Assembly: GCA_943788935.1 (NCBI GenBank)
Contig: CALSSE010000010.1
Coordinates: forward strand, 62,001-126,000
Length of the DNA stretch: 64,000 nucleotides
Reading direction: 5' to 3'
Origin: an uncultured bacterium
GTDB lineage: Bacteria > Myxococcota_A > Bradymonadia > UBA7976 > VGTA01
In this document: positions 1 through 64,000 of the stretch, piece by piece
Layout: each line of letters begins with the position of its first letter
Numbering within the stretch: position 1 is the stretch's first letter
Notes under the pieces: generated by a model
Database searches by the model: none
The model's input: the letters and a program-made list of their open reading frames with translations, nothing else
Told to the model about the DNA's origin: nothing
Program-made: the position numbers and the translations under genes

Positions 1-1
1 G

Positions 2-502
2 GCAGCTTTTCCCCCCGGTAAAGGCGGCGGAGAGGGCGTTGAATACGGGTACAAAGGCAAGGGAGTTACGATCCACTCAGTTGTAGATGCTCAGGGTATG
101 CCGTTAGCGGTCTCAGTGACGGCTGCCAATGAGAGCGAACGTGATCAAACGATCAAGATGTTGGATGGTATTGAGATCCAAACAGGTCGCCGTGGACGTC
201 CAAAGACTCGTCCAAAACAACTCGCAGCAGACAAGGGATATGACAGTAAGCAGCTCCGTCGGAAGCTCAGGTCGAGAGGTGTTCGTCCCGAGATACCTCA
301 TCGCGTCTGGCCTAACCGTCGTAAAACGCGTGGTCGTAAACTCAAGCGATCAGTCGCTCGCTTCGTTGTTGAGCGTACATTTGCTTGGTACCAGCGTAAA
401 TTTAGACGTTTAAGTGTACGTTGGGAGCGAAAGCCAAACTACTTTGAAGCCTTCCTATCTCTAGCGTTTCTCTATATTTGGCTAGAGAAGGTTGTAGGTT
501 GA
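2..502 (+). CDS. IS5-family transposase, 5'-truncated by the window edge
   Basis: DDE transposase that would cut and move its own insertion sequence. The frame is open from base 2 to the stop at 502, so the N-terminus lies outside the window. Visible are the first catalytic Asp in HSVVDAQG, the second in AADKGYDS and the C-terminal Glu in VERTFAWYQRKFRRL, in the order and style of the IS5 family (IS427/IS1031-like). The tail is very basic (RRKTRGRKLKR), as usual for DNA binding. An internal ATG at 98 is not the real start because homology continues upstream of it. The piece that is visible is undamaged. The right inverted repeat was not identified with certainty; the sequence just downstream (517-572) recurs inverted at 5953-6008 and may be the element's right end. 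Confidence 0.85.
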   Translation, partial: AAFPPGKGGGEGVEYGYKGKGVTIHSVVDAQGMPLAVSVTAANESERDQTIKMLDGIEIQTGRRGRPKTRPKQLAADKGYDSKQLRRKLRSRGVRPEIPHRVWPNRRKTRGRKLKRSVARFVVERTFAWYQRKFRRLSVRWERKPNYFEAFLSLAFLYIWLEKVVG

Positions 503-516
503 GTTTTGAGATAGGT

Positions 517-572
517 TCACATAGGAGCTTGCAAGTTGACGTGATGTATGCCTTCGCTCTTTTGGACTTAGG
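517..572 (+). repeat. inverted repeat arm 1 (partner 5953-6008)
   Basis: About 55 bp starting CACATAGGAGCTT and running through GTGATGTATGCCTTCGCTC is found again, in reverse complement and with a few mismatches, at 5953-6008. The arm starts 15 bp after the IS5 transposase stop, so it may be the right end of that element, with a second isolated end at the partner site. The two arms enclose the 840-4607 gene and the IS3 copy. Confidence 0.75.
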
Positions 573-672
573 AGAGAAGAGATGTGTCTGAATTGATCAG
601 TATATGAGTTCTAAGCGGCTATTTTATTTGGCTTTGATAGCTATTGTTTGACTTAAGTTAGCTTAGTATTTC

Positions 673-695
673 TTAGATTAATTAAATTAATCTAA
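673..695. promoter_or_regulatory. 23-bp AT-rich palindrome upstream of the 840 gene
   Basis: TTAGATTAATT-A-AATTAATCTAA is a perfect inverted repeat around one central base, about 145 bp before the lipoprotein start. A TTGACT hexamer lies at 648-653. It could be a repressor operator or just AT-rich sequence; no matching -10 box is convincing. Confidence 0.3.
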
Positions 696-839
696 ATTAA
701 ACCTTGTTAACTTTTCAAAGCCTCGTTAGCCCTCGAAAACTGCCATTAATCGCGTCTTGTGAGAACACCTTCAAGTACGTATGGTTGGGGAGCAGTAATT
801 AATTTCAATCACTTACGACTAAGACAGAGGAAGTTACTC

Positions 840-3800
840 ATGCGCTCTAAATATTTGCCGTTCACGCTCATTTGCCTCATTTTCACAGTGCTTTCGGCGT
901 GTACGGGTCAGCAAGGTCCTACGGGCATAGACGGTGCGCAAGGCGAGACAGGCGCTCAAGGCACAGAAGGCAGTACAGGTACGGTCGGTCCGGTTGGCCC
1001 GGCGGGAGAAAATGGCGCTGACGCCGAGCCTTGCCGTTCGGTCCAAAACGAAGATGACTCTTACACCGTCAGCTGTCCGGATTCCGAGCCCGTCACGATC
1101 CAATCAGGCGAACAAGGTCCTCAAGGCGAAGATGGCGCGCAAGGTCCGCAAGGCGAAGATGGCGCGCAAGGTCCGCAAGGTACAACGGGTCATGCCCTAC
1201 TTGTTCGGTCCACGCCGGTAGAGCCAAGTGCCGAAGCGGACAACGGCGTTGACGGCTGCACTGAGGGTGGTCGATTTGTTGAAACCGGTGCAGATGATGG
1301 CTTAACCGATGACGGCGTAGCAGCGGGCGTCGCGAGCGATGGTGTCTTAGACAATGGCGAAGTAGACGCCAGTTTCTATGCCTGTTTACCACGAGACGGC
1401 GGCACTTTCTCTATCACCGGTGAACTCGCCCCTGGGGCATCCTTAACCCTTGAGCACAACTTAGCCAACCCAGCACTCACGGCTTACTACCTCTCCGAAG
1501 GTCTGCCCAAACCACTTGAGCAATATGCACTCAATCATTCTAATCAGATTGGAGAGACCAAAGACATTTCTGACGGTTGGACACTCAATGATGATGAAGA
1601 CTTTTTTAGAGCATGGCGAAGACCCGATGGTCACTTTGGGCTTTTTTACCAGATTAACGAGACGGATGAAAATACCAGTTGGATCCGCTTAAAGATCATC
1701 TCAACTGAAGGCGAAGACATTCAACCCGCAACGGTATTCGAAGGCGTAACAGACGAACTTAACAGTGAACTCAATTGGAATGAACACATTACAGCTACCG
1801 GTTTCGGTGATAATCTAACTGTGGTCGTCCATACCGTTGAATCGGAAGATGGAACACTCAATCTGTATGCTACACTTCTTGACGCACAGCTCGCATTTTC
1901 TAGTCGTATTCTCATCACCGATAAGCTCATTGCGACCGATGATGAAAATCAGTTCGATGTCGCGGGACTAAGCGATGGCTTCGTAGTTGGGTACACACAG
2001 AGTACTTCATGTCCCTTAGGACCAGATGTGTTTAGCCAGCAGATACAGAGATTCAATGCCAATGGAGATGCGCAAGGTACCCCGATTATCCTTACCGAGA
2101 ACTTGTCCACTGACACGGTGACAGACCAATGGGAAATGCCAAATTCAAAACGGATATTTTTGACGGCAAACCCAGATGATTCACTCGTCGCGATCTACGA
2201 GCGAGACAGCATCAACACGCCCCAAGAAACGCTAGCAACCTTCATTGATGTAAATGGTGAAGCAAATTCTCCGGTCCGTTTATCCGGATCCTATGTATAC
2301 GACCGCCCCTGTGTCGCCACAGCACCCAACGGTAGCATGCTCATTCAATTCGAAATCGGAGGTCCGGATGCTGCGGCGTATGCTCTCATGGATGCCCAGG
2401 GTAATCTAATCAAGAGCCCACGTCGATTCACAGAGCATGAACCGGCGGAGATGACCTGTGTTGCATTTCCAGACAATTCCTTTGGCATGTACATGCATGA
2501 AGACGAAAGTCTTACGTTGATGAGCTACTTCGTATCAACGAATGGCACTATCGACCCAATCGCCGTTAGCACACCAAATACACAGTACCCGGTAGGTTAC
2601 GAAACACCCTATGCCTTCGTACTCAATCAGCATGAAGTACTTTATCTGTACCCAACATACACATCGCACTTCAATGGACACTTAGGTGCAATGATGCGAC
2701 TTACTCGTGGCTATATTGGACTGAGTGCGCTCGATTCACGCCAGATTCAAGCGACAAATCACGGTACTCAAACAGTTACAGTTAGCTTAACGGCCATCGG
2801 CACAACCGAGCTACCTGAACCTAATGGGGACATGAACAATGATGAGGCGCCTGAAGACACAGATGAAGACACAGATGATCAATCAGACGCCAATAATGAT
2901 CCACCTCAAAATAACGATGATGACTCTGAATCCGATAATTCAGTCCCCGCGGCCCACCGCTTATGCGCTGACGACTCCGTCTTTGGAGATGGTCAGGTCG
3001 AATCATTCGAAGCCTGCGACGATGGCAATCGAATCGAATTTGATGGCTGCTCAAATGTGGGAGGAATCGAAGAGGGATGGACGTGCAACAGCACCGAGCC
3101 GTCGGTCTGTACAGTGCTTGAGGGCTATCTGCTACACCTAACCGGTACAGACCTACAAGCTACCGTGGACAATGCCATCGCCATCAATCAGCAAAATAGC
3201 GGTGCAGTACATACCATTATCGTGCAAGCGGGCACTTACGTGAGCCAAGCTGAGCAAATCCTAGATTTGAAGGCAGCACATTTCACATTCTTGGGTCAAG
3301 TGGATGCAGATGGGGCATCGCTGTCGATACTTGATGGTCAAGGGACTCGACCGCTCGTGGTTGCGCGCATGAATCAAGCCGATGGCGTTACACTGTTTAA
3401 AAACCTCACGTTTATTAATGGCAACTCCGTCGATGAAGGCGGGGCGATTGATTGGACCGGTATTGATGGTCACAAAGAACTTCAGATTGACGGCTGTCGC
3501 TTTGTTGGCAACTCCGCAGCTCAAAGTGGCGGTGCCGTTAATTCCAAAGGTTTGACAGTAATTCAAAACAGTCATTTTGAGGAGAATATCTCACGGCAGA
3601 GCTACGGCGGTGCGTTTTGCTCAGATGAAACCCGATTCGGCACCTCGATTACGGGCTCTACATTTGTTCGAAACGGTGCGGGTAATAGCGGTGGGGCAGT
3701 GGCGATCAGGTGGGATGATGAAGACGAAAACACACCGGCAATGCCCATAACTAATTGTCTCTTTCAAAATAATGGTACGTCTTCAACTCCACTTGCACCG

Positions 3801-4607
3801 GTCACGTTTAACGGCGGTGCGATCTACTTCTACATTGCAAGTGGCGCTCTGACTGACTGTCGATTCGAAAATAATCAGGCACAAGGCAATGGTGGTGCTC
3901 TCTTTGGAGAAGAGTATTCATATACAAGTGACCTTCGTGGCATCTACACCGGTAATTCGGCGGGGCTTGATGGTGGTGCAGTCTATGCAAATTACGACAC
4001 TCACTTTCAGTTAACCGACACTCAAATTACCGACAATCAGGCAGGCGGTATTGCCGCAGGGATTTTTGCAGACGATGCGTTTACTGGAAACAACATTACC
4101 GTTTCCAACAATCATGCAAGCGAAGTTACCTCAGACGAAAACTGGTGGGGATCCACAGCTGGCATCGTCTTCAATAGCAACAGTGAGAGCGCCATCAAAA
4201 GACTCGACGACTCGGTCATATGTGGCAATGACGTCAATGGCTCTGCAACCGCGATCAATCAACTTAGGTATCTTCTCAACCGAAACTTACTCAGTGATAA
4301 TGGGACCAATGTAGTCAGTGCGACTTGCGAATCTATTCCGGAACCAAGCAACGATCCAAACAATCCATGTGGCGGTTGCGTGGTCAGTGATGCCTCCAAT
4401 ATCGGGATGGCATGGAGCGCTCAAAGTGGCGAGACCTGCTATACACTCGCTACTGCCCAAGCTGCAATTGCGGATAATGAATGGTGCTGCGGCGACTTTA
4501 TTAATCAAGCCATGATCGATGATCCGAATAGCTGCTTTGTCGCGCCAGGTTCTGGAGGTTTTAGGTGCTATGCCGACACCTTAAATACACCGTGCGTGAT
4601 TCAATGA
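840..4607 (+). CDS. large surface lipoprotein: collagen-like, Cys-rich and beta-helix domains
   Basis: Predicted exported lipoprotein of 1255 residues, probably displayed on the cell surface. The ATG at 840 is preferred over the upstream in-frame ATG at 759: it has GAGG upstream and begins a lipoprotein signal peptide ending LSAC (Cys21). Next come collagen-like Gly-X-Y runs (about 23-60 and 83-112), interrupted by a Cys-containing stretch, then a region like the DUF7151 tails of Myxococcota proteins (ALLVRSTP...DNGEVDASFYAC, about 113-180). A long middle without recognisable domain follows, then an Asp/Asn/Glu-rich linker (about 657-702), one Cys-rich repeat of the DUF4215 type (VFGDGQVESFEACDDGN) and a parallel beta-helix with GGA-type turns (about 765-1150). 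The C-terminus is Cys-rich (CGGC, WCCGD). No catalytic motif was recognised; adhesion or matrix binding is an inference. Confidence 0.8.
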   Translation: MRSKYLPFTLICLIFTVLSACTGQQGPTGIDGAQGETGAQGTEGSTGTVGPVGPAGENGADAEPCRSVQNEDDSYTVSCPDSEPVTIQSGEQGPQGEDGAQGPQGEDGAQGPQGTTGHALLVRSTPVEPSAEADNGVDGCTEGGRFVETGADDGLTDDGVAAGVASDGVLDNGEVDASFYACLPRDGGTFSITGELAPGASLTLEHNLANPALTAYYLSEGLPKPLEQYALNHSNQIGETKDISDGWTLNDDEDFFRAWRRPDGHFGLFYQINETDENTSWIRLKIISTEGEDIQPATVFEGVTDELNSELNWNEHITATGFGDNLTVVVHTVESEDGTLNLYATLLDAQLAFSSRILITDKLIATDDENQFDVAGLSDGFVVGYTQSTSCPLGPDVFSQQIQRFNANGDAQGTPIILTENLSTDTVTDQWEMPNSKRIFLTANPDDSLVAIYERDSINTPQETLATFIDVNGEANSPVRLSGSYVYDRPCVATAPNGSMLIQFEIGGPDAAAYALMDAQGNLIKSPRRFTEHEPAEMTCVAFPDNSFGMYMHEDESLTLMSYFVSTNGTIDPIAVSTPNTQYPVGYETPYAFVLNQHEVLYLYPTYTSHFNGHLGAMMRLTRGYIGLSALDSRQIQATNHGTQTVTVSLTAIGTTELPEPNGDMNNDEAPEDTDEDTDDQSDANNDPPQNNDDDSESDNSVPAAHRLCADDSVFGDGQVESFEACDDGNRIEFDGCSNVGGIEEGWTCNSTEPSVCTVLEGYLLHLTGTDLQATVDNAIAINQQNSGAVHTIIVQAGTYVSQAEQILDLKAAHFTFLGQVDADGASLSILDGQGTRPLVVARMNQADGVTLFKNLTFINGNSVDEGGAIDWTGIDGHKELQIDGCRFVGNSAAQSGGAVNSKGLTVIQNSHFEENISRQSYGGAFCSDETRFGTSITGSTFVRNGAGNSGGAVAIRWDDEDENTPAMPITNCLFQNNGTSSTPLAPVTFNGGAIYFYIASGALTDCRFENNQAQGNGGALFGEEYSYTSDLRGIYTGNSAGLDGGAVYANYDTHFQLTDTQITDNQAGGIAAGIFADDAFTGNNITVSNNHASEVTSDENWWGSTAGIVFNSNSESAIKRLDDSVICGNDVNGSATAINQLRYLLNRNLLSDNGTNVVSATCESIPEPSNDPNNPCGGCVVSDASNIGMAWSAQSGETCYTLATAQAAIADNEWCCGDFINQAMIDDPNSCFVAPGSGGFRCYADTLNTPCVIQ

Positions 4608-4761
4608 GTCCAGCAATGAATCCACAGTGTTGTCGGCTGACATCTGAAAAGGTGACTTCAAACTATGAGAAGATGCAATCCAAACATGGTATGGAGACTC
4701 AAATGACTGAAGTTGACCCGTTTTAGGTGACACGCCTCCCAAATAAGGAGACACTGTTACC

Positions 4762-5058
4762 ATGAGAAGAAAACGATACACCGAAGCCTTTAAAAAGCAG
4801 CTGATCGCGCTTGTCGCTCAAGGGCGAACACCTGAGCAGCTCTCACGTGAGTACGAGCCTACAGCACAGACAATTCGCAACTGGGTCAAAGAGGCTCAGA
4901 AGTTTCAACCAGCCTCAGAACTGGAGAAAGATCGACGTATTCAGGAGCTTGAAGCAGAGAATGCTCGTCTCAGAGAAGAGCGAGAAATTCTGGGAAAAGC
5001 AGCAGCCTGGTTCGCCATGGAGACCACATCGAACCGCAAGAAGGGTTCAAATTCGTGA
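4762..5058 (+). CDS. IS3-family transposase OrfA
   Basis: 98-residue DNA-binding subunit of an IS3-type transposase. The N-terminal helix-turn-helix (RRKRYTEAFKKQLIALVAQG, LSREYEPTAQTIRNWVKEA) recognises the element ends. The leucine-zipper-like coiled coil at about 55-80 (KDRRIQELEAENARLREE) mediates dimerisation and pairing with OrfB. AAGGAG lies upstream of the ATG. The stop overlaps the GTG start of orfB by a few bases, the usual arrangement for making an OrfAB fusion by -1 frameshifting. Confidence 0.88.
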   Translation: MRRKRYTEAFKKQLIALVAQGRTPEQLSREYEPTAQTIRNWVKEAQKFQPASELEKDRRIQELEAENARLREEREILGKAAAWFAMETTSNRKKGSNS

Positions 5059-5903
5059 ACGCGAATCGGGCTGACCATACAGTGAAGATGATGTGCAAAG
5101 TGCTGAAACTCTCTCGAACAGGCTATTACAAGTGGCTGAAGCGAGGAGAGAGTGAGCGTGAGCGCAGAGACCGCGAGTTAATTGATCAAATCCTTCTGAT
5201 TCATCGAGATACGAGAGGGATCTATGGTGCACCCCGTATCCACACAGAGCTGAGAACGAACGGTATTAAGGTTGGTAAGAAGCGTGTCGCGAGGTTGATG
5301 AGGGAAGTGGGGATCTGTGGGGTGACACGCCGAAAAAAGTGACGGACGACGATCCGAGATCCAAAGGCGAGACCTGCTCCGGACTTGGTTGAGCGAGAGT
5401 TTCGGGCAGCTGAGGCCGGTCAACTTTGGGTCGCCGATATCACAGAGATACCAACTCGATCCTCTAAGCTCTATTTGGCTGCTATAATCGATGTTTGGAG
5501 CAGGAAAGTTGTGGGGTGGTCCATGTCACCAAGGATGCCCGCAGAGCTCGTAGTTGAAGCCCTAGAGATGGCTATGGAGCGGCGTGGATATCCACGCGGA
5601 GTGATCCATCACTCCGATCAAGGTAGTCAATATACGAGTCAACTGTTTAAGGAGCGATGTGATAGGCTCCAAGTGCAGATCTCGATGGGTTCAGTGGTAG
5701 ACTGCTATGACAATGCGATGGCGGAGAGCTTCTTCGCTACTATTGAGTGTGAGCTGCTCGATATTGTTCAACCATTTAAATGTCATGTAGAGGCTGAAAC
5801 TGCCGTCTTTGAGTATATTGAAGGCTTCTACAATACTCGTCGAAGACACAGCCGGCTTAATCATCTCTCGCCTGTACAATTCGAAATGACTATGGCAGGC
5901 TAA
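5055..5903 (+). pseudogene. IS3-family transposase OrfB, interrupted by an in-frame TGA
   Basis: Catalytic (DDE, rve-type) subunit of the IS3 transposase. Reading one frame from the GTG at 5055 to 5903 gives a complete OrfB: HTH_21-like region (YYKWLKRGE, HRDTRGIYGAPRIHTEL), then the integrase core with the first Asp in WVADITEIP, the second in IHHSDQGSQYTS and Glu in NAMAESFFATIECE, and the tail TRRRHSRLNHLSPVQFE. A single TGA at 5340-5342 splits it between the N-terminal part and the core; related proteins have a sense codon there. TGA serves as an ordinary stop elsewhere in the window, so recoding is unlikely. The core part could be re-initiated at 5385, but full activity is doubtful. Confidence 0.85.
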
Positions 5904-5952
5904 CTATAAACCTCGTGTCACCCAAAACGAGTCAGCTTCACACCTCTCCTAG

Positions 5953-6008
5953 ACTAAGCCCAAAAGAGCGAAGGCATACATCACATCAACATGTAAGCTC
6001 CTATGTGG
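5953..6008 (-). repeat. inverted repeat arm 2 (partner 517-572)
   Basis: Reverse complement of the 517-572 arm with few mismatches, including GTGATGTATGCCTTCGCTC. It lies 12 bp outside the right end of the IS3 copy. The match ends sharply at the CACATAGGAG end, as expected of a repeat or IS end and not of a random similarity. Confidence 0.75.
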
Positions 6009-6071
6009 TTAAACAGCAGACTCTAGTGGCGATAGGGCTCCGACAAACGCGAGTTGACCTCATACAGCAGA

Positions 6072-6482
6072 TTAGAACGAACAGCCACCGAAGAGCGGAA
6101 CGCCACCCTCTGGGAAGCGAACGCAGATGTTTTCAATCCCATTCGCGATTGCCTCTCTCAAGGTCGCCGAGGCTTCCTGAAACTGCGCCTTAAATGCGTA
6201 ATACGCTTCCTTGAACGCCTTCAGCCGCTCAATACACTTTGTCCGGCAAAGAGGACGTGAGCTGCGCTTGGTGAATCGGGCTTTGTAGGTCTCTTGAGCC
6301 ATCACCTTGGCCATCCCCATGGCCGGCTTCTCTCTGTTAGCTAACACCTCTTCAATCGCTGTGTCACAAAGTCTCTGACATCGCGCTCGGTGCTCCTCTT
6401 CGCTGTCATCGCACCACATTGGTGGTATGATATGGAAATAAATGTATTTGACTCTCATGGGAGACTCACTTGTCATCAACAT
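6072..6482 (-). pseudogene. C-terminal fragment of a REP-associated/IS200-like transposase
   Basis: The 136-residue frame resembles the C-terminal domain of the Y1 (REP-associated) transposases common in Myxococcota: AIEEVLANREKPAMGMAKVMAQ, RSSRPLCRTKCIERLKAFKEAYYAFKAQFQEAS, and the closing FPEGGVPLFG. The N-terminal HUH/Tyr catalytic domain is missing; the sequence beyond 6482 belongs to the next gene. It is therefore a truncated remnant without nuclease activity. The family assignment rests on the overall pattern only. Confidence 0.45.
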
Positions 6483-6519
6483 AAACCTCTTTATTCAGAG
6501 GTTTTGTTTTGGAGGATAA

Positions 6520-6843
6520 ATGAAAAACTTAAGTTTTGTTGTGCTCATTATGATTTTTCTAGGGATTAGTAATCCAGAGAGAGAAGCGCATATCAACACT
6601 CTAAAAAATGAACTATTTAAAGATCAAACCCATAGCGAAGATATGGTGGAGGCGATCGGACAAGGTTTTGCTAGAGTTTTAGGCGGTAATTTATTGGGGT
6701 TATTGTTAGAGGGAGCAGAATATCGTGATTATCTATGTTTTTCCCTGCTGGTGATTGAGCGTAAGGGTGATGACAGTCTGCTCACTATGGGGGTACTCGG
6801 TCAAGTTATCGTGCTCTTTGATAAAGATAAAACGTCAAAGTAA
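6520..6843 (+). CDS. small secreted protein, possibly DUF4359-like
   Basis: 107 residues with a good ribosome site (GGAGG, 6 bp before the ATG). It starts with a hydrophobic signal segment (LSFVVLIMIFLGIS) followed by NPEREAH, which resembles the start of DUF4359 proteins (small exported proteins of unknown role). The middle has an amphipathic Gly/Leu-rich stretch (GFARVLGGNLLGLLLEGAEYRDYLCFSLLVIE) and ends in VIVLFDKDK. Export is supported by the signal-like start; the function is unknown. It stands alone between transposon remains. Confidence 0.6.
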   Translation: MKNLSFVVLIMIFLGISNPEREAHINTLKNELFKDQTHSEDMVEAIGQGFARVLGGNLLGLLLEGAEYRDYLCFSLLVIERKGDDSLLTMGVLGQVIVLFDKDKTSK

Positions 6844-6878
6844 AGAATGTGAATGTAAGATTTTTTGATGACCATAGT

Positions 6879-6944
6879 GAGATCAGTGAGTGCAGGGGCA
6901 GAGATCAGTGAGTGCAGAGGCAGAGATCAGTGAGTGCAGGGGCA
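6879..6944. repeat. 3 x 22-bp tandem repeat
   Basis: Three head-to-tail copies of a 22-bp unit beginning GAGATCAGTGAGTGCAG; one copy differs at one base. It lies just after the 6520 gene in non-coding sequence. There are no spacers, so it is not a CRISPR. Confidence 0.9.
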
Positions 6945-6996
6945 GAGAAGTTATTTTTACCTAATAGAGTCGGCGTCTTATCTTTTACACTCTGAG

Positions 6997-7063
6997 GGCG
7001 TTGATGCATAAGTATAACGAATGATATAGGTCGAGAGGTAAACACGTGACTCAGCTACATCAA
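6997..7063 (+). mobile_element. solo left end of an IS903-like element
   Basis: Begins GGCGTTGATGCATAAG, the end shared by the IS5/IS903-like relics in this window. It continues through the leader to a GTG start at 7046 followed by codons for TQLHQ, the same N-terminus as at 14442, 17506 and 24369. It stops abruptly where a second relic begins at 7064. Confidence 0.7.
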
Positions 7064-7660
7064 GGCCTTGCTGCATAAGTTATAGCTATTTATTTACGGT
7101 TGGTTAAGCAAGGTTACCCGTTGACTTATACTTCATGTAACCAGCTCTCATCGAGGTCGACCTAACCAGCGAAAGTGATGGTGTTGTCGCACAAAAAGTA
7201 GAATCAAATACTTACACACCTCCCCTCCCTCCCCTCCCTCTTCTCCTTCATTGAACCGGTTCTGATTTTGGTCTTCCCGTCATTGTAAACAGATTCAAAA
7301 TATTGCACGCGAGTATGGATTCAATCTGTCGGGAGTCTTCATCTCTTGCTTTCAGTTCATCTCCAATGATTTGTTTGTATCTGTAAAATGAGTTTTCAAC
7401 GCGACTCTGTCGGTAATAATAGGAAGCTCGCCGCTAGTTATAAATTCTATTGGATTCAATATCTTTAATATGTTGATTCCTCTGTCTTAAGGTAGGGTCT
7501 TCATTTACAGAGATAATGGCGTTCGATCTCGGAGGAATAACTATATCTTCTCCATTTATACGACTATGTACTGATTTATATACACCGATTTCATCATAAC
7601 CACCATCAGCCGTAAATGAATTGATCCGAGATATCACCTTTATTAAATATTGTGAGATCT
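7064..7660 (-). mobile_element. IS903-like relic, transposase C-terminal half
   Basis: Begins GGCCTTGCTGCATAAG (the transposase 3' side). On the minus strand, with a frameshift near 7430, it encodes INSFTADGGYDEIGVYKSV, then IVIPPRSNA, then YYYRQSRVENSFYRYKQIIGDEL and ILACNILN, ending at a stop at 7248. These are the second Asp and the YREK/Glu part of an IS5-family IS903-group transposase. The N-terminal half is absent, so it is inactive. Confidence 0.75.
7219..7239 (-). other. G-quadruplex-prone G tract
   Basis: The minus strand reads GGGAGGGGAGGGAGGGGAGG: four runs of three or more G separated by single A loops, a classic tight quadruplex pattern. It lies 9 bp beyond the transposase stop, so it would be in that transcript. 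Function is unproven. Confidence 0.6.
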
Positions 7661-7965
7661 CCTCTTAATCTTAAAGATCGATCATACTCACTCCAATTGC
7701 GAACTTTGTACTTCTTCCTTTACTTTGGATGGCGTTTTCTCTTGTGTACTTCAGCCATCAGCCTCTCCATGAAATCTATTGAGACAATAACACTTGAGAT
7801 CTAAAATGAGTGGAGTGAAAATATTTGTGCACCAATCCCGTTTATCAGTCTATTTCTTATGAAAGATTCTGCATAAACTGATCAATTTAACCGTGCCGTG
7901 AATGCTCTATCAAGCGCCGACTTGAAGAATGCTATACTTTGGAGTTAACCTCTCTTAAGGCCCTC

Positions 7966-8277
7966 TCAGCGATGAGCACCCGCGCAGGGTGGAGCTTTGA
8001 GGGTCACGTCGCCATCAGCGGCGTTGTATTCACTAGGTGTCAGGCATTTCATCTGCAAAGCGTGAACGGGTCCTGCGAGCTCATCAGCGAGACAGGCATA
8101 TACCAAGCGTTGTCTTTGTAACGATCGCTGTCCTTCAAACGCTTCTGCGATGATAATGAGACGAAAGTGACTGTCAGTCGCTGGACCCGCATGTCTCTTA
8201 GAGTCATTATCAACCCGCAGTCGTGAAGGCGTAAAAGTCTCGATAATTTTGTTTTTAATTTTGTCTTGAGTAGTCAT
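7966..8277 (-). CDS. bolA: BolA/IbaG-family protein
   Basis: 103-residue member of the BolA family. These small cytosolic proteins bind monothiol glutaredoxins through a shared [2Fe-2S] cluster and influence iron handling, cell shape and stress response. The N-terminal helix is MTTQDKIKNKIIETF. The family signature follows: HAGPATDSHFRLIIIAEAFEG, then QRQRLVYACLADELAGPVHALQMKCLTP. Length is normal. The start has GAGG about 8 bp upstream. It is a solitary gene between an IS relic and a lipoprotein and appears intact. Confidence 0.92.
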   Translation of the reverse strand: MTTQDKIKNKIIETFTPSRLRVDNDSKRHAGPATDSHFRLIIIAEAFEGQRSLQRQRLVYACLADELAGPVHALQMKCLTPSEYNAADGDVTLKAPPCAGAHR

Positions 8278-8512
8278 AGGTACCTCGCTCTCAAGTCGAT
8301 GATATCAAACTTTGAGTGTATAGATTCGGCGTGATCATACCTCAGTTGTCCCTCTTCATAAACCTCTTCTGACCCCTCTCCTGAAGCATTGATGTAAATA
8401 TCTTAAAGCTATCCTAAAATAAGATGTAGTTATTTGTGCAATTGCATATGTGTCTTTGGGGTGATTTGATTTGGGGCTCCAAAACATGAGACTAAAAATT
8501 CTGCACTTAACA

Positions 8513-9811
8513 TCAAGGTCTACGGATACAGATACGTGGACACCCCTCATCACCAGTTTGCGGATCACAGTTATCGTCTGGATCACTTCGACAATCCATG
8601 CCAAAAGGACAGATGTTGTTGAGGTCTTCTGAATCACATCTCAACACAGAACACTCGCCTTGTCGTAAAATCGACATGCCAAATGCTTCTGCCTGACATA
8701 CGTTAGCGTATGTACGTCCATCACAACCACACACGGGCTCTGAGACTTGTGCACAGGTCGAGTCGCCTAGAGGAGTGCACGATCCACTATCATTTAGCCC
8801 ACAGAGTGATGTCTCTTCAAAACGGCAGTATGTATCATTGGGGCAAAATCCACGACGATTATCGTCATCTCCACAGTCGGCGCCAACTTGAGACTCGCGA
8901 AATCTGTCTGGATCACACCCTTCCCAAGATTCGTAGCAGCCAGCGTAGCAACCATCAACAATGAAATAGCCAATAGACCCCGCTTCGCATTGTGGAGGTA
9001 TATCAAGGCAAACGAGAGGTTGATCGTCAAGATTACAGTAAAAATCTTGATCATCACACACTCCATCTTGGTCAGTATCATTCTGACATCCGTCTACAAT
9101 GCACTCACCATCATACTGCACCGAAACTCCCGCTGTGAAAGCGAGGCAGTCATTGCTATACGTGACGCCGTCGCAACCGCACACTGGTGCTGCGAGTCTG
9201 ATACACTCTCTCTCGAGAGGTTCACAGATGCCGGGTAAGTTCATCGAGCCACATTGAGATTCCGCAGGATGATTACAAAAACTACCTTCTGGGCATTCTT
9301 CGGTGCCACGTACACCACAGAACTGTGGCGTCTCGGTCGGCTGACATTCATAACCAGACCTGCAATCTGATGTACATGCCCATTCGCCTTGATCACATGT
9401 ACATGTTGAGGGGAAGCATCCATCGACTGCGACACACTCCATGCCTGCATCGCAACCTGTATCAAGACAAATCAATGAAGGGTTTGGCGTGGCGCATTCT
9501 GAGTCAGCGCTGTCACCAGTTATTGGTGTTGGCGAGTCGCTAGAAGACCCACTTGTACCCGCTACAGGAGTGTCATTCAGGGATGATTGCGCATCGTCGC
9601 CTTGCATACCCTCTTCACCTGCAGAGGAGTTGATGACACCAACGCCCATCTCATCTCCTGAAGTCATGACATCTCTTTGCTCTCGATCTGAGCTCGGTAG
9701 CTGTTGATTGACCATGCAACCTGTCACAATCCAAAGGATAGAGAGCGCGAGAACATGAGCTTTACAATCAAAACTGAACGTTTTGATCTCATCATCAATA
9801 ATACTTAGCAT
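8513..9811 (-). CDS. Cys-rich lipoprotein with two Kazal-type domains
   Basis: 432 residues. The signal peptide ends in IVTGC (Cys32), giving a lipid-anchored exported protein; AGAAGG lies 8 bp before the ATG. After a Ser/Asp-rich linker it is packed with Cys pairs. Two Kazal-type protease-inhibitor modules are clear: APVCGCDGVTYSNDC at about 205-235 and EPVCGCDGRTYANVC at about 355-387. Each is preceded by a paired Cys stretch, and an Asp/Asn-rich segment DTDQDGVCDDQD lies between them, possibly binding calcium. Inhibition of serine proteases, either the cell's own (see 32564) or a prey's, is an inference. A two-copy layout of C..GTEECPEGSFC and related motifs suggests internal duplication. 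Confidence 0.8.
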   Translation of the reverse strand: MLSIIDDEIKTFSFDCKAHVLALSILWIVTGCMVNQQLPSSDREQRDVMTSGDEMGVGVINSSAGEEGMQGDDAQSSLNDTPVAGTSGSSSDSPTPITGDSADSECATPNPSLICLDTGCDAGMECVAVDGCFPSTCTCDQGEWACTSDCRSGYECQPTETPQFCGVRGTEECPEGSFCNHPAESQCGSMNLPGICEPLERECIRLAAPVCGCDGVTYSNDCLAFTAGVSVQYDGECIVDGCQNDTDQDGVCDDQDFYCNLDDQPLVCLDIPPQCEAGSIGYFIVDGCYAGCYESWEGCDPDRFRESQVGADCGDDDNRRGFCPNDTYCRFEETSLCGLNDSGSCTPLGDSTCAQVSEPVCGCDGRTYANVCQAEAFGMSILRQGECSVLRCDSEDLNNICPFGMDCRSDPDDNCDPQTGDEGCPRICIRRP

Positions 9812-10212
9812 GAGCGATACCTTCTTAATTAAACATAAATGTTGGGTGCATAAGGCACATTTATGGTTATCATCGTTGGTTATGTAATCACTGACTCTCC
9901 AAACTTTAACGACGATTCAAGCTCTTTGAAAGCATGAATAATGCCATACCTTGTAGATATATAAGTTAAGCACATGTACATCATGTTAGGTCATTTTGGG
10001 CTTCGAGTCAGGGTCTGATGAATTTAACACCTTAAGTACAGTGAACTGAAGTTAACGGCGTTAGTGCAGAAGTCAACGGACGAGTATAATGTAAGTGCTG
10101 AAGGGTGAGGACTGCTCACATTTTACCATCAACAAGTACCGTATAAAGAGCAGAAGGACGTTTTAATCTCACCATTAGGTCTGATTTGAAGAGCCCATAT
10201 TGATTCATGGGC
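9812..10212. other. 400-bp gap with a solo IS903-like end
   Basis: No gene is seen. At 10057 the sequence GGCGTTAGTGCAGAAG and the following 35 bp match the left end and leader of the IS903-like family, with mutations. Nothing of the transposase follows. The rest is unrecognised. Confidence 0.5.
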
Positions 10213-10515
10213 TCACTCAATCTCTTGGCCTAAAATCCATTGGACTAAGTACTCACTGAATCGATCGTTGAGCGCGGGCGAATGTCGACCTTGGTCAATC
10301 GTCCATAACCCAGTGACTGTACCTTGATCACATTGAGTCCATGCGAGACGCTTCGTCTCAGCGCCATCGATGGTAAAGTCTAGATCGAGATCGCTCTGTG
10401 TCACCGAGTCACCAACACAGCGGTTACGTTGAGTCCAACGCTGTACCGACTCTACCGCGCCAGAATAACCTGCATGGGCTTCGGCGGGGTTATCCATACA
10501 TCCAGCATTAAACAA
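10213..10515 (-). pseudogene. C-terminal remnant of a PHB-depolymerase/LpqC-type esterase
   Basis: 100 codons that match only the end of secreted alpha/beta-hydrolases of the LpqC/PHB depolymerase group: GAVESVQRWTQRNRC, then TQCDQGTVTGLWTIDQGRHSPALNDRF (His of the catalytic triad), then VQWILGQE. The nucleophile half is missing and there is no signal peptide; the frame opens directly at a dispersed repeat (10510-10534). An intact relative lies at 35470-36534. It is probably not a functional protein. Confidence 0.65.
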
Positions 10516-10633
10516 TGTAGCAGCCTACTTCTCAACACATCAACCCAACAGCTTCGAGCCTAAAACATCGCCAACTATTCACAAATCTATCCTATCCTAA
10601 ACAATGTAAACAATGTAGCAGCCTACTTCTCAA
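10510..10633. repeat. two copies of a 25-bp dispersed repeat
   Basis: AACAATGTAGCAGCCTACTT followed by CTCAA occurs at 10510-10534 and 10608-10633. A third, nearly identical copy is at 11628-11652. Shorter AACAATGTA pieces are scattered between them, and neighbouring words (ATCGCCA, CTATCCTAT) recur with them. The surrounding 250 bp hold no gene. Confidence 0.8.
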
Positions 10634-10768
10634 ACAATGTAATGCGACTTTGTAATGCGACCTTGTAAACCTTGTAAATACTGTATCTGAAGACTATTGC
10701 ACTAACGAAGACGACTAGCTCGATTCACACCCTAAGGGATTCGACGCACCTAAGACTTTTATTGACTC

Positions 10769-11470
10769 TTATTCAACCAGCGCTGGCTCAGCGACATTAA
10801 CATTGTCTTCAATGTGTTTTGTCTCTGCACTGCTTGAGTTCCAAAAAAGCCATGCACCAATGGCAAGACCTAAAACGACGATGACATAGGGAATATACTC
10901 TATTTTATCTCGTTTATAATACGCTTTATTATCGACCAGTAACCGATCACGATGTTCAATCGCATCATCCTTATCTCGGATCATCCACGCGACCCCTGTG
11001 CTTGTCGGGTCTTGAAAAAGTTCAAGTGAACTTTGTTCGATTGTACGATTGAAGCGATCATATAGTTTTTGTGACTGAGAGCTTTCCACAGGAGATGCCT
11101 CTGCCAGGCCATCTTTAAGCTCATTGGTCTTATTGGTAGCAGGTACTTGGTCTGCCGGTACTTGGTCTGATGCTTGTTCTAAAGACGTTATTACGGATTG
11201 ATCATCAGGCTGTCTGTCCAATGACTCTTTTGGGCGAGGTGAAACCGTAGAATTTTGAACAGGTTGAGTCACATTTTCATCGTCAATAACTTGTTGAGTT
11301 AATGACTGTGATGACTCACTATCAGATTTGTCCTCATGTAATGCCTGAGAATCTTTTTCACCTTGAATACTTGCTCTTATGGACTCTGCTTCGGGTAGGT
11401 CAGCCAATGACTGTTTGACCTCGCTGGAGCTTGAGGTGAAAGCGATTGTTTTAAAGAGATCATCGCTCAT
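10769..11470 (-). CDS. hypothetical protein with one C-terminal membrane segment
   Basis: 233 residues, not recognised. The first 150 residues are hydrophilic and rich in Ser, Gln, Asp and Glu, with a short duplication DQVPADQVPA. A more ordered part follows (RFNRTIEQSSLELFQDPTSTGVAWMIRDKDDAIEHRDRLL). A single membrane helix (YIPYVIVVLGLAIGAWLFW, about 195-213) and a short acidic tail complete it. There is no signal peptide, so a cytoplasmic N-terminus anchored by a near-C-terminal helix is the simplest reading. The stop is near 10769; the start at 11470 is followed upstream by a purine-poor region, so the exact start is uncertain. Confidence 0.6.
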   Translation of the reverse strand: MSDDLFKTIAFTSSSSEVKQSLADLPEAESIRASIQGEKDSQALHEDKSDSESSQSLTQQVIDDENVTQPVQNSTVSPRPKESLDRQPDDQSVITSLEQASDQVPADQVPATNKTNELKDGLAEASPVESSQSQKLYDRFNRTIEQSSLELFQDPTSTGVAWMIRDKDDAIEHRDRLLVDNKAYYKRDKIEYIPYVIVVLGLAIGAWLFWNSSSAETKHIEDNVNVAEPALVE

Positions 11471-11627
11471 AGCGTGTATATCCTCACATTAATTTATTTT
11501 ATTCGAGTTAGAGCTCAATATACTTTTTTTGCGGTTCGCACACTAATGAGACATGACTGTAAAGTGAAAACCTTGAAGAAAATAGCAAGGTATCAACTCT
11601 ATGTACAGATCATATCCTATACGAGCA

Positions 11628-11652
11628 AACAATGTAGCAGCCTATTTCTCAA
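11628..11652. repeat. third copy of the 25-bp dispersed repeat
   Basis: AACAATGTAGCAGCCTATTT then CTCAA, one base different from the copies at 10510 and 10608, again next to CATATCCTAT and ATCGCCA words. Confidence 0.75.
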
Positions 11653-11714
11653 GATATCGCCAGCTGTTGGGCAAATAATATGCTTTGCTGAAGGTTACTC
11701 AGTGTTCAGATGAC

Positions 11715-13778
11715 TCAGTCTAAAGTACATTCAACAGCAATCATCATACCAAATAGATCATGTCTTGAGTCACGCTCTTCTTCGGAGAGTAACTCTTCAT
11801 CTTCGCTGCCCATACACATCCCCTCAGCGATCACTACATCTTCACTCATATTGGGACTTGATAGCATCAAAACACCAGATGATACACGCATCTCCATATC
11901 ATCATCTTGACTCACGAGGTCGATTGTAGGTGCTTCACTTCCATCAAAACGAATCCCCAAGACATCATTAGCGAGTACGTCGGGGAGATCATCTTCTTCG
12001 TCTACAAAAGCGTCCCAAACATGTTCTATGTTAAGGGCAATGTGTAGGTTTAGTAGGGGAGTGACCTGAACTTTTAGACCTCCACCATCGCTACCAGTGA
12101 GACGAAGATTGATTTGGCGATCATGGTCAGCATTTAAATCAACTCCTATGATTTGATCATCTTCAACGCTTACTGACATGGTTTCATCACCTAGTGAAGC
12201 ACCTTCCACCTCTAGAATATCATCTTTAAAGTCAAAGCGAAGATGACCGGTAATGGCCTTTAAAAACACCTGAAGTTGACCAGAGACAACCGGTGGTTCT
12301 TCTGCGGGTTCTACAATCTCTTCACACCATGAGCGATGGTCACATACCGCATTGTACTCTTCTGTGTAGCATTGAGATGAACGACAGACGCGATCTTCCG
12401 TTCCACAGATTTCTTCTGGTACAGCATCCATACACGCTGTAAATGCTTCGGAAACGATTCTTACCTCACCATCTACTTGTTCTGCACAGCTTGTTCGACA
12501 AGCCGCTATATCTTCTGAATTATAGCAGCTAGATATGCAATCGTCTCGATAGCGTCTACAAGCTTCAGCACTTTCAGAGTTATCATAACATTCTGTTCTT
12601 CTCTCTTCCTCATCATCGTGCAAGAGATTGACCATTTCTTGCCAAGGGAAAGCGAGTTCAATGGTGTCAATGTCTAGGGAACCTTCAATGACTTCATTGG
12701 GACCATTCAGACTCAGTTCTCCTGGGTTTATTGAGGCTGCATAGCTGAAAGCGAGTGACTCTGACTCTTCAGATTGAATCATCACATCTTCAAGGACTGC
12801 AAATCGAAGCGCAAAATGGTCCTCTTCTATTCTTCTTGCTTCAGCGGCAATTAAACCATCCATGGTGTCGGGTAGTTCCAAATCTTCTTCGTCGACAAAT
12901 AGTCTAATTGCCGATTTCACAAAGGGAAGGGGAATAAAACCAGCAATCAAGTCATCGTGAATTTGTACCTGAAGCTCTGAGGCAGGCATCTCACCGACCC
13001 TCATGGATAAGTTGAGTTTTCTCTCTCCAATGGCACTGGCTTCAATGGTGATAGGGTTATCATTTATACGACGTAAACAATCAGTATACTCTCGGAGACG
13101 ATCATCTTCATCTTCATCTTCATCTTCATCTTCATCTTCAGTGCATATTCTTTCTGCAGCTGGAGTGTAAGTGATCAGGTCTCCGGTTTCATTAAGACTC
13201 GCTTCAGCTTCATTCAACATATCTTCGGTTAAGATCTCGATGAGAGTGTCTCGAACTTCGGAAAGATCAACTTCGAGATCATCTCCTTCTTCCTCTTCCT
13301 CTTCCTCGTTGCCGTCGTCATTGTCGTCGTCGTCGTCGCCTGACAGGAGGTCAATGACATTCTCTATGATGGTAGAGTCTTCAATCATCTTGAGAGCTGA
13401 TTCTATTTCATCAATGTGTTGGGTGAGGTTATCTCGGAGTCCATTGACAACCATGTCATGGGTAATCGCTACTCGTTCTCCATCTGGTGTACCAATCGGT
13501 ATAGTCATTGACTCACCCGCCTCCGACTCACCCGCCTCTGACTCACCCGCCTCTGACTCACCCGCCTCCGACTCACCCGCCTCTGACTCACCCGCCTCTG
13601 ACTCACCCGCCTCTGACTCACCCGCCTCTGACTCACCCGCCTCTGACTCACCCGCCTCTGACTCACCCGCCTCTGACTCACCCGCAGTGATAGGGTCATC
13701 TGATAATGAATCATCCTCTGAACAGGCTCCAAAGATGAGAATACTAGCCAAGAAACAGTGTAAATATCTGTGTGACAT
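11715..13778 (-). CDS. acidic lipoprotein with a (GESEA)12 array
   Basis: 687 residues with a lipoprotein signal peptide ending IFGAC (Cys19). Directly after it come 12 perfect GESEA pentapeptides, an extended negatively charged stalk that would lift the rest from the membrane. The body is very acidic, with DDDDD and EDEDEDED runs. It contains beta-rich, hydrophobic-patterned repeats (LQVQIHDDLIAGFIPLPFVKSAIRLFVDEEDL; LKVQVTPLLNLHIALNIEHVWDAFVDEEDDL) that look like two copies of one domain. Between them is a Cys-rich insert at about 395-490 (CRRYRDDCISSC, CRTSCAEQ, CRSSQC). No known domain is recognised with confidence. The acidic residues suggest calcium binding (inference). Confidence 0.75.
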   Translation of the reverse strand: MSHRYLHCFLASILIFGACSEDDSLSDDPITAGESEAGESEAGESEAGESEAGESEAGESEAGESEAGESEAGESEAGESEAGESEAGESMTIPIGTPDGERVAITHDMVVNGLRDNLTQHIDEIESALKMIEDSTIIENVIDLLSGDDDDDNDDGNEEEEEEEGDDLEVDLSEVRDTLIEILTEDMLNEAEASLNETGDLITYTPAAERICTEDEDEDEDEDEDDRLREYTDCLRRINDNPITIEASAIGERKLNLSMRVGEMPASELQVQIHDDLIAGFIPLPFVKSAIRLFVDEEDLELPDTMDGLIAAEARRIEEDHFALRFAVLEDVMIQSEESESLAFSYAASINPGELSLNGPNEVIEGSLDIDTIELAFPWQEMVNLLHDDEEERRTECYDNSESAEACRRYRDDCISSCYNSEDIAACRTSCAEQVDGEVRIVSEAFTACMDAVPEEICGTEDRVCRSSQCYTEEYNAVCDHRSWCEEIVEPAEEPPVVSGQLQVFLKAITGHLRFDFKDDILEVEGASLGDETMSVSVEDDQIIGVDLNADHDRQINLRLTGSDGGGLKVQVTPLLNLHIALNIEHVWDAFVDEEDDLPDVLANDVLGIRFDGSEAPTIDLVSQDDDMEMRVSSGVLMLSSPNMSEDVVIAEGMCMGSEDEELLSEEERDSRHDLFGMMIAVECTLD
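13510..13689 (-). repeat. 12 x 15-bp coding minisatellite (GESEA)
   Basis: Twelve 15-bp units (plus strand GACTCACCCGCCTCT) in phase with the lipoprotein frame; the units differ only at a silent third-position T/C. Copy-number change would alter stalk length without a frameshift. Confidence 0.95.
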
Positions 13779-14092
13779 ACTCTGTGCTCCGTGTTTAATT
13801 ATTGATTAGAGTGATTAATGGTTAAAAGTCTTACGACAGAAGTTAAATCTTTCTTAAATATTACAGACGATAATTTTAAGTAAGATATGTGTCTAGTGAG
13901 TTATTCATGGCGAATATCGCAGTTTTTTTGCAGTTGCCTGCCTTGATGGTAAAGTGAAGAGGGGGATCGATCATCCTGTAAAGATTGATGAAATTTATCT
14001 TAGCTTAAATGATTGCATCTGCCCCGGGGGGGATGTTAATTTGACCAGAGTTGTTCATATGATCGTTTGCGGCTTCATATATACGACTTTGG

Positions 14093-14493
14093 TTAAATGG
14101 TTCTTTGCGTACTATTTATGCGAGATAGAGTGTTTTGGTTTTGGGCATTTAGCTCAAAATTAATCAGCCGGCAGATGGACTGTAAACAGCCCTTAGTTTG
14201 TCTAAGTGGTTCCTTAAACAGAAGTCGTACAGTAAGAGCTGTTTCAATGGCTAGATTTGAGTATAATTTAGCTCTATCCATCCTCTAATCTAGGTCGCTA
14301 TTCCAAGATTAAATGACGTCTTCGGAAAGCCATAAAGTGAGATCACCACGATTGATTAAAGATCGCTCATATGACCACCAATACTGTATTTTTATTTCTT
14401 TCGGTACTTTGGATGTGTGTTCCGTTGATGTAGCTGAGTCATATTTTTATTCCTCAGCGCTCATCTCATATTATTCGATAGACTTATGCACCA
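14093..14493 (-). mobile_element. IS903-like relic, transposase N-terminal part
   Basis: The right end is CTTATGCACCA at 14483-14493. The minus-strand start at 14442 reads MTQLHQRNTHPKYRKK, then frames break. Further in, NLAIETALTVRLLFKEPLRQTKGCLQSICRLINFEL matches the second helical region of IS903-group transposases. The catalytic domain is missing. The region 13779-14092 to its left holds nothing else recognised. Confidence 0.7.
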
Positions 14494-14605
14494 GAACCAC
14501 TCCAAACTCTTAGTTTTTATTGGTATTTTTACATCTGCCCCTTATCGTTTATGCCTCACATGGTCTACTATGACGCAAAGTTACTCTCAAAAGGAGTTAG
14601 GTGTA

Positions 14606-15430
14606 GTGCTGTTTAAAAATATGATCTGGATCTTTATTTATTTATTCATGTGTTGTCCTGTCGCAGCCCAAGAGCGAGCACTTGTTGATGCTGGTGAGCC
14701 CTTTGGTATGCTGACCTTGGTGGATGAGGTCATTATCGGTGACAATGAAGAGGCTCATGAATTCGTAGAAAGTGAGCCTGGCGTCAGTGAACTTCAGGAC
14801 ATTCTTGGGGTCCCAACTCGAGTCTTGCCTAATGTCGGCGGTGCACGCTTTGTAGGCTATCGACTGGGTGCAGGCCAAGGCTTAGTCGCCGGTCAAGCCT
14901 ACGTTCTGAGCGTTGACTATCCTGAAGACGCATCTCGCACAGTTTTCGTGGTTAATCGGGGCGGTGAATATGCTCGTGGGTTTAGCACAGGCGCCGCGGT
15001 GGGTGATGCCATGCAGAATTACACCTATAATAATCCTGAGTCGATTCAGTACCCCTTAGCGGGTGAACATCGATCTTGGAAGACGTTATTCTTCCTCCAT
15101 GAGCATTTCAATGGCCAGTTCCAACAAAACGGACCGACTGCGCGCTCCGAGACGCCCGATGACGGATTTATGGTCTATATAGCTCAGCAGGGCACTTGGC
15201 CACAGGATCAGGCGCAGCAGAGGCAGGCTCCTCTATCTCATGGGGCAGCGGTATCTCGAATTAGACTCTTCGCTGTTCCTGATGTTGACAACCTCACGGC
15301 GACGATCAATTATCCACCGGAAGGTCTGCCTCGCCGACATTTGTTCTGGCGAGAGGAGATGTCTGACGGCGCAGTCTCTGTATCTGGCGATAACCAAGCA
15401 GCTGTCACCAATGAAATCGATTGGTTATAA
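14606..15430 (+). CDS. N-terminal part of a frameshifted secreted protein
   Basis: Amino-terminal third of a large exported protein whose remainder continues in another frame at 15411-17228. The GTG at 14606 is chosen because AAGGAG lies about 10 bp upstream and it opens a clean signal peptide (LFKNMIWIFIYLFMCCPVAAQ). An ATG at 14486 would start inside the IS relic. The mature part begins ERALVDAGEPFG and looks like a beta-sandwich (YVLSVDYPEDASRTVFVVNRGGEYARGF; HRSWKTLFFLHEHFNGQ; GFMVYIAQQG), as in carbohydrate-binding front domains of glycosidases. Translation stops at 15430 right after NEIDWL, while the homologous-looking continuation YKAKLMKFLGMN is found one base out of phase. One base appears lost near 15425-15430. 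Confidence 0.7.
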   Translation: MLFKNMIWIFIYLFMCCPVAAQERALVDAGEPFGMLTLVDEVIIGDNEEAHEFVESEPGVSELQDILGVPTRVLPNVGGARFVGYRLGAGQGLVAGQAYVLSVDYPEDASRTVFVVNRGGEYARGFSTGAAVGDAMQNYTYNNPESIQYPLAGEHRSWKTLFFLHEHFNGQFQQNGPTARSETPDDGFMVYIAQQGTWPQDQAQQRQAPLSHGAAVSRIRLFAVPDVDNLTATINYPPEGLPRRHLFWREEMSDGAVSVSGDNQAAVTNEIDWL

Positions 15431-17228
15431 AGCCAAGTTAATGAAGTTTTTAGGCATGAATACCTACGCCAAAGATCTGCTCGAATTTGGCGCTAATCAA
15501 GGTTGGGACAGTGAGATCTATGGTGGCAACGACTGGGTGCATCAAAGTCGGAATCCACAACGATGGTCCAACATGCTCGAGATGATCGGTCGCTATGATT
15601 TCTATGTACTGCCGATGTATGAATATTGCGGAAGTAAAGGCGACCGAGGCCTTGGATACCAGATCCGCGCGCGCCCGCTGAGACGTGACCCGTACGCGGG
15701 CGGGTTACAAGGCGATAACACACCTTGTGATGGCTATACCCACATCTGGTGGGCTGAGCGATGTAATGTCGATGCAGCTGACCCAGATACGCTCGAAGAC
15801 CTACGAAAGATATTGGACGCGACGATTGTACGTCACAAAGATCGTGTTCCCTTCCTCGGCGCATGGATGCGAGTGAGGCCTAGCTCCATTCCTGTAAGTT
15901 TCTCAGATTTCTCCCTGGAGATGTTCACCAATGAAATAACGCCACAGTCCATGCCTGTGACTCGACGTATGCTCATCGATGACTCTGCATTATATGACCG
16001 ATATATCGAATGGTGGCTCGGAAAACGAAGAGCTCTTCTATGGGGCGCTCGAGACTTTCTCCGTGAGTCCCTAGGTGATGAGGCGCTGCTTTTATTCACG
16101 GCCTATTCCGAAGAGCCAGGACCAGGCGTGCCCGATGGAGTAGTCACCGATGATCTAGCGACATGGAGTGAGCTTGGGAGATCAGCAAGAGTTTGGGATG
16201 AGGTTGGTCAAAATGGAGGCTACCTTGACGCAGCGCTAGCTCCGAACTTCAATTGGGCAGATTACACTTGTAATGATCCAGAGAAGCAGCTCTACGAGTG
16301 GGAGCACTCAAGTCCTAGACCCGATCCCGCCAATGCGAGGGACATGGACGGCTTTCTGTTCACCTATCCCTTCAGCAGACTCTACACTACGAGCGAGCCT
16401 GCTGGCTTCGACGCATTTCGGGGCCCTGCTGGAGTCGCGATGCTGCGTCATTATAGCTTGAATGAAAACACCATGAGCGTAGCTAGGGAGGGAGCGAATC
16501 CTGAGTCACTTTTGGGCTATTTTGCCCATGACTTGGATCGAGCAGGCCCTTATTCAATGCTAGCCGAAGCTCGAGCCTTGGCTTATGGAGATCCACGATA
16601 CATTGGATATCTAGCGAGCAATCGCTATAATCGTGGATTTCCTGAATATGTCCGAGCGTTCAATTCTGCATTCTTGTCTTTACCAGCAGTACCAAGCATG
16701 CTTTGGTCGGATGCCTCGTCGGCAACTGAAGTTGTCGTTCGCGCATACTCCACCGACTCTCATGGCACCTATCTCGCAGTTGTGAACACCGGTTTAAACT
16801 CGGTCGATGAGGTCACGATCACCGTGCCGAATAACAGTCGAGTCACCGATGCGGTGACAGGCAGTGAGCTTTTGGCCATGGGATCCTCTCTCAACCTCAA
16901 CCTATATCCCGGTGAAGTTCGGGCCTTAGTCGTCAAAAACGCAGAAGCACCGCTGTTGGCTGATGGTGGTATGACCTCTGCGGATGATGGGAGCATGGTG
17001 ACTGGAGCAGATGGTGGTATGACGCCTGTGGATGTGAATGATCTTATGATGAATCGTGACGATGACACCCCCGATGTTGTTAATTCTATGACAGATTTTG
17101 ATCGCATGAGCAGTGGTGACGGTGACAGTGGTTGTCAAACTAGTAATGATCGCTCACCTATCGTCGCGCTCTTCTGCTTGGTGATCTTTATCGTACTATG
17201 TCGTCGAATCATGAATGTACCTTGTTGA
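15411..17228 (+). CDS. C-terminal part of the frameshifted secreted glycosidase-like protein, MYXO-CTERM-like tail
   Basis: Continuation of the preceding frame. The first residues to about 15430 are out of phase; real sequence begins YKAKLMKFLGMNTYAKDLLEFGANQGWD. The body resembles a TIM-barrel glycoside hydrolase: strand-loop pairs such as YDFYVLPMYEYC and VPFLGAWMRVRPSSIP, many Trp/Tyr (WWAERCN, YIEWWLGKRR) and an acid in LLFTAYSEEPG. A C-terminal beta domain (YLAVVNTGLNSVDEVTITVPNNSRV...GEVRALVV) follows, as in alpha-amylase-like enzymes. The end is Asp-rich, then GC, a membrane helix (PIVALFCLVIFIVL) and CRR, a sorting tail of MYXO-CTERM type. Substrate and GH family are unknown. Without the N-terminal signal in the same frame this piece would not be exported, so the gene is probably broken unless the frameshift is a sequence error. 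Confidence 0.7.
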   Translation: MKSIGYKAKLMKFLGMNTYAKDLLEFGANQGWDSEIYGGNDWVHQSRNPQRWSNMLEMIGRYDFYVLPMYEYCGSKGDRGLGYQIRARPLRRDPYAGGLQGDNTPCDGYTHIWWAERCNVDAADPDTLEDLRKILDATIVRHKDRVPFLGAWMRVRPSSIPVSFSDFSLEMFTNEITPQSMPVTRRMLIDDSALYDRYIEWWLGKRRALLWGARDFLRESLGDEALLLFTAYSEEPGPGVPDGVVTDDLATWSELGRSARVWDEVGQNGGYLDAALAPNFNWADYTCNDPEKQLYEWEHSSPRPDPANARDMDGFLFTYPFSRLYTTSEPAGFDAFRGPAGVAMLRHYSLNENTMSVAREGANPESLLGYFAHDLDRAGPYSMLAEARALAYGDPRYIGYLASNRYNRGFPEYVRAFNSAFLSLPAVPSMLWSDASSATEVVVRAYSTDSHGTYLAVVNTGLNSVDEVTITVPNNSRVTDAVTGSELLAMGSSLNLNLYPGEVRALVVKNAEAPLLADGGMTSADDGSMVTGADGGMTPVDVNDLMMNRDDDTPDVVNSMTDFDRMSSGDGDSGCQTSNDRSPIVALFCLVIFIVLCRRIMNVPC

Positions 17229-17505
17229 ATACGCAACCAAGATAAGAGCTAGAGTGATCTTGAGAGATGACTTGGATATTCAATAGAGGTTCAAGCGGTG
17301 CGTCAAGTAGACCTAAGTTGGACTAATGGCTCATAGAGAAGATATAAGAACCTGTTGTCTCTACGACAAAGAGAACATCACTCACGAGCTACATCGAAGG
17401 CGGTCTCTTTAATTGCTTCATTTTGTGGCCTTGGTGCAATTGTCTTCAGATGAAGGGGGAGCAATAGTCGTTGAATGAAGTATGATGTGGGTTGAAGGCA
17501 TACTT

Positions 17506-17913
17506 ATGACTCAACTACATCAGCGATACCGTCACCCAAGAGAGTACAAAGTAACCAACTGGAGTTCATACGATCGATCTTTATTTAACCGCAGAGACAT
17601 CACTTTATGGCTCTCTGAGGAGGTAGCTCAATCATAGAATGATTGTCCAGAACAGGCTTTTGGACGACCAAAAACCTACTCAGATCTAGCCATTGAAACC
17701 GTACTGTCGTTGCGGTTGATCTTCAAGCTACCCCTTTGTCAAACTGAAGGTCTATTGAGGTCTTTATTTAAGCTGATTAACTTAGGTCTATCGGTGCCTG
17801 ATCACACGACTTTATCTCGCCGAAATCACACACTCAATGGCTCCAATGATGTAAATCGTACCGTAACCTCCTGGCAACCAAACGCTTGGTCTGAACCGGT
17901 GCCACCTGCATGA
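17506..17913 (+). pseudogene. IS903-like transposase N-terminal relic with an amber codon
   Basis: Starts MTQLHQRYRHPREYKVTNWSS and reads on to RDITLWLSEEVAQS, then an in-frame TAG. It continues in the same frame with FGRPKTYSDLAIETVLSLRL, PLCQTEGLLRSLFKLINLGL and SVPDHTTLSRRN, matching the first third of IS903-group transposases in order. After about residue 105 the similarity ends. The upstream 40 bp match the family leader, but the IR itself is degraded. The preceding stretch 17229-17505 contains nothing else recognised. Confidence 0.8.
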
Positions 17914-18333
17914 TAACATCAGTTCAGTTGTCCATTGGTATCTCGGCTAGCGAGAAAAATATTATTGCTTCCACGTCAATTGATGTTGCCATCACCAAGA
18001 TTGAACTGATTGCTTAATTGTCCGCAAATAATCTTCAAATTCCTCTGAGACCTTCGAGACCTTTACGAACCCCTCTGAGGACTTTACTAAATCTCTCTAC
18101 TAAATTCCTCTGAGACCTTTACGCTCTGGGACCTTTACGCTTTACGGAGACCTTTATGGGCAGACCCTATATTGAAGAGCCTTGATCAGATAGATCTTCA
18201 GTCACTCATGCGGTGAAGTTTTAGATATCAAGCTTATTCCATATGTAAAATATGGTATATACCACTCATTATGTACACTGATAAACTACTGATTATTTGA
18301 CCATTTGTCTAACTCGGTCGAGGTGGAAAAATC
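17914..18333. other. gap with degenerate short repeats
   Basis: No gene is seen. Between about 18035 and 18165 the words CCTCTGAGACCTTTACG and GACCTTTACG recur in several imperfect copies, a decayed minisatellite. The final 20 bp carry the GAGGTGG ribosome site of the next gene. Confidence 0.6.
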
Positions 18334-21300
18334 ATGAAATATCCAACCCTTGGACATTGGTCATATCTTTCGGCGAGTGCAGGATTAGCGATAACACTCT
18401 CGATTATTGTATTCTCGACTTTTGCATCATGTACACCTGATCCAGAGTCATCAATCACTTCCCTTGGTCCTCAGGATACACCCGATATGGGCAGTAGAGA
18501 CCTAGATGTAAGAGATGTGATGGTCTCTGAAGATCAAGTGATCCAGAATATGAACATCTCTGATATGACCTCGGTAGAAGATCAAGCGATCAGCGATGCG
18601 ACATCTGCGGGCGAAGAGCAAAATCCTAGTGAAGACGTAGCGGTTATGCCTGAGGATTGTACTGAAGAGCTCTGTGATGAGGTTGATAATGACTGTGATG
18701 GTGATGTTGACGAGGGCGTACTGAACGCGTGTGGTTCTTGTGGCGCGATCCCCGAAGAGCTCTGTGATGAGGTTGATAATGACTGTGATGGTAATGTTGA
18801 CGAGGATACTGACGCAGACTGTGGTGTATGTCCGCTTGGTCAACGACCCTCTCTCGGTACATGTCTACCAGCTTACACGACACATCTCGCGGTAGACTAT
18901 TCACAATTTACTCACGATGCGACCGCTCCATTTACCCCTCCCCCCACGGCTGTGCCTTTTCCTGATATTCGGTGTGCACAACAAGAGATACAACGAACGC
19001 TTATCCCTGGCGAGCTGACTACAGCTGAGCATTGTGATGTCAGCCAAGACACTTGTCTCATCGTGGAGTCGGGCGCTGCGCTTAACTGCCCAGGCGCGCT
19101 TGAGATCTCAGGTGTGCTCTGGGTACGCTCAGGAGCGGATCAGACCGAGACTCTGTTGATCGCTGATGCGCTCACTGTTGATGTATCAGGAGAGCTACAC
19201 ATCACTGGAGTGAGCCCAGAAGCTCCCGACGCTCATCAAGTCGAGGTGTTTCTTCGTCATGAGTTTTGTGGACGCCCCGAGATCTGTCTCGACGAATTAG
19301 ATACACGTCAGGCAGAGCGAGATTGTCTAGATAAAGGTCGGATGATCTCTCGAGGGATCACTAAGATACGTGGCCTACCTAAGACGTCATGGAGTCAGTT
19401 AACGGTAGACAGTGAATTAAGTCACGAAGACGCCGCGGCGACGATTCAGGTTGACGACTGTTCGGGTTGGAGCCCAGGTGATGTGCTTACCATCGCGGCT
19501 ACGGGTCGAGGAGCCCAGGACTGGGCAGGAGCTACTAATCATCGACCAGGCTCATCACCACACTGTGGAGCGGATTGTACCGCCTCCGTCAATTTTCAGT
19601 CGGAGACACGTCAGATCGTCAATATACAAGAAGCGGTGAACGCCGTGGATGATTGCATCATTGTCCTCGATCAGCCTCTATTTTGGAATCATCAGGGTTC
19701 ATCTACTGAAGCGGGGAGTATTCGTCCTAGGATTCAGGCGGAGGTGCTCAATCGTAGTCGTAGCGTAGTCATCACTGGCGGTGCTCATGACCCTTTAAAT
19801 CCTGCTGACACTCGGATACCAACCCGCTATGATTACGCACAAGAAGGCGCCCATGTAACTGACTATGCTGATGACTTACAGCATGAGCGCGCTCCTTGTA
19901 AAGTCTGTAGAATGCCATCAGGTGACGCTAACCCTACCCCCGCGTCAGGCCCAGAACTCTGTACTATCCCTGATTCTTGTACGGCTTATGATTTTGAAGA
20001 GATGCTCCCTGCTTGGCGTCATGAGAGTGAGCAAGCGTGTGACCCCGTTCCCGGATTTCGAGTGTGGAGCGGGACCTATTGCGCTGAGAGAACTAGTGGA
20101 TTTGCGCCACCGAATCAGTTGAACCTCTGCGGTGAGCGTTGCAGTCCTTACGGCTATCAGGGGATCACGACCCGACAAGAGCATCACCACGGCGCTATGC
20201 AGTTGTCACATGTCGAGATCGAGCGGTGCGGCCGAAGAGATCTCGCTGAGTACTGTCTCCACCTACATCACGCGGGAGATGTTAAACGCCCAGTACATGA
20301 TCAAGGAGGTCATATGGGAGCTCACTATGAGTCTTATTTCATAGGTAATTCAATCCAGCGAGGCTCTAATAAAGGGATCACAGTTCACGGCACTCACAAC
20401 GCGTTGATTCAAGGTAATGTCATCTTTAATCAACGGGGTCCAGGTGTGTACATTGAAGACGGCAACGAGCTGTTCAACGTGATTGAAGAGAATGTTATTC
20501 TCTGCTCGGAAGTGCAAGCAAACGCCGTCACTATCGGTAGCATCACCATGAATTATCTCTGTCGCTTTCATAATAAAGCGAACCGACCTCAGACGGGTGA
20601 CTCAGACTTTGATGAAGTCGCGGGGCTCTATTTTCTCTCACCGATGAACCACACGATTGGTAATCATGTGATCGGCTATGATAACGGGATTTACGTGAAT
20701 GTGAATACTCAAGGTGCGCGAGGTCTCGGGAGCGCTTGGGGTCAAACCTGTATCCCTTCTCTACCTTGGGGCTATACGATCGGTAATGTATTTCATAACT
20801 TGGGTGGTTTTGGCTGGTACGCGAATAAGGCGTTCCCTCAACGGATGTGGGCTCTCGACGCGATCGAATTACAGGGAGGCTCTGATCAGCCCCTAGGTAC
20901 GGTAACAGACTGGTCAGCGTGCCTCCCGTATAACGCAGAAGGAGATGACCATAGCTTTAACCTAAAGATCCAAAATCACTTTGAGTACTTTAATAACTTC
21001 TCAGCGGGCGTTTACGATATGGGCGATGTGACTCTTGAGAATTATACGGTCTTCGGGAGTGACAAAGGCCTGTACTGGAAGACCTACTCTCGCGCTCAAG
21101 ACTCAGACCCATTATGCGTCAATTGCACATTTATTAACTCAGGATTTAACGGGCCAGGAGGCAGCGGGCTTGTCAGCTTCGAGAGCTCTCAGTTTTACCT
21201 TCAGGGTCATCAAGAGCTTGAGCTGAATCATCACTGTACACTCGATGGGGGTACCGGCGGACTCTGCGCGTCACATTATGACTTTCGCACCAGTGAGTTT

Positions 21301-22458
21301 TATACAGACCTCGGTGTACCTCGCTCGCCGAAGTTTAACTCAGGCGCTGATGACCGGGTCGCGCCAGTCGTGCTCTTACCCAATGATCAAACACTGCTCT
21401 GGAGCACTGACAATATTGCGTTTGATCTCATAGGTTCAGGTTGTGTAGACGCGCCTGATACACTCGCCGCTGAGTCGCATTGGTCGTTATGCCCAAGTGA
21501 GCCGCTCTCACCGAGATTGATACGTATCTACAGCCCGTCACGCGGTGTCCTCACCGTGACCAACCACACCGAAGGCGGAACCGAGTACACGATCCCCTTC
21601 AGTGGGTGGTCTCCACAGCGCGGTCGAGGTGCGTATGTTATGGGGAGTCTCGTGGGGTGCCCTCCCCAAGGGCCATGCGTGAATTATCAGTACCCAGCAG
21701 GCTATACGATCATCGTCGCAGATGGTCACGAGATTAGCCTCTCGTTCAATGAGCCTCAGATATCAGGAGACCTATTACATGACCTCTTCGCGCTCGAATA
21801 TTCTGAAGAGCAACTCTCACCGATCACCAGCGTCACCATCCGTAGCGTGAGTGGAGCGGGCGTTATGGATCGCGATGAAGCGTGCGTCGTGACATCAACC
21901 CATGATCGTGCGTTTATCACTCCTTATGGTCCAATAAGCGGAGCATCGGGTGCGTGGTATCGAGATTGTGGTCAAGGTTGGGCTTTGGATTTTACCGCGC
22001 AAGATCTCATCGATCAGAGCGTGGACGCCTTGAGTATAGATCAAGGTTTAGAGCCCGTCATCGCGTGTCAATCGAGTGGGCCTCCTCTTCCACTAGAGGA
22101 TGTAAGCGCTACAGTTGAGCTCTGCATAGACTTGAATGGAGCGCCTTATCCTGACGCAGATTTTACCGAAATTTATATTCGTGGCACGTGGAACGATTGG
22201 GGGGCGGAGCGCTTAATACTCAGTGATCCTGAGGGGGACGGTGTGTATTGTGCTATAGACTCATTCGATGCCGGCGACTATGAATATCAGCACGCCGCGC
22301 TCAGCATGGGCAACGAGCGCGTCTCAATGGGTCCTCCACAAGGCTCAGGCTGTGACTGGATCCCCAATGATGTCTTTAATAATTTTGGCTTCCGCGTTGA
22401 AGACGACCAGCCATTCACCGTGTGTAATCGTTGGGACCTCTGCGGTTGTGACGATTAA
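18334..22458 (+). CDS. giant lipoprotein: MopE-type repeats, G8-like domain, beta-helix, C-terminal CBM-like domain
   Basis: 1374 residues, anchored by a signal peptide ending FASC (Cys33); GAGGTGG lies 7 bp before the ATG. Two MopE-type metal-binding repeats (ELCDEVDNDCDGDVDEG and ELCDEVDNDCDGNVDED, about 108-165) are encoded by nearly identical DNA. A G8-like stretch follows (CLIVESGAALNCPGALEISGVLWV, about 243-295). The rest has the layout of CEMIP/PKHD1L1-type proteins: RGAQDWAGATNH, then VVITGGAHDP, then a right-handed beta-helix (about 616-970; HGTHNALIQGNVIFNQRGPGVYIEDG). The last 115 residues (VELCIDLNGAPY..FTEIYIRGTWNDWG..AGDYEYQH) resemble a starch-binding/AMPK-type carbohydrate module. 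Polysaccharide binding or cleavage outside the cell is likely, by analogy with CEMIP hyaluronan processing, but no catalytic residues were assigned. Confidence 0.78.
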   Translation: MKYPTLGHWSYLSASAGLAITLSIIVFSTFASCTPDPESSITSLGPQDTPDMGSRDLDVRDVMVSEDQVIQNMNISDMTSVEDQAISDATSAGEEQNPSEDVAVMPEDCTEELCDEVDNDCDGDVDEGVLNACGSCGAIPEELCDEVDNDCDGNVDEDTDADCGVCPLGQRPSLGTCLPAYTTHLAVDYSQFTHDATAPFTPPPTAVPFPDIRCAQQEIQRTLIPGELTTAEHCDVSQDTCLIVESGAALNCPGALEISGVLWVRSGADQTETLLIADALTVDVSGELHITGVSPEAPDAHQVEVFLRHEFCGRPEICLDELDTRQAERDCLDKGRMISRGITKIRGLPKTSWSQLTVDSELSHEDAAATIQVDDCSGWSPGDVLTIAATGRGAQDWAGATNHRPGSSPHCGADCTASVNFQSETRQIVNIQEAVNAVDDCIIVLDQPLFWNHQGSSTEAGSIRPRIQAEVLNRSRSVVITGGAHDPLNPADTRIPTRYDYAQEGAHVTDYADDLQHERAPCKVCRMPSGDANPTPASGPELCTIPDSCTAYDFEEMLPAWRHESEQACDPVPGFRVWSGTYCAERTSGFAPPNQLNLCGERCSPYGYQGITTRQEHHHGAMQLSHVEIERCGRRDLAEYCLHLHHAGDVKRPVHDQGGHMGAHYESYFIGNSIQRGSNKGITVHGTHNALIQGNVIFNQRGPGVYIEDGNELFNVIEENVILCSEVQANAVTIGSITMNYLCRFHNKANRPQTGDSDFDEVAGLYFLSPMNHTIGNHVIGYDNGIYVNVNTQGARGLGSAWGQTCIPSLPWGYTIGNVFHNLGGFGWYANKAFPQRMWALDAIELQGGSDQPLGTVTDWSACLPYNAEGDDHSFNLKIQNHFEYFNNFSAGVYDMGDVTLENYTVFGSDKGLYWKTYSRAQDSDPLCVNCTFINSGFNGPGGSGLVSFESSQFYLQGHQELELNHHCTLDGGTGGLCASHYDFRTSEFYTDLGVPRSPKFNSGADDRVAPVVLLPNDQTLLWSTDNIAFDLIGSGCVDAPDTLAAESHWSLCPSEPLSPRLIRIYSPSRGVLTVTNHTEGGTEYTIPFSGWSPQRGRGAYVMGSLVGCPPQGPCVNYQYPAGYTIIVADGHEISLSFNEPQISGDLLHDLFALEYSEEQLSPITSVTIRSVSGAGVMDRDEACVVTSTHDRAFITPYGPISGASGAWYRDCGQGWALDFTAQDLIDQSVDALSIDQGLEPVIACQSSGPPLPLEDVSATVELCIDLNGAPYPDADFTEIYIRGTWNDWGAERLILSDPEGDGVYCAIDSFDAGDYEYQHAALSMGNERVSMGPPQGSGCDWIPNDVFNNFGFRVEDDQPFTVCNRWDLCGCDD

Positions 22459-22518
22459 ACTTTGGTGTATCAGTCATGTCTAAGCGATTTAATGAGTTCA
22501 ATTTCTTTAGCTGTCGAT

Positions 22519-23808
22519 CTAGCTACCAAAGCGGTTCCAGATATAGAAGAGCGTGAATCCCACTAAGAGAACTTGACACACGATAGAGAAGAGCCACATC
22601 GACCTCTGAGGTTGTAGGTGTTCTGGTACATCAGAGGAGAACATTGCGCGGTGGTTGAAATACGCGAGGATAGGAGTCGTCACGAAAGACAGCGTGGTCG
22701 CTAGGTCAACTAACTGCTTGAAGCTCTTCATGAAGAAGAATAAGACGATTAAAGCGCCCGCTGCGAGTATCCCAAAGACCATCCAATATTTTGGCTCTCT
22801 CGACAGATCACGAGCGACCTCAGCTTCTACCTCTGCCCTCTTGAAGCGATCTAAAAGGACGACCAGTACTCGGGGGAAGGCGTCGAGTACGGTAAGGGTA
22901 GTAGAGAACATCACCGCGAGCGAGCTCGCCCCAACCACTGGGTAAGACCAAGCGCCCAGACTCTCTGTAAATAATGAAAGGATCTGCTTCGCCATCCCGA
23001 CTCCGCCTCGCGCGGGTGCCTCTCCCGCTTGGTACATCACTACCGTACCGAGAATCAGGAAGCACAAGGCCAAGATGACACACAGCGCGAAGCCTACATT
23101 AAAATCGATAGAGTCCTCTTTCGCCGTCGCCGCGCGGCCAGTCTCCGATCGCTTGGCTAAACACCAAATCGAGTTCCAGATACTGATATCCATCGGTGCT
23201 GGCATCCAACCTGCTAAGGCCACAACAAAGGTGATACCCGCTGCGTCAAGCGCAGCTCCAGGCAAGTTGAGAGAAAATGAACTCCAGTCAAGTTGTGGCA
23301 AGACCATGAGCGTAGCCGCAAAAGTGAGCAAGCCCATCGCGCTGAGTAAGACTTTGATTGAGCGATCTAACCACTTAAATCCACCGGTCTTGAGTAATAC
23401 CGCGATCAGCGCTATGAGAATCACGCTACCCAGCTGTAGCGATGCCTCCGGCATAAGCGCAGAGAGGATCAGCTCATTAAAGATCGAGGCGGTCACGAGC
23501 GTCACAGCGGCGGCGACAGTGAACATTGACCCCAAAGTGAGCAGGGCTACAATAGATAAAGTCCAGATCCCCTGCCGCCTGTAGCCCTCAAGTAGAGAGA
23601 CTCCTGTTGCTTGAGTATATTGAGAACCAAATCTTAGACCAGGGTATTTGGTTATATTAGCGATCAGGATCACGCCGACGAGCCCTAGACCAAACAGCGC
23701 TCCGGCTCGAGTCGACTGTACGAGGTGGGAGACGCCGATCGCGGCGCCTGCGAATAACAGCCCTGGACCCAGAGCGCGGAAAAACTGATTAAGAGACCTC
23801 GTTGTCAT
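22519..23808 (-). CDS. NRAMP-family divalent metal (or related) transporter
   Basis: 429-residue inner-membrane protein with about 11 membrane helices. NRAMP proteins import Mn2+, Fe2+ or Mg2+ with protons. The N-terminal helix GPGLLFAGAAIGVSHLVQSTRAGA corresponds to the TM1 region; in classical metal carriers this helix holds DPGN, which is replaced here by AAIGVSHL. TM6, which normally has MPH, reads AGWMPAPMDISIWNS. The protein is thus in the divergent NRAMP-related group and its substrate is uncertain. The ATG at 23808 has GAGGTGAT 5 bp upstream and is preferred to 23859. It is a single gene. Confidence 0.8.
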   Translation of the reverse strand: MTTRSLNQFFRALGPGLLFAGAAIGVSHLVQSTRAGALFGLGLVGVILIANITKYPGLRFGSQYTQATGVSLLEGYRRQGIWTLSIVALLTLGSMFTVAAAVTLVTASIFNELILSALMPEASLQLGSVILIALIAVLLKTGGFKWLDRSIKVLLSAMGLLTFAATLMVLPQLDWSSFSLNLPGAALDAAGITFVVALAGWMPAPMDISIWNSIWCLAKRSETGRAATAKEDSIDFNVGFALCVILALCFLILGTVVMYQAGEAPARGGVGMAKQILSLFTESLGAWSYPVVGASSLAVMFSTTLTVLDAFPRVLVVLLDRFKRAEVEAEVARDLSREPKYWMVFGILAAGALIVLFFFMKSFKQLVDLATTLSFVTTPILAYFNHRAMFSSDVPEHLQPQRSMWLFSIVCQVLLVGFTLFYIWNRFGS

Positions 23809-24042
23809 GATATCACCTCGCTCGTGTCGACTGAGCATCTTAAATGTTGTGACGATCAATGAAGCGTAGGTGTTAATAGCCTGTTGTTAAGCAGATGAAT
23901 AGTCTGCTCAGCTCATTGTACGTATCATCGTATAAACCTCTAGAAATTCTCATAGATCAGAAGAGGTGTCAATTATCATGCGAAAGGTTCTGTGAAGACT
24001 CGTTGACGACTCGAATTTCGAGATCGGTTTACTTCAGTTCAT

Positions 24043-24425
24043 GGCGTTGGTGCATAAGTGAATGCTAAGTATTTTCAGCTGGTTAAGATATTGCCACTTA
24101 GCTTATATTTCATGTAACTAGCTCACATCGAGGTCGACCTAGCGATCGAAAGTGATTTAGAATATATAATTTCTACAGCGCTTTGATAGTAATCGCTTGA
24201 GGCATTGGTGTTGAAGTCCATTGTGTGATCTGAGCTCATCTCCAACGTCGTTTTTATATCGAAAGAATATTTCACGATTGATTAAAGATCGCTCATATGA
24301 ACGCCAATTCCGTATTTTGTATTTCTTTCGGTACTGTGGATGTCTGTTTCGTTGATGTAGCTGAGTCATCTGTTTACCACTCGAACTACATCATCTATCA
24401 TTCGATAAATTTATGAACCAACGCC
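24043..24425 (-). mobile_element. IS903-like element, internally deleted, both ends present (MITE-like)
   Basis: 383-bp element from GGCGTTGGTGCATAAG (24043) to the complementary end at 24425 (reading inward GGCGTTGGTTCATAAA). On the minus strand the start at 24369 gives MTQLHQRNRHPQYRKKYKI, then RNWRSYERSLINRE joined directly and in frame to IFFRYKNDVGDELRSHN, which is the C-terminal YREK region in full relatives (compare MFFRYKKLVGDEL at 29284-29643). About 200 residues including the catalytic Asps are gone. It could have been moved only by a full transposase in trans. No 9-bp target duplication is apparent. Confidence 0.8.
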
Positions 24426-24603
24426 TATCGTAACTAAAAATCTGACTTTTAGTCTAAATGTTTTCCTGCTTCCTTTTTATGTCTTATCAGGTATGGCAAT
24501 TGGTATATAGGTACTCTCATGACCTTTAGAACAAAGATAGTAGTGGATGCTTGGGAAGACAAAGATCATTCGTTTTTTCAAAGAACAGTTCTCAATGATG
24601 TGA

Positions 24604-25833
24604 TTAATAACTTGGCTCTTCACAGGCCGGTAACTTCCATACCTTTGTCTGCTCACTAATTCCTTTCATGCTGTACGTACCACAGGGTAAAAGTTTAGAG
24701 ACATGTTGAGCGATACTTTCAGTAAAAAGAGCCGTAACATTAACTGTTTTAGTTAAAGTTTCTAGTCGGCTTGTTAAGTTTACATTCGGCCCCATAACGG
24801 TAAAGTCTAATCTAGTCTTAGAACCTATATTTCCATAGGTTACCTGCCCTATATGACAACCAAAACCAGCTGCTATAGGCAATGAGGTCTCATCAGCATA
24901 AGTTTTGATCAAGCAAATAGCTTCCTCTACTGAATTAACCATGTCATTGGCAGTTTGCTTTCTGGAAACTTTATCTTGATCGAATATCAATAAAACAGCA
25001 TCTCCAATAAACTTAAGAATCTCACCCCCATATGCTAAAGCAGCCTGACCAATGAGCTCGAAAATATCATTCATGATCGGTACAATCTTAGTACTCCCCA
25101 ATTCTTCAGAAAGCCTCGTAAAGTCCCTAATATCACAAAACATAATACCAACTTCACGAATCGAAGTATGATGGCGTGTAATCTCACCATTCATCACTCG
25201 GTAACCAGTCTTAGGTCCAATATAGCACTCCGCCAGTTTTCTTGCTTGAGAAGTTCTATATGCCCCATAAACAGCTAATGAAAGCGTACTCATATGAGGC
25301 AAAATAAGCTCTTCAATATCTTCAGGAAAAGGCTTTCGAGAGGAAATACTCATAAATTGAGGAACTGGGGCATAAGGGATAGTGAGAGCAAATGCACAAT
25401 AATCTACATATCCTTGCTCTCTTAGTTTTTCAAAAATAGGGTAGGGTAATGCGTGTTGATTTAATATTTCTCTGTAGAACCTAGACTCAGAGATGAGCAC
25501 CCTGTAGTAAGGACCGATTCTTTTCTCTATAAGGGGATCTTGAATCATACGCTCAACAGTTAATTCTTTATCTACTGATTCTTGGGAATGTTCTTCATGC
25601 AACATGATAATACTATTATTATATAGATTTATATGATCCCAAGTGAGTGCAATTCCCCACAAAGTTGGATGGCGAAAGCCACACGATTTAGTAAATGGTA
25701 TTTGTATACGATCTATTTCGAAACCAATAGATTCTAGACCAACTTTGATGGCATGAAGCAGTGAGTTCAAGCATTCATCTTGATCTGAATCAGCCATATG
25801 GCTTAAGATCAGTTCTGAAACAGACTTAGACAT
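24604..25833 (-). CDS. class III adenylate cyclase-like protein
   Basis: 409 residues; would make cAMP from ATP as a cytosolic signalling enzyme. The cyclase homology domain spans about 225-385. Metal-binding Asps are in FCDIRDFTRLSE and in FIGDAVLLIF. Lys in GGEILKFIGDA and Thr in LDFTVMG are the adenine-selecting pair usual in bacterial adenylate cyclases. Asn and Arg in NVNLTSRLE are the transition-state residues. All key positions are therefore present. The first 200 residues have no membrane helix and no clear sensor domain; they contain YRVLISESRFYREILNQ and may be a divergent GAF-like module. It stands alone between IS relics. The signal sensed and the receptor are unknown. Confidence 0.82.
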   Translation of the reverse strand: MSKSVSELILSHMADSDQDECLNSLLHAIKVGLESIGFEIDRIQIPFTKSCGFRHPTLWGIALTWDHINLYNNSIIMLHEEHSQESVDKELTVERMIQDPLIEKRIGPYYRVLISESRFYREILNQHALPYPIFEKLREQGYVDYCAFALTIPYAPVPQFMSISSRKPFPEDIEELILPHMSTLSLAVYGAYRTSQARKLAECYIGPKTGYRVMNGEITRHHTSIREVGIMFCDIRDFTRLSEELGSTKIVPIMNDIFELIGQAALAYGGEILKFIGDAVLLIFDQDKVSRKQTANDMVNSVEEAICLIKTYADETSLPIAAGFGCHIGQVTYGNIGSKTRLDFTVMGPNVNLTSRLETLTKTVNVTALFTESIAQHVSKLLPCGTYSMKGISEQTKVWKLPACEEPSY

Positions 25834-26020
25834 AAATGTTTACCTTCTAAATACACAAGGCTTATGGAATATATTAAATTATGACTTGCACAAAGTCTAG
25901 CTTAAAGACTACATAGAACCTATCATATTTATCATCAAAGTATTAGTTTTTTTAAAGAGCATTGACAGCACTAATTACTTGGATTCAGTCCACACAATAT
26001 TGTACAATAAATCAAGAAGT

Positions 26021-26340
26021 GACGCTTTGCTGAATAAGTAAAAACACATATAATCGATGACTTAGAGAATACTGGTTTTTTGTTTCAATCCTTATGTAAT
26101 CATCTTACTTTGAGGACTGCCTAACACATCAAATTGATTCAGAACATTGCTGGCGATGACAGACTCATCTTTCGAGAGTTTTCACCTCTCGCACTTAGTT
26201 CGTCACCGGTCAGGTTTTTATATTGAAAGAACATGTTTTTAACTGCACTTTGACGGTAGTAGCCTGATATTCTTCCCCAGACTCAGGTACCGTCTTTATG
26301 TAATTCTAGAGGTGTATTTGGTGATTAAGAAACTGATAGA
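26021..26340 (-). mobile_element. IS903-like relic, transposase C-terminal part
   Basis: Starts near 26021 with GACGCTTTGCTGAATAAGTA and shares about 100 bp of 3' sequence (ATCGATGACTTAGA, TTTGAGGACTGCCTAACA) with the copies at 29174 and 35029. Minus-strand frames give broken pieces of the C-terminal region (YYRQSAVKNMFFQYKN). It is inactive. Confidence 0.7.
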
Positions 26341-26377
26341 ATCCTTTTAAGCCCTCGTGGGGATCAGCGCGGGTGTT

Positions 26378-27373
26378 CTATTGACACGTATAGAGTTGGA
26401 CCTCACACCCAAGACAGCGAGAGGGCGATCCGTCAGGCACAGAGATACACCAGTGCTGACCGCGCACGCTGTCATTGCAGAGTGGGAAATTGTAACGCCC
26501 CACATCAAATCGATCGACTAAAGGTCCGTTGTAGATCGGATAACATGACTCGATGTCTGTGTGATACTGCGTCCACCCCTGCTCTTCAGGAGTCAATACA
26601 CATAGGTTATTAGCCTCACTGAGCATAGTCTGTAGTTCATTAACGTGCCAATTGATCCCTGAGCCACAGTTGATGTCTGGGATGCGATCGCAGGGCTCAC
26701 CTGTGAAGTCAAAGCAGAGCTGAGGATAGCGCTCGAGTAGCTCAACACTGATCTCGGCGCACTTTGTATCATATGTGACCCGCGCTCGGTTCGTTCGACC
26801 TGAGAGAGATGAAAGAGCGACCTCTTCAGATTGGCCTGGCATGTCGAGCGTGACTCGCCCAAGCTCAACGCCTCCTGTGTTGGTGAAGTAGACTTCGCGC
26901 GACTCGCAGGCCATGAGGGTCATGTCAGTTTCAACGGGCCCCATATCAGGCTCACTAGGGCTCATATCAGTCTCTTCTCGAGGCTCCATATCTCTAGTTG
27001 TCTCCTCTTCGGCCATCGAGACGCAGATGCTTCCATATCCGACGTATGCGCGACACTCGAGCCCAGCGCCACACTCCTCGGGCTCATTAGTACATGGCTG
27101 AGTACAGATACCCGATTCAGCGTCGAGCTCTGCAAAGCAGATCAGGGTCGAGCACTGATAAGGGGTATCACACACGCTGCCCACGGGGAGTCCCATCCGC
27201 TCTATGAACTCGTCGCTCGAGGTCCCCGCGACAGCGTTACTACCTTCAGCGGGATCGAGAACGGTTGAGGGTCTTCCCGGTGTCGTATCTCGCTCGACAA
27301 TAGTAGAGTCTTCACAAGCGAGAGGTCCGCTCAATAATCCGATGGAGTAACACAGGGCGATCGTATATCTCAT
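26378..27373 (-). CDS. Cys-rich lipoprotein of unknown function
   Basis: 331 residues; signal peptide ends GPLAC (Cys20). A short linker leads to a Cys-rich module (VCDTPYQCSTLICFAELDAESGICTQPC..EECGAGLECRAY) of the 'dickkopf-like' type common in Myxococcota surface proteins, also seen at the start of the 33518 gene. A Met/Asp/Pro/Glu-rich spacer (DMEPREETDMSPSEPDMGPVETDM) precedes a C-terminal domain at about 155-331 with ten Cys and no known match. It is presumably a secreted or surface protein of disulfide-stabilised modules; binding partner unknown. GAAGGATGAGCC lies before the ATG. Confidence 0.75.
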   Translation of the reverse strand: MRYTIALCYSIGLLSGPLACEDSTIVERDTTPGRPSTVLDPAEGSNAVAGTSSDEFIERMGLPVGSVCDTPYQCSTLICFAELDAESGICTQPCTNEPEECGAGLECRAYVGYGSICVSMAEEETTRDMEPREETDMSPSEPDMGPVETDMTLMACESREVYFTNTGGVELGRVTLDMPGQSEEVALSSLSGRTNRARVTYDTKCAEISVELLERYPQLCFDFTGEPCDRIPDINCGSGINWHVNELQTMLSEANNLCVLTPEEQGWTQYHTDIESCYPIYNGPLVDRFDVGRYNFPLCNDSVRGQHWCISVPDGSPSRCLGCEVQLYTCQ

Positions 27374-27388
27374 GGTGGCTCATCCTTC

Positions 27389-27622
27389 TCAAAATTGCAT
27401 AAAACGAGTGTAAGGCGTGAATATACTGTGTCGAGCACAGTATTTATCCGCACTTCTTACTTTAATATCTCTTATCGAGTCAAACTTTCGTTCATATTTA
27501 AAATCAAACTTTTCAGTCAAGTCATTATAAGTTGAAACGTAAAACTCTGAAAATGAGTATTCCTCATCTCCACTTGTCGCAATTCTACCTCTATAAGCTA
27601 TTTTTTGATTGGGGTCCCAAAC
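27389..27622 (-). pseudogene. ORF fragment without start, function unknown
   Basis: A 77-codon open stretch (VWDPNQKIAYRGRIATSGDEEYS... ending TPYTRFMQF) with protein-like composition but no plausible start; a TAA precedes it. It ends 16 bp before the 26378-27373 lipoprotein, same strand. It is possibly the tail of a lost gene. I do not recognise it. Confidence 0.3.
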
Positions 27623-28406
27623 TTACCTTTGTCTACAAACAATGTTTATAAATACATGTTATTTTTTATAGCATTAATCCATTGATAACGTTTGGTAAGT
27701 TGTGAATGCGTACTTAGTTAAAATAGATGTCTATATATGTAAACAATACCAAGAAGATTTATTGCATAAGCGATTTGGGCGAGAATTAAATAGATATTGG
27801 TTCTATATTAATTAAATATGAACCAAAATACTTGTAATAGATCGATATCTTTCCCAAATAAATCATTGAATATTATGCTAAACGATTCAGTAAGGCGATT
27901 GATCAAGATTAGCCATTTATTTTAATAGGGCTTAGTTTTGACGGAATCATTGCGGTGGAAACTACCAAAATCACTGCACCAATTTGCACAATATAAATTT
28001 ACTCTGTAGACCATCGTGACAAACTACCAAATCTGTCCAAATTTATAGTTAAAACAGGCTTAACAAGACTATTCCGTAGGTTGTGCTTTTTAGAATTTCT
28101 CTGAGATCTTTATTATCCCGAACAACACTAGCCGTGGTGGAAGTTGGGACTACTAGGCCGACGGCTGTGAGGTGTCTAGCCGCAGCTACTACTCGACCGA
28201 CTACCGCCTCGACAACCTTGTTCTGAGTTTCTCTAGGTCACTTGTCTAGTTCACTATAGAATCGCACTCAGGGCGCACATCCCAAACGCCACAATAGCAA
28301 ACACTGTTCTTTGACTTATTAGACTCGCTAATATATTTTGCGTTCTGCCTATTTTATCTATCCCTTTATTTAAACAAGATATAGCCATTCACCAAGGATT
28401 TAGTAG
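27623..28406. other. 784-bp AT-rich gap with a GC-rich patch
   Basis: No gene is recognised. Most is AT-rich. A GC-rich patch at about 28130-28220 stands out; on the minus strand it reads VVEAVVGRVVAAARHLTAVGLVVPTSTTASVVRDNKDLREIL without a start, and a short hydrophobic piece (VFAIVAFGMCALSAIL) lies just upstream in another stretch. It could be a decayed gene. Confidence 0.35.
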
Positions 28407-29105
28407 ATGCTCGATACCCTACCTATTCCATCTCCTTTGCTATTTTGGGGATTCATCGCACTCTCCATTGCCATGGCAGGTATCCTTGTTTTTACCACTC
28501 ACTACACATCCGGAGTTCGTAGCGGTCGTGTCTCTCTAATGGTCGCAACGGTCTGGATGGGACTCACAGCTGTATTGGGTTGGGCCGGATATTTGGATGC
28601 ATGGGCACCTCCGAGGATGTTGATTATTATCATCACGATGTTAGCTGGATTAGCTTGGGCGTCGAGACAAAAATGGACAGAGCGACTGGGCGATCTACCA
28701 CTGTCACTATTGGTCGGATTTCAATCCTTTCGGATTCTGGTTGAATTACTACTTCATCAAGCTGTAATGGAGGGTATTGCTCACCCCACCATGACTTGGA
28801 CAGGTACGAACTTCGACATTATTGCGGGTGTTTCGGCGCTGCTACTAGCCCCCTTTGCACAACGCCTCAATCAGAGGTTTCTTCAAGGTTGGAACCTACT
28901 TATGGCCGCCGTGCTTGTAGTAACCGTCGTCGCTGGAGTTTTAGCGACTCCATCACCGTTTCGTCAAATCATAGGCGAGCCTGCAAACGGCTTTGTTGCA
29001 GGCTTTCCATTCGTGTGGCTTATTTCTGTTTTGGTATTTTCCGCTTGGCTAGGACATATAGTACTCTTTCGACGACTTAACCGTCCGAGAACAACAGATT
29101 CTTAA
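28407..29105 (+). CDS. hypothetical integral membrane protein, seven helices
   Basis: 232 residues with about seven membrane segments: LLFWGFIALSIAMAGILVF, VSLMVATVWMGLTAVLGWAGY, MLIIIITMLAGLAWA, LPLSLLVGFQSFRILVELLL, IIAGVSALLLAPFA, NLLMAAVLVVTVVAGVLA and FVWLISVLVFSAWLGHIVLF. The pattern R-hydrophobic-E-LL-H (FRILVELLLHQAVMEG) is conserved in a family of uncharacterised bacterial membrane proteins that I know only as hypothetical. It has no neighbours to suggest a role. Confidence 0.65.
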   Translation: MLDTLPIPSPLLFWGFIALSIAMAGILVFTTHYTSGVRSGRVSLMVATVWMGLTAVLGWAGYLDAWAPPRMLIIIITMLAGLAWASRQKWTERLGDLPLSLLVGFQSFRILVELLLHQAVMEGIAHPTMTWTGTNFDIIAGVSALLLAPFAQRLNQRFLQGWNLLMAAVLVVTVVAGVLATPSPFRQIIGEPANGFVAGFPFVWLISVLVFSAWLGHIVLFRRLNRPRTTDS

Positions 29106-29173
29106 GAGGTCATCGCCCAATACACAGACGTTACTGGTCTGAACTCACGCTCCGAATAGCTTTGTCATATAAG

Positions 29174-29643
29174 GGCTTTGTTGCATAAGTAAAAACACAT
29201 TCAATCAATGACTTAGACAACACAATCTTGTGATTCAACCTTCATGCGACCAGCGTACGTAGAGGACTGCCTAACAATCTAAATTATTTCAGAATATTAT
29301 AGGCGATGATAGACTCTACTTTTCGTGAGTTTTTATCTCTTACTCTGAGTTCATCCCCAACTAGTTTTTTGTATCGAAAGAACATATTTCCAACCTCACT
29401 ATGACGGTAGTAAACAGATGTTCTTCTCCAGGATAACACACCATCTTCTTTAACCGATTTTACATGAACATCTCTTTGTCTCAAAGCGGCTTTGTTAAAC
29501 GCCGAGATCACTGCGTCTGTTCGAGGATGAATCAACAGTTTCTGATAGGTTGAGCCACGATCAATGGCTGCTTGATATACATCGATTTGATTAAATGTCT
29601 TATCAGCAGTGAGCTTGCTAATAGAGTTAGCTTGCTTAATCAA
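29174..29643 (-). mobile_element. IS903-like relic, transposase C-terminal 119 codons
   Basis: Left end GGCTTTGTTGCATAAG at 29174. An open minus frame 29284-29643 encodes SKLTADKTFNQIDVYQAAIDRG (second Asp region), LIHPRTDAVISAF and YYRHSEVGNMFFRYKKLVGDELRVRD. This is the best preserved C-terminal half of the family here. The N-terminal half is missing where the decayed RTX tail begins (29700). Confidence 0.8.
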
Positions 29644-29699
29644 GTCTGGAGCGATGTTTTCATCAGGCTACCTTGGCTACTTTGGCAGACCTTGGTTGA

Positions 29700-30033
29700 T
29701 TAATCCTCATAACCTGGACAATTAATCGTATCGATGGTTGTCCCATTGATGATTTGCTCATGAATCACAATGCGCCCGCCTGATTCCATAAGTAATCTTA
29801 GGTTATCATCACTGATTGATTGACGCCTCACTATTGCTCCGTTTCGGCAGCGCAGTCGATCATTGCCGCCACCATCGGGATATATATGAATCACATCATC
29901 ATTTGGTGTATAGGTTTAGTCACCCTCCCCGCCATAAAGGTGATCTGTTCCTTGCCCACGAAGCGTATCATTACCACGCAGATAATTACCTCGACTATCA
30001 CCAACAATCGTATCTGAGTCATCTGTGCCATTA
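29700..30033 (-). pseudogene. tail of an RTX-repeat protein, truncated by the IS4 copy
   Basis: Minus strand. Encodes DSDTIVGDSRGNYLRGNDTLRGQGTDHLYGGEGD, then an in-frame TAA, then TYTPNDDVIHIYPDGGGNDRLRC and a tail ending CPGYED. Residue for residue it parallels the end of the intact 33518-34990 protein (VVHIYPNGGGNDRLWC ... CPGFEE). It keeps only about one and a half calcium-binding nonapeptides, carries a nonsense codon, and is cut off at the IS4 left end (30034). Confidence 0.8.
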
Positions 30034-31422
30034 TCAATGAGGTGGACAGTTTGTCATAAGGCATTTCCCATCTCAAGCGGCTAAAACGCCTGTTTCATAG
30101 GACTGCTCATAGACCTGTCTGACTTTCTCTCGGGTCAGCTGATCATCTAAAGTCGAAATAAATCGATTAAGTAATAGTTGGTTGTACTTACGGAGCTTGA
30201 GAGAGCCGATTGAACCGACGCGATGACGTAGGCAGATACCCTCTGAGAGCGCCCAAGAGCGATCTTCAAGACGAAGTAAGTTAAGCGCAGTGAGTGAGCT
30301 GTTGGCGAAGTGCTCTTGACCCTTCGAATCAAGAACTTGACTATGCCCCAAACCTGTATGTTGTTTGGCGTCTCGGAACAAAAACTCGATCTGGAAACGG
30401 GACTCATAAAGGTTCAGTATCTCCTCTGCGCCGAGTGAGAGATCTGTGCTGCATAGCACGCGTCGGTTACCCCGGCGATCTACCTTGATCACGACCTTGA
30501 TATTCCGATCCCAGGCAGCATAGTTCACAACTTTTGAGTAGACTTGAGAGTCTTCACGCAGGTGATCATCGCGCTGAAATGAGCCTAAATCTTCGTAGTC
30601 TACACGACCTGCATAGAGTTTCGGCCTCCCTTTCCCTTTGTAATCACCTTGATAGAGGTATCGAAGCGCAGCGTCACGTCGTAACAAGGTCACGATCTCA
30701 AAGCCTTCATCGATGAGCGCTGAGATGAATCCAGCGCGTGCATAGTAGCCATCAGCGACGACGTGCCGTGAGAACTCTTGAAGCTCTTCGCTTCTTAAGC
30801 AGAGCTCCCCTTCCGCGACTTGGAGTGCGCTCTGATCAACGCTTTGATGCATAGAGAGTGCATAAGCAGAGCGCTCCTCAAGATTCACAATCGCGATGAG
30901 GTTCATCTCAAGACCTCTCTCTAGCTTGTTTATTGCCCTGCTAGAGCCATTATGAAAGTAAGCTAAACCCTCTGTTTCGGCACCGCTCTTACGCAAGAAA
31001 GTCGCATCAATCAGGATCGCCTGGCTGGGTGAGCCGGCGCAAACTCTTTGAGGATTTTGAGAGATCACTTGGTGTCTTGAGAGTAATCGCGTGTTGAACT
31101 CCAAGAAGTCAAAGTCCTCTGAGGCCCATCTCCGCAACCTCTTCTCGCTACCAGCACCATATCTCGATAGGTTACGCATCGTGGCTCTCCCTGTGAAGCA
31201 CATGAGCGCTCCTAACAGGGCGATGAATGACTTCTTTTGTGGCTTGAAAACTTCAGGCATCCATGAGAGAACTTGATCGACGTAAGTCATGAGAGAGACT
31301 CGCTTATTTGGTTGTGTGGTAACTCCCAAAATATCGGGTCTCTCTCGCTTTTTCTAGCTCTTTGATGAAGTTGAACTGATACCTCTCAAATTTGCTTAAT
31401 CACAAACTGTCCACCTCATTGA
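30034..31422 (-). mobile_element. IS4-family insertion sequence with 21-bp inverted repeats
   Basis: 1389 bp. Perfect 21-bp ends: 30034-30054 (TCAATGAGGTGGACAGTTTG..) and its exact complement at 31402-31422. One intact transposase fills it on the minus strand. The flanks (CCATTA / GAGCGTG) show no target duplication. They belong to two different broken genes facing away from each other, so the present junctions probably arose by recombination after insertion. Confidence 0.88.
30073..31290 (-). CDS. IS4-family DDE transposase
   Basis: 405 residues from the ATG at 31290; a TTG at 31329 would add 13 residues but is less likely. It is a cut-and-paste transposase. The first Asp is in AILIDATFLRKSG, the second in RHVVADGYYARAGFI, and the IS4 signature Tyr-x2-Arg-x3-Glu-x6-Lys is seen as YESRFQIEFLFRDAKQHTG. 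Between them lies the usual beta insertion (SKVVNYAAWDRNIKVVIKVDRRGNRRVLCSTDL). The N-terminal helical domain includes ALLGALMCFTGRATMRNLSRYG. No damage is visible, so this copy may be active. It may also supply one of the sequence identities used for the local rearrangement. Confidence 0.9.
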   Translation of the reverse strand: MTYVDQVLSWMPEVFKPQKKSFIALLGALMCFTGRATMRNLSRYGAGSEKRLRRWASEDFDFLEFNTRLLSRHQVISQNPQRVCAGSPSQAILIDATFLRKSGAETEGLAYFHNGSSRAINKLERGLEMNLIAIVNLEERSAYALSMHQSVDQSALQVAEGELCLRSEELQEFSRHVVADGYYARAGFISALIDEGFEIVTLLRRDAALRYLYQGDYKGKGRPKLYAGRVDYEDLGSFQRDDHLREDSQVYSKVVNYAAWDRNIKVVIKVDRRGNRRVLCSTDLSLGAEEILNLYESRFQIEFLFRDAKQHTGLGHSQVLDSKGQEHFANSSLTALNLLRLEDRSWALSEGICLRHRVGSIGSLKLRKYNQLLLNRFISTLDDQLTREKVRQVYEQSYETGVLAA

Positions 31423-32082
31423 GAGCGTGAGACCATTATTTGTCTTGAGAAGATTGGAAACATCGACGCACCCGTTGCAGAAAAGGGGACATGTAATGGA
31501 GACAGTGGTGGCCCAATACATTATCGAGGTCAACAAATCGGTATCGTCAGCTTTGGTTATCAGAGGAATGATCAATGTCTTGGAGGAACTGTCGGTGGTT
31601 ATACACGAGTCTCAAGTTATCTTCGTTGGATTGACCAACATATAGCACAGTCAGAGGGTCGTGATCCTGGAGCGATCATCAATCGGTTCGTGACGGGATC
31701 ACAGATTTCTCTCAAAACCTCTAAAGGGCAATATGTTGTCGCTCAGAACGGAGGCGGTGGCTATGTTACTGCTAGACGGGATCAGAGAGACGCTTGGGAA
31801 ACCTTTGAGGTGATTGAGCAAGGTGGAGATCTAATCTCGCTACGCACCAATGATGGTTCATTCTTGAGCGCAGAAGGAGGCGGCGGACGTGGTCTTTTTG
31901 CGGACAGGCGCCTAATAGGGAGATGGGAGATCTTCAAAGTCATACACAGAGGAGGAGATCGCTTTGCGCTGCAAAGCTCTTCAGGACACTACCTCGTCGC
32001 AGAAGATGGTGGAAACCAGGACGTCAACGCTAACCGTGATTCGATAGGAGCCTGGGAAGAATTCCACATTCACACCCATTAA
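31423..32082 (+). pseudogene. 5'-truncated trypsin-like protease with a C-terminal fascin-like beta-trefoil
   Basis: Open directly from the IS4 right end with no start codon. It begins inside an S1 (chymotrypsin-fold) protease: TIICLEKIGN...GTCNGDSGGPIHYRG holds the catalytic Ser, then VSFGYQRNDQCLGGTVGGYTRVSSYLRWI ends the fold. After a short linker three similar units follow (ISLKTSKGQYVVAQNGGGG; ISLRTNDGSFLSAEGGGG; FALQSSSGHYLVAEDGG), each with W-E-x-F, as in fascin-like/actin-cross-linker beta-trefoils that bind sugars or proteins. His and Asp of the protease are lost. An intact protease without trefoil lies 480 bp downstream. Confidence 0.82.
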
Positions 32083-32563
32083 ACGGGCTCACTCCCTAGT
32101 ATGGTACCAGCGTAAACCTTTCCCTCAATCTAATATATTGTCTATTGAAAAGGAATAAATGCCATCTGTTTAACTTTGAAAGTCTAATAAATATGTGAAG
32201 CATCTCAGATAAGTGATCATAGATCATCACTTTAAGAATAATGGCACTCCCTCTTTGGTCTTTTTCTTAATCTAGATGACATTTGTGCTTATTTGCGCGG
32301 TTAATCTCTAACCATCGGGTAAAGCAAGGGGGGATGATTGACCCCTAATTGAACTGAGAATTTAAAATATGAGGGAACGCTTGACCCCAGGTCACATAGT
32401 TCATAGACCCCAGAAATTTAATTGGAACATGGGGGTTGAAATTTTAATACAATAAAAACATGCACTTAGCTTATTGTAAAGATTGGCACGAGATATGCTT
32501 TAGAATGAAGCATGCTTGATCTAAGCTCAATCACTTTGAGGCACACTCACAAGGACTCGAATC
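32083..32563. other. 480-bp gap
   Basis: No gene is recognised. It holds a short patch with recurring words TTGACCCC and TAGACCCCAG near 32340-32420. The end carries the leader of the protease gene (CACAAGGACT before the ATG). Nothing else is seen. Confidence 0.5.
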
Positions 32564-33397
32564 ATGAATAAGTTTTCACACTCTTGCTCAATCTTTTCTT
32601 TAATGACTTCAGTTGCTTTCACTATTGGCTGTGCAGACATGACAGTGGTTGAGAATGATGCCAATGTCGTCAATAAGATATTGGGTGGTAAGAATGCACA
32701 AGCACCAGATTGGATGGTATCTTTGACTCTCAATGATAATTTCCATTGTGGTGGTACTTTAATCCATAGGGATTGGGTATTGACCGCAGCCCACTGTGTG
32801 GACTCGGCACCGAAACAAAATTTTAAAGTCTGTGTGGGTCAAACTAAACGTAGCAAGTGCGCAGCAGCCGATGAGTCATCGGTTAAAAGGGTCATTCGAC
32901 ACGGTGACTTTACACGGGCAAATCTACTTAATGGACATGACATCGCTTTACTTAAACTTAAGAAAAGCTTTAATAACCGTAATCTTTCACCACTAGCACA
33001 ACCTAGTAATGAGCCACGCACTGGGCAAAAGGTTGAAGCTTTGGGGTGGGGCGTTTCTGACTATGATAGCGCCAATCCCAACCCTAATCGTTTACAACGA
33101 ATAAAACTTCCATTCATCAGTAATACAGATTGTAGATTGGTTTATGGTTCAGGGTTAGATAACACTTTAGTGTGTGCATCAGCAAAAGGGGAAACTGATG
33201 AAGTCGCCGATCGAAGTATTTGTAATGGTGATAGTGGTGGACCGATCCACTTCAGAGGCGTACAAGTCGGTGTTGCCAGTTTTGTAACAATTAATCAGTT
33301 CGATCGTTGTACTGCGAATGGAGCAAACGTCTTTACTCGAATCTCTTCTTTCCAAAACTGGATTGCGAATAAGACCGGTGGAGATGTTAGATTTTAA
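32564..33397 (+). CDS. secreted S1-family (chymotrypsin-fold) serine protease, lipoprotein signal
   Basis: 277 residues. Signal peptide ends TIGC (Cys23), so it is probably lipid-anchored or exported. Mature-type start ILGGKNA at 39-45, the usual site of zymogen activation. The catalytic triad is complete: His77 in LTAAHCV, Asp126 in GHDIALLKL, Ser224 in CNGDSGGP. Disulfide partners are visible (Cys62-Cys78, Cys190/Cys204, Cys220). The residue aligned with trypsin Asp189 is Ser218, as in chymotrypsin, so a preference for Arg/Lys is not expected. It is related to the broken protease at 31423. A role in predation or nutrient digestion is an inference. Confidence 0.9.
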   Translation: MNKFSHSCSIFSLMTSVAFTIGCADMTVVENDANVVNKILGGKNAQAPDWMVSLTLNDNFHCGGTLIHRDWVLTAAHCVDSAPKQNFKVCVGQTKRSKCAAADESSVKRVIRHGDFTRANLLNGHDIALLKLKKSFNNRNLSPLAQPSNEPRTGQKVEALGWGVSDYDSANPNPNRLQRIKLPFISNTDCRLVYGSGLDNTLVCASAKGETDEVADRSICNGDSGGPIHFRGVQVGVASFVTINQFDRCTANGANVFTRISSFQNWIANKTGGDVRF

Positions 33398-33517
33398 TCT
33401 AGAGTAGGGGGGAGCTCTAGATACCCGTAAGGTCAAAAAATCATTTTCTCTTAATCCAACTATTTATGCAACATATCCTAAATACAGACAATTACAAAAT
33501 ACCTTTGGAGACTTAAG

Positions 33518-34990
33518 ATGAAGTGTCATCAAATAGCCATTCTATTTATCCTTGTTCTGAACTCTTGTGTTGAAGCCACTGATTCAGAGTCAAAACTTTC
33601 TTCTGTGTCGATTCCGACTCCCGAACGAGATGAAGTAGGAGCAGAATGTGAATATGATGAAGAATGTAGATCTTTCTACTGCTTTATCGATAGCGGAGAT
33701 GATGTTGGTACCTGTACAGAATCATGTGATATCGACTCTGAGGATTGCTCGGACGACTTTGAATGCAGAGATTCGGAAGAGGGGCCTATCTGCCTCCTAA
33801 ACGGTGTCAACACTTGTGATGATGAAGATGAAGCAAGTGAAGAGTGTGCTGGGGAAGAACCGGCTGGGGAAGAACCGGCTGGGGAAGAACCGGCTGGGGA
33901 AGAACCGGCTGGGGAAGAACCGGCTGGGGAAGAACCGGCTGGGGAAGAACCGGCTGGGGAAGAACCGGCTGGGGAAGAACCGGCTGGGGAAGAACCGGCT
34001 GGGGAAGAGCCGGCTGGGGTCATAAGTCCAGAATGTGGTAATGGCATAAGGGAAGGAGATGAGGAGTGTGACTTAGAGCCTGATTGCTCTATCGACTGCG
34101 AATGGAGTGATAATATACCAGAGTGTGGCAACGGGGTACGCGAAGCCGATGAAGAATGTGATGGGGAAAATAACTGTGCAGGCGACTGTACGATTATCCA
34201 ACTAAATGAACCAGAGTGTGGCAATGGAGTAAGAGAGGGCGATGAAGAATGTGATGGAGAACCCAACTGTACCATTAATTGTATAATTAGGGAGCCCGAT
34301 CCCATTTGTGGTAACGGAATAAGAGAGGCAGGGGAAGAGTGTGATGGCGGCCCTAACTGTACCAACATTTGTACTATTATGGAGCCAACCAGTCCCGTTT
34401 GCGGAAACGGAATAAGAGAAGATGGAGAGGCATGTGATGGCACAATGGCTTGTTCGTTAGATTGTACTTCATATAATGGTGGAGAGGGACCGGATACGAT
34501 CGTTGCTGATGATCGAGATAACCGTTTACGTGGCAACGGTGGTGATGATGTCCTTCGAGGGCGAGATGGGAACGATGAGATACTTGGTGGTGCTGGAAAC
34601 GATAGTATAGAGGGTGGGAACGGGGATGATACCCTCAAAGGACAAGGCGGAAATGATCAACTCCGTGGTGGAGATGGAAATGATATTTTAGAGGGAGGAT
34701 CAGGTAATGACCAATTACGTGGTGGCTCAGGTACTGATCATCTGTATGGAGAGGGTGGTGATGATACCTACAACTATGTCCAAGGTGATGGAGTCGTGCA
34801 TATTTATCCTAATGGTGGAGGCAATGATCGCCTTTGGTGCCGTCAAGGAGCAACTGTCATGAGACAACAAATCCGTGATGCTAATGTGAGACTCTTTATG
34901 ACGGATGGCGGACGAATTGTACTTCATGAACAAGCAATCAATAATGGTACAACGGTCGATACCATCGATTGCCCTGGTTTTGAGGAATAG
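33518..34990 (+). CDS. lipoprotein with (GEEPA)11, five Cys-rich repeats and RTX calcium-binding repeats
   Basis: 490 residues, start preceded by GGAGAC. Signal peptide ends LNSC (Cys17). A Cys-rich module (ECEYDEECRSFYCFIDSGDDVGTCTESC) is followed by eleven GEEPA pentapeptides forming an acidic spacer. Then come five repeats of the CGNGIREGDEECDG..NC type (Myxococcota DUF4215-like) and about nine RTX nonapeptides (GGNDQLRGG, DGNDILEGG and similar) that fold into a calcium-loaded beta-roll. The end, HIYPNGGGNDRLWC...CPGFEE, matches the decayed copy at 29700. RTX repeats usually sit in type-I-secreted proteins; here a lipobox is present instead, so Sec export and surface anchoring are more likely. 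No enzyme domain is present. Confidence 0.88.
   Translation: MKCHQIAILFILVLNSCVEATDSESKLSSVSIPTPERDEVGAECEYDEECRSFYCFIDSGDDVGTCTESCDIDSEDCSDDFECRDSEEGPICLLNGVNTCDDEDEASEECAGEEPAGEEPAGEEPAGEEPAGEEPAGEEPAGEEPAGEEPAGEEPAGEEPAGEEPAGVISPECGNGIREGDEECDLEPDCSIDCEWSDNIPECGNGVREADEECDGENNCAGDCTIIQLNEPECGNGVREGDEECDGEPNCTINCIIREPDPICGNGIREAGEECDGGPNCTNICTIMEPTSPVCGNGIREDGEACDGTMACSLDCTSYNGGEGPDTIVADDRDNRLRGNGGDDVLRGRDGNDEILGGAGNDSIEGGNGDDTLKGQGGNDQLRGGDGNDILEGGSGNDQLRGGSGTDHLYGEGGDDTYNYVQGDGVVHIYPNGGGNDRLWCRQGATVMRQQIRDANVRLFMTDGGRIVLHEQAINNGTTVDTIDCPGFEE
33851..34015 (+). repeat. 11 x 15-bp coding minisatellite (GEEPA)
   Basis: Eleven units of GGGGAAGAACCGGCT in the frame of the lipoprotein; only the last differs (AGAGCC, silent). 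Near-identity suggests recent expansion. Confidence 0.95.
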
Positions 34991-35028
34991 AGCAACAGAG
35001 ATTAAGTAGAATATTGACGTTGGTGCAT

Positions 35029-35454
35029 GGCTTTGTTGCAGAAGTAAAGATACATCTAATCAATGACTTAGGTGACATCGATCTTTTGATTTGGTCTTCA
35101 TGCAACCAACGTACTTTGAGGACTGCCTAACAGTTTAAATTGATTCAGAATATTACATGCGATGATAGACTCTATTCTCCGTAAGTTTTCACCTCTCGCT
35201 CTGAGTTCATCACTAATCAGTTTTTTTGTATCGAAAGAACATGTTTTCAACTTCACTTTGACGGTAGTAACCAGATGTTCTCATTCATTTCAATGGTTAG
35301 GTCTGAGTACAGCTTGGGCCGACCTAGTCTCTAATCTAGGTAGCTACTCCAAGATTCAATGACGTCTACTGAAAGCCATAAAGTGAGATCATCAAGATTG
35401 ATTAAAGATCGCTCATATGACCGCCTGTTGTGGGTAGACTTATTCATCAACGCT
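35029..35454 (-). mobile_element. second internally deleted IS903-like element
   Basis: From GGCTTTGTTGCAGAAG (35029) to the opposite end at 35454 (inward AGCGTTGATGAATAAG), 426 bp. Minus-strand pieces of the transposase N-terminus (LDDLTLWLSVDVIESWSS, RLGRPKLYSDLTIEM) join straight onto C-terminal sequence (RRIESIIACNILN). The middle with the catalytic Asps is deleted and the frames are broken. A 13-bp fragment GACGTTGGTGCAT of another end lies immediately before it, as at 7064. Confidence 0.75.
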
Positions 35455-35469
35455 ATGAGTCGGCACAAG

Positions 35470-36534
35470 TCAACGCCCACCACTCAGGTTCTGAGCAGAT
35501 AGGAACTGCCAGATGATCGTGTTGAGGTCGGCACCTTCGATCTCTATATCAAACCAAACGTGGTCACCGCCAACAACCTTGTAAAGTGCTACACTAGATT
35601 CACCATCACCACCAGTGTAGACGGAGCGTTCTACGGTGAGACCACGTGTACTAAAGCTGTCAGTCGCCGGTGGCATACTGATGTTGTTGTGATTGACCCA
35701 GAATGACACAGCCTCTTCGACAGGTAGCAGAAACCCCATGTAGCCATTATAGGGTCGAATGAAGTCTTGAGTACCGTTAAAGATGGCGATTGAGGTCGGG
35801 TGAGAGGCGTTACAATTACTTCTAGACTCGATGTACATCGATCCCGATACTGGCGCAATGGCCGCGATCCGATCGCTCAGATAGCAGGCTAGACCATATA
35901 CCATACCTGCACCATTAGAGTAGCCCGTAGCGTAGATTCGCTGATCATCGATGTTGAGCTGTTCCGCGAGCGTGTCGATCATCGACGTCACAAAGCCCAG
36001 ATCATCGGTATCACTCTTATTCAATTCAGAGTCTAACAATGGATTCCAGTGTGTCCCCTCTCCATCAAGGATACTGCCTTGAGGATAGACCAAGATCAAG
36101 CCCTCAGTATCCGCCAGGGGTCGCATGTTTACTACATCAAAGTGATTGTCTGCTGTATCACCATTACCGTGAAAATTGAACAATACAGGAGCTGCTCTGC
36201 TCGCCGAATAGGACTCGGGGATGTAAATCAGATATGACCGATTTTGATCATCATGCGTCAACATCGCTTGTGTCAATCCATAGGTAGGGTTCGGATACGC
36301 TGAGCCTGCGTCATCTCGATCTGTATTATCTTGAGTAACACCCCTATCGCTGACCCTTTCAGTGTCTATATCGGACTCTATGTAGGCGTCAGTGTCGTTC
36401 TCGTTGAGGCTAGTCTCTGCATCCACTGCTATTCTATTCATCTCGGCTTCACCCGAGCGCAGAGTTTTATTTGAGCACCCAAAGCTAACTAGCGCTAGAC
36501 AGTAAATCAAAATGTGCCAAGAGGGAGAGGTCAT
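35470..36534 (-). CDS. lipoprotein esterase of the LpqC/PHB-depolymerase family
   Basis: 354 residues. Signal peptide ends VSFGC (Cys20), then an acidic linker (DTDAYIESDIDTERVSD). The alpha/beta-hydrolase fold follows: oxyanion strand PVLFNFHGNGDTADN, nucleophile elbow ATGYSNGAGMVYGLA (Ser at about 204), AAIAPVSGSM, catalytic Asp in IFNGTQDFIRPYNG and His in VVGGDHVWFD. Such enzymes hydrolyse polyhydroxybutyrate or feruloyl-type esters outside the cell; which one cannot be read from the sequence. The full triad and a normal length make it likely active. A decayed relative is at 10213-10515. Confidence 0.85.
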   Translation of the reverse strand: MTSPSWHILIYCLALVSFGCSNKTLRSGEAEMNRIAVDAETSLNENDTDAYIESDIDTERVSDRGVTQDNTDRDDAGSAYPNPTYGLTQAMLTHDDQNRSYLIYIPESYSASRAAPVLFNFHGNGDTADNHFDVVNMRPLADTEGLILVYPQGSILDGEGTHWNPLLDSELNKSDTDDLGFVTSMIDTLAEQLNIDDQRIYATGYSNGAGMVYGLACYLSDRIAAIAPVSGSMYIESRSNCNASHPTSIAIFNGTQDFIRPYNGYMGFLLPVEEAVSFWVNHNNISMPPATDSFSTRGLTVERSVYTGGDGESSVALYKVVGGDHVWFDIEIEGADLNTIIWQFLSAQNLSGGR

Positions 36535-36679
36535 AAAGTACTCCTAAAACCTTTGAACTTTATATGAAGTCTTGAGTTCATATCGTAAAGAGGAATATTT
36601 AGATTAGCATACTTCAGTCAGTCATCAATTCAATCAGCGGATCATGATCTAGATAGGAGCCTATTTCCTTTTTACCAAC

Positions 36680-37170
36680 TTGAAAGATCTCTCCGGAGTC
36701 CTTATGACGAGGACTCTTCTGGCCAACTCTCGGAGTTCATTGAGAGACTATTTTGTGAGTGTAGATCTTATAAAACGAGCCAAGCCGAACGAAGCAGAAG
36801 AGCATCTCTCACTGCTCTTGAAGAAGGTGAATCAGACTAGAGACTTCTTAGCTGCTGTACTCTTTTTACATCGGATTTCTAGAGTAGAAGAAAGCACAAA
36901 GATGTATCAAAAGTCCCTTAAAACAGCACTTAGTAGTGCTGATGACCTTGGGCTATAATGATCTCCAAGAGAGCGCGCTCGAGGCATTCAATAAAGATTT
37001 TAAGCGGGCACGGAAGACTTCAGAGCTAATCAGTTACGCCAAATTTGCCTTTAATATCTCACATGAGACCGCAGAGCCAGCCTATGAGAAAGCGATTAAG
37101 TCTGCGCGCTCTTCTAATGATTTTCTACAGCTCGACACACTCTCTACAGATGCCTCTTTTAGCAGTGTAG
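36680..37170 (+). pseudogene. frameshifted TPR-like gene remnant
   Basis: Two frames join near 36950: ...KMYQKSLKTALSSADDLGL ends at a stop, while YNDLQESALEAFNKDFKRARKTSELISYAKFAFNI continues one base out of phase to about 37170. The joined sequence shows helical repeats of similar form (MYQKSLKTALSSADD; AFNKDFKRARKTSEL; AYEKAIKSARSSNDF), suggesting tetratricopeptide-like scaffolding. The 3' end is cut by an IS903-like end. No start with a good ribosome site is seen, so both ends may be lost. Confidence 0.5.
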
Positions 37171-37301
37171 ATATGACCGTCAGTTGTACATTTTATAATC
37201 ATTTCAGTGCTTTGGGTATCTATTGCGATGGTATGTCTGAGTCATGTGTTTACCTCTCCAACTAAATCATATATCATTCTATAGTCTTATGTACCAACGC
37301 C
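37171..37301 (-). mobile_element. IS903-like relic, left end
   Basis: Ends ATGTACCAACGCC at 37301 (inward GGCGTTGGTACATAAG). It includes the family leader and a minus-strand start region (TGAGTCAT at about 37240). Only the end and leader remain, abutting the broken TPR-like gene. Confidence 0.65.
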
Positions 37302-37341
37302 CATATTTTAGTGTTTTTCATCAACTCGAAGGCCTCGCTTA

Positions 37342-38436
37342 ATGCCATCACAAAATAATAATCCCTGGGGGAATAATCCCCAGTCATCTCCCCCCGATCT
37401 TGATCAGCTTATTGCGCAAGGGCTTAAACAGTTAAAAGGTTTTCTTTCTGGTGGTGGTGCTAATTCTGGCAATAATAGTAGTGGTAGCGGTAATACCGGT
37501 GCAGGTGGGGTTTTAACTATTGTTAGTATGCTTATTGTTGCCATGAGCGGTTGGTCTGCTTACTACACAGTGCCGAGTGACTCTGTCGCGGTTGTGCAGC
37601 GCTTCGGTAAGTATTTGAGTGAAGTTCCCCCAGGCTTACATTTCAAGCTTCCATTGGGTATTGATAAGGCTACCATTGTCCCGGTGAAACGTCAGTTAAA
37701 GCAGGAGTTTGGTTTTAAGACAGCAGGGGCACGTGACCCTTATCAAAGCTCTTCCTCTCACGACGGTATCCGTGAGACTCAAATGGTAACGGGTGACTTA
37801 AACGCAGCCCTCGTAGAATGGGTCGTTCAGTACCGTATCTCCGAGCCGGTTAAGTTCTTGTTTGAGGTGCGTGAGCCTAGTGAAACTCTACGGTACGTTT
37901 CAGAATCTGTGATGAGAGAAGTTGTTGGTGATCGAACAGTTGATGAAGTATTAACTATTGGCCGCCAAGAAATAGAATCTGAAGCTTTGGTTAAAATGCA
38001 AAAACTTTCAAGCAAATATGTCATGGGTATTAGTATTGATCAAGTTCAACTTAAGAATATTAACCCGCCACGTCCGGTTCAAGAATCCTTTAACGAGGTT
38101 AACCAAGCCCAGCAATCAAAAGAGAAACTAATTAACGAAGCTCGCCGCGATTACAATAAGGTCATTCCTCTGGCAGAGGGTGAAAAGGATCAGCGTATTC
38201 GAGAAGCTGATGGCTACCGCCTCAAGCGAATTAATGAAGCTGAAGGTGATGTGGCTCGATTTAATGCGCTATTTACTCAATACAGCAAGGCCCCTGAAGT
38301 CACCCGTCGGCGAATTTATATCGAAACGATGCAGGAAGTTATGCCTAAAATTAAGTCTAAAGTTCTGGTAGATGATGACATGAGCGGTTTATTGCCGTTG
38401 TTAAATTTAGGTAGTCAAAAAGGAGCGCAGCCATGA
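37342..38436 (+). CDS. hflK: FtsH modulator HflK
   Basis: 364 residues; inner-membrane SPFH protein that, with HflC, forms a large cage around the FtsH protease and restrains its attack on membrane proteins. The Asn/Gly/Ser-rich N-terminus (MPSQNNNPWGNNPQ..GNNSSGSGNTG) is typical. One helix (VLTIVSMLIVAMSGWSAYY, about 52-72) is followed by SVAVVQRFGKYLSEVPPGLHFKLP (SPFH start), then DGIRETQMVTGDLNAALVEWVVQYRI and a coiled-coil tail (NEVNQAQQSKEKLINEARRDYNKVIP). Full length. It overlaps hflC by 4 bp, so the two are co-translated. Arg codons use CGT more than the neighbouring genes, and both sides are IS remains, hinting at a separate origin. Confidence 0.93.
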   Translation: MPSQNNNPWGNNPQSSPPDLDQLIAQGLKQLKGFLSGGGANSGNNSSGSGNTGAGGVLTIVSMLIVAMSGWSAYYTVPSDSVAVVQRFGKYLSEVPPGLHFKLPLGIDKATIVPVKRQLKQEFGFKTAGARDPYQSSSSHDGIRETQMVTGDLNAALVEWVVQYRISEPVKFLFEVREPSETLRYVSESVMREVVGDRTVDEVLTIGRQEIESEALVKMQKLSSKYVMGISIDQVQLKNINPPRPVQESFNEVNQAQQSKEKLINEARRDYNKVIPLAEGEKDQRIREADGYRLKRINEAEGDVARFNALFTQYSKAPEVTRRRIYIETMQEVMPKIKSKVLVDDDMSGLLPLLNLGSQKGAQP

Positions 38437-39401
38437 ATGGTGCAAAGGGTTTTACCGCCTTAGTGGTACTCGCTATTGGTCTGTTTGTTCTATTAAATTC
38501 AATTTACACGGTTAATGAAGTAGAACAGGTCATAATTACTCAGTTTGGTAAACCGATAGGTGAGCCAGTAACCGAGGCAGGTCTTAAGTTTAAAACACCT
38601 TTCATTCAAGAAGTTAACCCAATCGATAAACGGGTATTGGAGTGGGATGGTGCTCCTTCGGATATGCCTACCAAAGATAAACTCTACATCTCAGTAGATT
38701 TGTTCGCTCGATGGCGTGTGGTTGATCCATTACAATATTTCTTGCGTTTGCGTGATGAGCGCAGTGCACAGTCACGTTTGGATGATATTCTCGGTAGTGA
38801 AACCCGAAACGCAGTGGCTAAGCACGAGCTTATTGAAATTATACGTACTACTAAGGATAGGGTACCACTACGAGATGCCACTCTAGTGTCCTCGGAGCAA
38901 AATACGGATATCGGCAGTCTAGTTCCTATTGTGAAAGGTCGACAGATGGTAGAGCAAGAAATATACAGAGCTGCTGCTGATAAAGTCGGTGTTTTTGGTA
39001 TCGAATTATTGGATATTCGTTTTAAACGTATTAACTACAATGAAAGCGTTCGACCTAAAATCTATGATCGAATGATCAGCGAACGCAGGCAAATTGCTGA
39101 ACGTTTTCTTTCTGAAGGTAACGGTGAGGCGGCTAGAATTCGAGGTAATCGAGTCCGTGATTTGAATAAAATTCAATCAGAAGCCTACCGTGAAGTGGAA
39201 GAAATTCGTGGTTTAGCTGATGCTAAAGCGACAGAGATTTATGCCAGTGCTTATAATAAAAGTACTGAAGCAGTTGAGTTTTATGAGTTTACTCGAACAA
39301 TGGCTGCTTATGAATCCTTGATCGATGACAGCACTACCTTAGTGCTATCGACCAAAAGTGACCTCTTTAAATATTTGAAAGGAATGTCGTCAACAGATTA
39401 A
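38433..39401 (+). CDS. hflC: FtsH modulator HflC
   Basis: 322 residues; partner of HflK in the HflKC-FtsH complex. Single N-terminal helix (FTALVVLAIGLFVLLNSIYTV, about 6-26). SPFH domain: VEQVIITQFGKPIGEPVTEAGLKFKTPFIQEVNPIDKRVLEWDG, then YISVDLFARWRVVDPLQYF, then GIELLDIRFKRINYNESVRPKIYDRMISERRQIAERFLSEG and the helical tail LADAKATEIYASAYNKSTEAVEFYEF. Length and motifs are normal. Starts at ATG overlapping the hflK stop (ATGA). The usual partners hfq and hflX are not adjacent. Confidence 0.93.
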   Translation: MNGAKGFTALVVLAIGLFVLLNSIYTVNEVEQVIITQFGKPIGEPVTEAGLKFKTPFIQEVNPIDKRVLEWDGAPSDMPTKDKLYISVDLFARWRVVDPLQYFLRLRDERSAQSRLDDILGSETRNAVAKHELIEIIRTTKDRVPLRDATLVSSEQNTDIGSLVPIVKGRQMVEQEIYRAAADKVGVFGIELLDIRFKRINYNESVRPKIYDRMISERRQIAERFLSEGNGEAARIRGNRVRDLNKIQSEAYREVEEIRGLADAKATEIYASAYNKSTEAVEFYEFTRTMAAYESLIDDSTTLVLSTKSDLFKYLKGMSSTD

Positions 39402-39437
39402 TATCTTAACCAGTTAGTAATCTACAAAGTGATTAAG

Positions 39438-40404
39438 GGGTTCTGTCAGAACTGAGTTTTATATGCTTAATTTTACTTAAGATATACTGTTCTTCTAGCC
39501 TCTAGTTCAGGAACTTAATTGCATAGAATGTGTAAGCTCTAAAGTCTTATTTAAATAGCTTGTTCTTTGTTGTTTTAATGATACTTTCTCTCCCCTTTTA
39601 CCGACCTTATAATAGTTTCTGAGCTCATCATGAGCTCTACAAAATCTAGAGGCTGATGTAAGAGACTTGAAGCCTTTCATCGGTCCATATCGTTGCTTGA
39701 TCCCTCTATGGTCTTGTTCAATCAGGTTGTTTAAGTATTGGTTAGTGCGATGGAGTACACTTTCCCCAAGCTCTTCTCTAATCGCCCTTGGATACGAGAC
39801 TTCTTTATCGGTTGTAACCCGATCTGGAGCATCTCCAGAGATATCCAAAGCCTCTTTGAAGAAGTGTTTAGCAGCTCTCATATTTCGATGTTTACTCAAC
39901 CTACAATCAATGAGCGCTCCTGATCGATCTACAGCCCGGTAGAGGTAGCACCACTTTCCTTTAACTTTGATATAAGTTTCATCTACATACCAACTCTTAC
40001 CGAGTGTTCCTCTACGTCGTCTCCTCAAGTGTTGAGTGATCAACGGAGCATATCTCTCTTCCCACGAACGCACGGCTTCATGAGTAAACTCAAATCCTCT
40101 CTCAAGCATCATCTCACTGAGATTTCGTAAACTCAGACAGTATCTTAGCCTCCACCTTACGACCATCAAAACGAGATCTGTTGGATACTCAAGAAAGTTA
40201 AAAACGGTACCGCTACGCTCGTTGAAGGTACACCGACATCTCTTGCATCTAAAGCGTTGATAACCTAGGCTTGTTGGTCGCTTAAGTAGACTCACTTCAG
40301 TAGATTGACACTTCGGGCACGCATCACTCATCAGATCATCTCCTTGCTCAAGATGCGACGATCATACACCATTTGAGCTTGGTCAACGAGTTCTGACAGA
40401 ACCC
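39438..40404 (-). mobile_element. IS6-like insertion sequence
   Basis: 967 bp with 16-bp terminal inverted repeats GGGTTCTGTCAGAACT (39438) and its complement at 40389-40404. It carries one transposase on the minus strand. The inner part GTTCTGTCAGAAC is itself nearly palindromic. No 8-bp target duplication (left TGATTAAG, right TCTATTGG). Confidence 0.85.
39507..40331 (-). CDS. IS6-like transposase with N-terminal zinc ribbon
   Basis: 274 residues. Starts with a four-Cys zinc ribbon (CPKCQ at 5-9, CKRCRCTF at about 29-36), a variant of the IS6 family that recognises DNA ends. The HTH region RNLSEMMLERGFEFTHEAVRSWEERY follows, then the compact DDE core: Asp in SWYVDETYIKVKGKWCYLYRAVD, Asp in DRVTTDKEVSYPRAI and Glu in QYLNNLIEQDHRGIKQRYGPMKGFKS. 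It reads through without damage, and GGAGATGATCTG lies before the ATG. IS6 members form cointegrates, so this copy could help rearrange the neighbourhood. Confidence 0.9.
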   Translation of the reverse strand: MSDACPKCQSTEVSLLKRPTSLGYQRFRCKRCRCTFNERSGTVFNFLEYPTDLVLMVVRWRLRYCLSLRNLSEMMLERGFEFTHEAVRSWEERYAPLITQHLRRRRRGTLGKSWYVDETYIKVKGKWCYLYRAVDRSGALIDCRLSKHRNMRAAKHFFKEALDISGDAPDRVTTDKEVSYPRAIREELGESVLHRTNQYLNNLIEQDHRGIKQRYGPMKGFKSLTSASRFCRAHDELRNYYKVGKRGEKVSLKQQRTSYLNKTLELTHSMQLSS

Positions 40405-40437
40405 TCTATTGGGGCTACTCCTTTGTTGAAGGACACT

Positions 40438-41439
40438 TTAGAGCCCATGAGAGTATAGAATGTCTACTAAACAATCGGTGAACTTCTTATCATCATTAGC
40501 GCCTACAACCCTGTAATAAGACTCAAAACCACCCGCCAAAGCCTGTTCTTTATAGGTGACGTCCATCTCATACAGAGTCTCTATATGGTCGGAGGTGAAG
40601 CTGACTGGATAGACTAGCAGGTGACCCCCTCTTGATTTGGCGAGCTCATCAATCGTTTCATCGGTGTAGGGTCTAGTCCATTCTACTGGTCCGACCCTCG
40701 ATTGAAAACACAAGTTCCAATGCAAGCGCTCTGCTTGATGGGGATCAACTTCAGCTAATATTCGTCTCTTGACTTCATGAAAGTGCCCCGTCGTCTCTGT
40801 CACATAAGGGTCACCCTTATCCCGATAACGCCTAGGGATCCCATGAGCAGAAAACATAAGGGTTATGGGCCCTTCCGGTTGATTCAAAATGACTTCGTCG
40901 AGTTTTTTCTTAACCCCGCGAGTGCTGTACTCTAGATAGCTTTGATTATGCCACCATGAATAGATTCTTGTGCTATCAATCTCTTTATTTGGAAAACGCT
41001 CCCTGATCGCTTGATCCACTTCTCTAACTGATGTGGCTGTCGTGCTATGACAAAAATGCGGATACATCGTGAGGATAAAAACTTTTCCACCATTAAACTT
41101 TAGCTTTGGGATCACATCTCTAGCGAAAGGTGCTGTATACCGGTTGATCACGTGAACATCAGTATCAGGGTTCTTCTCTCTTAAGATGTCCTGCAGCTGA
41201 TCTGCCTGAGTCTGTGTCATCTTGTTGATGGGAGAATAGCCTATCTTGGCGTACTCATGATTAGATTCAGGCGCCCTCTTTTTACTTATTCTCTTGGCCA
41301 ATAAGGTCCTTAGAGGAGCAAAGGGGATTTTGATAACGAGAGGGTCATCAAAAAGAAGAAAGAGAAATGGTCTGACCTCTTCTTCTTTAGTGGGCCCTCC
41401 AAAGTTACAGAGGATGATCTCATCGGTTGGTCTTTCCAT
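40438..41439 (-). CDS. hemH: ferrochelatase
   Basis: 333 residues; inserts Fe2+ into protoporphyrin IX, the last step of heme synthesis. It starts DEIILCNFGGPTKEEEVRPFL, as usual. Metal-site and signature motifs are present: LMFSAHGIPRRYRDKGDPY with the catalytic His, then WNLCFQSRVGPVEWTRPYTDE and LLVYPVSFTSDHIETLYEMD with the conserved Glu. Length is normal for the bacterial enzyme. AAGGAAAG precedes the ATG. No other heme gene is adjacent. Cys in NLCFQS and Cys near the end do not form an obvious [2Fe-2S] set. Confidence 0.93.
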   Translation of the reverse strand: MERPTDEIILCNFGGPTKEEEVRPFLFLLFDDPLVIKIPFAPLRTLLAKRISKKRAPESNHEYAKIGYSPINKMTQTQADQLQDILREKNPDTDVHVINRYTAPFARDVIPKLKFNGGKVFILTMYPHFCHSTTATSVREVDQAIRERFPNKEIDSTRIYSWWHNQSYLEYSTRGVKKKLDEVILNQPEGPITLMFSAHGIPRRYRDKGDPYVTETTGHFHEVKRRILAEVDPHQAERLHWNLCFQSRVGPVEWTRPYTDETIDELAKSRGGHLLVYPVSFTSDHIETLYEMDVTYKEQALAGGFESYYRVVGANDDKKFTDCLVDILYSHGL

Positions 41440-41736
41440 TGAATACTTTCCTTACGTGCTACTATATCTGACAGCCAAACTCTTATTAGACAAGCCTAGA
41501 TAATTAGATCAAGTCTTACGTGATAACTACCCTTAGATGCATGGTCAGGCAATCTTGTCTCAAGTAAACTTAGTATTTATTGGCGATGAGTTAACGCTGT
41601 ATTGAGATCCTTATAGAAATTAATGCGCTGCTTCTTTTTTGACGTCCTCAGCTCATTTGATTTCACTTGATCTCAAGACTGTACCCTTAAGAACTCACCT
41701 CGCTGGAGACTCTCGATGACTCAACTTATGTTAGCC

Positions 41737-42918
41737 TTAAGTCAGTTGATGATCACTCATCGTCAGTACGTGTTCTTGAATCATCTCCTCTAATCGTAAC
41801 ATGTCTCCAGCGCTCATATGTGTCGTATTGATGTAAGTCGCCTTCATAAGTACACTTAAAACATTAAAAACACCTCTAATGTCAGACTGATTTAAGGTGT
41901 CATCAACATCTTGAAGAGCCATGAGATCACTCGTCGTGACAAAACGCAATTTTGTCCCCTCTTTTCTGAGATCTAAAGCTAGGCCATTTAAGGTGTCATA
42001 ACTCAGCTTGGCGTGATCTCCTTTAAACCCTGCCGTGCTCGAGAGCGCTATGTGATCCCGGTATATTTTGATCTCCTGTTCAGGGTTAAAACGTCGAATC
42101 CCCCGCCCTATCAATAAGGCGATGATCATTGAAATAGAGCTCACTATCCAAGAGAAATCTGTTAAGTCGGTCGCTCCAAACGAGATCATGACGAACGCGA
42201 CAAGCGCTAATTTTGTGGCGACTGCCCTCCCTTTGGGTTGGCGGACTTCCCATGAGATTAGGGCGTATTGGCTTAGTGACTCAATCTTAAATAGACGGTC
42301 TACGCTGACTCTTGGTGGGAGGGTCCAGCCTGAGGTAAATGACTGTTCTGACTCATCTCTAGCGCTGTTTACTTGACCAAGTTCAGTGCCCTGATCTACC
42401 GTCCATTGACTTAATCGGAGAAGATGATGCAGCTCATGAGCGGCCTCCTTCTCTCGTCGATAAGGACCAAGTAAAGACCAATGACTAGTATCACTTTTGG
42501 TCAAGACAACGTAATATCGAGTGACTGATCGTTTATTGGATCTCTCAACCTTCTTTTGGACCTTGAGACTGTTGATCTCACCGTAACTCATTGAGGGGGT
42601 GTTCTCCATTGATTGATGACGTGAATCGAGGAGATAAACTTGCCTAAATGTTGGATCGAATATGATCTTCTCCGGGAGTTTAGGCCACATTATAAGCCAT
42701 TTTAAGGAGACGAAGAAGAGCCCTATTCCGAGATAGATGAAGTGCTGGACATGAAAGCCATCTGTCGTATTCAAGGCAAAGATAGCTACAATCGGTATCA
42801 AGCTAGAGAGTAGAATGAGCCCTAAGCATCCAAGCACCCACTTTGGAGGTTGACCTGGAGAACCGTACCTTCCTATCAACTCACAATATTTAGTCTCTTC
42901 TAGATTAATTTTATACAT
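41737..42918 (-). CDS. hypothetical membrane protein with two helix pairs
   Basis: 393 residues, not recognised. Helices at about 27-50 (WVLGCLGLILLSSLIPIVAIFAL) and 60-77 (FIYLGIGLFFVSLKWLIMW), then a soluble part with strands (KIIFDPTFRQVYLLDSRHQSM, YGEINSLKVQKKVERSNKRSVTRYYVVLTKSD) resembling a bacterial PH-like fold. A second helix pair (ATKLALVAFVMISFGATDL, WIVSSISMIIALLIGRGI) precedes another soluble half (IKIYRDHIALSSTAGFKGDHAKLSY). The two halves may be a duplication of helix pair plus PH-like domain. It is a single gene downstream of nothing obvious. Confidence 0.65.
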   Translation of the reverse strand: MYKINLEETKYCELIGRYGSPGQPPKWVLGCLGLILLSSLIPIVAIFALNTTDGFHVQHFIYLGIGLFFVSLKWLIMWPKLPEKIIFDPTFRQVYLLDSRHQSMENTPSMSYGEINSLKVQKKVERSNKRSVTRYYVVLTKSDTSHWSLLGPYRREKEAAHELHHLLRLSQWTVDQGTELGQVNSARDESEQSFTSGWTLPPRVSVDRLFKIESLSQYALISWEVRQPKGRAVATKLALVAFVMISFGATDLTDFSWIVSSISMIIALLIGRGIRRFNPEQEIKIYRDHIALSSTAGFKGDHAKLSYDTLNGLALDLRKEGTKLRFVTTSDLMALQDVDDTLNQSDIRGVFNVLSVLMKATYINTTHMSAGDMLRLEEMIQEHVLTMSDHQLT

Positions 42919-43047
42919 TTCACATCTTTCGTTCCTCTATTATACCGAGGAGATGATTAATATGTTTCCGCTAAAAATATCAAGAGTGAGCGTGACAATA
43001 GGCCCCTCCTCTATTATGCACTAACCGTGTTATGAAGGTACCCTTAG

Positions 43048-43239
43048 CGCCATATCTACAGAGGATGGCTGATCACCGATGGACCTCTTCGAGGAGAGGG
43101 TAAATATAACCCAAATAAAGACCCATTCGTCAATGGCTTCTCACTGAGCGATGAAGAGCGGCAAGATCTCAAATTTTTTAAAAAAGCTCTCACTGATCAT
43201 CAAGTCTCAGAGAGACAAGATCAAAACTCTGTTCAATAA
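43048..43239 (+). pseudogene. C-terminal remnant of a cytochrome-c-peroxidase (MauG)-like protein
   Basis: Open only from 43048 after a TAG. Encodes HIYRGWLITDGPLRGEGKYN, PNKDPFVNGFSLSDEERQDL and KFFKKALTDHQVSERQ. The N-P-x-D-P..x-G-F-x-L-S-x-x-E-x-x-D-L-x-x-F-x-x-A-L-T pattern is how diheme peroxidases of the MauG family end. Both heme motifs are missing. The remainder of 42919-43269 holds nothing recognised. Confidence 0.5.
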
Positions 43240-43269
43240 ACTTTCCTGTTTCGCCATGCGCACAACCTC

Positions 43270-44589
43270 TTAGGGGTGACACGATAAAGAGGGCGGGTAA
43301 ATCTTGAGCCTCTTACATTGGATGACCACTCCCAATATTTGATCTAAGGCCCTACTATAACGTTTGAACTCATCATCAGATATGGGCTGGTTTGGGGGGG
43401 AGCTTGTCATCGCCTCCCAGTTTTGCAGCGTATTTTTTAGGTCTGTACATCGATCTTGTCTCTTGGTATGTGCCTGGAGACGGTTAGCGAGCTTATCTAA
43501 GGCGAGACCATAAGATATGATCGCGTTCTTATGTGTGGGATATGCGGGGGGTTGCATATCGCTCTGCGACTCTTTGGGGAGTGGGCAACGTAACTTTCTT
43601 TTAAGCTGTTCATCATAAATGTCATTGATCCCCTCATCTCGCCAGAAAGGAAGACCCGCTTTAAAGCGTTTACGAAGCCATTTCTGATATTTTCCAGCTC
43701 GATAAGAAGCTGCTGTTTGGGCTTTCTCAAGTGACTTTACGACCCCAGCATGTACGCCACGTCCTCGTCTTTGACGTTTTCTTGGCTTCGTTTTATAGAC
43801 CGAATCTAGTTTTTTGACCCACTTCCTCATCACTCGTCGCTGAGGATGTCGAAGGATGTCAGCCTGTCTCGCTGCTGCGGCGGATAATAATACATTCCCT
43901 TGCTCTTTAAGAGTGACTGCGAGGGTGGCAAAGAGATGCGGGTTTTTTGAGGCCCCATAAATAGAGATCATAGATACTAACGCAGCCTCTTGTGCTTGAA
44001 GTGTCTTTCGTGTCTCTTGGCCTCGACGACGTCTACTGTTTAGGTATTTTTTATAAGAACGCCCATAAAGGTCTGTTTTAAAGGCCTCTTTACCTGTTTG
44101 GTTTTGGAGATATTCAATGAGCAACAGGTGATCATGCTCCCTGCCAAAGTGCGCCTGTGGATCCTCAGCGAGAGTGGCTTTGACATGCTCAGCCGCTTTA
44201 TCTAGTTCTCCAGAAAATGTGTAATATGTACCCAAGTTTGCATGCGTAGCATATGCGTTCGGAGCGAGTTCTTTGCGCTTGGTCAAAGCGCAATAGGCAG
44301 TGGGTAGATCCTTGAGTAAGATAGAAGATACAGCGAGCTCATCGATGGCTCTCAGGGAGGTTGGGAGGAGAGTCAAAGTAGCACGCGCGACTTTAGCTTT
44401 TAGCTGAAGGAGGTCTTTTGGATAAGACGGCCATCCGTTAGAGACCACATTACGCGTACAAGGAAGACTCTTCGCTTCTGCCCGAATCGTCTCATAGTGC
44501 CACCCACATGCTAACGCGTGATTAAGAGGTGATAGTATGAGCGCCAAGAGGCATAGAGATAAGAGCTGAAGACGTGGTAGTAAGCTCAT
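43270..44589 (-). CDS. secreted TPR-like protein of unknown function
   Basis: 439 residues from the ATG at 44589, which begins a good signal peptide (LLPRLQLLSLCLLALILSPLNHALA). An upstream ATG at 44673 would add 28 residues, including an IIAHIIAHII run made by a small DNA duplication. The mature start CGWHYETIRAEAKSLPC has paired Cys. A helical-repeat part (AIDELAVSSILLKDLPTAYCALTKRKELAPNAYATHANLGTYYTFSGELDKAAEHV, about 85-150) is TPR-like. The middle is very basic (KTKPRKRQRRGRG). Similar 'CGWHWETIR' proteins occur as hypothetical secreted proteins in other bacteria (recalled, not checked). Its partner is unknown. Confidence 0.65.
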   Translation of the reverse strand: MSLLPRLQLLSLCLLALILSPLNHALACGWHYETIRAEAKSLPCTRNVVSNGWPSYPKDLLQLKAKVARATLTLLPTSLRAIDELAVSSILLKDLPTAYCALTKRKELAPNAYATHANLGTYYTFSGELDKAAEHVKATLAEDPQAHFGREHDHLLLIEYLQNQTGKEAFKTDLYGRSYKKYLNSRRRRGQETRKTLQAQEAALVSMISIYGASKNPHLFATLAVTLKEQGNVLLSAAAARQADILRHPQRRVMRKWVKKLDSVYKTKPRKRQRRGRGVHAGVVKSLEKAQTAASYRAGKYQKWLRKRFKAGLPFWRDEGINDIYDEQLKRKLRCPLPKESQSDMQPPAYPTHKNAIISYGLALDKLANRLQAHTKRQDRCTDLKNTLQNWEAMTSSPPNQPISDDEFKRYSRALDQILGVVIQCKRLKIYPPSLSCHP

Positions 44590-44852
44590 ATCTCTACCGA
44601 TAATGTGAGCGATAATGTGAGCGATAATCGTTCGCTTGAGAGGGAGAGCGATGCTTAGATTATACACCTTCATTGGGCTAGCTCACTTTATCAAGACATT
44701 ATACATAGATTTCCAAAATCCCTAATTTTTAACATGATCTTATAGTGAGAATCTCACTTCTTTTATAAGATGGGTCGTTTAAATTCATTTAGCGGCCTTG
44801 TCACTATAACTCTGGTCAATAAAGCTCTAGTAGACTCCATTTTTATCTGATC

Positions 44853-44917
44853 GACTTGGCAAGAGAGACTTGGCAAGAGAGACTTGGCAAGAGAGATTTG
44901 GCAAGAGAGATTTGGCA
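44853..44917. repeat. 4.6 x 14-bp tandem repeat
   Basis: Unit GACTTGGCAAGAGA, the last two copies with GATTTGG. It lies in the otherwise empty gap 44590-45290, which contains no recognised gene. No spacers. Confidence 0.9.
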
Positions 44918-45290
44918 TACAATCGACGACAATTGAGATAAAAACGTAAAAATCACTAATGTCAGCAGTAGAGTCAGCTTAGGCGGCCGGACTATCAGTA
45001 TGGTCGTCTGCCCTAGCGACGCTACTCACGGCAAACAAATCAAACACGACAGCGTGGTCATGAGTTGAGCAAACACGTTGGCTCAATGGCGCATTGATTC
45101 TCCTTTGATGAGGATGATTTAGTTATACTTTTTATAGAACAGATTACTCTGTTTAGGATGAGCGATAATCGCGGGTAAATATTGTCTATGGGACTGCGGT
45201 GTTTCGCACTGAATCTTAACTAATTAAGACTTCAAGCCCTCATTCTACTATCAACCAATCGCTGTTAACTTTAGACCTTTAGATTACTTA

Positions 45291-45545
45291 TCAGCCATCG
45301 ATAAATAGGATCACTGAGATCATCAAATTGCCATGAACGCATTCACCGTCTGGAAATACACCCTGCTCACCAAAAGTAAACTGGCAGAGGACTGGTATAT
45401 TGGGGATCTCCTCATTAACACCTCGCCTTATCTCCTCTATACGATCCTCGACGGCGAGGAAGCATCCAGCGCAAAAAATAATGAGCACTCCTCGTACGTT
45501 GTGTAAGGGCTCTTCTGCCTCAACAAGCGCTCCCTTAATGACACG
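45291..45545 (-). pseudogene. C-terminal part of the FIST protein, out of phase
   Basis: In the frame one base off from 45437-46453, the sequence reads VIKGALVEAEEPLHNVRGVL, IIFCAGCFLAVEDRIEEIRR and FTFGEQGVFPDGECVHGNLM, ending ISVILFIDG. This is the expected close of a FIST_C domain: C-A-G-R/C..., then G-F-x-T-F/Y-G-E and H-N. The overlapping end of the other frame (RERLLRQKSPYTTYEECSLF) is nonsense by comparison. A single base appears to be lost at about 45538-45546. Confidence 0.75.
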
Positions 45546-46453
45546 CCGCGTCCGCCAATGACGCTCTCTTCATCACCTCGAAGTTGATAGATCATTTGGT
45601 TAAGATCAACGTGAGCGAAAGTGCTGATTGAGAGATCTTCGCGAAGCTCTCTAGGATGAATTACTTGAAAATAAGAGAGTGACCCTAAAGACCCCCTCAA
45701 GGTGGCTAGAGGCGAATAAGTACTTTCCTCTAAAATAACATCCCCCGGTGACAGCTCGGGGAGTCGCTGTCTATTCCATCGCTGATAGACGAGTCCTGCA
45801 GGTTGATGATCTATTTCCTTGATCAATCGTTGATCACAGCTGGTGACAATTCCCGAGTGTTCGGTTAGGAAGTATCCGCTACTCAAACGAGTAAATACCT
45901 GAGCGCTAGAGTACATGGTGGTGAGCACGACTCCTTGGGAGAAGCTGTTATATTGATCAGCGATCCACCACTGTGCTTCGATCATATTATCAGCGGCTGA
46001 CCCTCCACAGATCATCACTTTTGCCCGATAAAATGACTGGATACTATTGATCACTTGTTCTTCAAAGCCCGGTGTTGCCGACATCCATACTAAGGATGGC
46101 AACTCTCCCGAGCGCTCTGCTCTGAGAGAGGCTGTGGTGAGTAACTGTTGCACCAAATGATCTACATCACTCTCAAGCTCAAAACCTCCTGCGGCGCTTC
46201 CATAACTACCGAGAGGGTCATGAAACCCGAATACCCCAATCGATTGATCGAGGTAAACATGATCTTGATTAAAGAAGCCTTTACAGCTGGTAGCAATATG
46301 TTTTTGAGCCCTTGGAAAGCTCCGATTCAACGCAGGTAAGAGGCTGAGCGGATCACACTCCATCGGGGCGGTGACGATTATGCAGTCTAGATCACTGGGG
46401 AGATTAGATCGCTCAGATTGGTGATAGACTTGACTATATATACTCAGTCCCAT
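45437..46453 (-). CDS. FIST-domain sensor protein, N-terminal part (frameshifted)
   Basis: FIST domains are cytosolic sensory modules thought to bind small ligands such as amino acids and to act with signalling proteins. FIST_N is visible in LDCIIVTAPMECDPLSLLPALNRSF, HIATSCKGFF, SIGVFGFHDPLGSYGSAAGGF and AKVMICGGSAADNM..QWWIADQYNSFSQGVVLTTMY; FIST_C begins at EIDHQPAGLVYQRWN. The real C-terminus continues in another frame at 45291-45545, so the deposited sequence gives a truncated product. It lies 31 bp after the Ser/Thr kinase gene on the same strand, so the two are probably one operon and one pathway (inference). Confidence 0.8.
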   Translation of the reverse strand: MGLSIYSQVYHQSERSNLPSDLDCIIVTAPMECDPLSLLPALNRSFPRAQKHIATSCKGFFNQDHVYLDQSIGVFGFHDPLGSYGSAAGGFELESDVDHLVQQLLTTASLRAERSGELPSLVWMSATPGFEEQVINSIQSFYRAKVMICGGSAADNMIEAQWWIADQYNSFSQGVVLTTMYSSAQVFTRLSSGYFLTEHSGIVTSCDQRLIKEIDHQPAGLVYQRWNRQRLPELSPGDVILEESTYSPLATLRGSLGSLSYFQVIHPRELREDLSISTFAHVDLNQMIYQLRGDEESVIGGRGVSLRERLLRQKSPYTTYEECSLFFALDASSPSRIV

Positions 46454-46484
46454 AGGGCGGTGTTGCCTTTGCTTAAAGTACAGA

Positions 46485-48263
46485 TTATTTGCCTGAATTA
46501 GCCATAATGTCGGTAATCGAGAGTCTGGCAGTGGTGGGAGTCTCAGCTTTATTATCGAGCGAGGTATTATCGAAAGAGTGATTATCGAGAGAGGGATTAT
46601 CGAGAGAGTAATTATCGAGAGAGGGATTATCGAAAGAGGAATAGAGAGAGGGATTATTGAAAGAGGGATTATCGAGAGAGGGATTATCGAGAGGAGAGAT
46701 CACAGCGGAGCCAGCGCTCTGCTGTGATAAGTCATTACGCATAAACGCTTTAAGATCTTCAGCAAACTCATGACAAGTCGCATATCTCTCAGCAGGATCA
46801 AGCGCTGTAGATTGAGTGAGAATCGTTCTTAAAACTGGATTAGAGATCGACAGTGGGATCTCGAAGCCCATGTTGATATCAATCATGACTTTATAGAATG
46901 AATCATATGTGAACACTCTCTGACCCACTAAGAGCTCTATAAAGATCAAGCCCATCTGATATACATCAATTTGAGGACTGATGATTTTATATCGTAGGTA
47001 TTCAGGAGCGAGATAGGATAAAGTACCGCTTATATCTTTTGGGTCTTCTGCTTGATGACTCATGAGCAGGGCGATCCCAAAGTCTAATATCCGAAGATGC
47101 TCTTGTGGCGTATCTTCACTGACTAAGAATAAGTTTTGGGGCTTGAGATCTCGATGGACGAGTCCTGAAGAATGAGCCTGGGCTAAAGCTTCTAATACGG
47201 GGATGAAGAGTGGAATGAGAGTCCTCAGAGTAAAAGGACCTCTCTGGGCTAATCTCTTGCCTAAATCCTGACCGATGAGGTACTCCATCACAATAAAAGG
47301 GACCTGTTCCTGTGAATGAAACCCAATATCATATATTTGGACTACATTAGGGTGGTGAATATTTGCCGCCAGAGAGGCCTCTCTAATCAGCTGGTCAATA
47401 TGAGGCTTAGATGAACGGGTCTCTTCAACATTCGCCACTTTGATGGCTACTGAACGCTTAAGCAGAGTGTCATAGCTATGATAAACATCACCTTGACCGC
47501 CTTCGCCAAGTTTACTGATGATCTTATATCGTCCAGCGAGAATGCTCCCTTCTCTGATCGTTGGGTTGCTTTTGACCCGTGTATACTGTTGGTCGACAGT
47601 CTTTTCCATCATTGAAGTCATGCTTTGCTCAGAGAGAAGAGGACTCAAACTCTTGAGATAATCGCTTGATCCCTTCTCGGTGTGATGGACATCACCCGAT
47701 GACATCACCTTTGTCTCGAGACCGATAGCAGCGAAGTTAAAGCGATCTCGTTGTTGGCTGAGCAGGCGAGCGAGTTCATTGAGTAGGTACTGGTCATCCT
47801 TATCGAAGTGACCCACGTCAGAGTGGGTCATCAATAGCATGTAATTAGATTGATTGAGCTCAATCGTGCTCATCAGCATAGAGACAATATGATGCGTAAG
47901 CACTGGTGGAAAGGACTTAAGTATAGGTATCGCTTGGGCATTGAAGACAATACAGCGTTGACCGTTAAGTCGTCTCCGTAAAGGGCCGATGAGAGGCCAA
48001 AGATAGTCATTTTCTTCTGTTTGTGTACTAGTGATGACCTTCCCGTAGTCATCATTGATAACTTTTAAGATAAAGCACTCAATACCGACAAACCGGTTCT
48101 TTAGCGTCTCTACCACCAGCTCAAAAGGATCTCTTGAGAGCTGTTGAGATAAAACTTCAATCAGCTCGACCAAAAACTCATGAACTGTGATCATTCTCTG
48201 AGATTTTTGCTGAGATCTATTCATGGAATGAAGAGATTCCCAAAGGATTTCTTGAGATAGCAT
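46485..48263 (-). CDS. GAF-domain Ser/Thr protein kinase with a pentapeptide-repeat tail
   Basis: 592 residues, cytosolic (no membrane helix). Residues about 30-180 look like a GAF sensor (VVETLKNRFVGIECFILKV...LLMTHSDVGHFDKDDQYLLNELARLL). The Hanks-type kinase domain covers about 245-510: glycine loop KLGEGGQGDVY, ATP Lys in SVAIKVA, catalytic loop VHRDLKPQN (about 371), Mg-binding LDFGIAL (about 394), SGTLSYLAPEYL and DVYQMGLIFIELLVG. All key residues are present. The tail of about 55 residues is made of DNPSL/DNxSF pentapeptides. It is followed 31 bp later by the FIST gene. GAF-fronted kinases of this kind are frequent in Myxococcota regulation; its targets are unknown. Confidence 0.9.
   Translation of the reverse strand: MLSQEILWESLHSMNRSQQKSQRMITVHEFLVELIEVLSQQLSRDPFELVVETLKNRFVGIECFILKVINDDYGKVITSTQTEENDYLWPLIGPLRRRLNGQRCIVFNAQAIPILKSFPPVLTHHIVSMLMSTIELNQSNYMLLMTHSDVGHFDKDDQYLLNELARLLSQQRDRFNFAAIGLETKVMSSGDVHHTEKGSSDYLKSLSPLLSEQSMTSMMEKTVDQQYTRVKSNPTIREGSILAGRYKIISKLGEGGQGDVYHSYDTLLKRSVAIKVANVEETRSSKPHIDQLIREASLAANIHHPNVVQIYDIGFHSQEQVPFIVMEYLIGQDLGKRLAQRGPFTLRTLIPLFIPVLEALAQAHSSGLVHRDLKPQNLFLVSEDTPQEHLRILDFGIALLMSHQAEDPKDISGTLSYLAPEYLRYKIISPQIDVYQMGLIFIELLVGQRVFTYDSFYKVMIDINMGFEIPLSISNPVLRTILTQSTALDPAERYATCHEFAEDLKAFMRNDLSQQSAGSAVISPLDNPSLDNPSFNNPSLYSSFDNPSLDNYSLDNPSLDNHSFDNTSLDNKAETPTTARLSITDIMANSGK
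46551..46693 (-). repeat. imperfect 15-bp coding minisatellite (DNPSL-type)
   Basis: About nine imperfect copies of GAGAGAGGGATTATC (plus strand) encode the Asp-Asn-x-Ser-Leu/Phe tail of the kinase. It is more diverged than the other two 15-bp arrays of the window, so it is older. Confidence 0.85.
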
Positions 48264-48606
48264 GTCAAACCTATGAAGTGATGAGCTTAGTATTTAGTGT
48301 ATGAGTCCAAAATAACAGCTTGTATTCAAAGATCCAAGATCTCATTGCCAGTCAAAGACTCTCTAAGATTAGAGTCAAAAACTCTCTGAGACCAGAGTCG
48401 AAAACTCTCTGAGACTAGAGGAGAGATGATTAAGAAACGATCTCCATGGTCAGTACACTCACTGAGGTGGAGATCACTATGATCCTTCACATTTGCTGGC
48501 TTAACGAGAGGATCAATGATCATGAGACTCTCAGCCGAATAAAACCTAATCAGCTTTGAGCCAAACCTAATCGCTGTGAGCCAAATCTAATCGCTGTGAG
48601 TTGAGC
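48264..48606. other. gap with two small tandem repeats
   Basis: No gene. 48350-48418 has three 23-bp units (AGTCAAAAACTCTCTGAGAC..). 48542-48600 has three units of about 20 bp (AAACCTAATCGCTGTGAGCC). Both are imperfect and lie between the convergently spaced ends of the POT transporter and the kinase start. Confidence 0.8.
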
Positions 48607-50682
48607 TTATTTAGTGTCACAACGATTGACAGGGTTGCTCATCTGACCGCGGATTTCGTCCTTCTTATAGACGATTGTCCACTCATCTGCCTCTCCAGTA
48701 GCGCTGACCGCCTTCGCTTCAAACCCTTCTGCGTCTGCGCGAGTGATCTGATAGGTGTAGTGAAGCTGAGTATGAGCGATGACCATCCCCTTCTCGTTGA
48801 TAGACCAACGGTCGCCGTCGAGTTGACGTCCATCTTCGGAGGCGAAGCCATCTTGTCGGGTCGCCTCGATAAGCAATGCTTGCTGCTCACCCTCTCCTGT
48901 GACTTTCACCGTATAGGTATAACCTTCGTAAACACCTTCCTCTAAATCGATGGACTGTGTCTTCTTAAGCGCCTCCCAAGAGGCTGCGAACCCTTGGTGT
49001 GCGGGGTCGCTCTTATGGGCCCTTTCGGCATCTAGAAGATGGGAGAGTTGATTGAGGGCGACCCGCTGAGTAAAATCGATCTGCTCTGGCTGAAGTGAGA
49101 CATTGAGGGTGCTTAAGTTGGTGCTGAATGTAGCGCTCTTTCCTGTGGTCACAGCAGCGGAGAGGTGATCTTTCTGTTTAGATACGATACGATAGAAGTT
49201 GGCTTTCGCTTCCCGCTGACTCTGCGCACATATGAAGCTCGGATCTTCACGCTCCGCCTTGAGCTGTTGAGGATAGAGATAAAAGAGGCCGGTCATTAGC
49301 GCGGCTACCATCGCTAGCCCCTTAAAGCTGTAAGTGTCATTGGCCTCTGAGTTGAGGTGCATTTTGGCCACAATCGGTCGGGCGAATAAGAAGAGCAAGA
49401 CCCCTGCGCCGGCAGTCCCTATCACGATATAGCTAAAGAGCTCAAACTCTCCTAACCTCTCCGAATAACCACCGATATAGCCTGCGGCGAGGTTTGCGAT
49501 AAAGTTAGAGCCAAACCAAACCCCCATCATCAACGCTGTTAAGTGGGTAGGAGCGAGCTTAGTGACCATAGACAGGCCGATCGGAGAGAGACACAGCTCA
49601 CCCATGGTATGCCAGAAATATGCTCCGGAGAGCCAAAAAATAGCCGCTAATCCGCTGTTGCCAGAGTCTGCCTGATTAACCCCATGGAGCATAAATATGA
49701 ATCCAAAAGAGAGGAGCAAGAGCCCCATGGCCATTTTCACAGGCGTTGGAGGATCGATGTTACGCTCACCTAGCTTCGCCCACAGCTTGGAGAACAATGG
49801 CGCGAAGAGGAAAATGATCGCTGGGTTAAGAGATTGGAACCAAGACGCAGGGACTTCAAATCCCCAGATGACACGATCAACCTTCTCTTTGGTGTAGATG
49901 TTCATCAGGCCTCCCGCTTGCTCAAAGGCTGCCCAGAAAAACATCACGAAGATGCTCAAAACTAAGATTACTGAGATCCGGTCGACCTCCTCTGCGGTGA
50001 GCTTTGTGGACTCTCGGGTCTCGGATGCTTGTGCTTTTTCGGAAGATCGATCTAATACGCCAAGTCCACTAGGGAGCAGTTTGTCCTCCAGGAGCCAGAA
50101 GATAATGAGGCCCAAGGCCATCCCTACTCCAGCGGCTCCAAATCCCCAGTGAAAGCCGATCTTCTCACCAAGAGAGCCACAGATGAGTCCGGCGAGCACC
50201 GCCCCGAGGTTAATCCCCATGTAGAAGATCGTAAACGCGCTATCACGTCTTGGGTCATCCTCTTCATAGAGGCCTCCGACCATAGTGGATATATTAGGCT
50301 TAAAGAAACCATTACCAATGATCAAGAAAATGAGCGCCGCATAAAACGCATATAGACCGGGCACTGCCATCATGAAGTGACCGATCATCATCAAGATTCC
50401 ACCGATGTAGACCGAGCGTCTCTGACCGAGATAGCGATCGGCGAGATAGCCACCGAGGAGAGGGGTCGCGTAAACGAGGCCAGTATACCAAGCATAGATC
50501 TTGAGCGCCTCGGTCGAATTCATACCAAAGCCGGGGTTAACCTCTGTCGTTTTAGCGGTCATGTAGAGGGTTAGGAGAGCTCGCATGCCGTAATAGGACA
50601 TACGCTCCCACATCTCGACCGTAAAGAGAAGATAGAGCCCTTTTGGATGTCCTCCGAGTTTATTATTGCTGTTGGTTGTCAT
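48607..50682 (-). CDS. POT-family proton/peptide symporter with an extra C-terminal domain
   Basis: 691 residues; imports di- and tripeptides with protons across the inner membrane. The first 470 residues are a typical POT/PTR transporter. The proton-coupling motif ExxER sits in VEMWERMSYYGMRALLTLYM, followed by GGYLADRYLGQRR and the PTR2 signature NGFFKPNISTMVG...FTIFYMGINLGAVLAG. AKGGA about 12 helices are expected. The last 220 residues are unusual: a hydrophilic region with Cys (PSFICAQSQREAKANFYRIV), a helical part (FTQRVALNQLSHLLDAERA) and beta strands (GVYEGYTYTVKVTGEGEQQALLIEATRQDG), with no known domain. CAAGGAC precedes the ATG. Confidence 0.88.
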   Translation of the reverse strand: MTTNSNNKLGGHPKGLYLLFTVEMWERMSYYGMRALLTLYMTAKTTEVNPGFGMNSTEALKIYAWYTGLVYATPLLGGYLADRYLGQRRSVYIGGILMMIGHFMMAVPGLYAFYAALIFLIIGNGFFKPNISTMVGGLYEEDDPRRDSAFTIFYMGINLGAVLAGLICGSLGEKIGFHWGFGAAGVGMALGLIIFWLLEDKLLPSGLGVLDRSSEKAQASETRESTKLTAEEVDRISVILVLSIFVMFFWAAFEQAGGLMNIYTKEKVDRVIWGFEVPASWFQSLNPAIIFLFAPLFSKLWAKLGERNIDPPTPVKMAMGLLLLSFGFIFMLHGVNQADSGNSGLAAIFWLSGAYFWHTMGELCLSPIGLSMVTKLAPTHLTALMMGVWFGSNFIANLAAGYIGGYSERLGEFELFSYIVIGTAGAGVLLFLFARPIVAKMHLNSEANDTYSFKGLAMVAALMTGLFYLYPQQLKAEREDPSFICAQSQREAKANFYRIVSKQKDHLSAAVTTGKSATFSTNLSTLNVSLQPEQIDFTQRVALNQLSHLLDAERAHKSDPAHQGFAASWEALKKTQSIDLEEGVYEGYTYTVKVTGEGEQQALLIEATRQDGFASEDGRQLDGDRWSINEKGMVIAHTQLHYTYQITRADAEGFEAKAVSATGEADEWTIVYKKDEIRGQMSNPVNRCDTK

Positions 50683-51009
50683 GTCCTTGAGCGTGACCTT
50701 TCCCTCGCCTTTTAGGGGCTAGATTCTCATAGTTTAGAGTGATTAAAGAGAGTAGCACTCTACTATGATTTGGGAGGCTATGTGAGTTTTTATTCGGGGG
50801 ATTTTCACTGATCCCAAGGAGTTTTCTTCACCCGTTCAAACCTCATAAATTCTCGCCATATATACAAAGATGTGATCGGAGCAGAGTCGACCTCTGACCA
50901 ACGAGAACATCCCCGCGATAATGAGTACCGCGCTTGCTTCCAAAGATCGTTTCGTGGAGCTTTGTCGTCAGGCGAGATAGAGAGAGTAATCCATAAGAGG
51001 CGAGCCGGC
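50683..51009. other. 327-bp gap
   Basis: No gene or repeat recognised. A stretch near 50930-50980 encodes a short coding-like piece (FVELCRQA) without start, which may be a decayed tail. Confidence 0.4.
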
Positions 51010-52332
51010 TCAGTTAGGGTCTTGTGACTTCAGGAAGAGGCGCTTGACCTCACTATAGCTGACATGAGGATTTTTTCGTGGATCGACCATTCCTTGAGGA
51101 CCATTGGCGATCGGGTTACTCAATGGACCTCTCGGTAACCACAGGAAGTCAGGCTGTTGGCTAAAGTGTCCAAAGGAGCTTTCGGCGCTTCCATTGATCC
51201 ACTCACCACCGATAATTTGGCCGTCACCATCAAGCTCTAAGATATAGTGATAAAGGTCATCTCGCAGGTAGCGATGATGGTTGTCGGTGATCGGCTCACT
51301 CATGGGTCTTGATTCGACGACATACTTGACGTCGACGATCACTTCGACAAATGACTTAGCTTGATCATTATAGGGGTAACTCATCACTGTAGAGGGGTCT
51401 GTGACTAAGAGGGCGATCGCTTCACTCTCTGAGACCTCCCTTAAGCTCTCTATGACATAAGAATCAACCGGTTGATTCCACACTTGAGCGTCATAGGTGC
51501 GGTCCTCAGCGAAACCTAGTTCAAGTAGGCCGAGGAAATTAGTGAGGATGACGTGGAAAGTCCCCGCATTGGTGTCACGGCACTCAATGTTGATAATCCG
51601 ACCGTTCTCATCTCGTTCGACGCTATCTGTTTTACATCGACCTCCGACGACCATGGCTCGAGAGTAATCATAGGCGGTGATCATGAGGGCTTTCAAATCA
51701 GAGATCTCAAAGGTGACCCCCTTTATCGTGACTGGATAAAGTGGCTCATCTTCTAATAATGAAGCGGGAGTCCAAGCGTGACAGAGCCCCCACCAAACCC
51801 CAATCCCTTCGTGACCGCTACACTCATCAATTTTACCATCATTGTCATTATCAAGACCATCATGGGTTCTCCAATGCCCTCTATGCTCAGACATCCATCG
51901 CGCTGCCGGACCAATCACCTGATAGTACTCGGGGTCGAAACTGGTGTCTGCGCAATCGACCTGTCGAGGCTGTAAGCTCATAAAGTCTTCGGGAGGTACC
52001 CATCCATTGAACACGAGGTCGTATTTCTCCATGGGGCTTAAGGTCTCAGCACCTAACCAACGAGCGTTCGTGCTGTCTTCATAAGTAGGCCAATAGGAGG
52101 CGGGCCATGCTCTTTTTTTGGCTCGTCCCTCCAAGGGTAAGTCGGCGAGAGTATACACTAGTTCTTCATCGAGATAGCGTACGAAGCGATCGGGGTCATT
52201 CAGTTTGTCCCACTGGTCTGCTTTTCCATATGACTCACTATCTTGGCCCTCACCGCCTTCTGAGTCTAGTGTGAGCTCACTACAAGCGGTGAGCATAAGA
52301 AAGGCACAGATATAGCATAAAGACTTGGTCAT
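51010..52332 (-). CDS. transglutaminase-elicitor-like lipoprotein
   Basis: 440 residues; signal peptide ends LTAC (Cys17). It resembles the transglutaminase elicitor family (Pfam TGase_elicitor), first known from the GP42 cell-wall transglutaminase of Phytophthora and also present in some bacteria. Matching parts are AWPASYWPTYEDSTNARWLG, LSPMEKYDLVFNGW, then the likely catalytic Cys184 in WWGLCHAWTPASLLEDEP, followed by VTIKGVTFEISDLKALMITAY and GTFHVILTNFLGL (with the His candidate). An Asp-rich loop GLDNDNDGKIDEC looks like a calcium-binding site. It would cross-link Gln and Lys side chains outside the cell. Confidence rests on these motifs; activity is not shown. Confidence 0.75.
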   Translation of the reverse strand: MTKSLCYICAFLMLTACSELTLDSEGGEGQDSESYGKADQWDKLNDPDRFVRYLDEELVYTLADLPLEGRAKKRAWPASYWPTYEDSTNARWLGAETLSPMEKYDLVFNGWVPPEDFMSLQPRQVDCADTSFDPEYYQVIGPAARWMSEHRGHWRTHDGLDNDNDGKIDECSGHEGIGVWWGLCHAWTPASLLEDEPLYPVTIKGVTFEISDLKALMITAYDYSRAMVVGGRCKTDSVERDENGRIINIECRDTNAGTFHVILTNFLGLLELGFAEDRTYDAQVWNQPVDSYVIESLREVSESEAIALLVTDPSTVMSYPYNDQAKSFVEVIVDVKYVVESRPMSEPITDNHHRYLRDDLYHYILELDGDGQIIGGEWINGSAESSFGHFSQQPDFLWLPRGPLSNPIANGPQGMVDPRKNPHVSYSEVKRLFLKSQDPN

Positions 52333-52589
52333 TCTACAATCTTTCGAGGGGAGATTTATATATAAACTTAGGGCATTTAGAATGCCAAGTCAAACTGTAT
52401 GGAAGAGTGCATAGAGCACATTATAGGTCCGCTCTTCGGTATAATAGCGCTATGACTCTCCTTCATGATAAGTCGACTATCATCGATTTGAGAGTTGAAG
52501 ATCTTTAATCAGAGACCGCTATGCTTTCGGCTCTTTGGTTTCTCCGATGATTGTTGTATTGAGAGGCTTTAGACTTATAAGGACTCGGC

Positions 52590-53114
52590 ATGGACATATT
52601 GAAGACCCAGTATCATCCTGACATTTTGACTCTAGAAGGTCAGACCATCTTCACGAGACTCGCTACCCGTTGTATAACACTCCATAACGATATGATCCTC
52701 CTACTCTATACCGAGAGGTATGACGATTATAGCCTTCCGGGCGGTGGGTTAGAACCCGATGAAGATAAAGTTCAAGGTATGATACGAGAACTTCAAGAGG
52801 AGACAGGAGCCCAAGGTGTTAAAAATATTGAACCTTTTGGTACTTATGAAGAGTATAGGCCTTGGTATAAGTCGGACTATGACATCCAACATATGATCTC
52901 ATATTGTTTCACCTGTGATGTTGATGTTGAGCTGGGTGTCTCACGGCTGGAGTCTTACGAAATGAAGAATGGGATGAAGGCGGTGTGGATCAATATCTAT
53001 GAGGCGATTGAGCATAATGAAGCCACCATGGCTTCTAGCCCTAAGAGCGGTCTATCGATCGAGCGAGAGACCTTCCTTTTACATTTGATTGCCCAAGGGA
53101 GAGAAGATCGTTAA
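52590..53114 (+). CDS. Nudix hydrolase
   Basis: 174 residues. Hydrolyses a nucleoside diphosphate linked to another group; the substrate cannot be read. The Nudix box is perfect: G52..E58..R66-E67-L-x-E70-E71-x-G73 in GGGLEPDEDKVQGMIRELQE, continuing ETG. The preceding strand (MILLLYTERYDDYSLPGG) and the later strand (HMISYCFTCDVDVELG) fit the fold. It is 51 bp before tex on the same strand, so it may be in one transcript with tex and the TauE/SafE gene. Confidence 0.88.
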   Translation: MDILKTQYHPDILTLEGQTIFTRLATRCITLHNDMILLLYTERYDDYSLPGGGLEPDEDKVQGMIRELQEETGAQGVKNIEPFGTYEEYRPWYKSDYDIQHMISYCFTCDVDVELGVSRLESYEMKNGMKAVWINIYEAIEHNEATMASSPKSGLSIERETFLLHLIAQGREDR

Positions 53115-53165
53115 CAAGCAAAAGATCTCTATATTTGGTAACCACTTAACTCATGAGAAACCTAA

Positions 53166-55367
53166 ATGACAAAGTCAATCCAACAACTGACAGAGAGACA
53201 GCTCTCACTGATCTGTGATTATACCGCCAAAAATGCTTCTATCGCCCGCCCTCGACACTCTCAGGTGCGAGCCGCTAGTGTGTTAATGAGAGAAGGGGGA
53301 ACGATCCCCTTTATCGCTCGTTACCGGAAAGAGAGAACCGATGGACTAGATGAAGTACAGCTTCGAGTGATCGAAGGGGCCCTTAAAAAAGTCGAGGCGC
53401 TCGAGATGAGGCGGTCTGCTATTCTGAAGCGTCTCCAAGAGAGGGTCACCGATGGAGACAGTATACCTCATACAGTCTTTGATGCTATCTCTGATGCCGA
53501 CTCTCTCGCTCTTCTCGAGGAGCTTTACGCTCCCTACAAGAGTAAGCGACTCACCAAAGCTGATCGAGCACGTGAAGCTGGCTTAACACCGCTGATGACG
53601 AGTTTACTCAATGGAGGGAGATGGAGAGATCAAGCGGATAAGCTAATCTGTGAGGCTTTTCCTACCCTCAGCGCACTCGAGGAGGGTGTCATTGAATTAC
53701 TCGCTGAAAAGCTCTCTATTATGCCTAAGGCGCGTGCTCGCTGTTTAGACATTTTAGGGATCTACCTCCTCGTGAATGCCAAACGCAAGCGGGGGGTAGA
53801 GGCTGAGGAAATCTACGCAGATTATTATAAGTTTTCAGGCAAAGTTCGCGATCTTAAACCCCATCAAATATTAGCGCTTAGACGTGGCGAAGGCTCCGGG
53901 GTCTTGAGCCTTAAGTTTAACGCTAATGACGAACGATTACGAGAGTGGTTATTACGCGCTTTATGTCCTTCGTCTCATCATATTGAACGTCATCCACATA
54001 AACACTATTTGGAGCGGGCACGAGACCTCGCTTATGAGCAGCGCCTGTTACCGAGCGTATCTCGGTCATTGTGGGCCGAGGCCCTCAAAATGGCAGAAGA
54101 GCGAAGCGCCATCGTGTTCGCCAACAATCTCAAGTCTCTACTCCTCTCACCTCCACTTCTCAAACAGCGGGTCTTGGGGATAGATCCGGGATTGCGGACC
54201 GGCTGTAAACTCGTCGTCATTGACGAACGTGGAGGAGTCCTCGAGGTGGGCCTTTGCTTTACTCATGATCGGCGCTCTACTCGCGCCGCTCATGAGATCG
54301 CTCTATTAATTGATCGACATAAAGTCGACGCGGTAGCGCTCGGTAATGGCACGGGGAGTCGAGAGGCGGAGCGCGCGCTGATTGAAGCCCTCTCTCTGTG
54401 TAGGCATAAAGCACAATATGCGGTCGTCGATGAAGCAGGAGCGAGCATCTATTCTGCATCGGAGCTTGCAGGCCAAGAGCTACCGACACTCGATGTGAGC
54501 GAGCGAGGAGCGGTGAGTATCGCTAGACGACTTCAAGACCCACTCGCTGAATTAATCAAGGTCGATCCACAGAGCGTTGGGGTGGGCATGTACCAACATG
54601 ATCTCAATGAAGCGATGCTTCGTGAACAGGTCGCCGGCGTTGTTCAAGACGCCGTCTCTAGTGTCGGCGCTGATCTTAACACCGCTTCGCCTCAGCTCTT
54701 AGCTCATATCGCGGGGTTGGGACCCTCATTAGCTAAACGAATCGTTGAATATCGAGACTCAAATGGGCCTTTTTCGCAGCGAAAGTCACTCCTTAAAGTC
54801 AGGGGGTTAGGCGCAAAGACATACGAGCAATGCGCAGGGTTTTTACGAGTCTATGGCGGTGACGAACCATTAGATGAAACTGCGATACACCCCGAAGGCT
54901 ATCCCTTTGCTAGAGCGCTCCTTAAGGAATTGGGACTTCGGCGACCTCATGAGAGTTTGGGTGAGCAAATTAAAGGAGAGTCAGCTCTTATGGATCGACT
55001 GATAGAGCAGTTTAATGTGGGCAGCGTGACGCTAAGAGATCGGGTTCATTCGCTGACTCGACCCGGACGAGACCCACGAGAATCTCTCCCTCCTCCGCTG
55101 CTGAGGACAACAGCTGTTTCATTGAATGAGCTCCAGACAGGAATGGTCTTGCAAGGGAGCGTGAGAAACGTCGTTGATTTTGGGGCTTTCATTGATCTCG
55201 GTGTGAAGAGAGATGGGCTTATTCATGTCTCAACGATGCGCGACCCTCAACAGCCTTATAAACAGATTAGTCCCTATGATGTCGTCAGAGTAGGACAGGT
55301 CGTGCAGGTTTGTGTGACCCATATTGATAAAGAACGTGGGAGGATCAGCTTAGCGCTCACCGAGTGA
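53166..55367 (+). CDS. tex: Tex-family RNA-binding transcription accessory protein
   Basis: 733 residues, close to the usual length. Tex binds nucleic acids and is linked to transcription and stress tolerance. Order: helical Tex N-domain with FIARYRKERTDGLDEVQLRVIE; YqgF/RNase-H-like domain from VLGIDPGLRTGCKLVVID (about 335-460); helix-hairpin-helix pair with NTASPQLLAHIAGLGPSLAKRIVEYR and LLKVRGLGAKTYEQCAGFLRV (about 500-570); C-terminal S1 domain TGMVLQGSVRNVVDFGAFIDLGVKRDGLIHVS (about 655-730). Start is preceded by a weak AACC-rich leader. 30 bp separate it from the next gene. Confidence 0.94.
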   Translation: MTKSIQQLTERQLSLICDYTAKNASIARPRHSQVRAASVLMREGGTIPFIARYRKERTDGLDEVQLRVIEGALKKVEALEMRRSAILKRLQERVTDGDSIPHTVFDAISDADSLALLEELYAPYKSKRLTKADRAREAGLTPLMTSLLNGGRWRDQADKLICEAFPTLSALEEGVIELLAEKLSIMPKARARCLDILGIYLLVNAKRKRGVEAEEIYADYYKFSGKVRDLKPHQILALRRGEGSGVLSLKFNANDERLREWLLRALCPSSHHIERHPHKHYLERARDLAYEQRLLPSVSRSLWAEALKMAEERSAIVFANNLKSLLLSPPLLKQRVLGIDPGLRTGCKLVVIDERGGVLEVGLCFTHDRRSTRAAHEIALLIDRHKVDAVALGNGTGSREAERALIEALSLCRHKAQYAVVDEAGASIYSASELAGQELPTLDVSERGAVSIARRLQDPLAELIKVDPQSVGVGMYQHDLNEAMLREQVAGVVQDAVSSVGADLNTASPQLLAHIAGLGPSLAKRIVEYRDSNGPFSQRKSLLKVRGLGAKTYEQCAGFLRVYGGDEPLDETAIHPEGYPFARALLKELGLRRPHESLGEQIKGESALMDRLIEQFNVGSVTLRDRVHSLTRPGRDPRESLPPPLLRTTAVSLNELQTGMVLQGSVRNVVDFGAFIDLGVKRDGLIHVSTMRDPQQPYKQISPYDVVRVGQVVQVCVTHIDKERGRISLALTE

Positions 55368-55397
55368 TACTCACTCATCGGCGTTGGAGCTATACTT

Positions 55398-56120
55398 ATG
55401 GACTCTTTATTATTAGCGATCATAGTGACCTGTTTCGCTGCCTGCCTTCAGGGGGTCGCTGGCTTTGGCGCAGGATTGATCTCGATGGGGGTGTTGGCCT
55501 CAGTGTGGTCTGTTCCAAAAGCGACAGCGATTATGCTGCCGCTGGGTGTTCTTCTGAATGTCTCACTGATTATACAGCGACGTCAAACGGTAGAGCTCTC
55601 ATCTCTAAAGTGGGTGTTTATAGGTCTTCCATTAGGTGTGTTCTTTGGTGTTCATTTACTTGAGGTCGTTGCTGAAAAAACACTCAAACTGCTCCTAGGT
55701 TTGGCCCTCTGTGCTTCAGTGGTGAATACACTGATTAATGATCGAAAACATAGAGAATATGGTTCATTTGTAGCCTTTATCGCAGGCACTTTTGCGGGGA
55801 TGTCAGGCTCGGCTTTTAGCGCCTCAGGCCCCCCGATTCTTATATATGCAAATCTACAAGGCTGGGATAGAGATCTTTATAGAGCGCAGCTCTCAGCGCT
55901 CTTCACGACCAGCTCACTTTTAGCGCTTATCGGCTTAAGTATCGGCGGTCAAGTGGACGTGAGTACGCTCTCGATTAGCCTGTCTCTAACGCCTGGCGTA
56001 TTGCTTGGTTCATTGATAGGTACCCATTTGGGTTCATCTCTACCTCAGTCTATTTTTAGGTATCTTGTTCTTGGACTTCTCATCGCGCTATCAGCACGCT
56101 TCCTATTCAACTCTCTTTAA
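55398..56120 (+). CDS. TauE/SafE (TSUP) family membrane exporter
   Basis: 240 residues with seven to eight membrane helices. TSUP proteins carry sulfite, sulfonates or other small anions. Signature regions: QGVAGFGAGLISMGVLASVWSVPKATAIMLPLGVLLNVSLI (first repeat) and AFIAGTFAGMSGSAFSASGPPILIYA (second repeat, with the usual G-x-x-G-x-x-G-x-x-G-P). Closing helix FRYLVLGLLIALSARFLF. GGAG lies 9 bp before the ATG. Last gene of the nudix-tex run; the substrate is unknown. Confidence 0.85.
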   Translation: MDSLLLAIIVTCFAACLQGVAGFGAGLISMGVLASVWSVPKATAIMLPLGVLLNVSLIIQRRQTVELSSLKWVFIGLPLGVFFGVHLLEVVAEKTLKLLLGLALCASVVNTLINDRKHREYGSFVAFIAGTFAGMSGSAFSASGPPILIYANLQGWDRDLYRAQLSALFTTSSLLALIGLSIGGQVDVSTLSISLSLTPGVLLGSLIGTHLGSSLPQSIFRYLVLGLLIALSARFLFNSL

Positions 56121-56190
56121 ACCGAGTTGAGCGAGGAGAAGAGAATATTGAGCCGCTTACAAGTCGCTCGAACACATGTTGTTGATGAGC

Positions 56191-56316
56191 TTAGTCCTGG
56201 CTATTCGTTGTCTTCAGCGCAGGTAACATCACCATAAACCGAGTACCAACCCGACCCTAGACTCTACTTTGAGTTCACCGCCCGCCATAATACCTTGTTC
56301 TTCATAGGCCTCCACT
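56191..56316 (-). pseudogene. C-terminal remnant of a sensor histidine kinase
   Basis: Minus strand reads EAYEEQGIMAGGELKVESRV, then after a one-base shift GTRFMVMLPALKTTNSQD and a stop at 56191. This is the G2-box end of an HATPase_c domain (usual form GGxIxVES..GxGTxFxxxLP). Nothing else of the kinase remains. It lies in the gap between the TSUP gene and the acyl-CoA synthetase. Confidence 0.55.
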
Positions 56317-56426
56317 CATTCTGTCGAGGTCATTGAGGAGAGCTTGAGGAGTCGGTGGGCCCCTCCTGAGCGTTGAATATCTCTTGGAGAGGAGGTGATG
56401 TGATTCATCATCTATATAGCTTTGGA

Positions 56427-58004
56427 TTAACCTTTGAGTTTAAAGCGTTGTAGCTTACCCATCGCGTTGCGAGGTAGCTCGGCTAACCATGTCCATTGTT
56501 TTGGTCTCTTATAGGAAGCGAGTCGCTCAGTGAGTGCTTCGCTGAGTCTCTCTATTTTAGCGAACAGGGGCTTTATGTGGTCGATAGTTGTATAAAAAAC
56601 TTCTACTCGCTCTCCCCAGTCCTCATCGGGGAGACCAACCACTACCACTTCACTGATCCATGGAGGCTCTCTTAATTCATTCAGGGTCGCTTTAATCGCA
56701 TTCTCAACCTCTGCGGGGTACACATTTAATCCACCCGAAATGATCATCTCTGACGCCCTGCCTTTTAGCCAATATCTCCCACTGCTGTCTTGATGAGCGA
56801 TATCTCCAGTTCGCATCCATCGTCTCCCTAATTCACAGATATATATGCATTTGGAGGTCGCTTCTGGACGACGATGATAACCATCAAATAGGCTCTCACT
56901 AGAGATGTGTAACTCTCCAACTCCTCCTTGGGCGAGGGTGCGATTATGGGCGTCACAGATCTTCGCCATCACGCCAGGAAGTGGGTATCCAACGCTACCG
57001 GGTGCTCTCTCTTCATTCAGCGAGGCCGAGAGGACGATCCCCACTTCAGTCATCCCATAACGCTCGACGATCTGCACCCCAAAGCTCTCTTGAAAAGCCT
57101 CAAACTTCTCTGGTGAGAGTGGCGCTGAGCCTGAAGTGACCAGCCGTAGACTATCGACCGGAGGGCGCTCTGCCTCTGAGAGCTGTAGATAACGATGATA
57201 ATGAGTAGGCACACCCATAAGCACTGTCGCTTGATGAGCAGCGATCGTCTGTAAAGTCTGCAGAGCGTCAAAACGGGGAAGTAATATCAGCTGAGCTCCC
57301 GCCCACAATGACCCTAAAGCGGCCACAAATAGGCCATGAATGTGAAAGAGAGGCAGAGTATGAACTAATCGGTCAGAGACAGACCACGCCCAAGACTCAT
57401 GGAGAGCGCTGAGGGTTCCTATGATATCTCGATGTCTGATTCGCGCTCCTTTGGGACGACCTGTCGTCCCCGACGTATAAGCGAGAACCGCGAGATGATC
57501 AGCGTTAATAGAGTCGAGAGGGGCCTGTGGGGCATAGGCGTTTCGATGTGTCTCGAGAGAACAAGAGTCAATAAGGCTTAAGCGTTCTCTTGACCTTAAA
57601 GTGAGAGTCGATCGAAGCGTGGTGTGCTTATCTTCAGGAATGAACGCTACTTTCGCTTGAGCATCCTCTATATAGTAAGCGAGCTCATGGGCGGTGTAAC
57701 TGTCATTAAGCGAGAGCACTGTCACTCCTTGGGAGAGCGCTCCAAGAAAGAGCGGCAGCCACGCGACCCCTCTGGGGACTTGAAAACCAAGAACATCTCC
57801 TGGCTCCAAACCAAGAGAGACAATAAATCCAGCGCTACGCTCAATCTCGGTTATCAGCTCCTCATAGGACCAGCTGAGTCGACTCTCTTCCCCCTCCCAA
57901 ATAAGAGAAGTCGACGAGAGTGACCCTCCGCTGAGAGATCGCCACCGCTGATAAAGAGCGCTGATGAGGTTATCTTTGGGGTGAGTCGTGCTTAAATAGT
58001 CCAT
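56427..58004 (-). CDS. AMP-forming acyl-CoA synthetase
   Basis: 525 residues from the ATG at 58004, chosen because GGAGG lies 7 bp upstream; an ATG at 58034 is also in frame. Activates a carboxylic acid with ATP and joins it to CoA. ANL motifs: P-loop LAVLAYTSGTTGRPKGARI, LVHTLPLFHIHGLFVAALG, VERYGMTEVGIVLSASLNEE, MRTGDIAHQDSSGRYWLKGRASEMIISGGLNVYPAEVE and the catalytic Lys in LPRNAMGKLQRFKLKG. The last is close to malonyl-CoA synthetase (MatB)-like enzymes, but the substrate cannot be assigned. It appears complete and alone. Confidence 0.9.
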   Translation of the reverse strand: MDYLSTTHPKDNLISALYQRWRSLSGGSLSSTSLIWEGEESRLSWSYEELITEIERSAGFIVSLGLEPGDVLGFQVPRGVAWLPLFLGALSQGVTVLSLNDSYTAHELAYYIEDAQAKVAFIPEDKHTTLRSTLTLRSRERLSLIDSCSLETHRNAYAPQAPLDSINADHLAVLAYTSGTTGRPKGARIRHRDIIGTLSALHESWAWSVSDRLVHTLPLFHIHGLFVAALGSLWAGAQLILLPRFDALQTLQTIAAHQATVLMGVPTHYHRYLQLSEAERPPVDSLRLVTSGSAPLSPEKFEAFQESFGVQIVERYGMTEVGIVLSASLNEERAPGSVGYPLPGVMAKICDAHNRTLAQGGVGELHISSESLFDGYHRRPEATSKCIYICELGRRWMRTGDIAHQDSSGRYWLKGRASEMIISGGLNVYPAEVENAIKATLNELREPPWISEVVVVGLPDEDWGERVEVFYTTIDHIKPLFAKIERLSEALTERLASYKRPKQWTWLAELPRNAMGKLQRFKLKG

Positions 58005-58295
58005 CTTTGCCTCCGAGTACAACTCTGAGATCATTCCTCAGATCGATAGAGCATAAGAGAGCGAGGAGGTCTCCTCGTAGGTTAGTGAGCTTGAGCCTGC
58101 GCTAAAGTATATATTTAGCTCCAATGGTTAAGAGCGAGTCAGTGACTGGTATATGATTAATCATGTTCTTCACCGTTGCAGTCAGGTGATGAAAACAGGC
58201 ACTAAAAATGTTTGTCTTGAGTCTCAGCGGGAGCCCCGCTGAGGTTGAGGATTGAATCAGGTGAATCAGGTGGCTGTGACAAGTCAGCGTTCGGA

Positions 58296-59036
58296 TTAAA
58301 TGCCTAAACGCCTCATCAATTTTTGGGGTGGGTGAGGAGGTCGTGAAGGCTCAGGAGTGTTTTTGGGGCGAACATCAGGGTTCCACTTTTGATGAAATGA
58401 TTGATATATGTTCGAAGCCTTAGTTTTCCTGATCTGCTGTCGTAGCCCAATAATGGTCTTCGTTGGTAGATCTTTAGTCGCTCGCTTGATTAACCAATGA
58501 GGTAGAAACCCACCGGGGTCTAGGTGAACAAAATAGGTCACCTCAATCTCTTGAGGACCGACATAATCAAAGAGATAATAGCCCTCGATCTGTGGTAAGC
58601 GAACTACGTTTTTTTTGGGAGGGATCGCTGAGGTCTCTGCCCCCTTAAAGTAGGCGAGATACCGACGCTCTTTCTTTATTTCATACAAGTAAGTGCGGAT
58701 GGCCGCATCGCGATCAGAGATCGGCCATGGGGAGTCAGTCTGATGGTAAAGGAGCAGCTCAAACTCACTGTAACGCTTGACCACTTTTGAGACTGAGCAG
58801 CGATGAACCCATTCATCTCTACGATTCACATCTTGCAGAACAGCGATCAGATCAAAGAGGGTCGCCTTGACTCGACTGATCGCTTTAAAGTCAGGCAGGT
58901 CTCCTAAAGCTGAGTCTCTTTGAAATACTCGAATCCCTTCTGTTTCATGAATCTGAGTCCACTGCGGCGCTCCTTCTGCGATCATAACAGGAGTAGAGAG
59001 GATCATCATCAAGCAGAGATGTCTGAGTAAAATCAA
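58296..59036 (-). CDS. exported START-domain lipid-binding protein
   Basis: 246 residues with a signal peptide (ILLRHLCLMMILSTPVMIAEG). A START domain covers the rest: WTQIHETEGIRVFQRDSALGDLPDFKAISRV, then LIAVLQDVNRRDEWVHRCSVSKVV, then LLYHQTDSPWPISDRDAAIRTY and VTYFVHLDPGGFLPHWLIKRATKDLP. START domains hold lipids in a deep pocket; here in the periplasm. The C-terminus is Pro-rich (NTPEPSRPPHPPQK). It is upstream of the acyl-CoA synthetase on the same strand (260 bp gap), which fits a lipid theme but not proof of a link. Confidence 0.85.
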   Translation of the reverse strand: MILLRHLCLMMILSTPVMIAEGAPQWTQIHETEGIRVFQRDSALGDLPDFKAISRVKATLFDLIAVLQDVNRRDEWVHRCSVSKVVKRYSEFELLLYHQTDSPWPISDRDAAIRTYLYEIKKERRYLAYFKGAETSAIPPKKNVVRLPQIEGYYLFDYVGPQEIEVTYFVHLDPGGFLPHWLIKRATKDLPTKTIIGLRQQIRKTKASNIYQSFHQKWNPDVRPKNTPEPSRPPHPPQKLMRRLGI

Positions 59037-59471
59037 TTGTATATCCTTTGGTTACTAGACCAGCGAAGATCACTAACGTCTAAAAATAATGACCTGTTCA
59101 TTACACTCTAAAAGACATTTAAGACAGATATGACTCTAAAGTCATGATGAATATGGTCTGAATTACACCCCATCAACACGAGCGCTACATCGAGTGCAGT
59201 CGTAAACCATAGACAGTCTTTATCACTGAGCGTGTCTCTCGACAATAGATTCGGCAGCGCTATACCCTAGCCGATCTCTAGGGCGCTTTTGAGTCACTCT
59301 GGACTCGGCTTGATCTTCGATCGATGGAACGATATGAGATCTCAAGAGCACTCGTTTTTAAGTGATAGACTTCATGATGAAAGAGTTCGCTTAAAGAGCC
59401 CGCTTAAAGAGCGTAATGAGAGCTTGAGTGTATGAGATCGTGCTCTAGGACGTGATGTTACAGATGCGCTG
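59037..59471. other. 435-bp gap
   Basis: No gene recognised on either strand. A short duplication CGCTTAAAGAGC..CGCTTAAAGAGCG lies at about 59390-59412. Nothing else is seen. Confidence 0.5.
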
Positions 59472-60149
59472 TTACAAAGAGATTAATAGCCAGCGTATGC
59501 CTGTTGACTCTTCCTCACACGGTGTCATGAAGGCGGCTTCACCATTATCTGGGTCATTTCCGTTGAGACAACCATTTTCCGACTCGTTCGTTAACTTGTA
59601 CCAGCCTGTATCTTCTTCCTCGAGATTCCAAAGCATCCCTGAGAATGGTCCACACTCCGCCATAAAAGACGCTCCATTTAGCTGTGTAGAGCTTTGGTCA
59701 TTTCCTTCTAAACAGACCTCGTCACTACCTACCGTTTTCATGTGATAATAAGTGTTCCCCATGATCTCTATGGGGATAAATCTCCAAGATTGACCGGTAA
59801 AGGTGCCACAGTTTGCCATAAAAGCGTTGCCGCCAAAGAAATTTACGGTGGGGTCATTCGCTTCAAGACATTTCGAATCGCCAGAAAAAGAGTTCTTTAA
59901 GTGATAGATCTCATTAGGGCCTACGAAAGGACCATCAGACCCACTGTCGGGTTCAAGACCGATATCGGGTTCGAGACTGATAGTAGAGTCTGTGGTCATG
60001 GACAGATCAGTGGATTCATCTATTTGTCTTTCTCCATCATTAACAGACATTGTCATATCATTGAGCTCATCTGAAATCACTACCTTTAGACATCCAGAAG
60101 TATAGAACAAAGCTATTACAATTAAATACTTAATAGGTTGGTTTATCAT
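59472..60149 (-). CDS. lipoprotein with a ricin-type beta-trefoil lectin domain
   Basis: 225 residues; signal peptide ends YTSGC (Cys20), then a Ser/Thr/Asp linker with the duplicated words EPDIGLEPDSG. The rest is a three-fold repeat: YHLKNSFSGDSKCLEAND...GQSWRF; YYHMKTVGSDEVCLEGND...GMLWNL; YKLTNESENGCLNGND...GIRWLL. Each has a Cys-Leu-x-x-Asn-Asp centre and an x-x-W end, as in the QxW repeats of ricin B lectins. Sugar binding at the cell surface is the likely role. No enzyme domain is attached. Confidence 0.78.
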   Translation of the reverse strand: MINQPIKYLIVIALFYTSGCLKVVISDELNDMTMSVNDGERQIDESTDLSMTTDSTISLEPDIGLEPDSGSDGPFVGPNEIYHLKNSFSGDSKCLEANDPTVNFFGGNAFMANCGTFTGQSWRFIPIEIMGNTYYHMKTVGSDEVCLEGNDQSSTQLNGASFMAECGPFSGMLWNLEEEDTGWYKLTNESENGCLNGNDPDNGEAAFMTPCEEESTGIRWLLISL

Positions 60150-60416
60150 TTATTATCTATCTTTAAGAGCTTTATTATTTATAGTCTAACAGTGAAGGTG
60201 ACATATTTAAAAATCCTAAGTGAGGAGACTTAAAAAATCAACCACACCCTAGGCGGACTATATGAAAAGTCATGAGGGGCTTTTATTGTGAAATGAATAG
60301 AGAAATTAAACATATACTTTTGCAGTCTAGTGTTGACCAAAATCGTCACCCAAGCATATCCAAATGAACTCAAATGACACATACAGGCTAAACGTGTCTA
60401 GCAACTCCCCGCTCGA

Positions 60417-60920
60417 TCATGAATCGATGCCCTGCTGAAAGGTCACCTCATCGATCCAAGAGAGATGATGTAAACCCCACCAACCGATGAGGCACGCTTC
60501 GGCGGCGTCATGTCTGAGAGAGGTTGAGCCCCGACCAGATCGCGCTCGTATCAACCGACTCGCGATCAGCTCCGCCCTCTTCTTGGCGGCTCGGCCGTCA
60601 TGGAGGTATTTGGTAGATAGGCAATCACCCCGCCATCTCTCCGCTGAGATATTGAGATAGGTGATCTCATATTTTTTAGCATATCTCCTCCACACTCTCA
60701 AGAGGTCACCATTACCCTCAACGATGAGCGCTGACCCTTTCGGAAGTCTGCTAAGAGATCTGTAGGCGACAGCGCTGAGTTTATTCGCTTGTCCACAATG
60801 GTGACTCCCATAGGCGACTAAGGCTCCATCCTCTTGGAAGCATGACCACCCAAACCTCAGCCCTAGATCTATCGCTAATAGATGAGGGCTTGACTCCGCG
60901 ATGTGAAGTGAGCTGATCAA
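60417..60920 (-). CDS. RuvC-like RNase-H-fold nuclease
   Basis: 167 residues. Acidic residues are placed as in RuvC-type Holliday junction resolvases: Asp18 in LLAIDLGLRFGW, Glu68 in ALIVEGNGDLLRVW, and Asp138/Glu141 in LRHDAAEACLIGWWG. The whole is shorter and more divergent than cellular RuvC, nearer to the stand-alone RuvC-like proteins of phages and accessory loci. Lys/Arg-rich helix HDGRAAKKRAELIASRLI between the last two motifs. It may cut branched DNA. It is a single gene upstream of guaA, opposite strand. Confidence 0.75.
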   Translation of the reverse strand: MISSLHIAESSPHLLAIDLGLRFGWSCFQEDGALVAYGSHHCGQANKLSAVAYRSLSRLPKGSALIVEGNGDLLRVWRRYAKKYEITYLNISAERWRGDCLSTKYLHDGRAAKKRAELIASRLIRARSGRGSTSLRHDAAEACLIGWWGLHHLSWIDEVTFQQGIDS

Positions 60921-61111
60921 TGACCGCTCCTTGAGAGATGTTAACTCAGTCTAGATCAAGAGTGATTAACGATGAGGTGAGCTCGAGGATGATGATAGAC
61001 ATAAAGAGGGAAGCGCTGTATCTAGGCGCTATCATACACCAGACTCAATAAGTCTCAACCGCGCTTTAGATTAACTCTATAACCACTCAACCCCACTCCG
61101 AGGTGTCTCTG

Positions 61112-62686
61112 ATGATGATTGTCCTTGATTATGGTTCACAATACACCCAGCTGATCGCTCGAAGACTACGCGAGAGATCATTCTACAGCGAGGTTTTAGC
61201 CTGGGACAGCAAACAGCTTGAAGTCAAGCTCGCTACAGGTAAAGTGAGCGGAGTGATCCTCTCGGGTGGCCCCTCGTCAGTCTATGAAGAAGGCGCTCCC
61301 TTTTTACCCGAGGCATTACTCCACGCTCATCGAGAGAGAGGCTTACCGATCTTAGGGATCTGTTATGGCCTTCAGCTCATCGTTCATTCTCTCGGCGGTA
61401 GAGTCTCCCCCGCCGAGCGTCGAGAATATGGTCCTGCCATATTAGAGGCGAATGAGTCTCCGAGAAGCTCATTTCTCAGCCCGGAAAAGAAGAGGGTGTG
61501 GATGTCACATGGAGATAGAGTAGAGGAGCTCCCCGAGGGTTTTGTCTCTATAGGATACACCGCTGACGCGCCGCTGGCAGCGATCGCCCATGAGAGTCAA
61601 CCGCTCTTCGGACTTCAATTTCACCCAGAGGTTACTCACAGCGAGGGAGGGGCCGACCTCCTCTCTGCCTTCGCAGGAGAGATCTGTAAGCAAGAGGCTA
61701 ATTGGACGCCCGCTGAGATCATCTCCATGATGACCGATCGACTGCGCCAACAAATCGGTGACCGCAAGGCCTTGGTAGGGGTGAGCGGTGGTGTCGACTC
61801 TAGCGTAGCCGCTGCCTTAGTCCACCGGGCGATTGGAGATCAACTTGAGGCTGTCTTCGTAGATAATGGCCTATTAAGACAGGGTGAACGAGCCGCTGTG
61901 GAGTATGCCTTTGAAGATGTCTTAAGAGCGAGGTTGACGGTTGTCGATGCTAGCGAGACATTTTTATCAGATCTGGCGGGAATCACTGACCCAGAGGCTA
62001 AGCGTAAACGAATTGGAGAGCGATTTATCCGAACCTTTGAGGGCGCTGCAGACTCTATCGGTTCACCGCCTTGTTTGGTACAAGGGACGATCTATCCCGA
62101 TGTCATAGAGTCGAGTGGCGGGTCCAAGAGCGCTCGTAAGATTAAGGCCCATCATAACGTAGGCGGCCTCCCTGAAGACGTTGATTTTGAGATTGTAGAA
62201 CCTCTGAGGATGCTCTTTAAAGATGAAGTGAGGGCGGTCGGTGAGGCCCTCGGCTTACCCCATGAGCTCGTCTGGCGACAGCCTTTTCCAGGACCTGGTC
62301 TCGCGGTGCGCTGTTTAGGAGAGATCACTAAAACACGACTAGAGACTCTCAGACATGCTGATTTCATCTTCACTGAAGCCCTTCGAAAAGCAGAGCTATT
62401 GGAGCAGAGGGTCAGCGCTGACTCTACGGTTACAGGGAGCGCTCAGGCCTTTGCTGTTCTCCTCCCCGTTCGCTCAGTCGGAGTGATGGGTGATGGGAGG
62501 ACCTATGAAGAGGTGATCGCTTTACGGGCGGTGCAGACCTCCGACTTTATGACTGCGGAGTGGGCTGAGCTCCCCTATAAGCTCCTCGCTCAGGTCTCAC
62601 GAGAGATCGTAAATGAGGTCTCTGGGGTGAACAGGGTGGTCTACGATATCACCACCAAGCCTCCAGGCACGATTGAATGGGAATAA
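61112..62686 (+). CDS. guaA: GMP synthase (glutamine-hydrolysing)
   Basis: 525 residues from the ATG at 61112, placed 6 bp after GAGGTG; a GTG at 61103 would use that box itself. Converts XMP to GMP with glutamine and ATP. N-terminal class I amidotransferase: nucleophile Cys in [18 protein letters not shown], His and Glu in [15 protein letters not shown]-pyrophosphatase domain: P-loop [18 protein letters not shown], then [26 protein letters not shown] and [13 protein letters not shown]. Dimerisation domain ends [17 protein letters not shown], the standard GuaA terminus. Intact and of normal size; guaB is not adjacent. Confidence 0.96.
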
Positions 62687-62829
62687 GGATTCCGAATCAC
62701 CCCCCCCTAGACTGAAGATTGGGCGAGACCATTAATGTCGACGATGGGAAATAGAATACACATAGTGATTCCCTCAGAGAAAAGCCGATGTATGATGAAA
62801 TCCTATATCTTGTATTAGAGAGGTGATTA

Positions 62830-64000
62830 TTGTCATTCCACCATTTCTTATCACCGACGTATTTTAGTGCGCGAAATCGTCTATCTCAAGTCTTAGTGAT
62901 CGGCGCAGTGATCATCGTGATCACGGTATCTTGGGCGGCGCTTATGCCCATCATAGAGTGGGTGAAAGCTGAGTTGAGCCCTCGAATGTCGTCTAGCGAG
63001 AGCCTCAAAAACTCGGTAGTGATCGATATTCCTAACCTCAACTCTGATGATTTTGAGGAGATCAGAGCCCGTCCTCAGAGAGTATTAGTCTATCAAACGA
63101 AGCCTACTTTAGAGCTGATCGGTCGAGGTGTTTCGATCACTTGGGCTAAGCCGCTAGGGTCATCTTCAACCCAAAGTAGCTCACGCCCAGGCTCTCTGAC
63201 AGTCGGTGTCTTTCCTAAATATGTCGATCGAGTCTTTAGAGTGGACAGCGTGGGAGAGTTTCTAGTCGAGTCGCCATCGATGATGCTCCTCTTGCGAGAT
63301 CTCCTTTTTTCAGCGCGGGGTGAGGCCATTAGAGCAGAGCTGATCGTATTGAAAGAGGAGGTCTCTACTCGGTGGCAGAGAATATGGCCACTGTTGACGA
63401 CTTCATTATCCCAACATCTCAGATCTCAAGACCTCGCCCAGATCACCGGTGATCCTGTGATCATCTCTCGAATAAAGCAGAGCTTGATGAATGAGATACA
63501 GACACACATAGAATTCGAAGGGATGGGCGCTCGACTAGCCAAACTCCCCGAGGTGAATGAGCTCGTCTCTTTGGCGACTGAGGAGATGAATATCACCCAA
63601 CTGAGAGAGAAGACCGTAAAGGGATTACTCACTCAGACGCACATAGAGGCTAAACGCTCTAAGCGAGTGATCGTTGACTTATGGAGAGAAGATCGACTCC
63701 TCAGCGATAGCACAGCCTGCCTCTTCAAGGGGGCGAAGCGATATCATTGGGGGGCTAAGCTGTTAGGATATATTTATAAAACAGATCATTCGAGGCTCTG
63801 TACATCCCTCTCTGCATCCACAAGCCGGACCTTGGTTGGTGGTTTGCGAGCAGGAGGTGAGGATTTTGTCTCCCAGGCTTGGGAGAGGGCATATGAGCAA
63901 CGTGAGCGCTCCACTACCCTCGGGGTTGAAGCGGCGGGGAGCATCGCGAAGGAGCTAAAAGTCCGCCCTGTCCTCCATGATTTTTGGTCTCGTATTAAGA
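62830..64000 (+). CDS. unknown membrane-anchored protein, runs off the window
   Basis: Open from a TTG at 62830 (GAGAGGTGAT 4-10 bp upstream; in-frame TGA at 62824) to the last base, at least 390 codons without a stop. N-terminal anchor VLVIGAVIIVITVSWAALMPII (about 23-44), then a region facing the periplasm: KNSVVIDIPNLNSDDFEEIRARPQRVLVY, SLTVGVFPKYVDRVFRVDSVGEFLVES, long helices (MNEIQTHIEFEGMGARLAKLPEVNELVSLATEEM) and YHWGAKLLGYIYKTDHSRLC. I do not recognise a family. It may belong to a gene pair with what follows outside the window. Base and codon use match guaA. Confidence 0.65.
   Translation, partial: MSFHHFLSPTYFSARNRLSQVLVIGAVIIVITVSWAALMPIIEWVKAELSPRMSSSESLKNSVVIDIPNLNSDDFEEIRARPQRVLVYQTKPTLELIGRGVSITWAKPLGSSSTQSSSRPGSLTVGVFPKYVDRVFRVDSVGEFLVESPSMMLLLRDLLFSARGEAIRAELIVLKEEVSTRWQRIWPLLTTSLSQHLRSQDLAQITGDPVIISRIKQSLMNEIQTHIEFEGMGARLAKLPEVNELVSLATEEMNITQLREKTVKGLLTQTHIEAKRSKRVIVDLWREDRLLSDSTACLFKGAKRYHWGAKLLGYIYKTDHSRLCTSLSASTSRTLVGGLRAGGEDFVSQAWERAYEQRERSTTLGVEAAGSIAKELKVRPVLHDFWSRIK

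Follow-up and report, generated by a model that had tools for sequence, protein, structure and literature searches.

A pair of adjacent genes in the window, the whole 64,000-nucleotide stretch of Bradymonadia DNA analysed here, probably encodes a FIST sensor and its dedicated kinase, with the FIST protein controlling a Ser/Thr output through the N-terminal module of the kinase, in an arrangement that would have arisen by exchange of the output domain. This module, of ~180 residues and composed of an N-terminal helix plus a GAF module, is here named GAFm. Both genes are on the minus strand, and the FIST ORF starts at 46453, 31 bp from the kinase gene, as originally predicted. Promoter and terminator scans around the pair gave results near chance level, and no terminator-like site was found between the kinase and FIST genes. 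The features of the kinase gene are as follows:

46485-48263, minus strand: GAF module-Hanks Ser/Thr kinase gene, 592 aa (ORF, Pkinase match and conserved residues).
47724-48263, minus strand: GAFm, the FIST-partner module, with a long helix (residues 2-40) and a predicted GAF fold (window-excluded profile, AF2 and Foldseek).
46785-47528, minus strand: protein kinase catalytic domain, residues 246-493, with intact catalytic residues (Pkinase E 1.4e-46 and conserved columns).
46551-46693, minus strand: 15-bp tandem repeat of 9.7 copies that encodes an SLDNP-like C-terminal tail of the kinase (repeat scan).

The protein encoded by the first gene matched the Pkinase model with 159.4 bits, against a cut-off of 31.7, and contains K275, E295, HRD370-372, N377, DFG394-396, P420-E421 and R493, all of which are also present in the aligned columns of one relative. 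A match above the cut-off together with the K, E, HRD, N, DFG and APE elements identifies it as a Hanks-type Ser/Thr protein kinase with the complete residue set that had been anticipated. The copy number of the repeat in its tail may differ among strains; a 45-base stretch of this repeat occurs only once in the genome. Other short tandem repeats were found in the spacers around the pair, at 44853-44917 (14 bp), 48350-48420 (23 bp) and 48542-48600 (20 bp). Elsewhere in the window, 51010-52332 encodes a bacterial protein with a strong match to TGase_elicitor (E 9e-64), a family named for an elicitor transglutaminase, and an IS240/IS6-type transposase (39507-40331) is located near a ferrochelatase gene (40438-41439).

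The matches of the kinase to the Pfam GAF models were below the cut-off. A single-sequence search of the class with the kinase N-terminus gave one weak match, to the front of a histidine kinase in genome G047 located directly behind a FIST gene, and this match led to the GAFm module. A GAFm profile was built from 15 FIST-adjacent relatives, leaving the window out, and it matched the N-terminus of the window kinase with 66.9 bits (E 6e-18 among 1.6 million residues), whereas 2,000 shuffled versions of the window GAFm stretch scored at most 8 bits. The window was not listed in one genome search with this profile, which used a loose first filter; since local HMMER recovered it with and without filters, this looks like an effect of the first filter. 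The AF2 model of the window GAFm (pLDDT 80.6, pTM 0.71) consists of a helix of 39 residues and, after it, a GAF fold, and its top Foldseek matches in the PDB were GAF domains. Judging from the predicted structure, the GAF-like front proposed for this kinase is a genuine GAF fold. GAFm copies attached to different kinase types are homologous, with 39% identity over 184 aa between those of L069 (Ser/Thr kinase) and L034 (histidine kinase). The copies next to FIST have the N-terminal helix, which is shorter in four copies distant from FIST.

The surroundings of 53 FIST genes from the order, class and phylum were compared. Eight proteins from these surroundings contained GAFm, the window kinase included, and all eight are encoded directly next to FIST. 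The module is joined to Ser/Thr kinases in the window, L063, L065 and L069, and to histidine kinases in L034, L056, L057 and L067, the last with split frames. Twelve GAFm matches were found in 57 genomes of the class, corresponding to eight strong FIST-adjacent copies and four weak ones, the latter on histidine kinases, away from FIST and without the first part of the helix. The search of 379 Myxococcota genomes added seven strong copies outside the class, six of them directly adjoining FIST (the output being a histidine kinase in five cases and STAS in L109). When one peptide pattern was scanned against ~85,000 species genomes, two gammaproteobacterial MAGs were added, in which FIST is followed by GAFm-PAS-GGDEF-EAL. 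These counts were drawn from related genomes and hence do not represent independent events. The strong GAFm genes are usually found just downstream of FIST, whereas the order is reversed in the window, where the GAFm-kinase gene is upstream. As the adjacency of FIST and GAFm is kept while the outputs differ, these two make up the constant pair, to which variable outputs are attached.

Two of these loci types have outputs of a different nature. The L109 locus (L109:656-2835) encodes FIST and then GAFm-STAS, without a kinase, while the two MAGs belong to Ectothiorhodospiraceae (L176:1278-4727 and L177:3776-7235) and have a c-di-GMP output.

The range of outputs bears on the direction of control. 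FIST and GAFm drive histidine kinase, GGDEF-EAL and STAS outputs, not all of which are able to phosphorylate FIST, so FIST is more likely an input than a substrate. The opposite reading, in which FIST is the substrate of the kinase and not its sensor, seems quite improbable. Gene pairing alone does not give the direction, and Hanks kinases often adjoin the gene of their substrate, but what the different outputs have in common is the input and not Ser/Thr phosphorylation, and in the studied histidine kinase pairs FIST is the regulator.

The FIST gene (45291-46453, minus strand) contains the FIST_N and FIST_C domains that had been predicted for it, which were detected in different frames of this assembly:

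45554-46453, minus strand: first-frame part of the FIST gene, with FIST_N (45803-46378) and the start of FIST_C (PF08495 E 2.3e-17; tblastn of relatives).
45291-45554, minus strand: remaining portion of FIST_C, read in another frame without a stop before the expected end (PF10442 E 4.3e-7).
45550-45562, minus strand: reading-frame break within FIST_C, where the frame-1 matches of relatives stop and the frame-3 matches start.
46283-46285, minus strand: Cys57 of a TSCxG stretch, conserved in 14/15 GAFm-partnered FISTs and 0/45 others.
45462-45473, minus strand: CAGC motif, the signature of the GAFm-partnered FIST subfamily, found in 15/15 GAFm-FISTs and 0/39 FISTs outside the clade described below, and kept in the window.

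A tree of 61 FISTs was constructed, for which the two frame pieces of the window FIST were aligned individually. One 22-member clade of this tree (support 100/100) unites the window FIST with every one of the 15 other GAFm-partnered FISTs, and no GAFm gene adjoins the six FISTs that complete it. No GAFm partner was found for any of the 39 FISTs beyond this clade, indicating a near-exclusive linkage of the module to one FIST clade (Fisher p 4e-10, a value inflated by shared ancestry). The CxGC-clade FISTs L074, L076, L077, L078, L081 and L082 have no GAFm gene adjacent or found in their genomes.

These data also bear on the possibility that an ordinary orphan GAF-kinase lies by chance next to an unrelated FIST gene. 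The genome contains one FIST gene and 58 Pkinase matches, which places the probability of adjacency alone at ~2% (a rough estimate), and synteny around the pair is not kept in genomes G001 and G002. However, kinase and FIST each fall independently in GAFm and FIST subfamilies that co-occur elsewhere, and three other genomes of the order have the pair as well. The GAFm and FIST subfamily evidence removes the doubt raised by the ~2% estimate, and coincidence is hardly credible as an explanation.

The clade is also distinguished by its cysteines. Its members carry CAGC or a close CxGC, with the second cysteine present in 21/21 of them versus 0/39 FISTs outside, which mostly have C-x-G-R-like residues at this position. 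The cysteine of the GEQGC stretch is conserved in the 15 other GAFm-FISTs (15/15) and is a valine in the window (GEQGV). The window FIST belongs to the subfamily by its clade and CAGC motif, also retains the TSC stretch, and departs from the subfamily at the GEQGC cysteine. The sequence pattern of the conserved cysteines suggests that the signal could be a metal or a redox state. The structure model of the FIST protein was weak (pLDDT 64.7) and the cysteines could not be placed on it; the matches ranked highest, all single YjgF-like domains, lacked significance, and no solved structure matched when a FIST sequence was used as the query. It is unlikely that the genes form a NosP-type heme or nitric oxide sensor pair. 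NosP FIST proteins are heme-binding NO sensors that control the kinases beside them (PMC12570481, PMC8846402), but the window FIST belongs to a distinct clade, marked by CAGC, GEQGC and TSCxG cysteines that are absent from the non-clade FISTs of this set, which does not include NosP sequences.

The original prediction placed a frame break in the FIST gene near 45540. The break was confirmed, but its site is 45550-45562, slightly upstream of that position. The second frame picks up at 45554, in a conserved RxxRV stretch, and ends at a stop at 45291. Either an indel in the assembly or a mutation of very recent date would account for this break; alternatively, the pair could be a decaying relic in this genome, with the FIST gene a true pseudogene and the kinase acting alone or drifting too, which is possible although somewhat doubtful. 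A relic would agree with the break in FIST_C, the loss of one subfamily cysteine, the long branches of the window GAFm and FIST, and the absence of the pair from G001 and G002. On the other hand, an indel in the draft assembly is equally possible, and the piece downstream of the break, open to its expected end, has 46% identity over 84 aa with the L065 and L069 FISTs, retains the CAGC, GEQG and HGNLMI stretches, and shows a coding-like codon-position GC that resembles the intact part. No other signs of decay were seen. The proposal of a kinase-FIST signalling pair is supported in part, by the GAFm linkage, the FIST clade and the recurrence of the pair; the frame break, the lost cysteine and the absence in G001 and G002 count against a working copy in the window.

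The search for kinase-FIST adjacency in other Myxococcota, which the original prediction had called for, showed FIST followed by a GAFm-Ser/Thr kinase in three genomes of the window's order, from two genera (L063, L065 and L069), and a further adjacency in L035, a fourth genome, which belongs to the class; there the FIST is a different one and GAFm is missing. FIST and the kinase are the sole genes in common between the L063 locus and the L065 and L069 loci, and these neighbourhoods did not suggest a target. FIST was absent from the genus-mate G001 and the family-mate G002 (one genome each), where a transporter gene is present and no other neighbour of the window locus is kept.

In the best tree, the L035 kinase, whose gene adjoins a FIST from a different clade, is sister to the L063, L065 and L069 kinase domains. 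The position of the window kinase is separate from these, near kinases of its own genome. A single clade of the Ser/Thr pairs was not rejected by the AU test, either for the kinases (p 0.25) or for GAFm (p 0.07). The window GAFm and kinase are on long branches, so any orthology of the window pair with the other Ser/Thr pairs would be tentative. A more elaborate scenario, which we regard as rather unlikely, is that the swap to a Ser/Thr kinase happened more than once, including an independent event in the lineage of the window, and that FIST and GAFm form a portable input cassette that would sense redox state or a metal via the subfamily cysteines and would have been combined with no fewer than four outputs (histidine kinase, Ser/Thr kinase, GGDEF-EAL and STAS).

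The L035 locus (L035:6-5689) encodes a FIST protein of 1144 aa, whose gene overlaps by 4 bp with that of a Ser/Thr kinase bearing a STAS-like region. The C-terminal ~780 aa of this FIST protein had no convincing Pfam match.

The pairing had been considered undescribed. FIST genes beside histidine kinases are already known, as in NosP-NahK and NosP-NosK, and a histidine kinase is also the partner of most GAFm-linked FISTs of this analysis; the Ser/Thr output is the unusual part. NosP proteins control the autophosphorylation of adjacent histidine kinases in vitro (PMC12570481, PMC8846402). Like the window pair, the NosP-NahK and NosP-NosK-NosR systems consist of a stand-alone FIST protein and a soluble kinase with adjacent genes, and there FIST regulates the kinase (PMC12570481, PMC8846402). 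The window differs from both in having a Hanks Ser/Thr kinase instead of a histidine kinase, GAFm as the N-terminal partner domain, a FIST of the CAGC subfamily and no adjacent response regulator. In Vibrio cholerae, the FIST gene vpsV is directly upstream of the gene for the cytoplasmic hybrid histidine kinase VpsS and has been proposed to encode its sensing partner (PMC4398556); here too the output is a histidine kinase and not a Ser/Thr kinase. Further counterparts are the FIST/GAFm-histidine-kinase pairs of L034, L056, L057, L106-L108, L110 and L112, which share the FIST clade and GAFm with the window, but have a HisKA-HATPase output, often with receiver domains. Outside bacteria, the FIST domain of human FBXO22 uses one edge to recognise a dimeric partner (PMC11185555), although FBXO22 is a ubiquitin ligase receptor without a kinase.

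By analogy with NosP and FBXO22, the FIST protein of the window would bind to GAFm in its dimeric form and govern the activity of the kinase joined to it. FIST would be the soluble sensor and the helix-GAF module of the kinase its adaptor, with the N-terminal helix of GAFm as a candidate contact or pairing element. Binding of a signal by FIST would alter its engagement of GAFm, and the Hanks kinase joined to GAFm may in turn pair and autophosphorylate to a different extent and would then phosphorylate its Ser/Thr targets. The putative ancestor is a FIST/GAFm-histidine-kinase pair whose output domain was exchanged for a Ser/Thr kinase.

No description of FIST with Ser/Thr kinases, or of FIST with Myxococcota, was found in the open-licence literature; as the search was confined to such papers, this is weak evidence of novelty. 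To our knowledge, the input is unknown for most bacterial Hanks kinases. In this case a direct comparison is possible between the input protein, the adaptor and a natural histidine kinase counterpart, one example of which occurs in the named isolate Lujinxingia vulgaris TMQ2. The comparison defines a FIST subfamily with conserved cysteines and suggests that a two-component sensor unit was apparently re-wired from histidine to Ser/Thr phosphorylation, with its sensor and adaptor domain unchanged.
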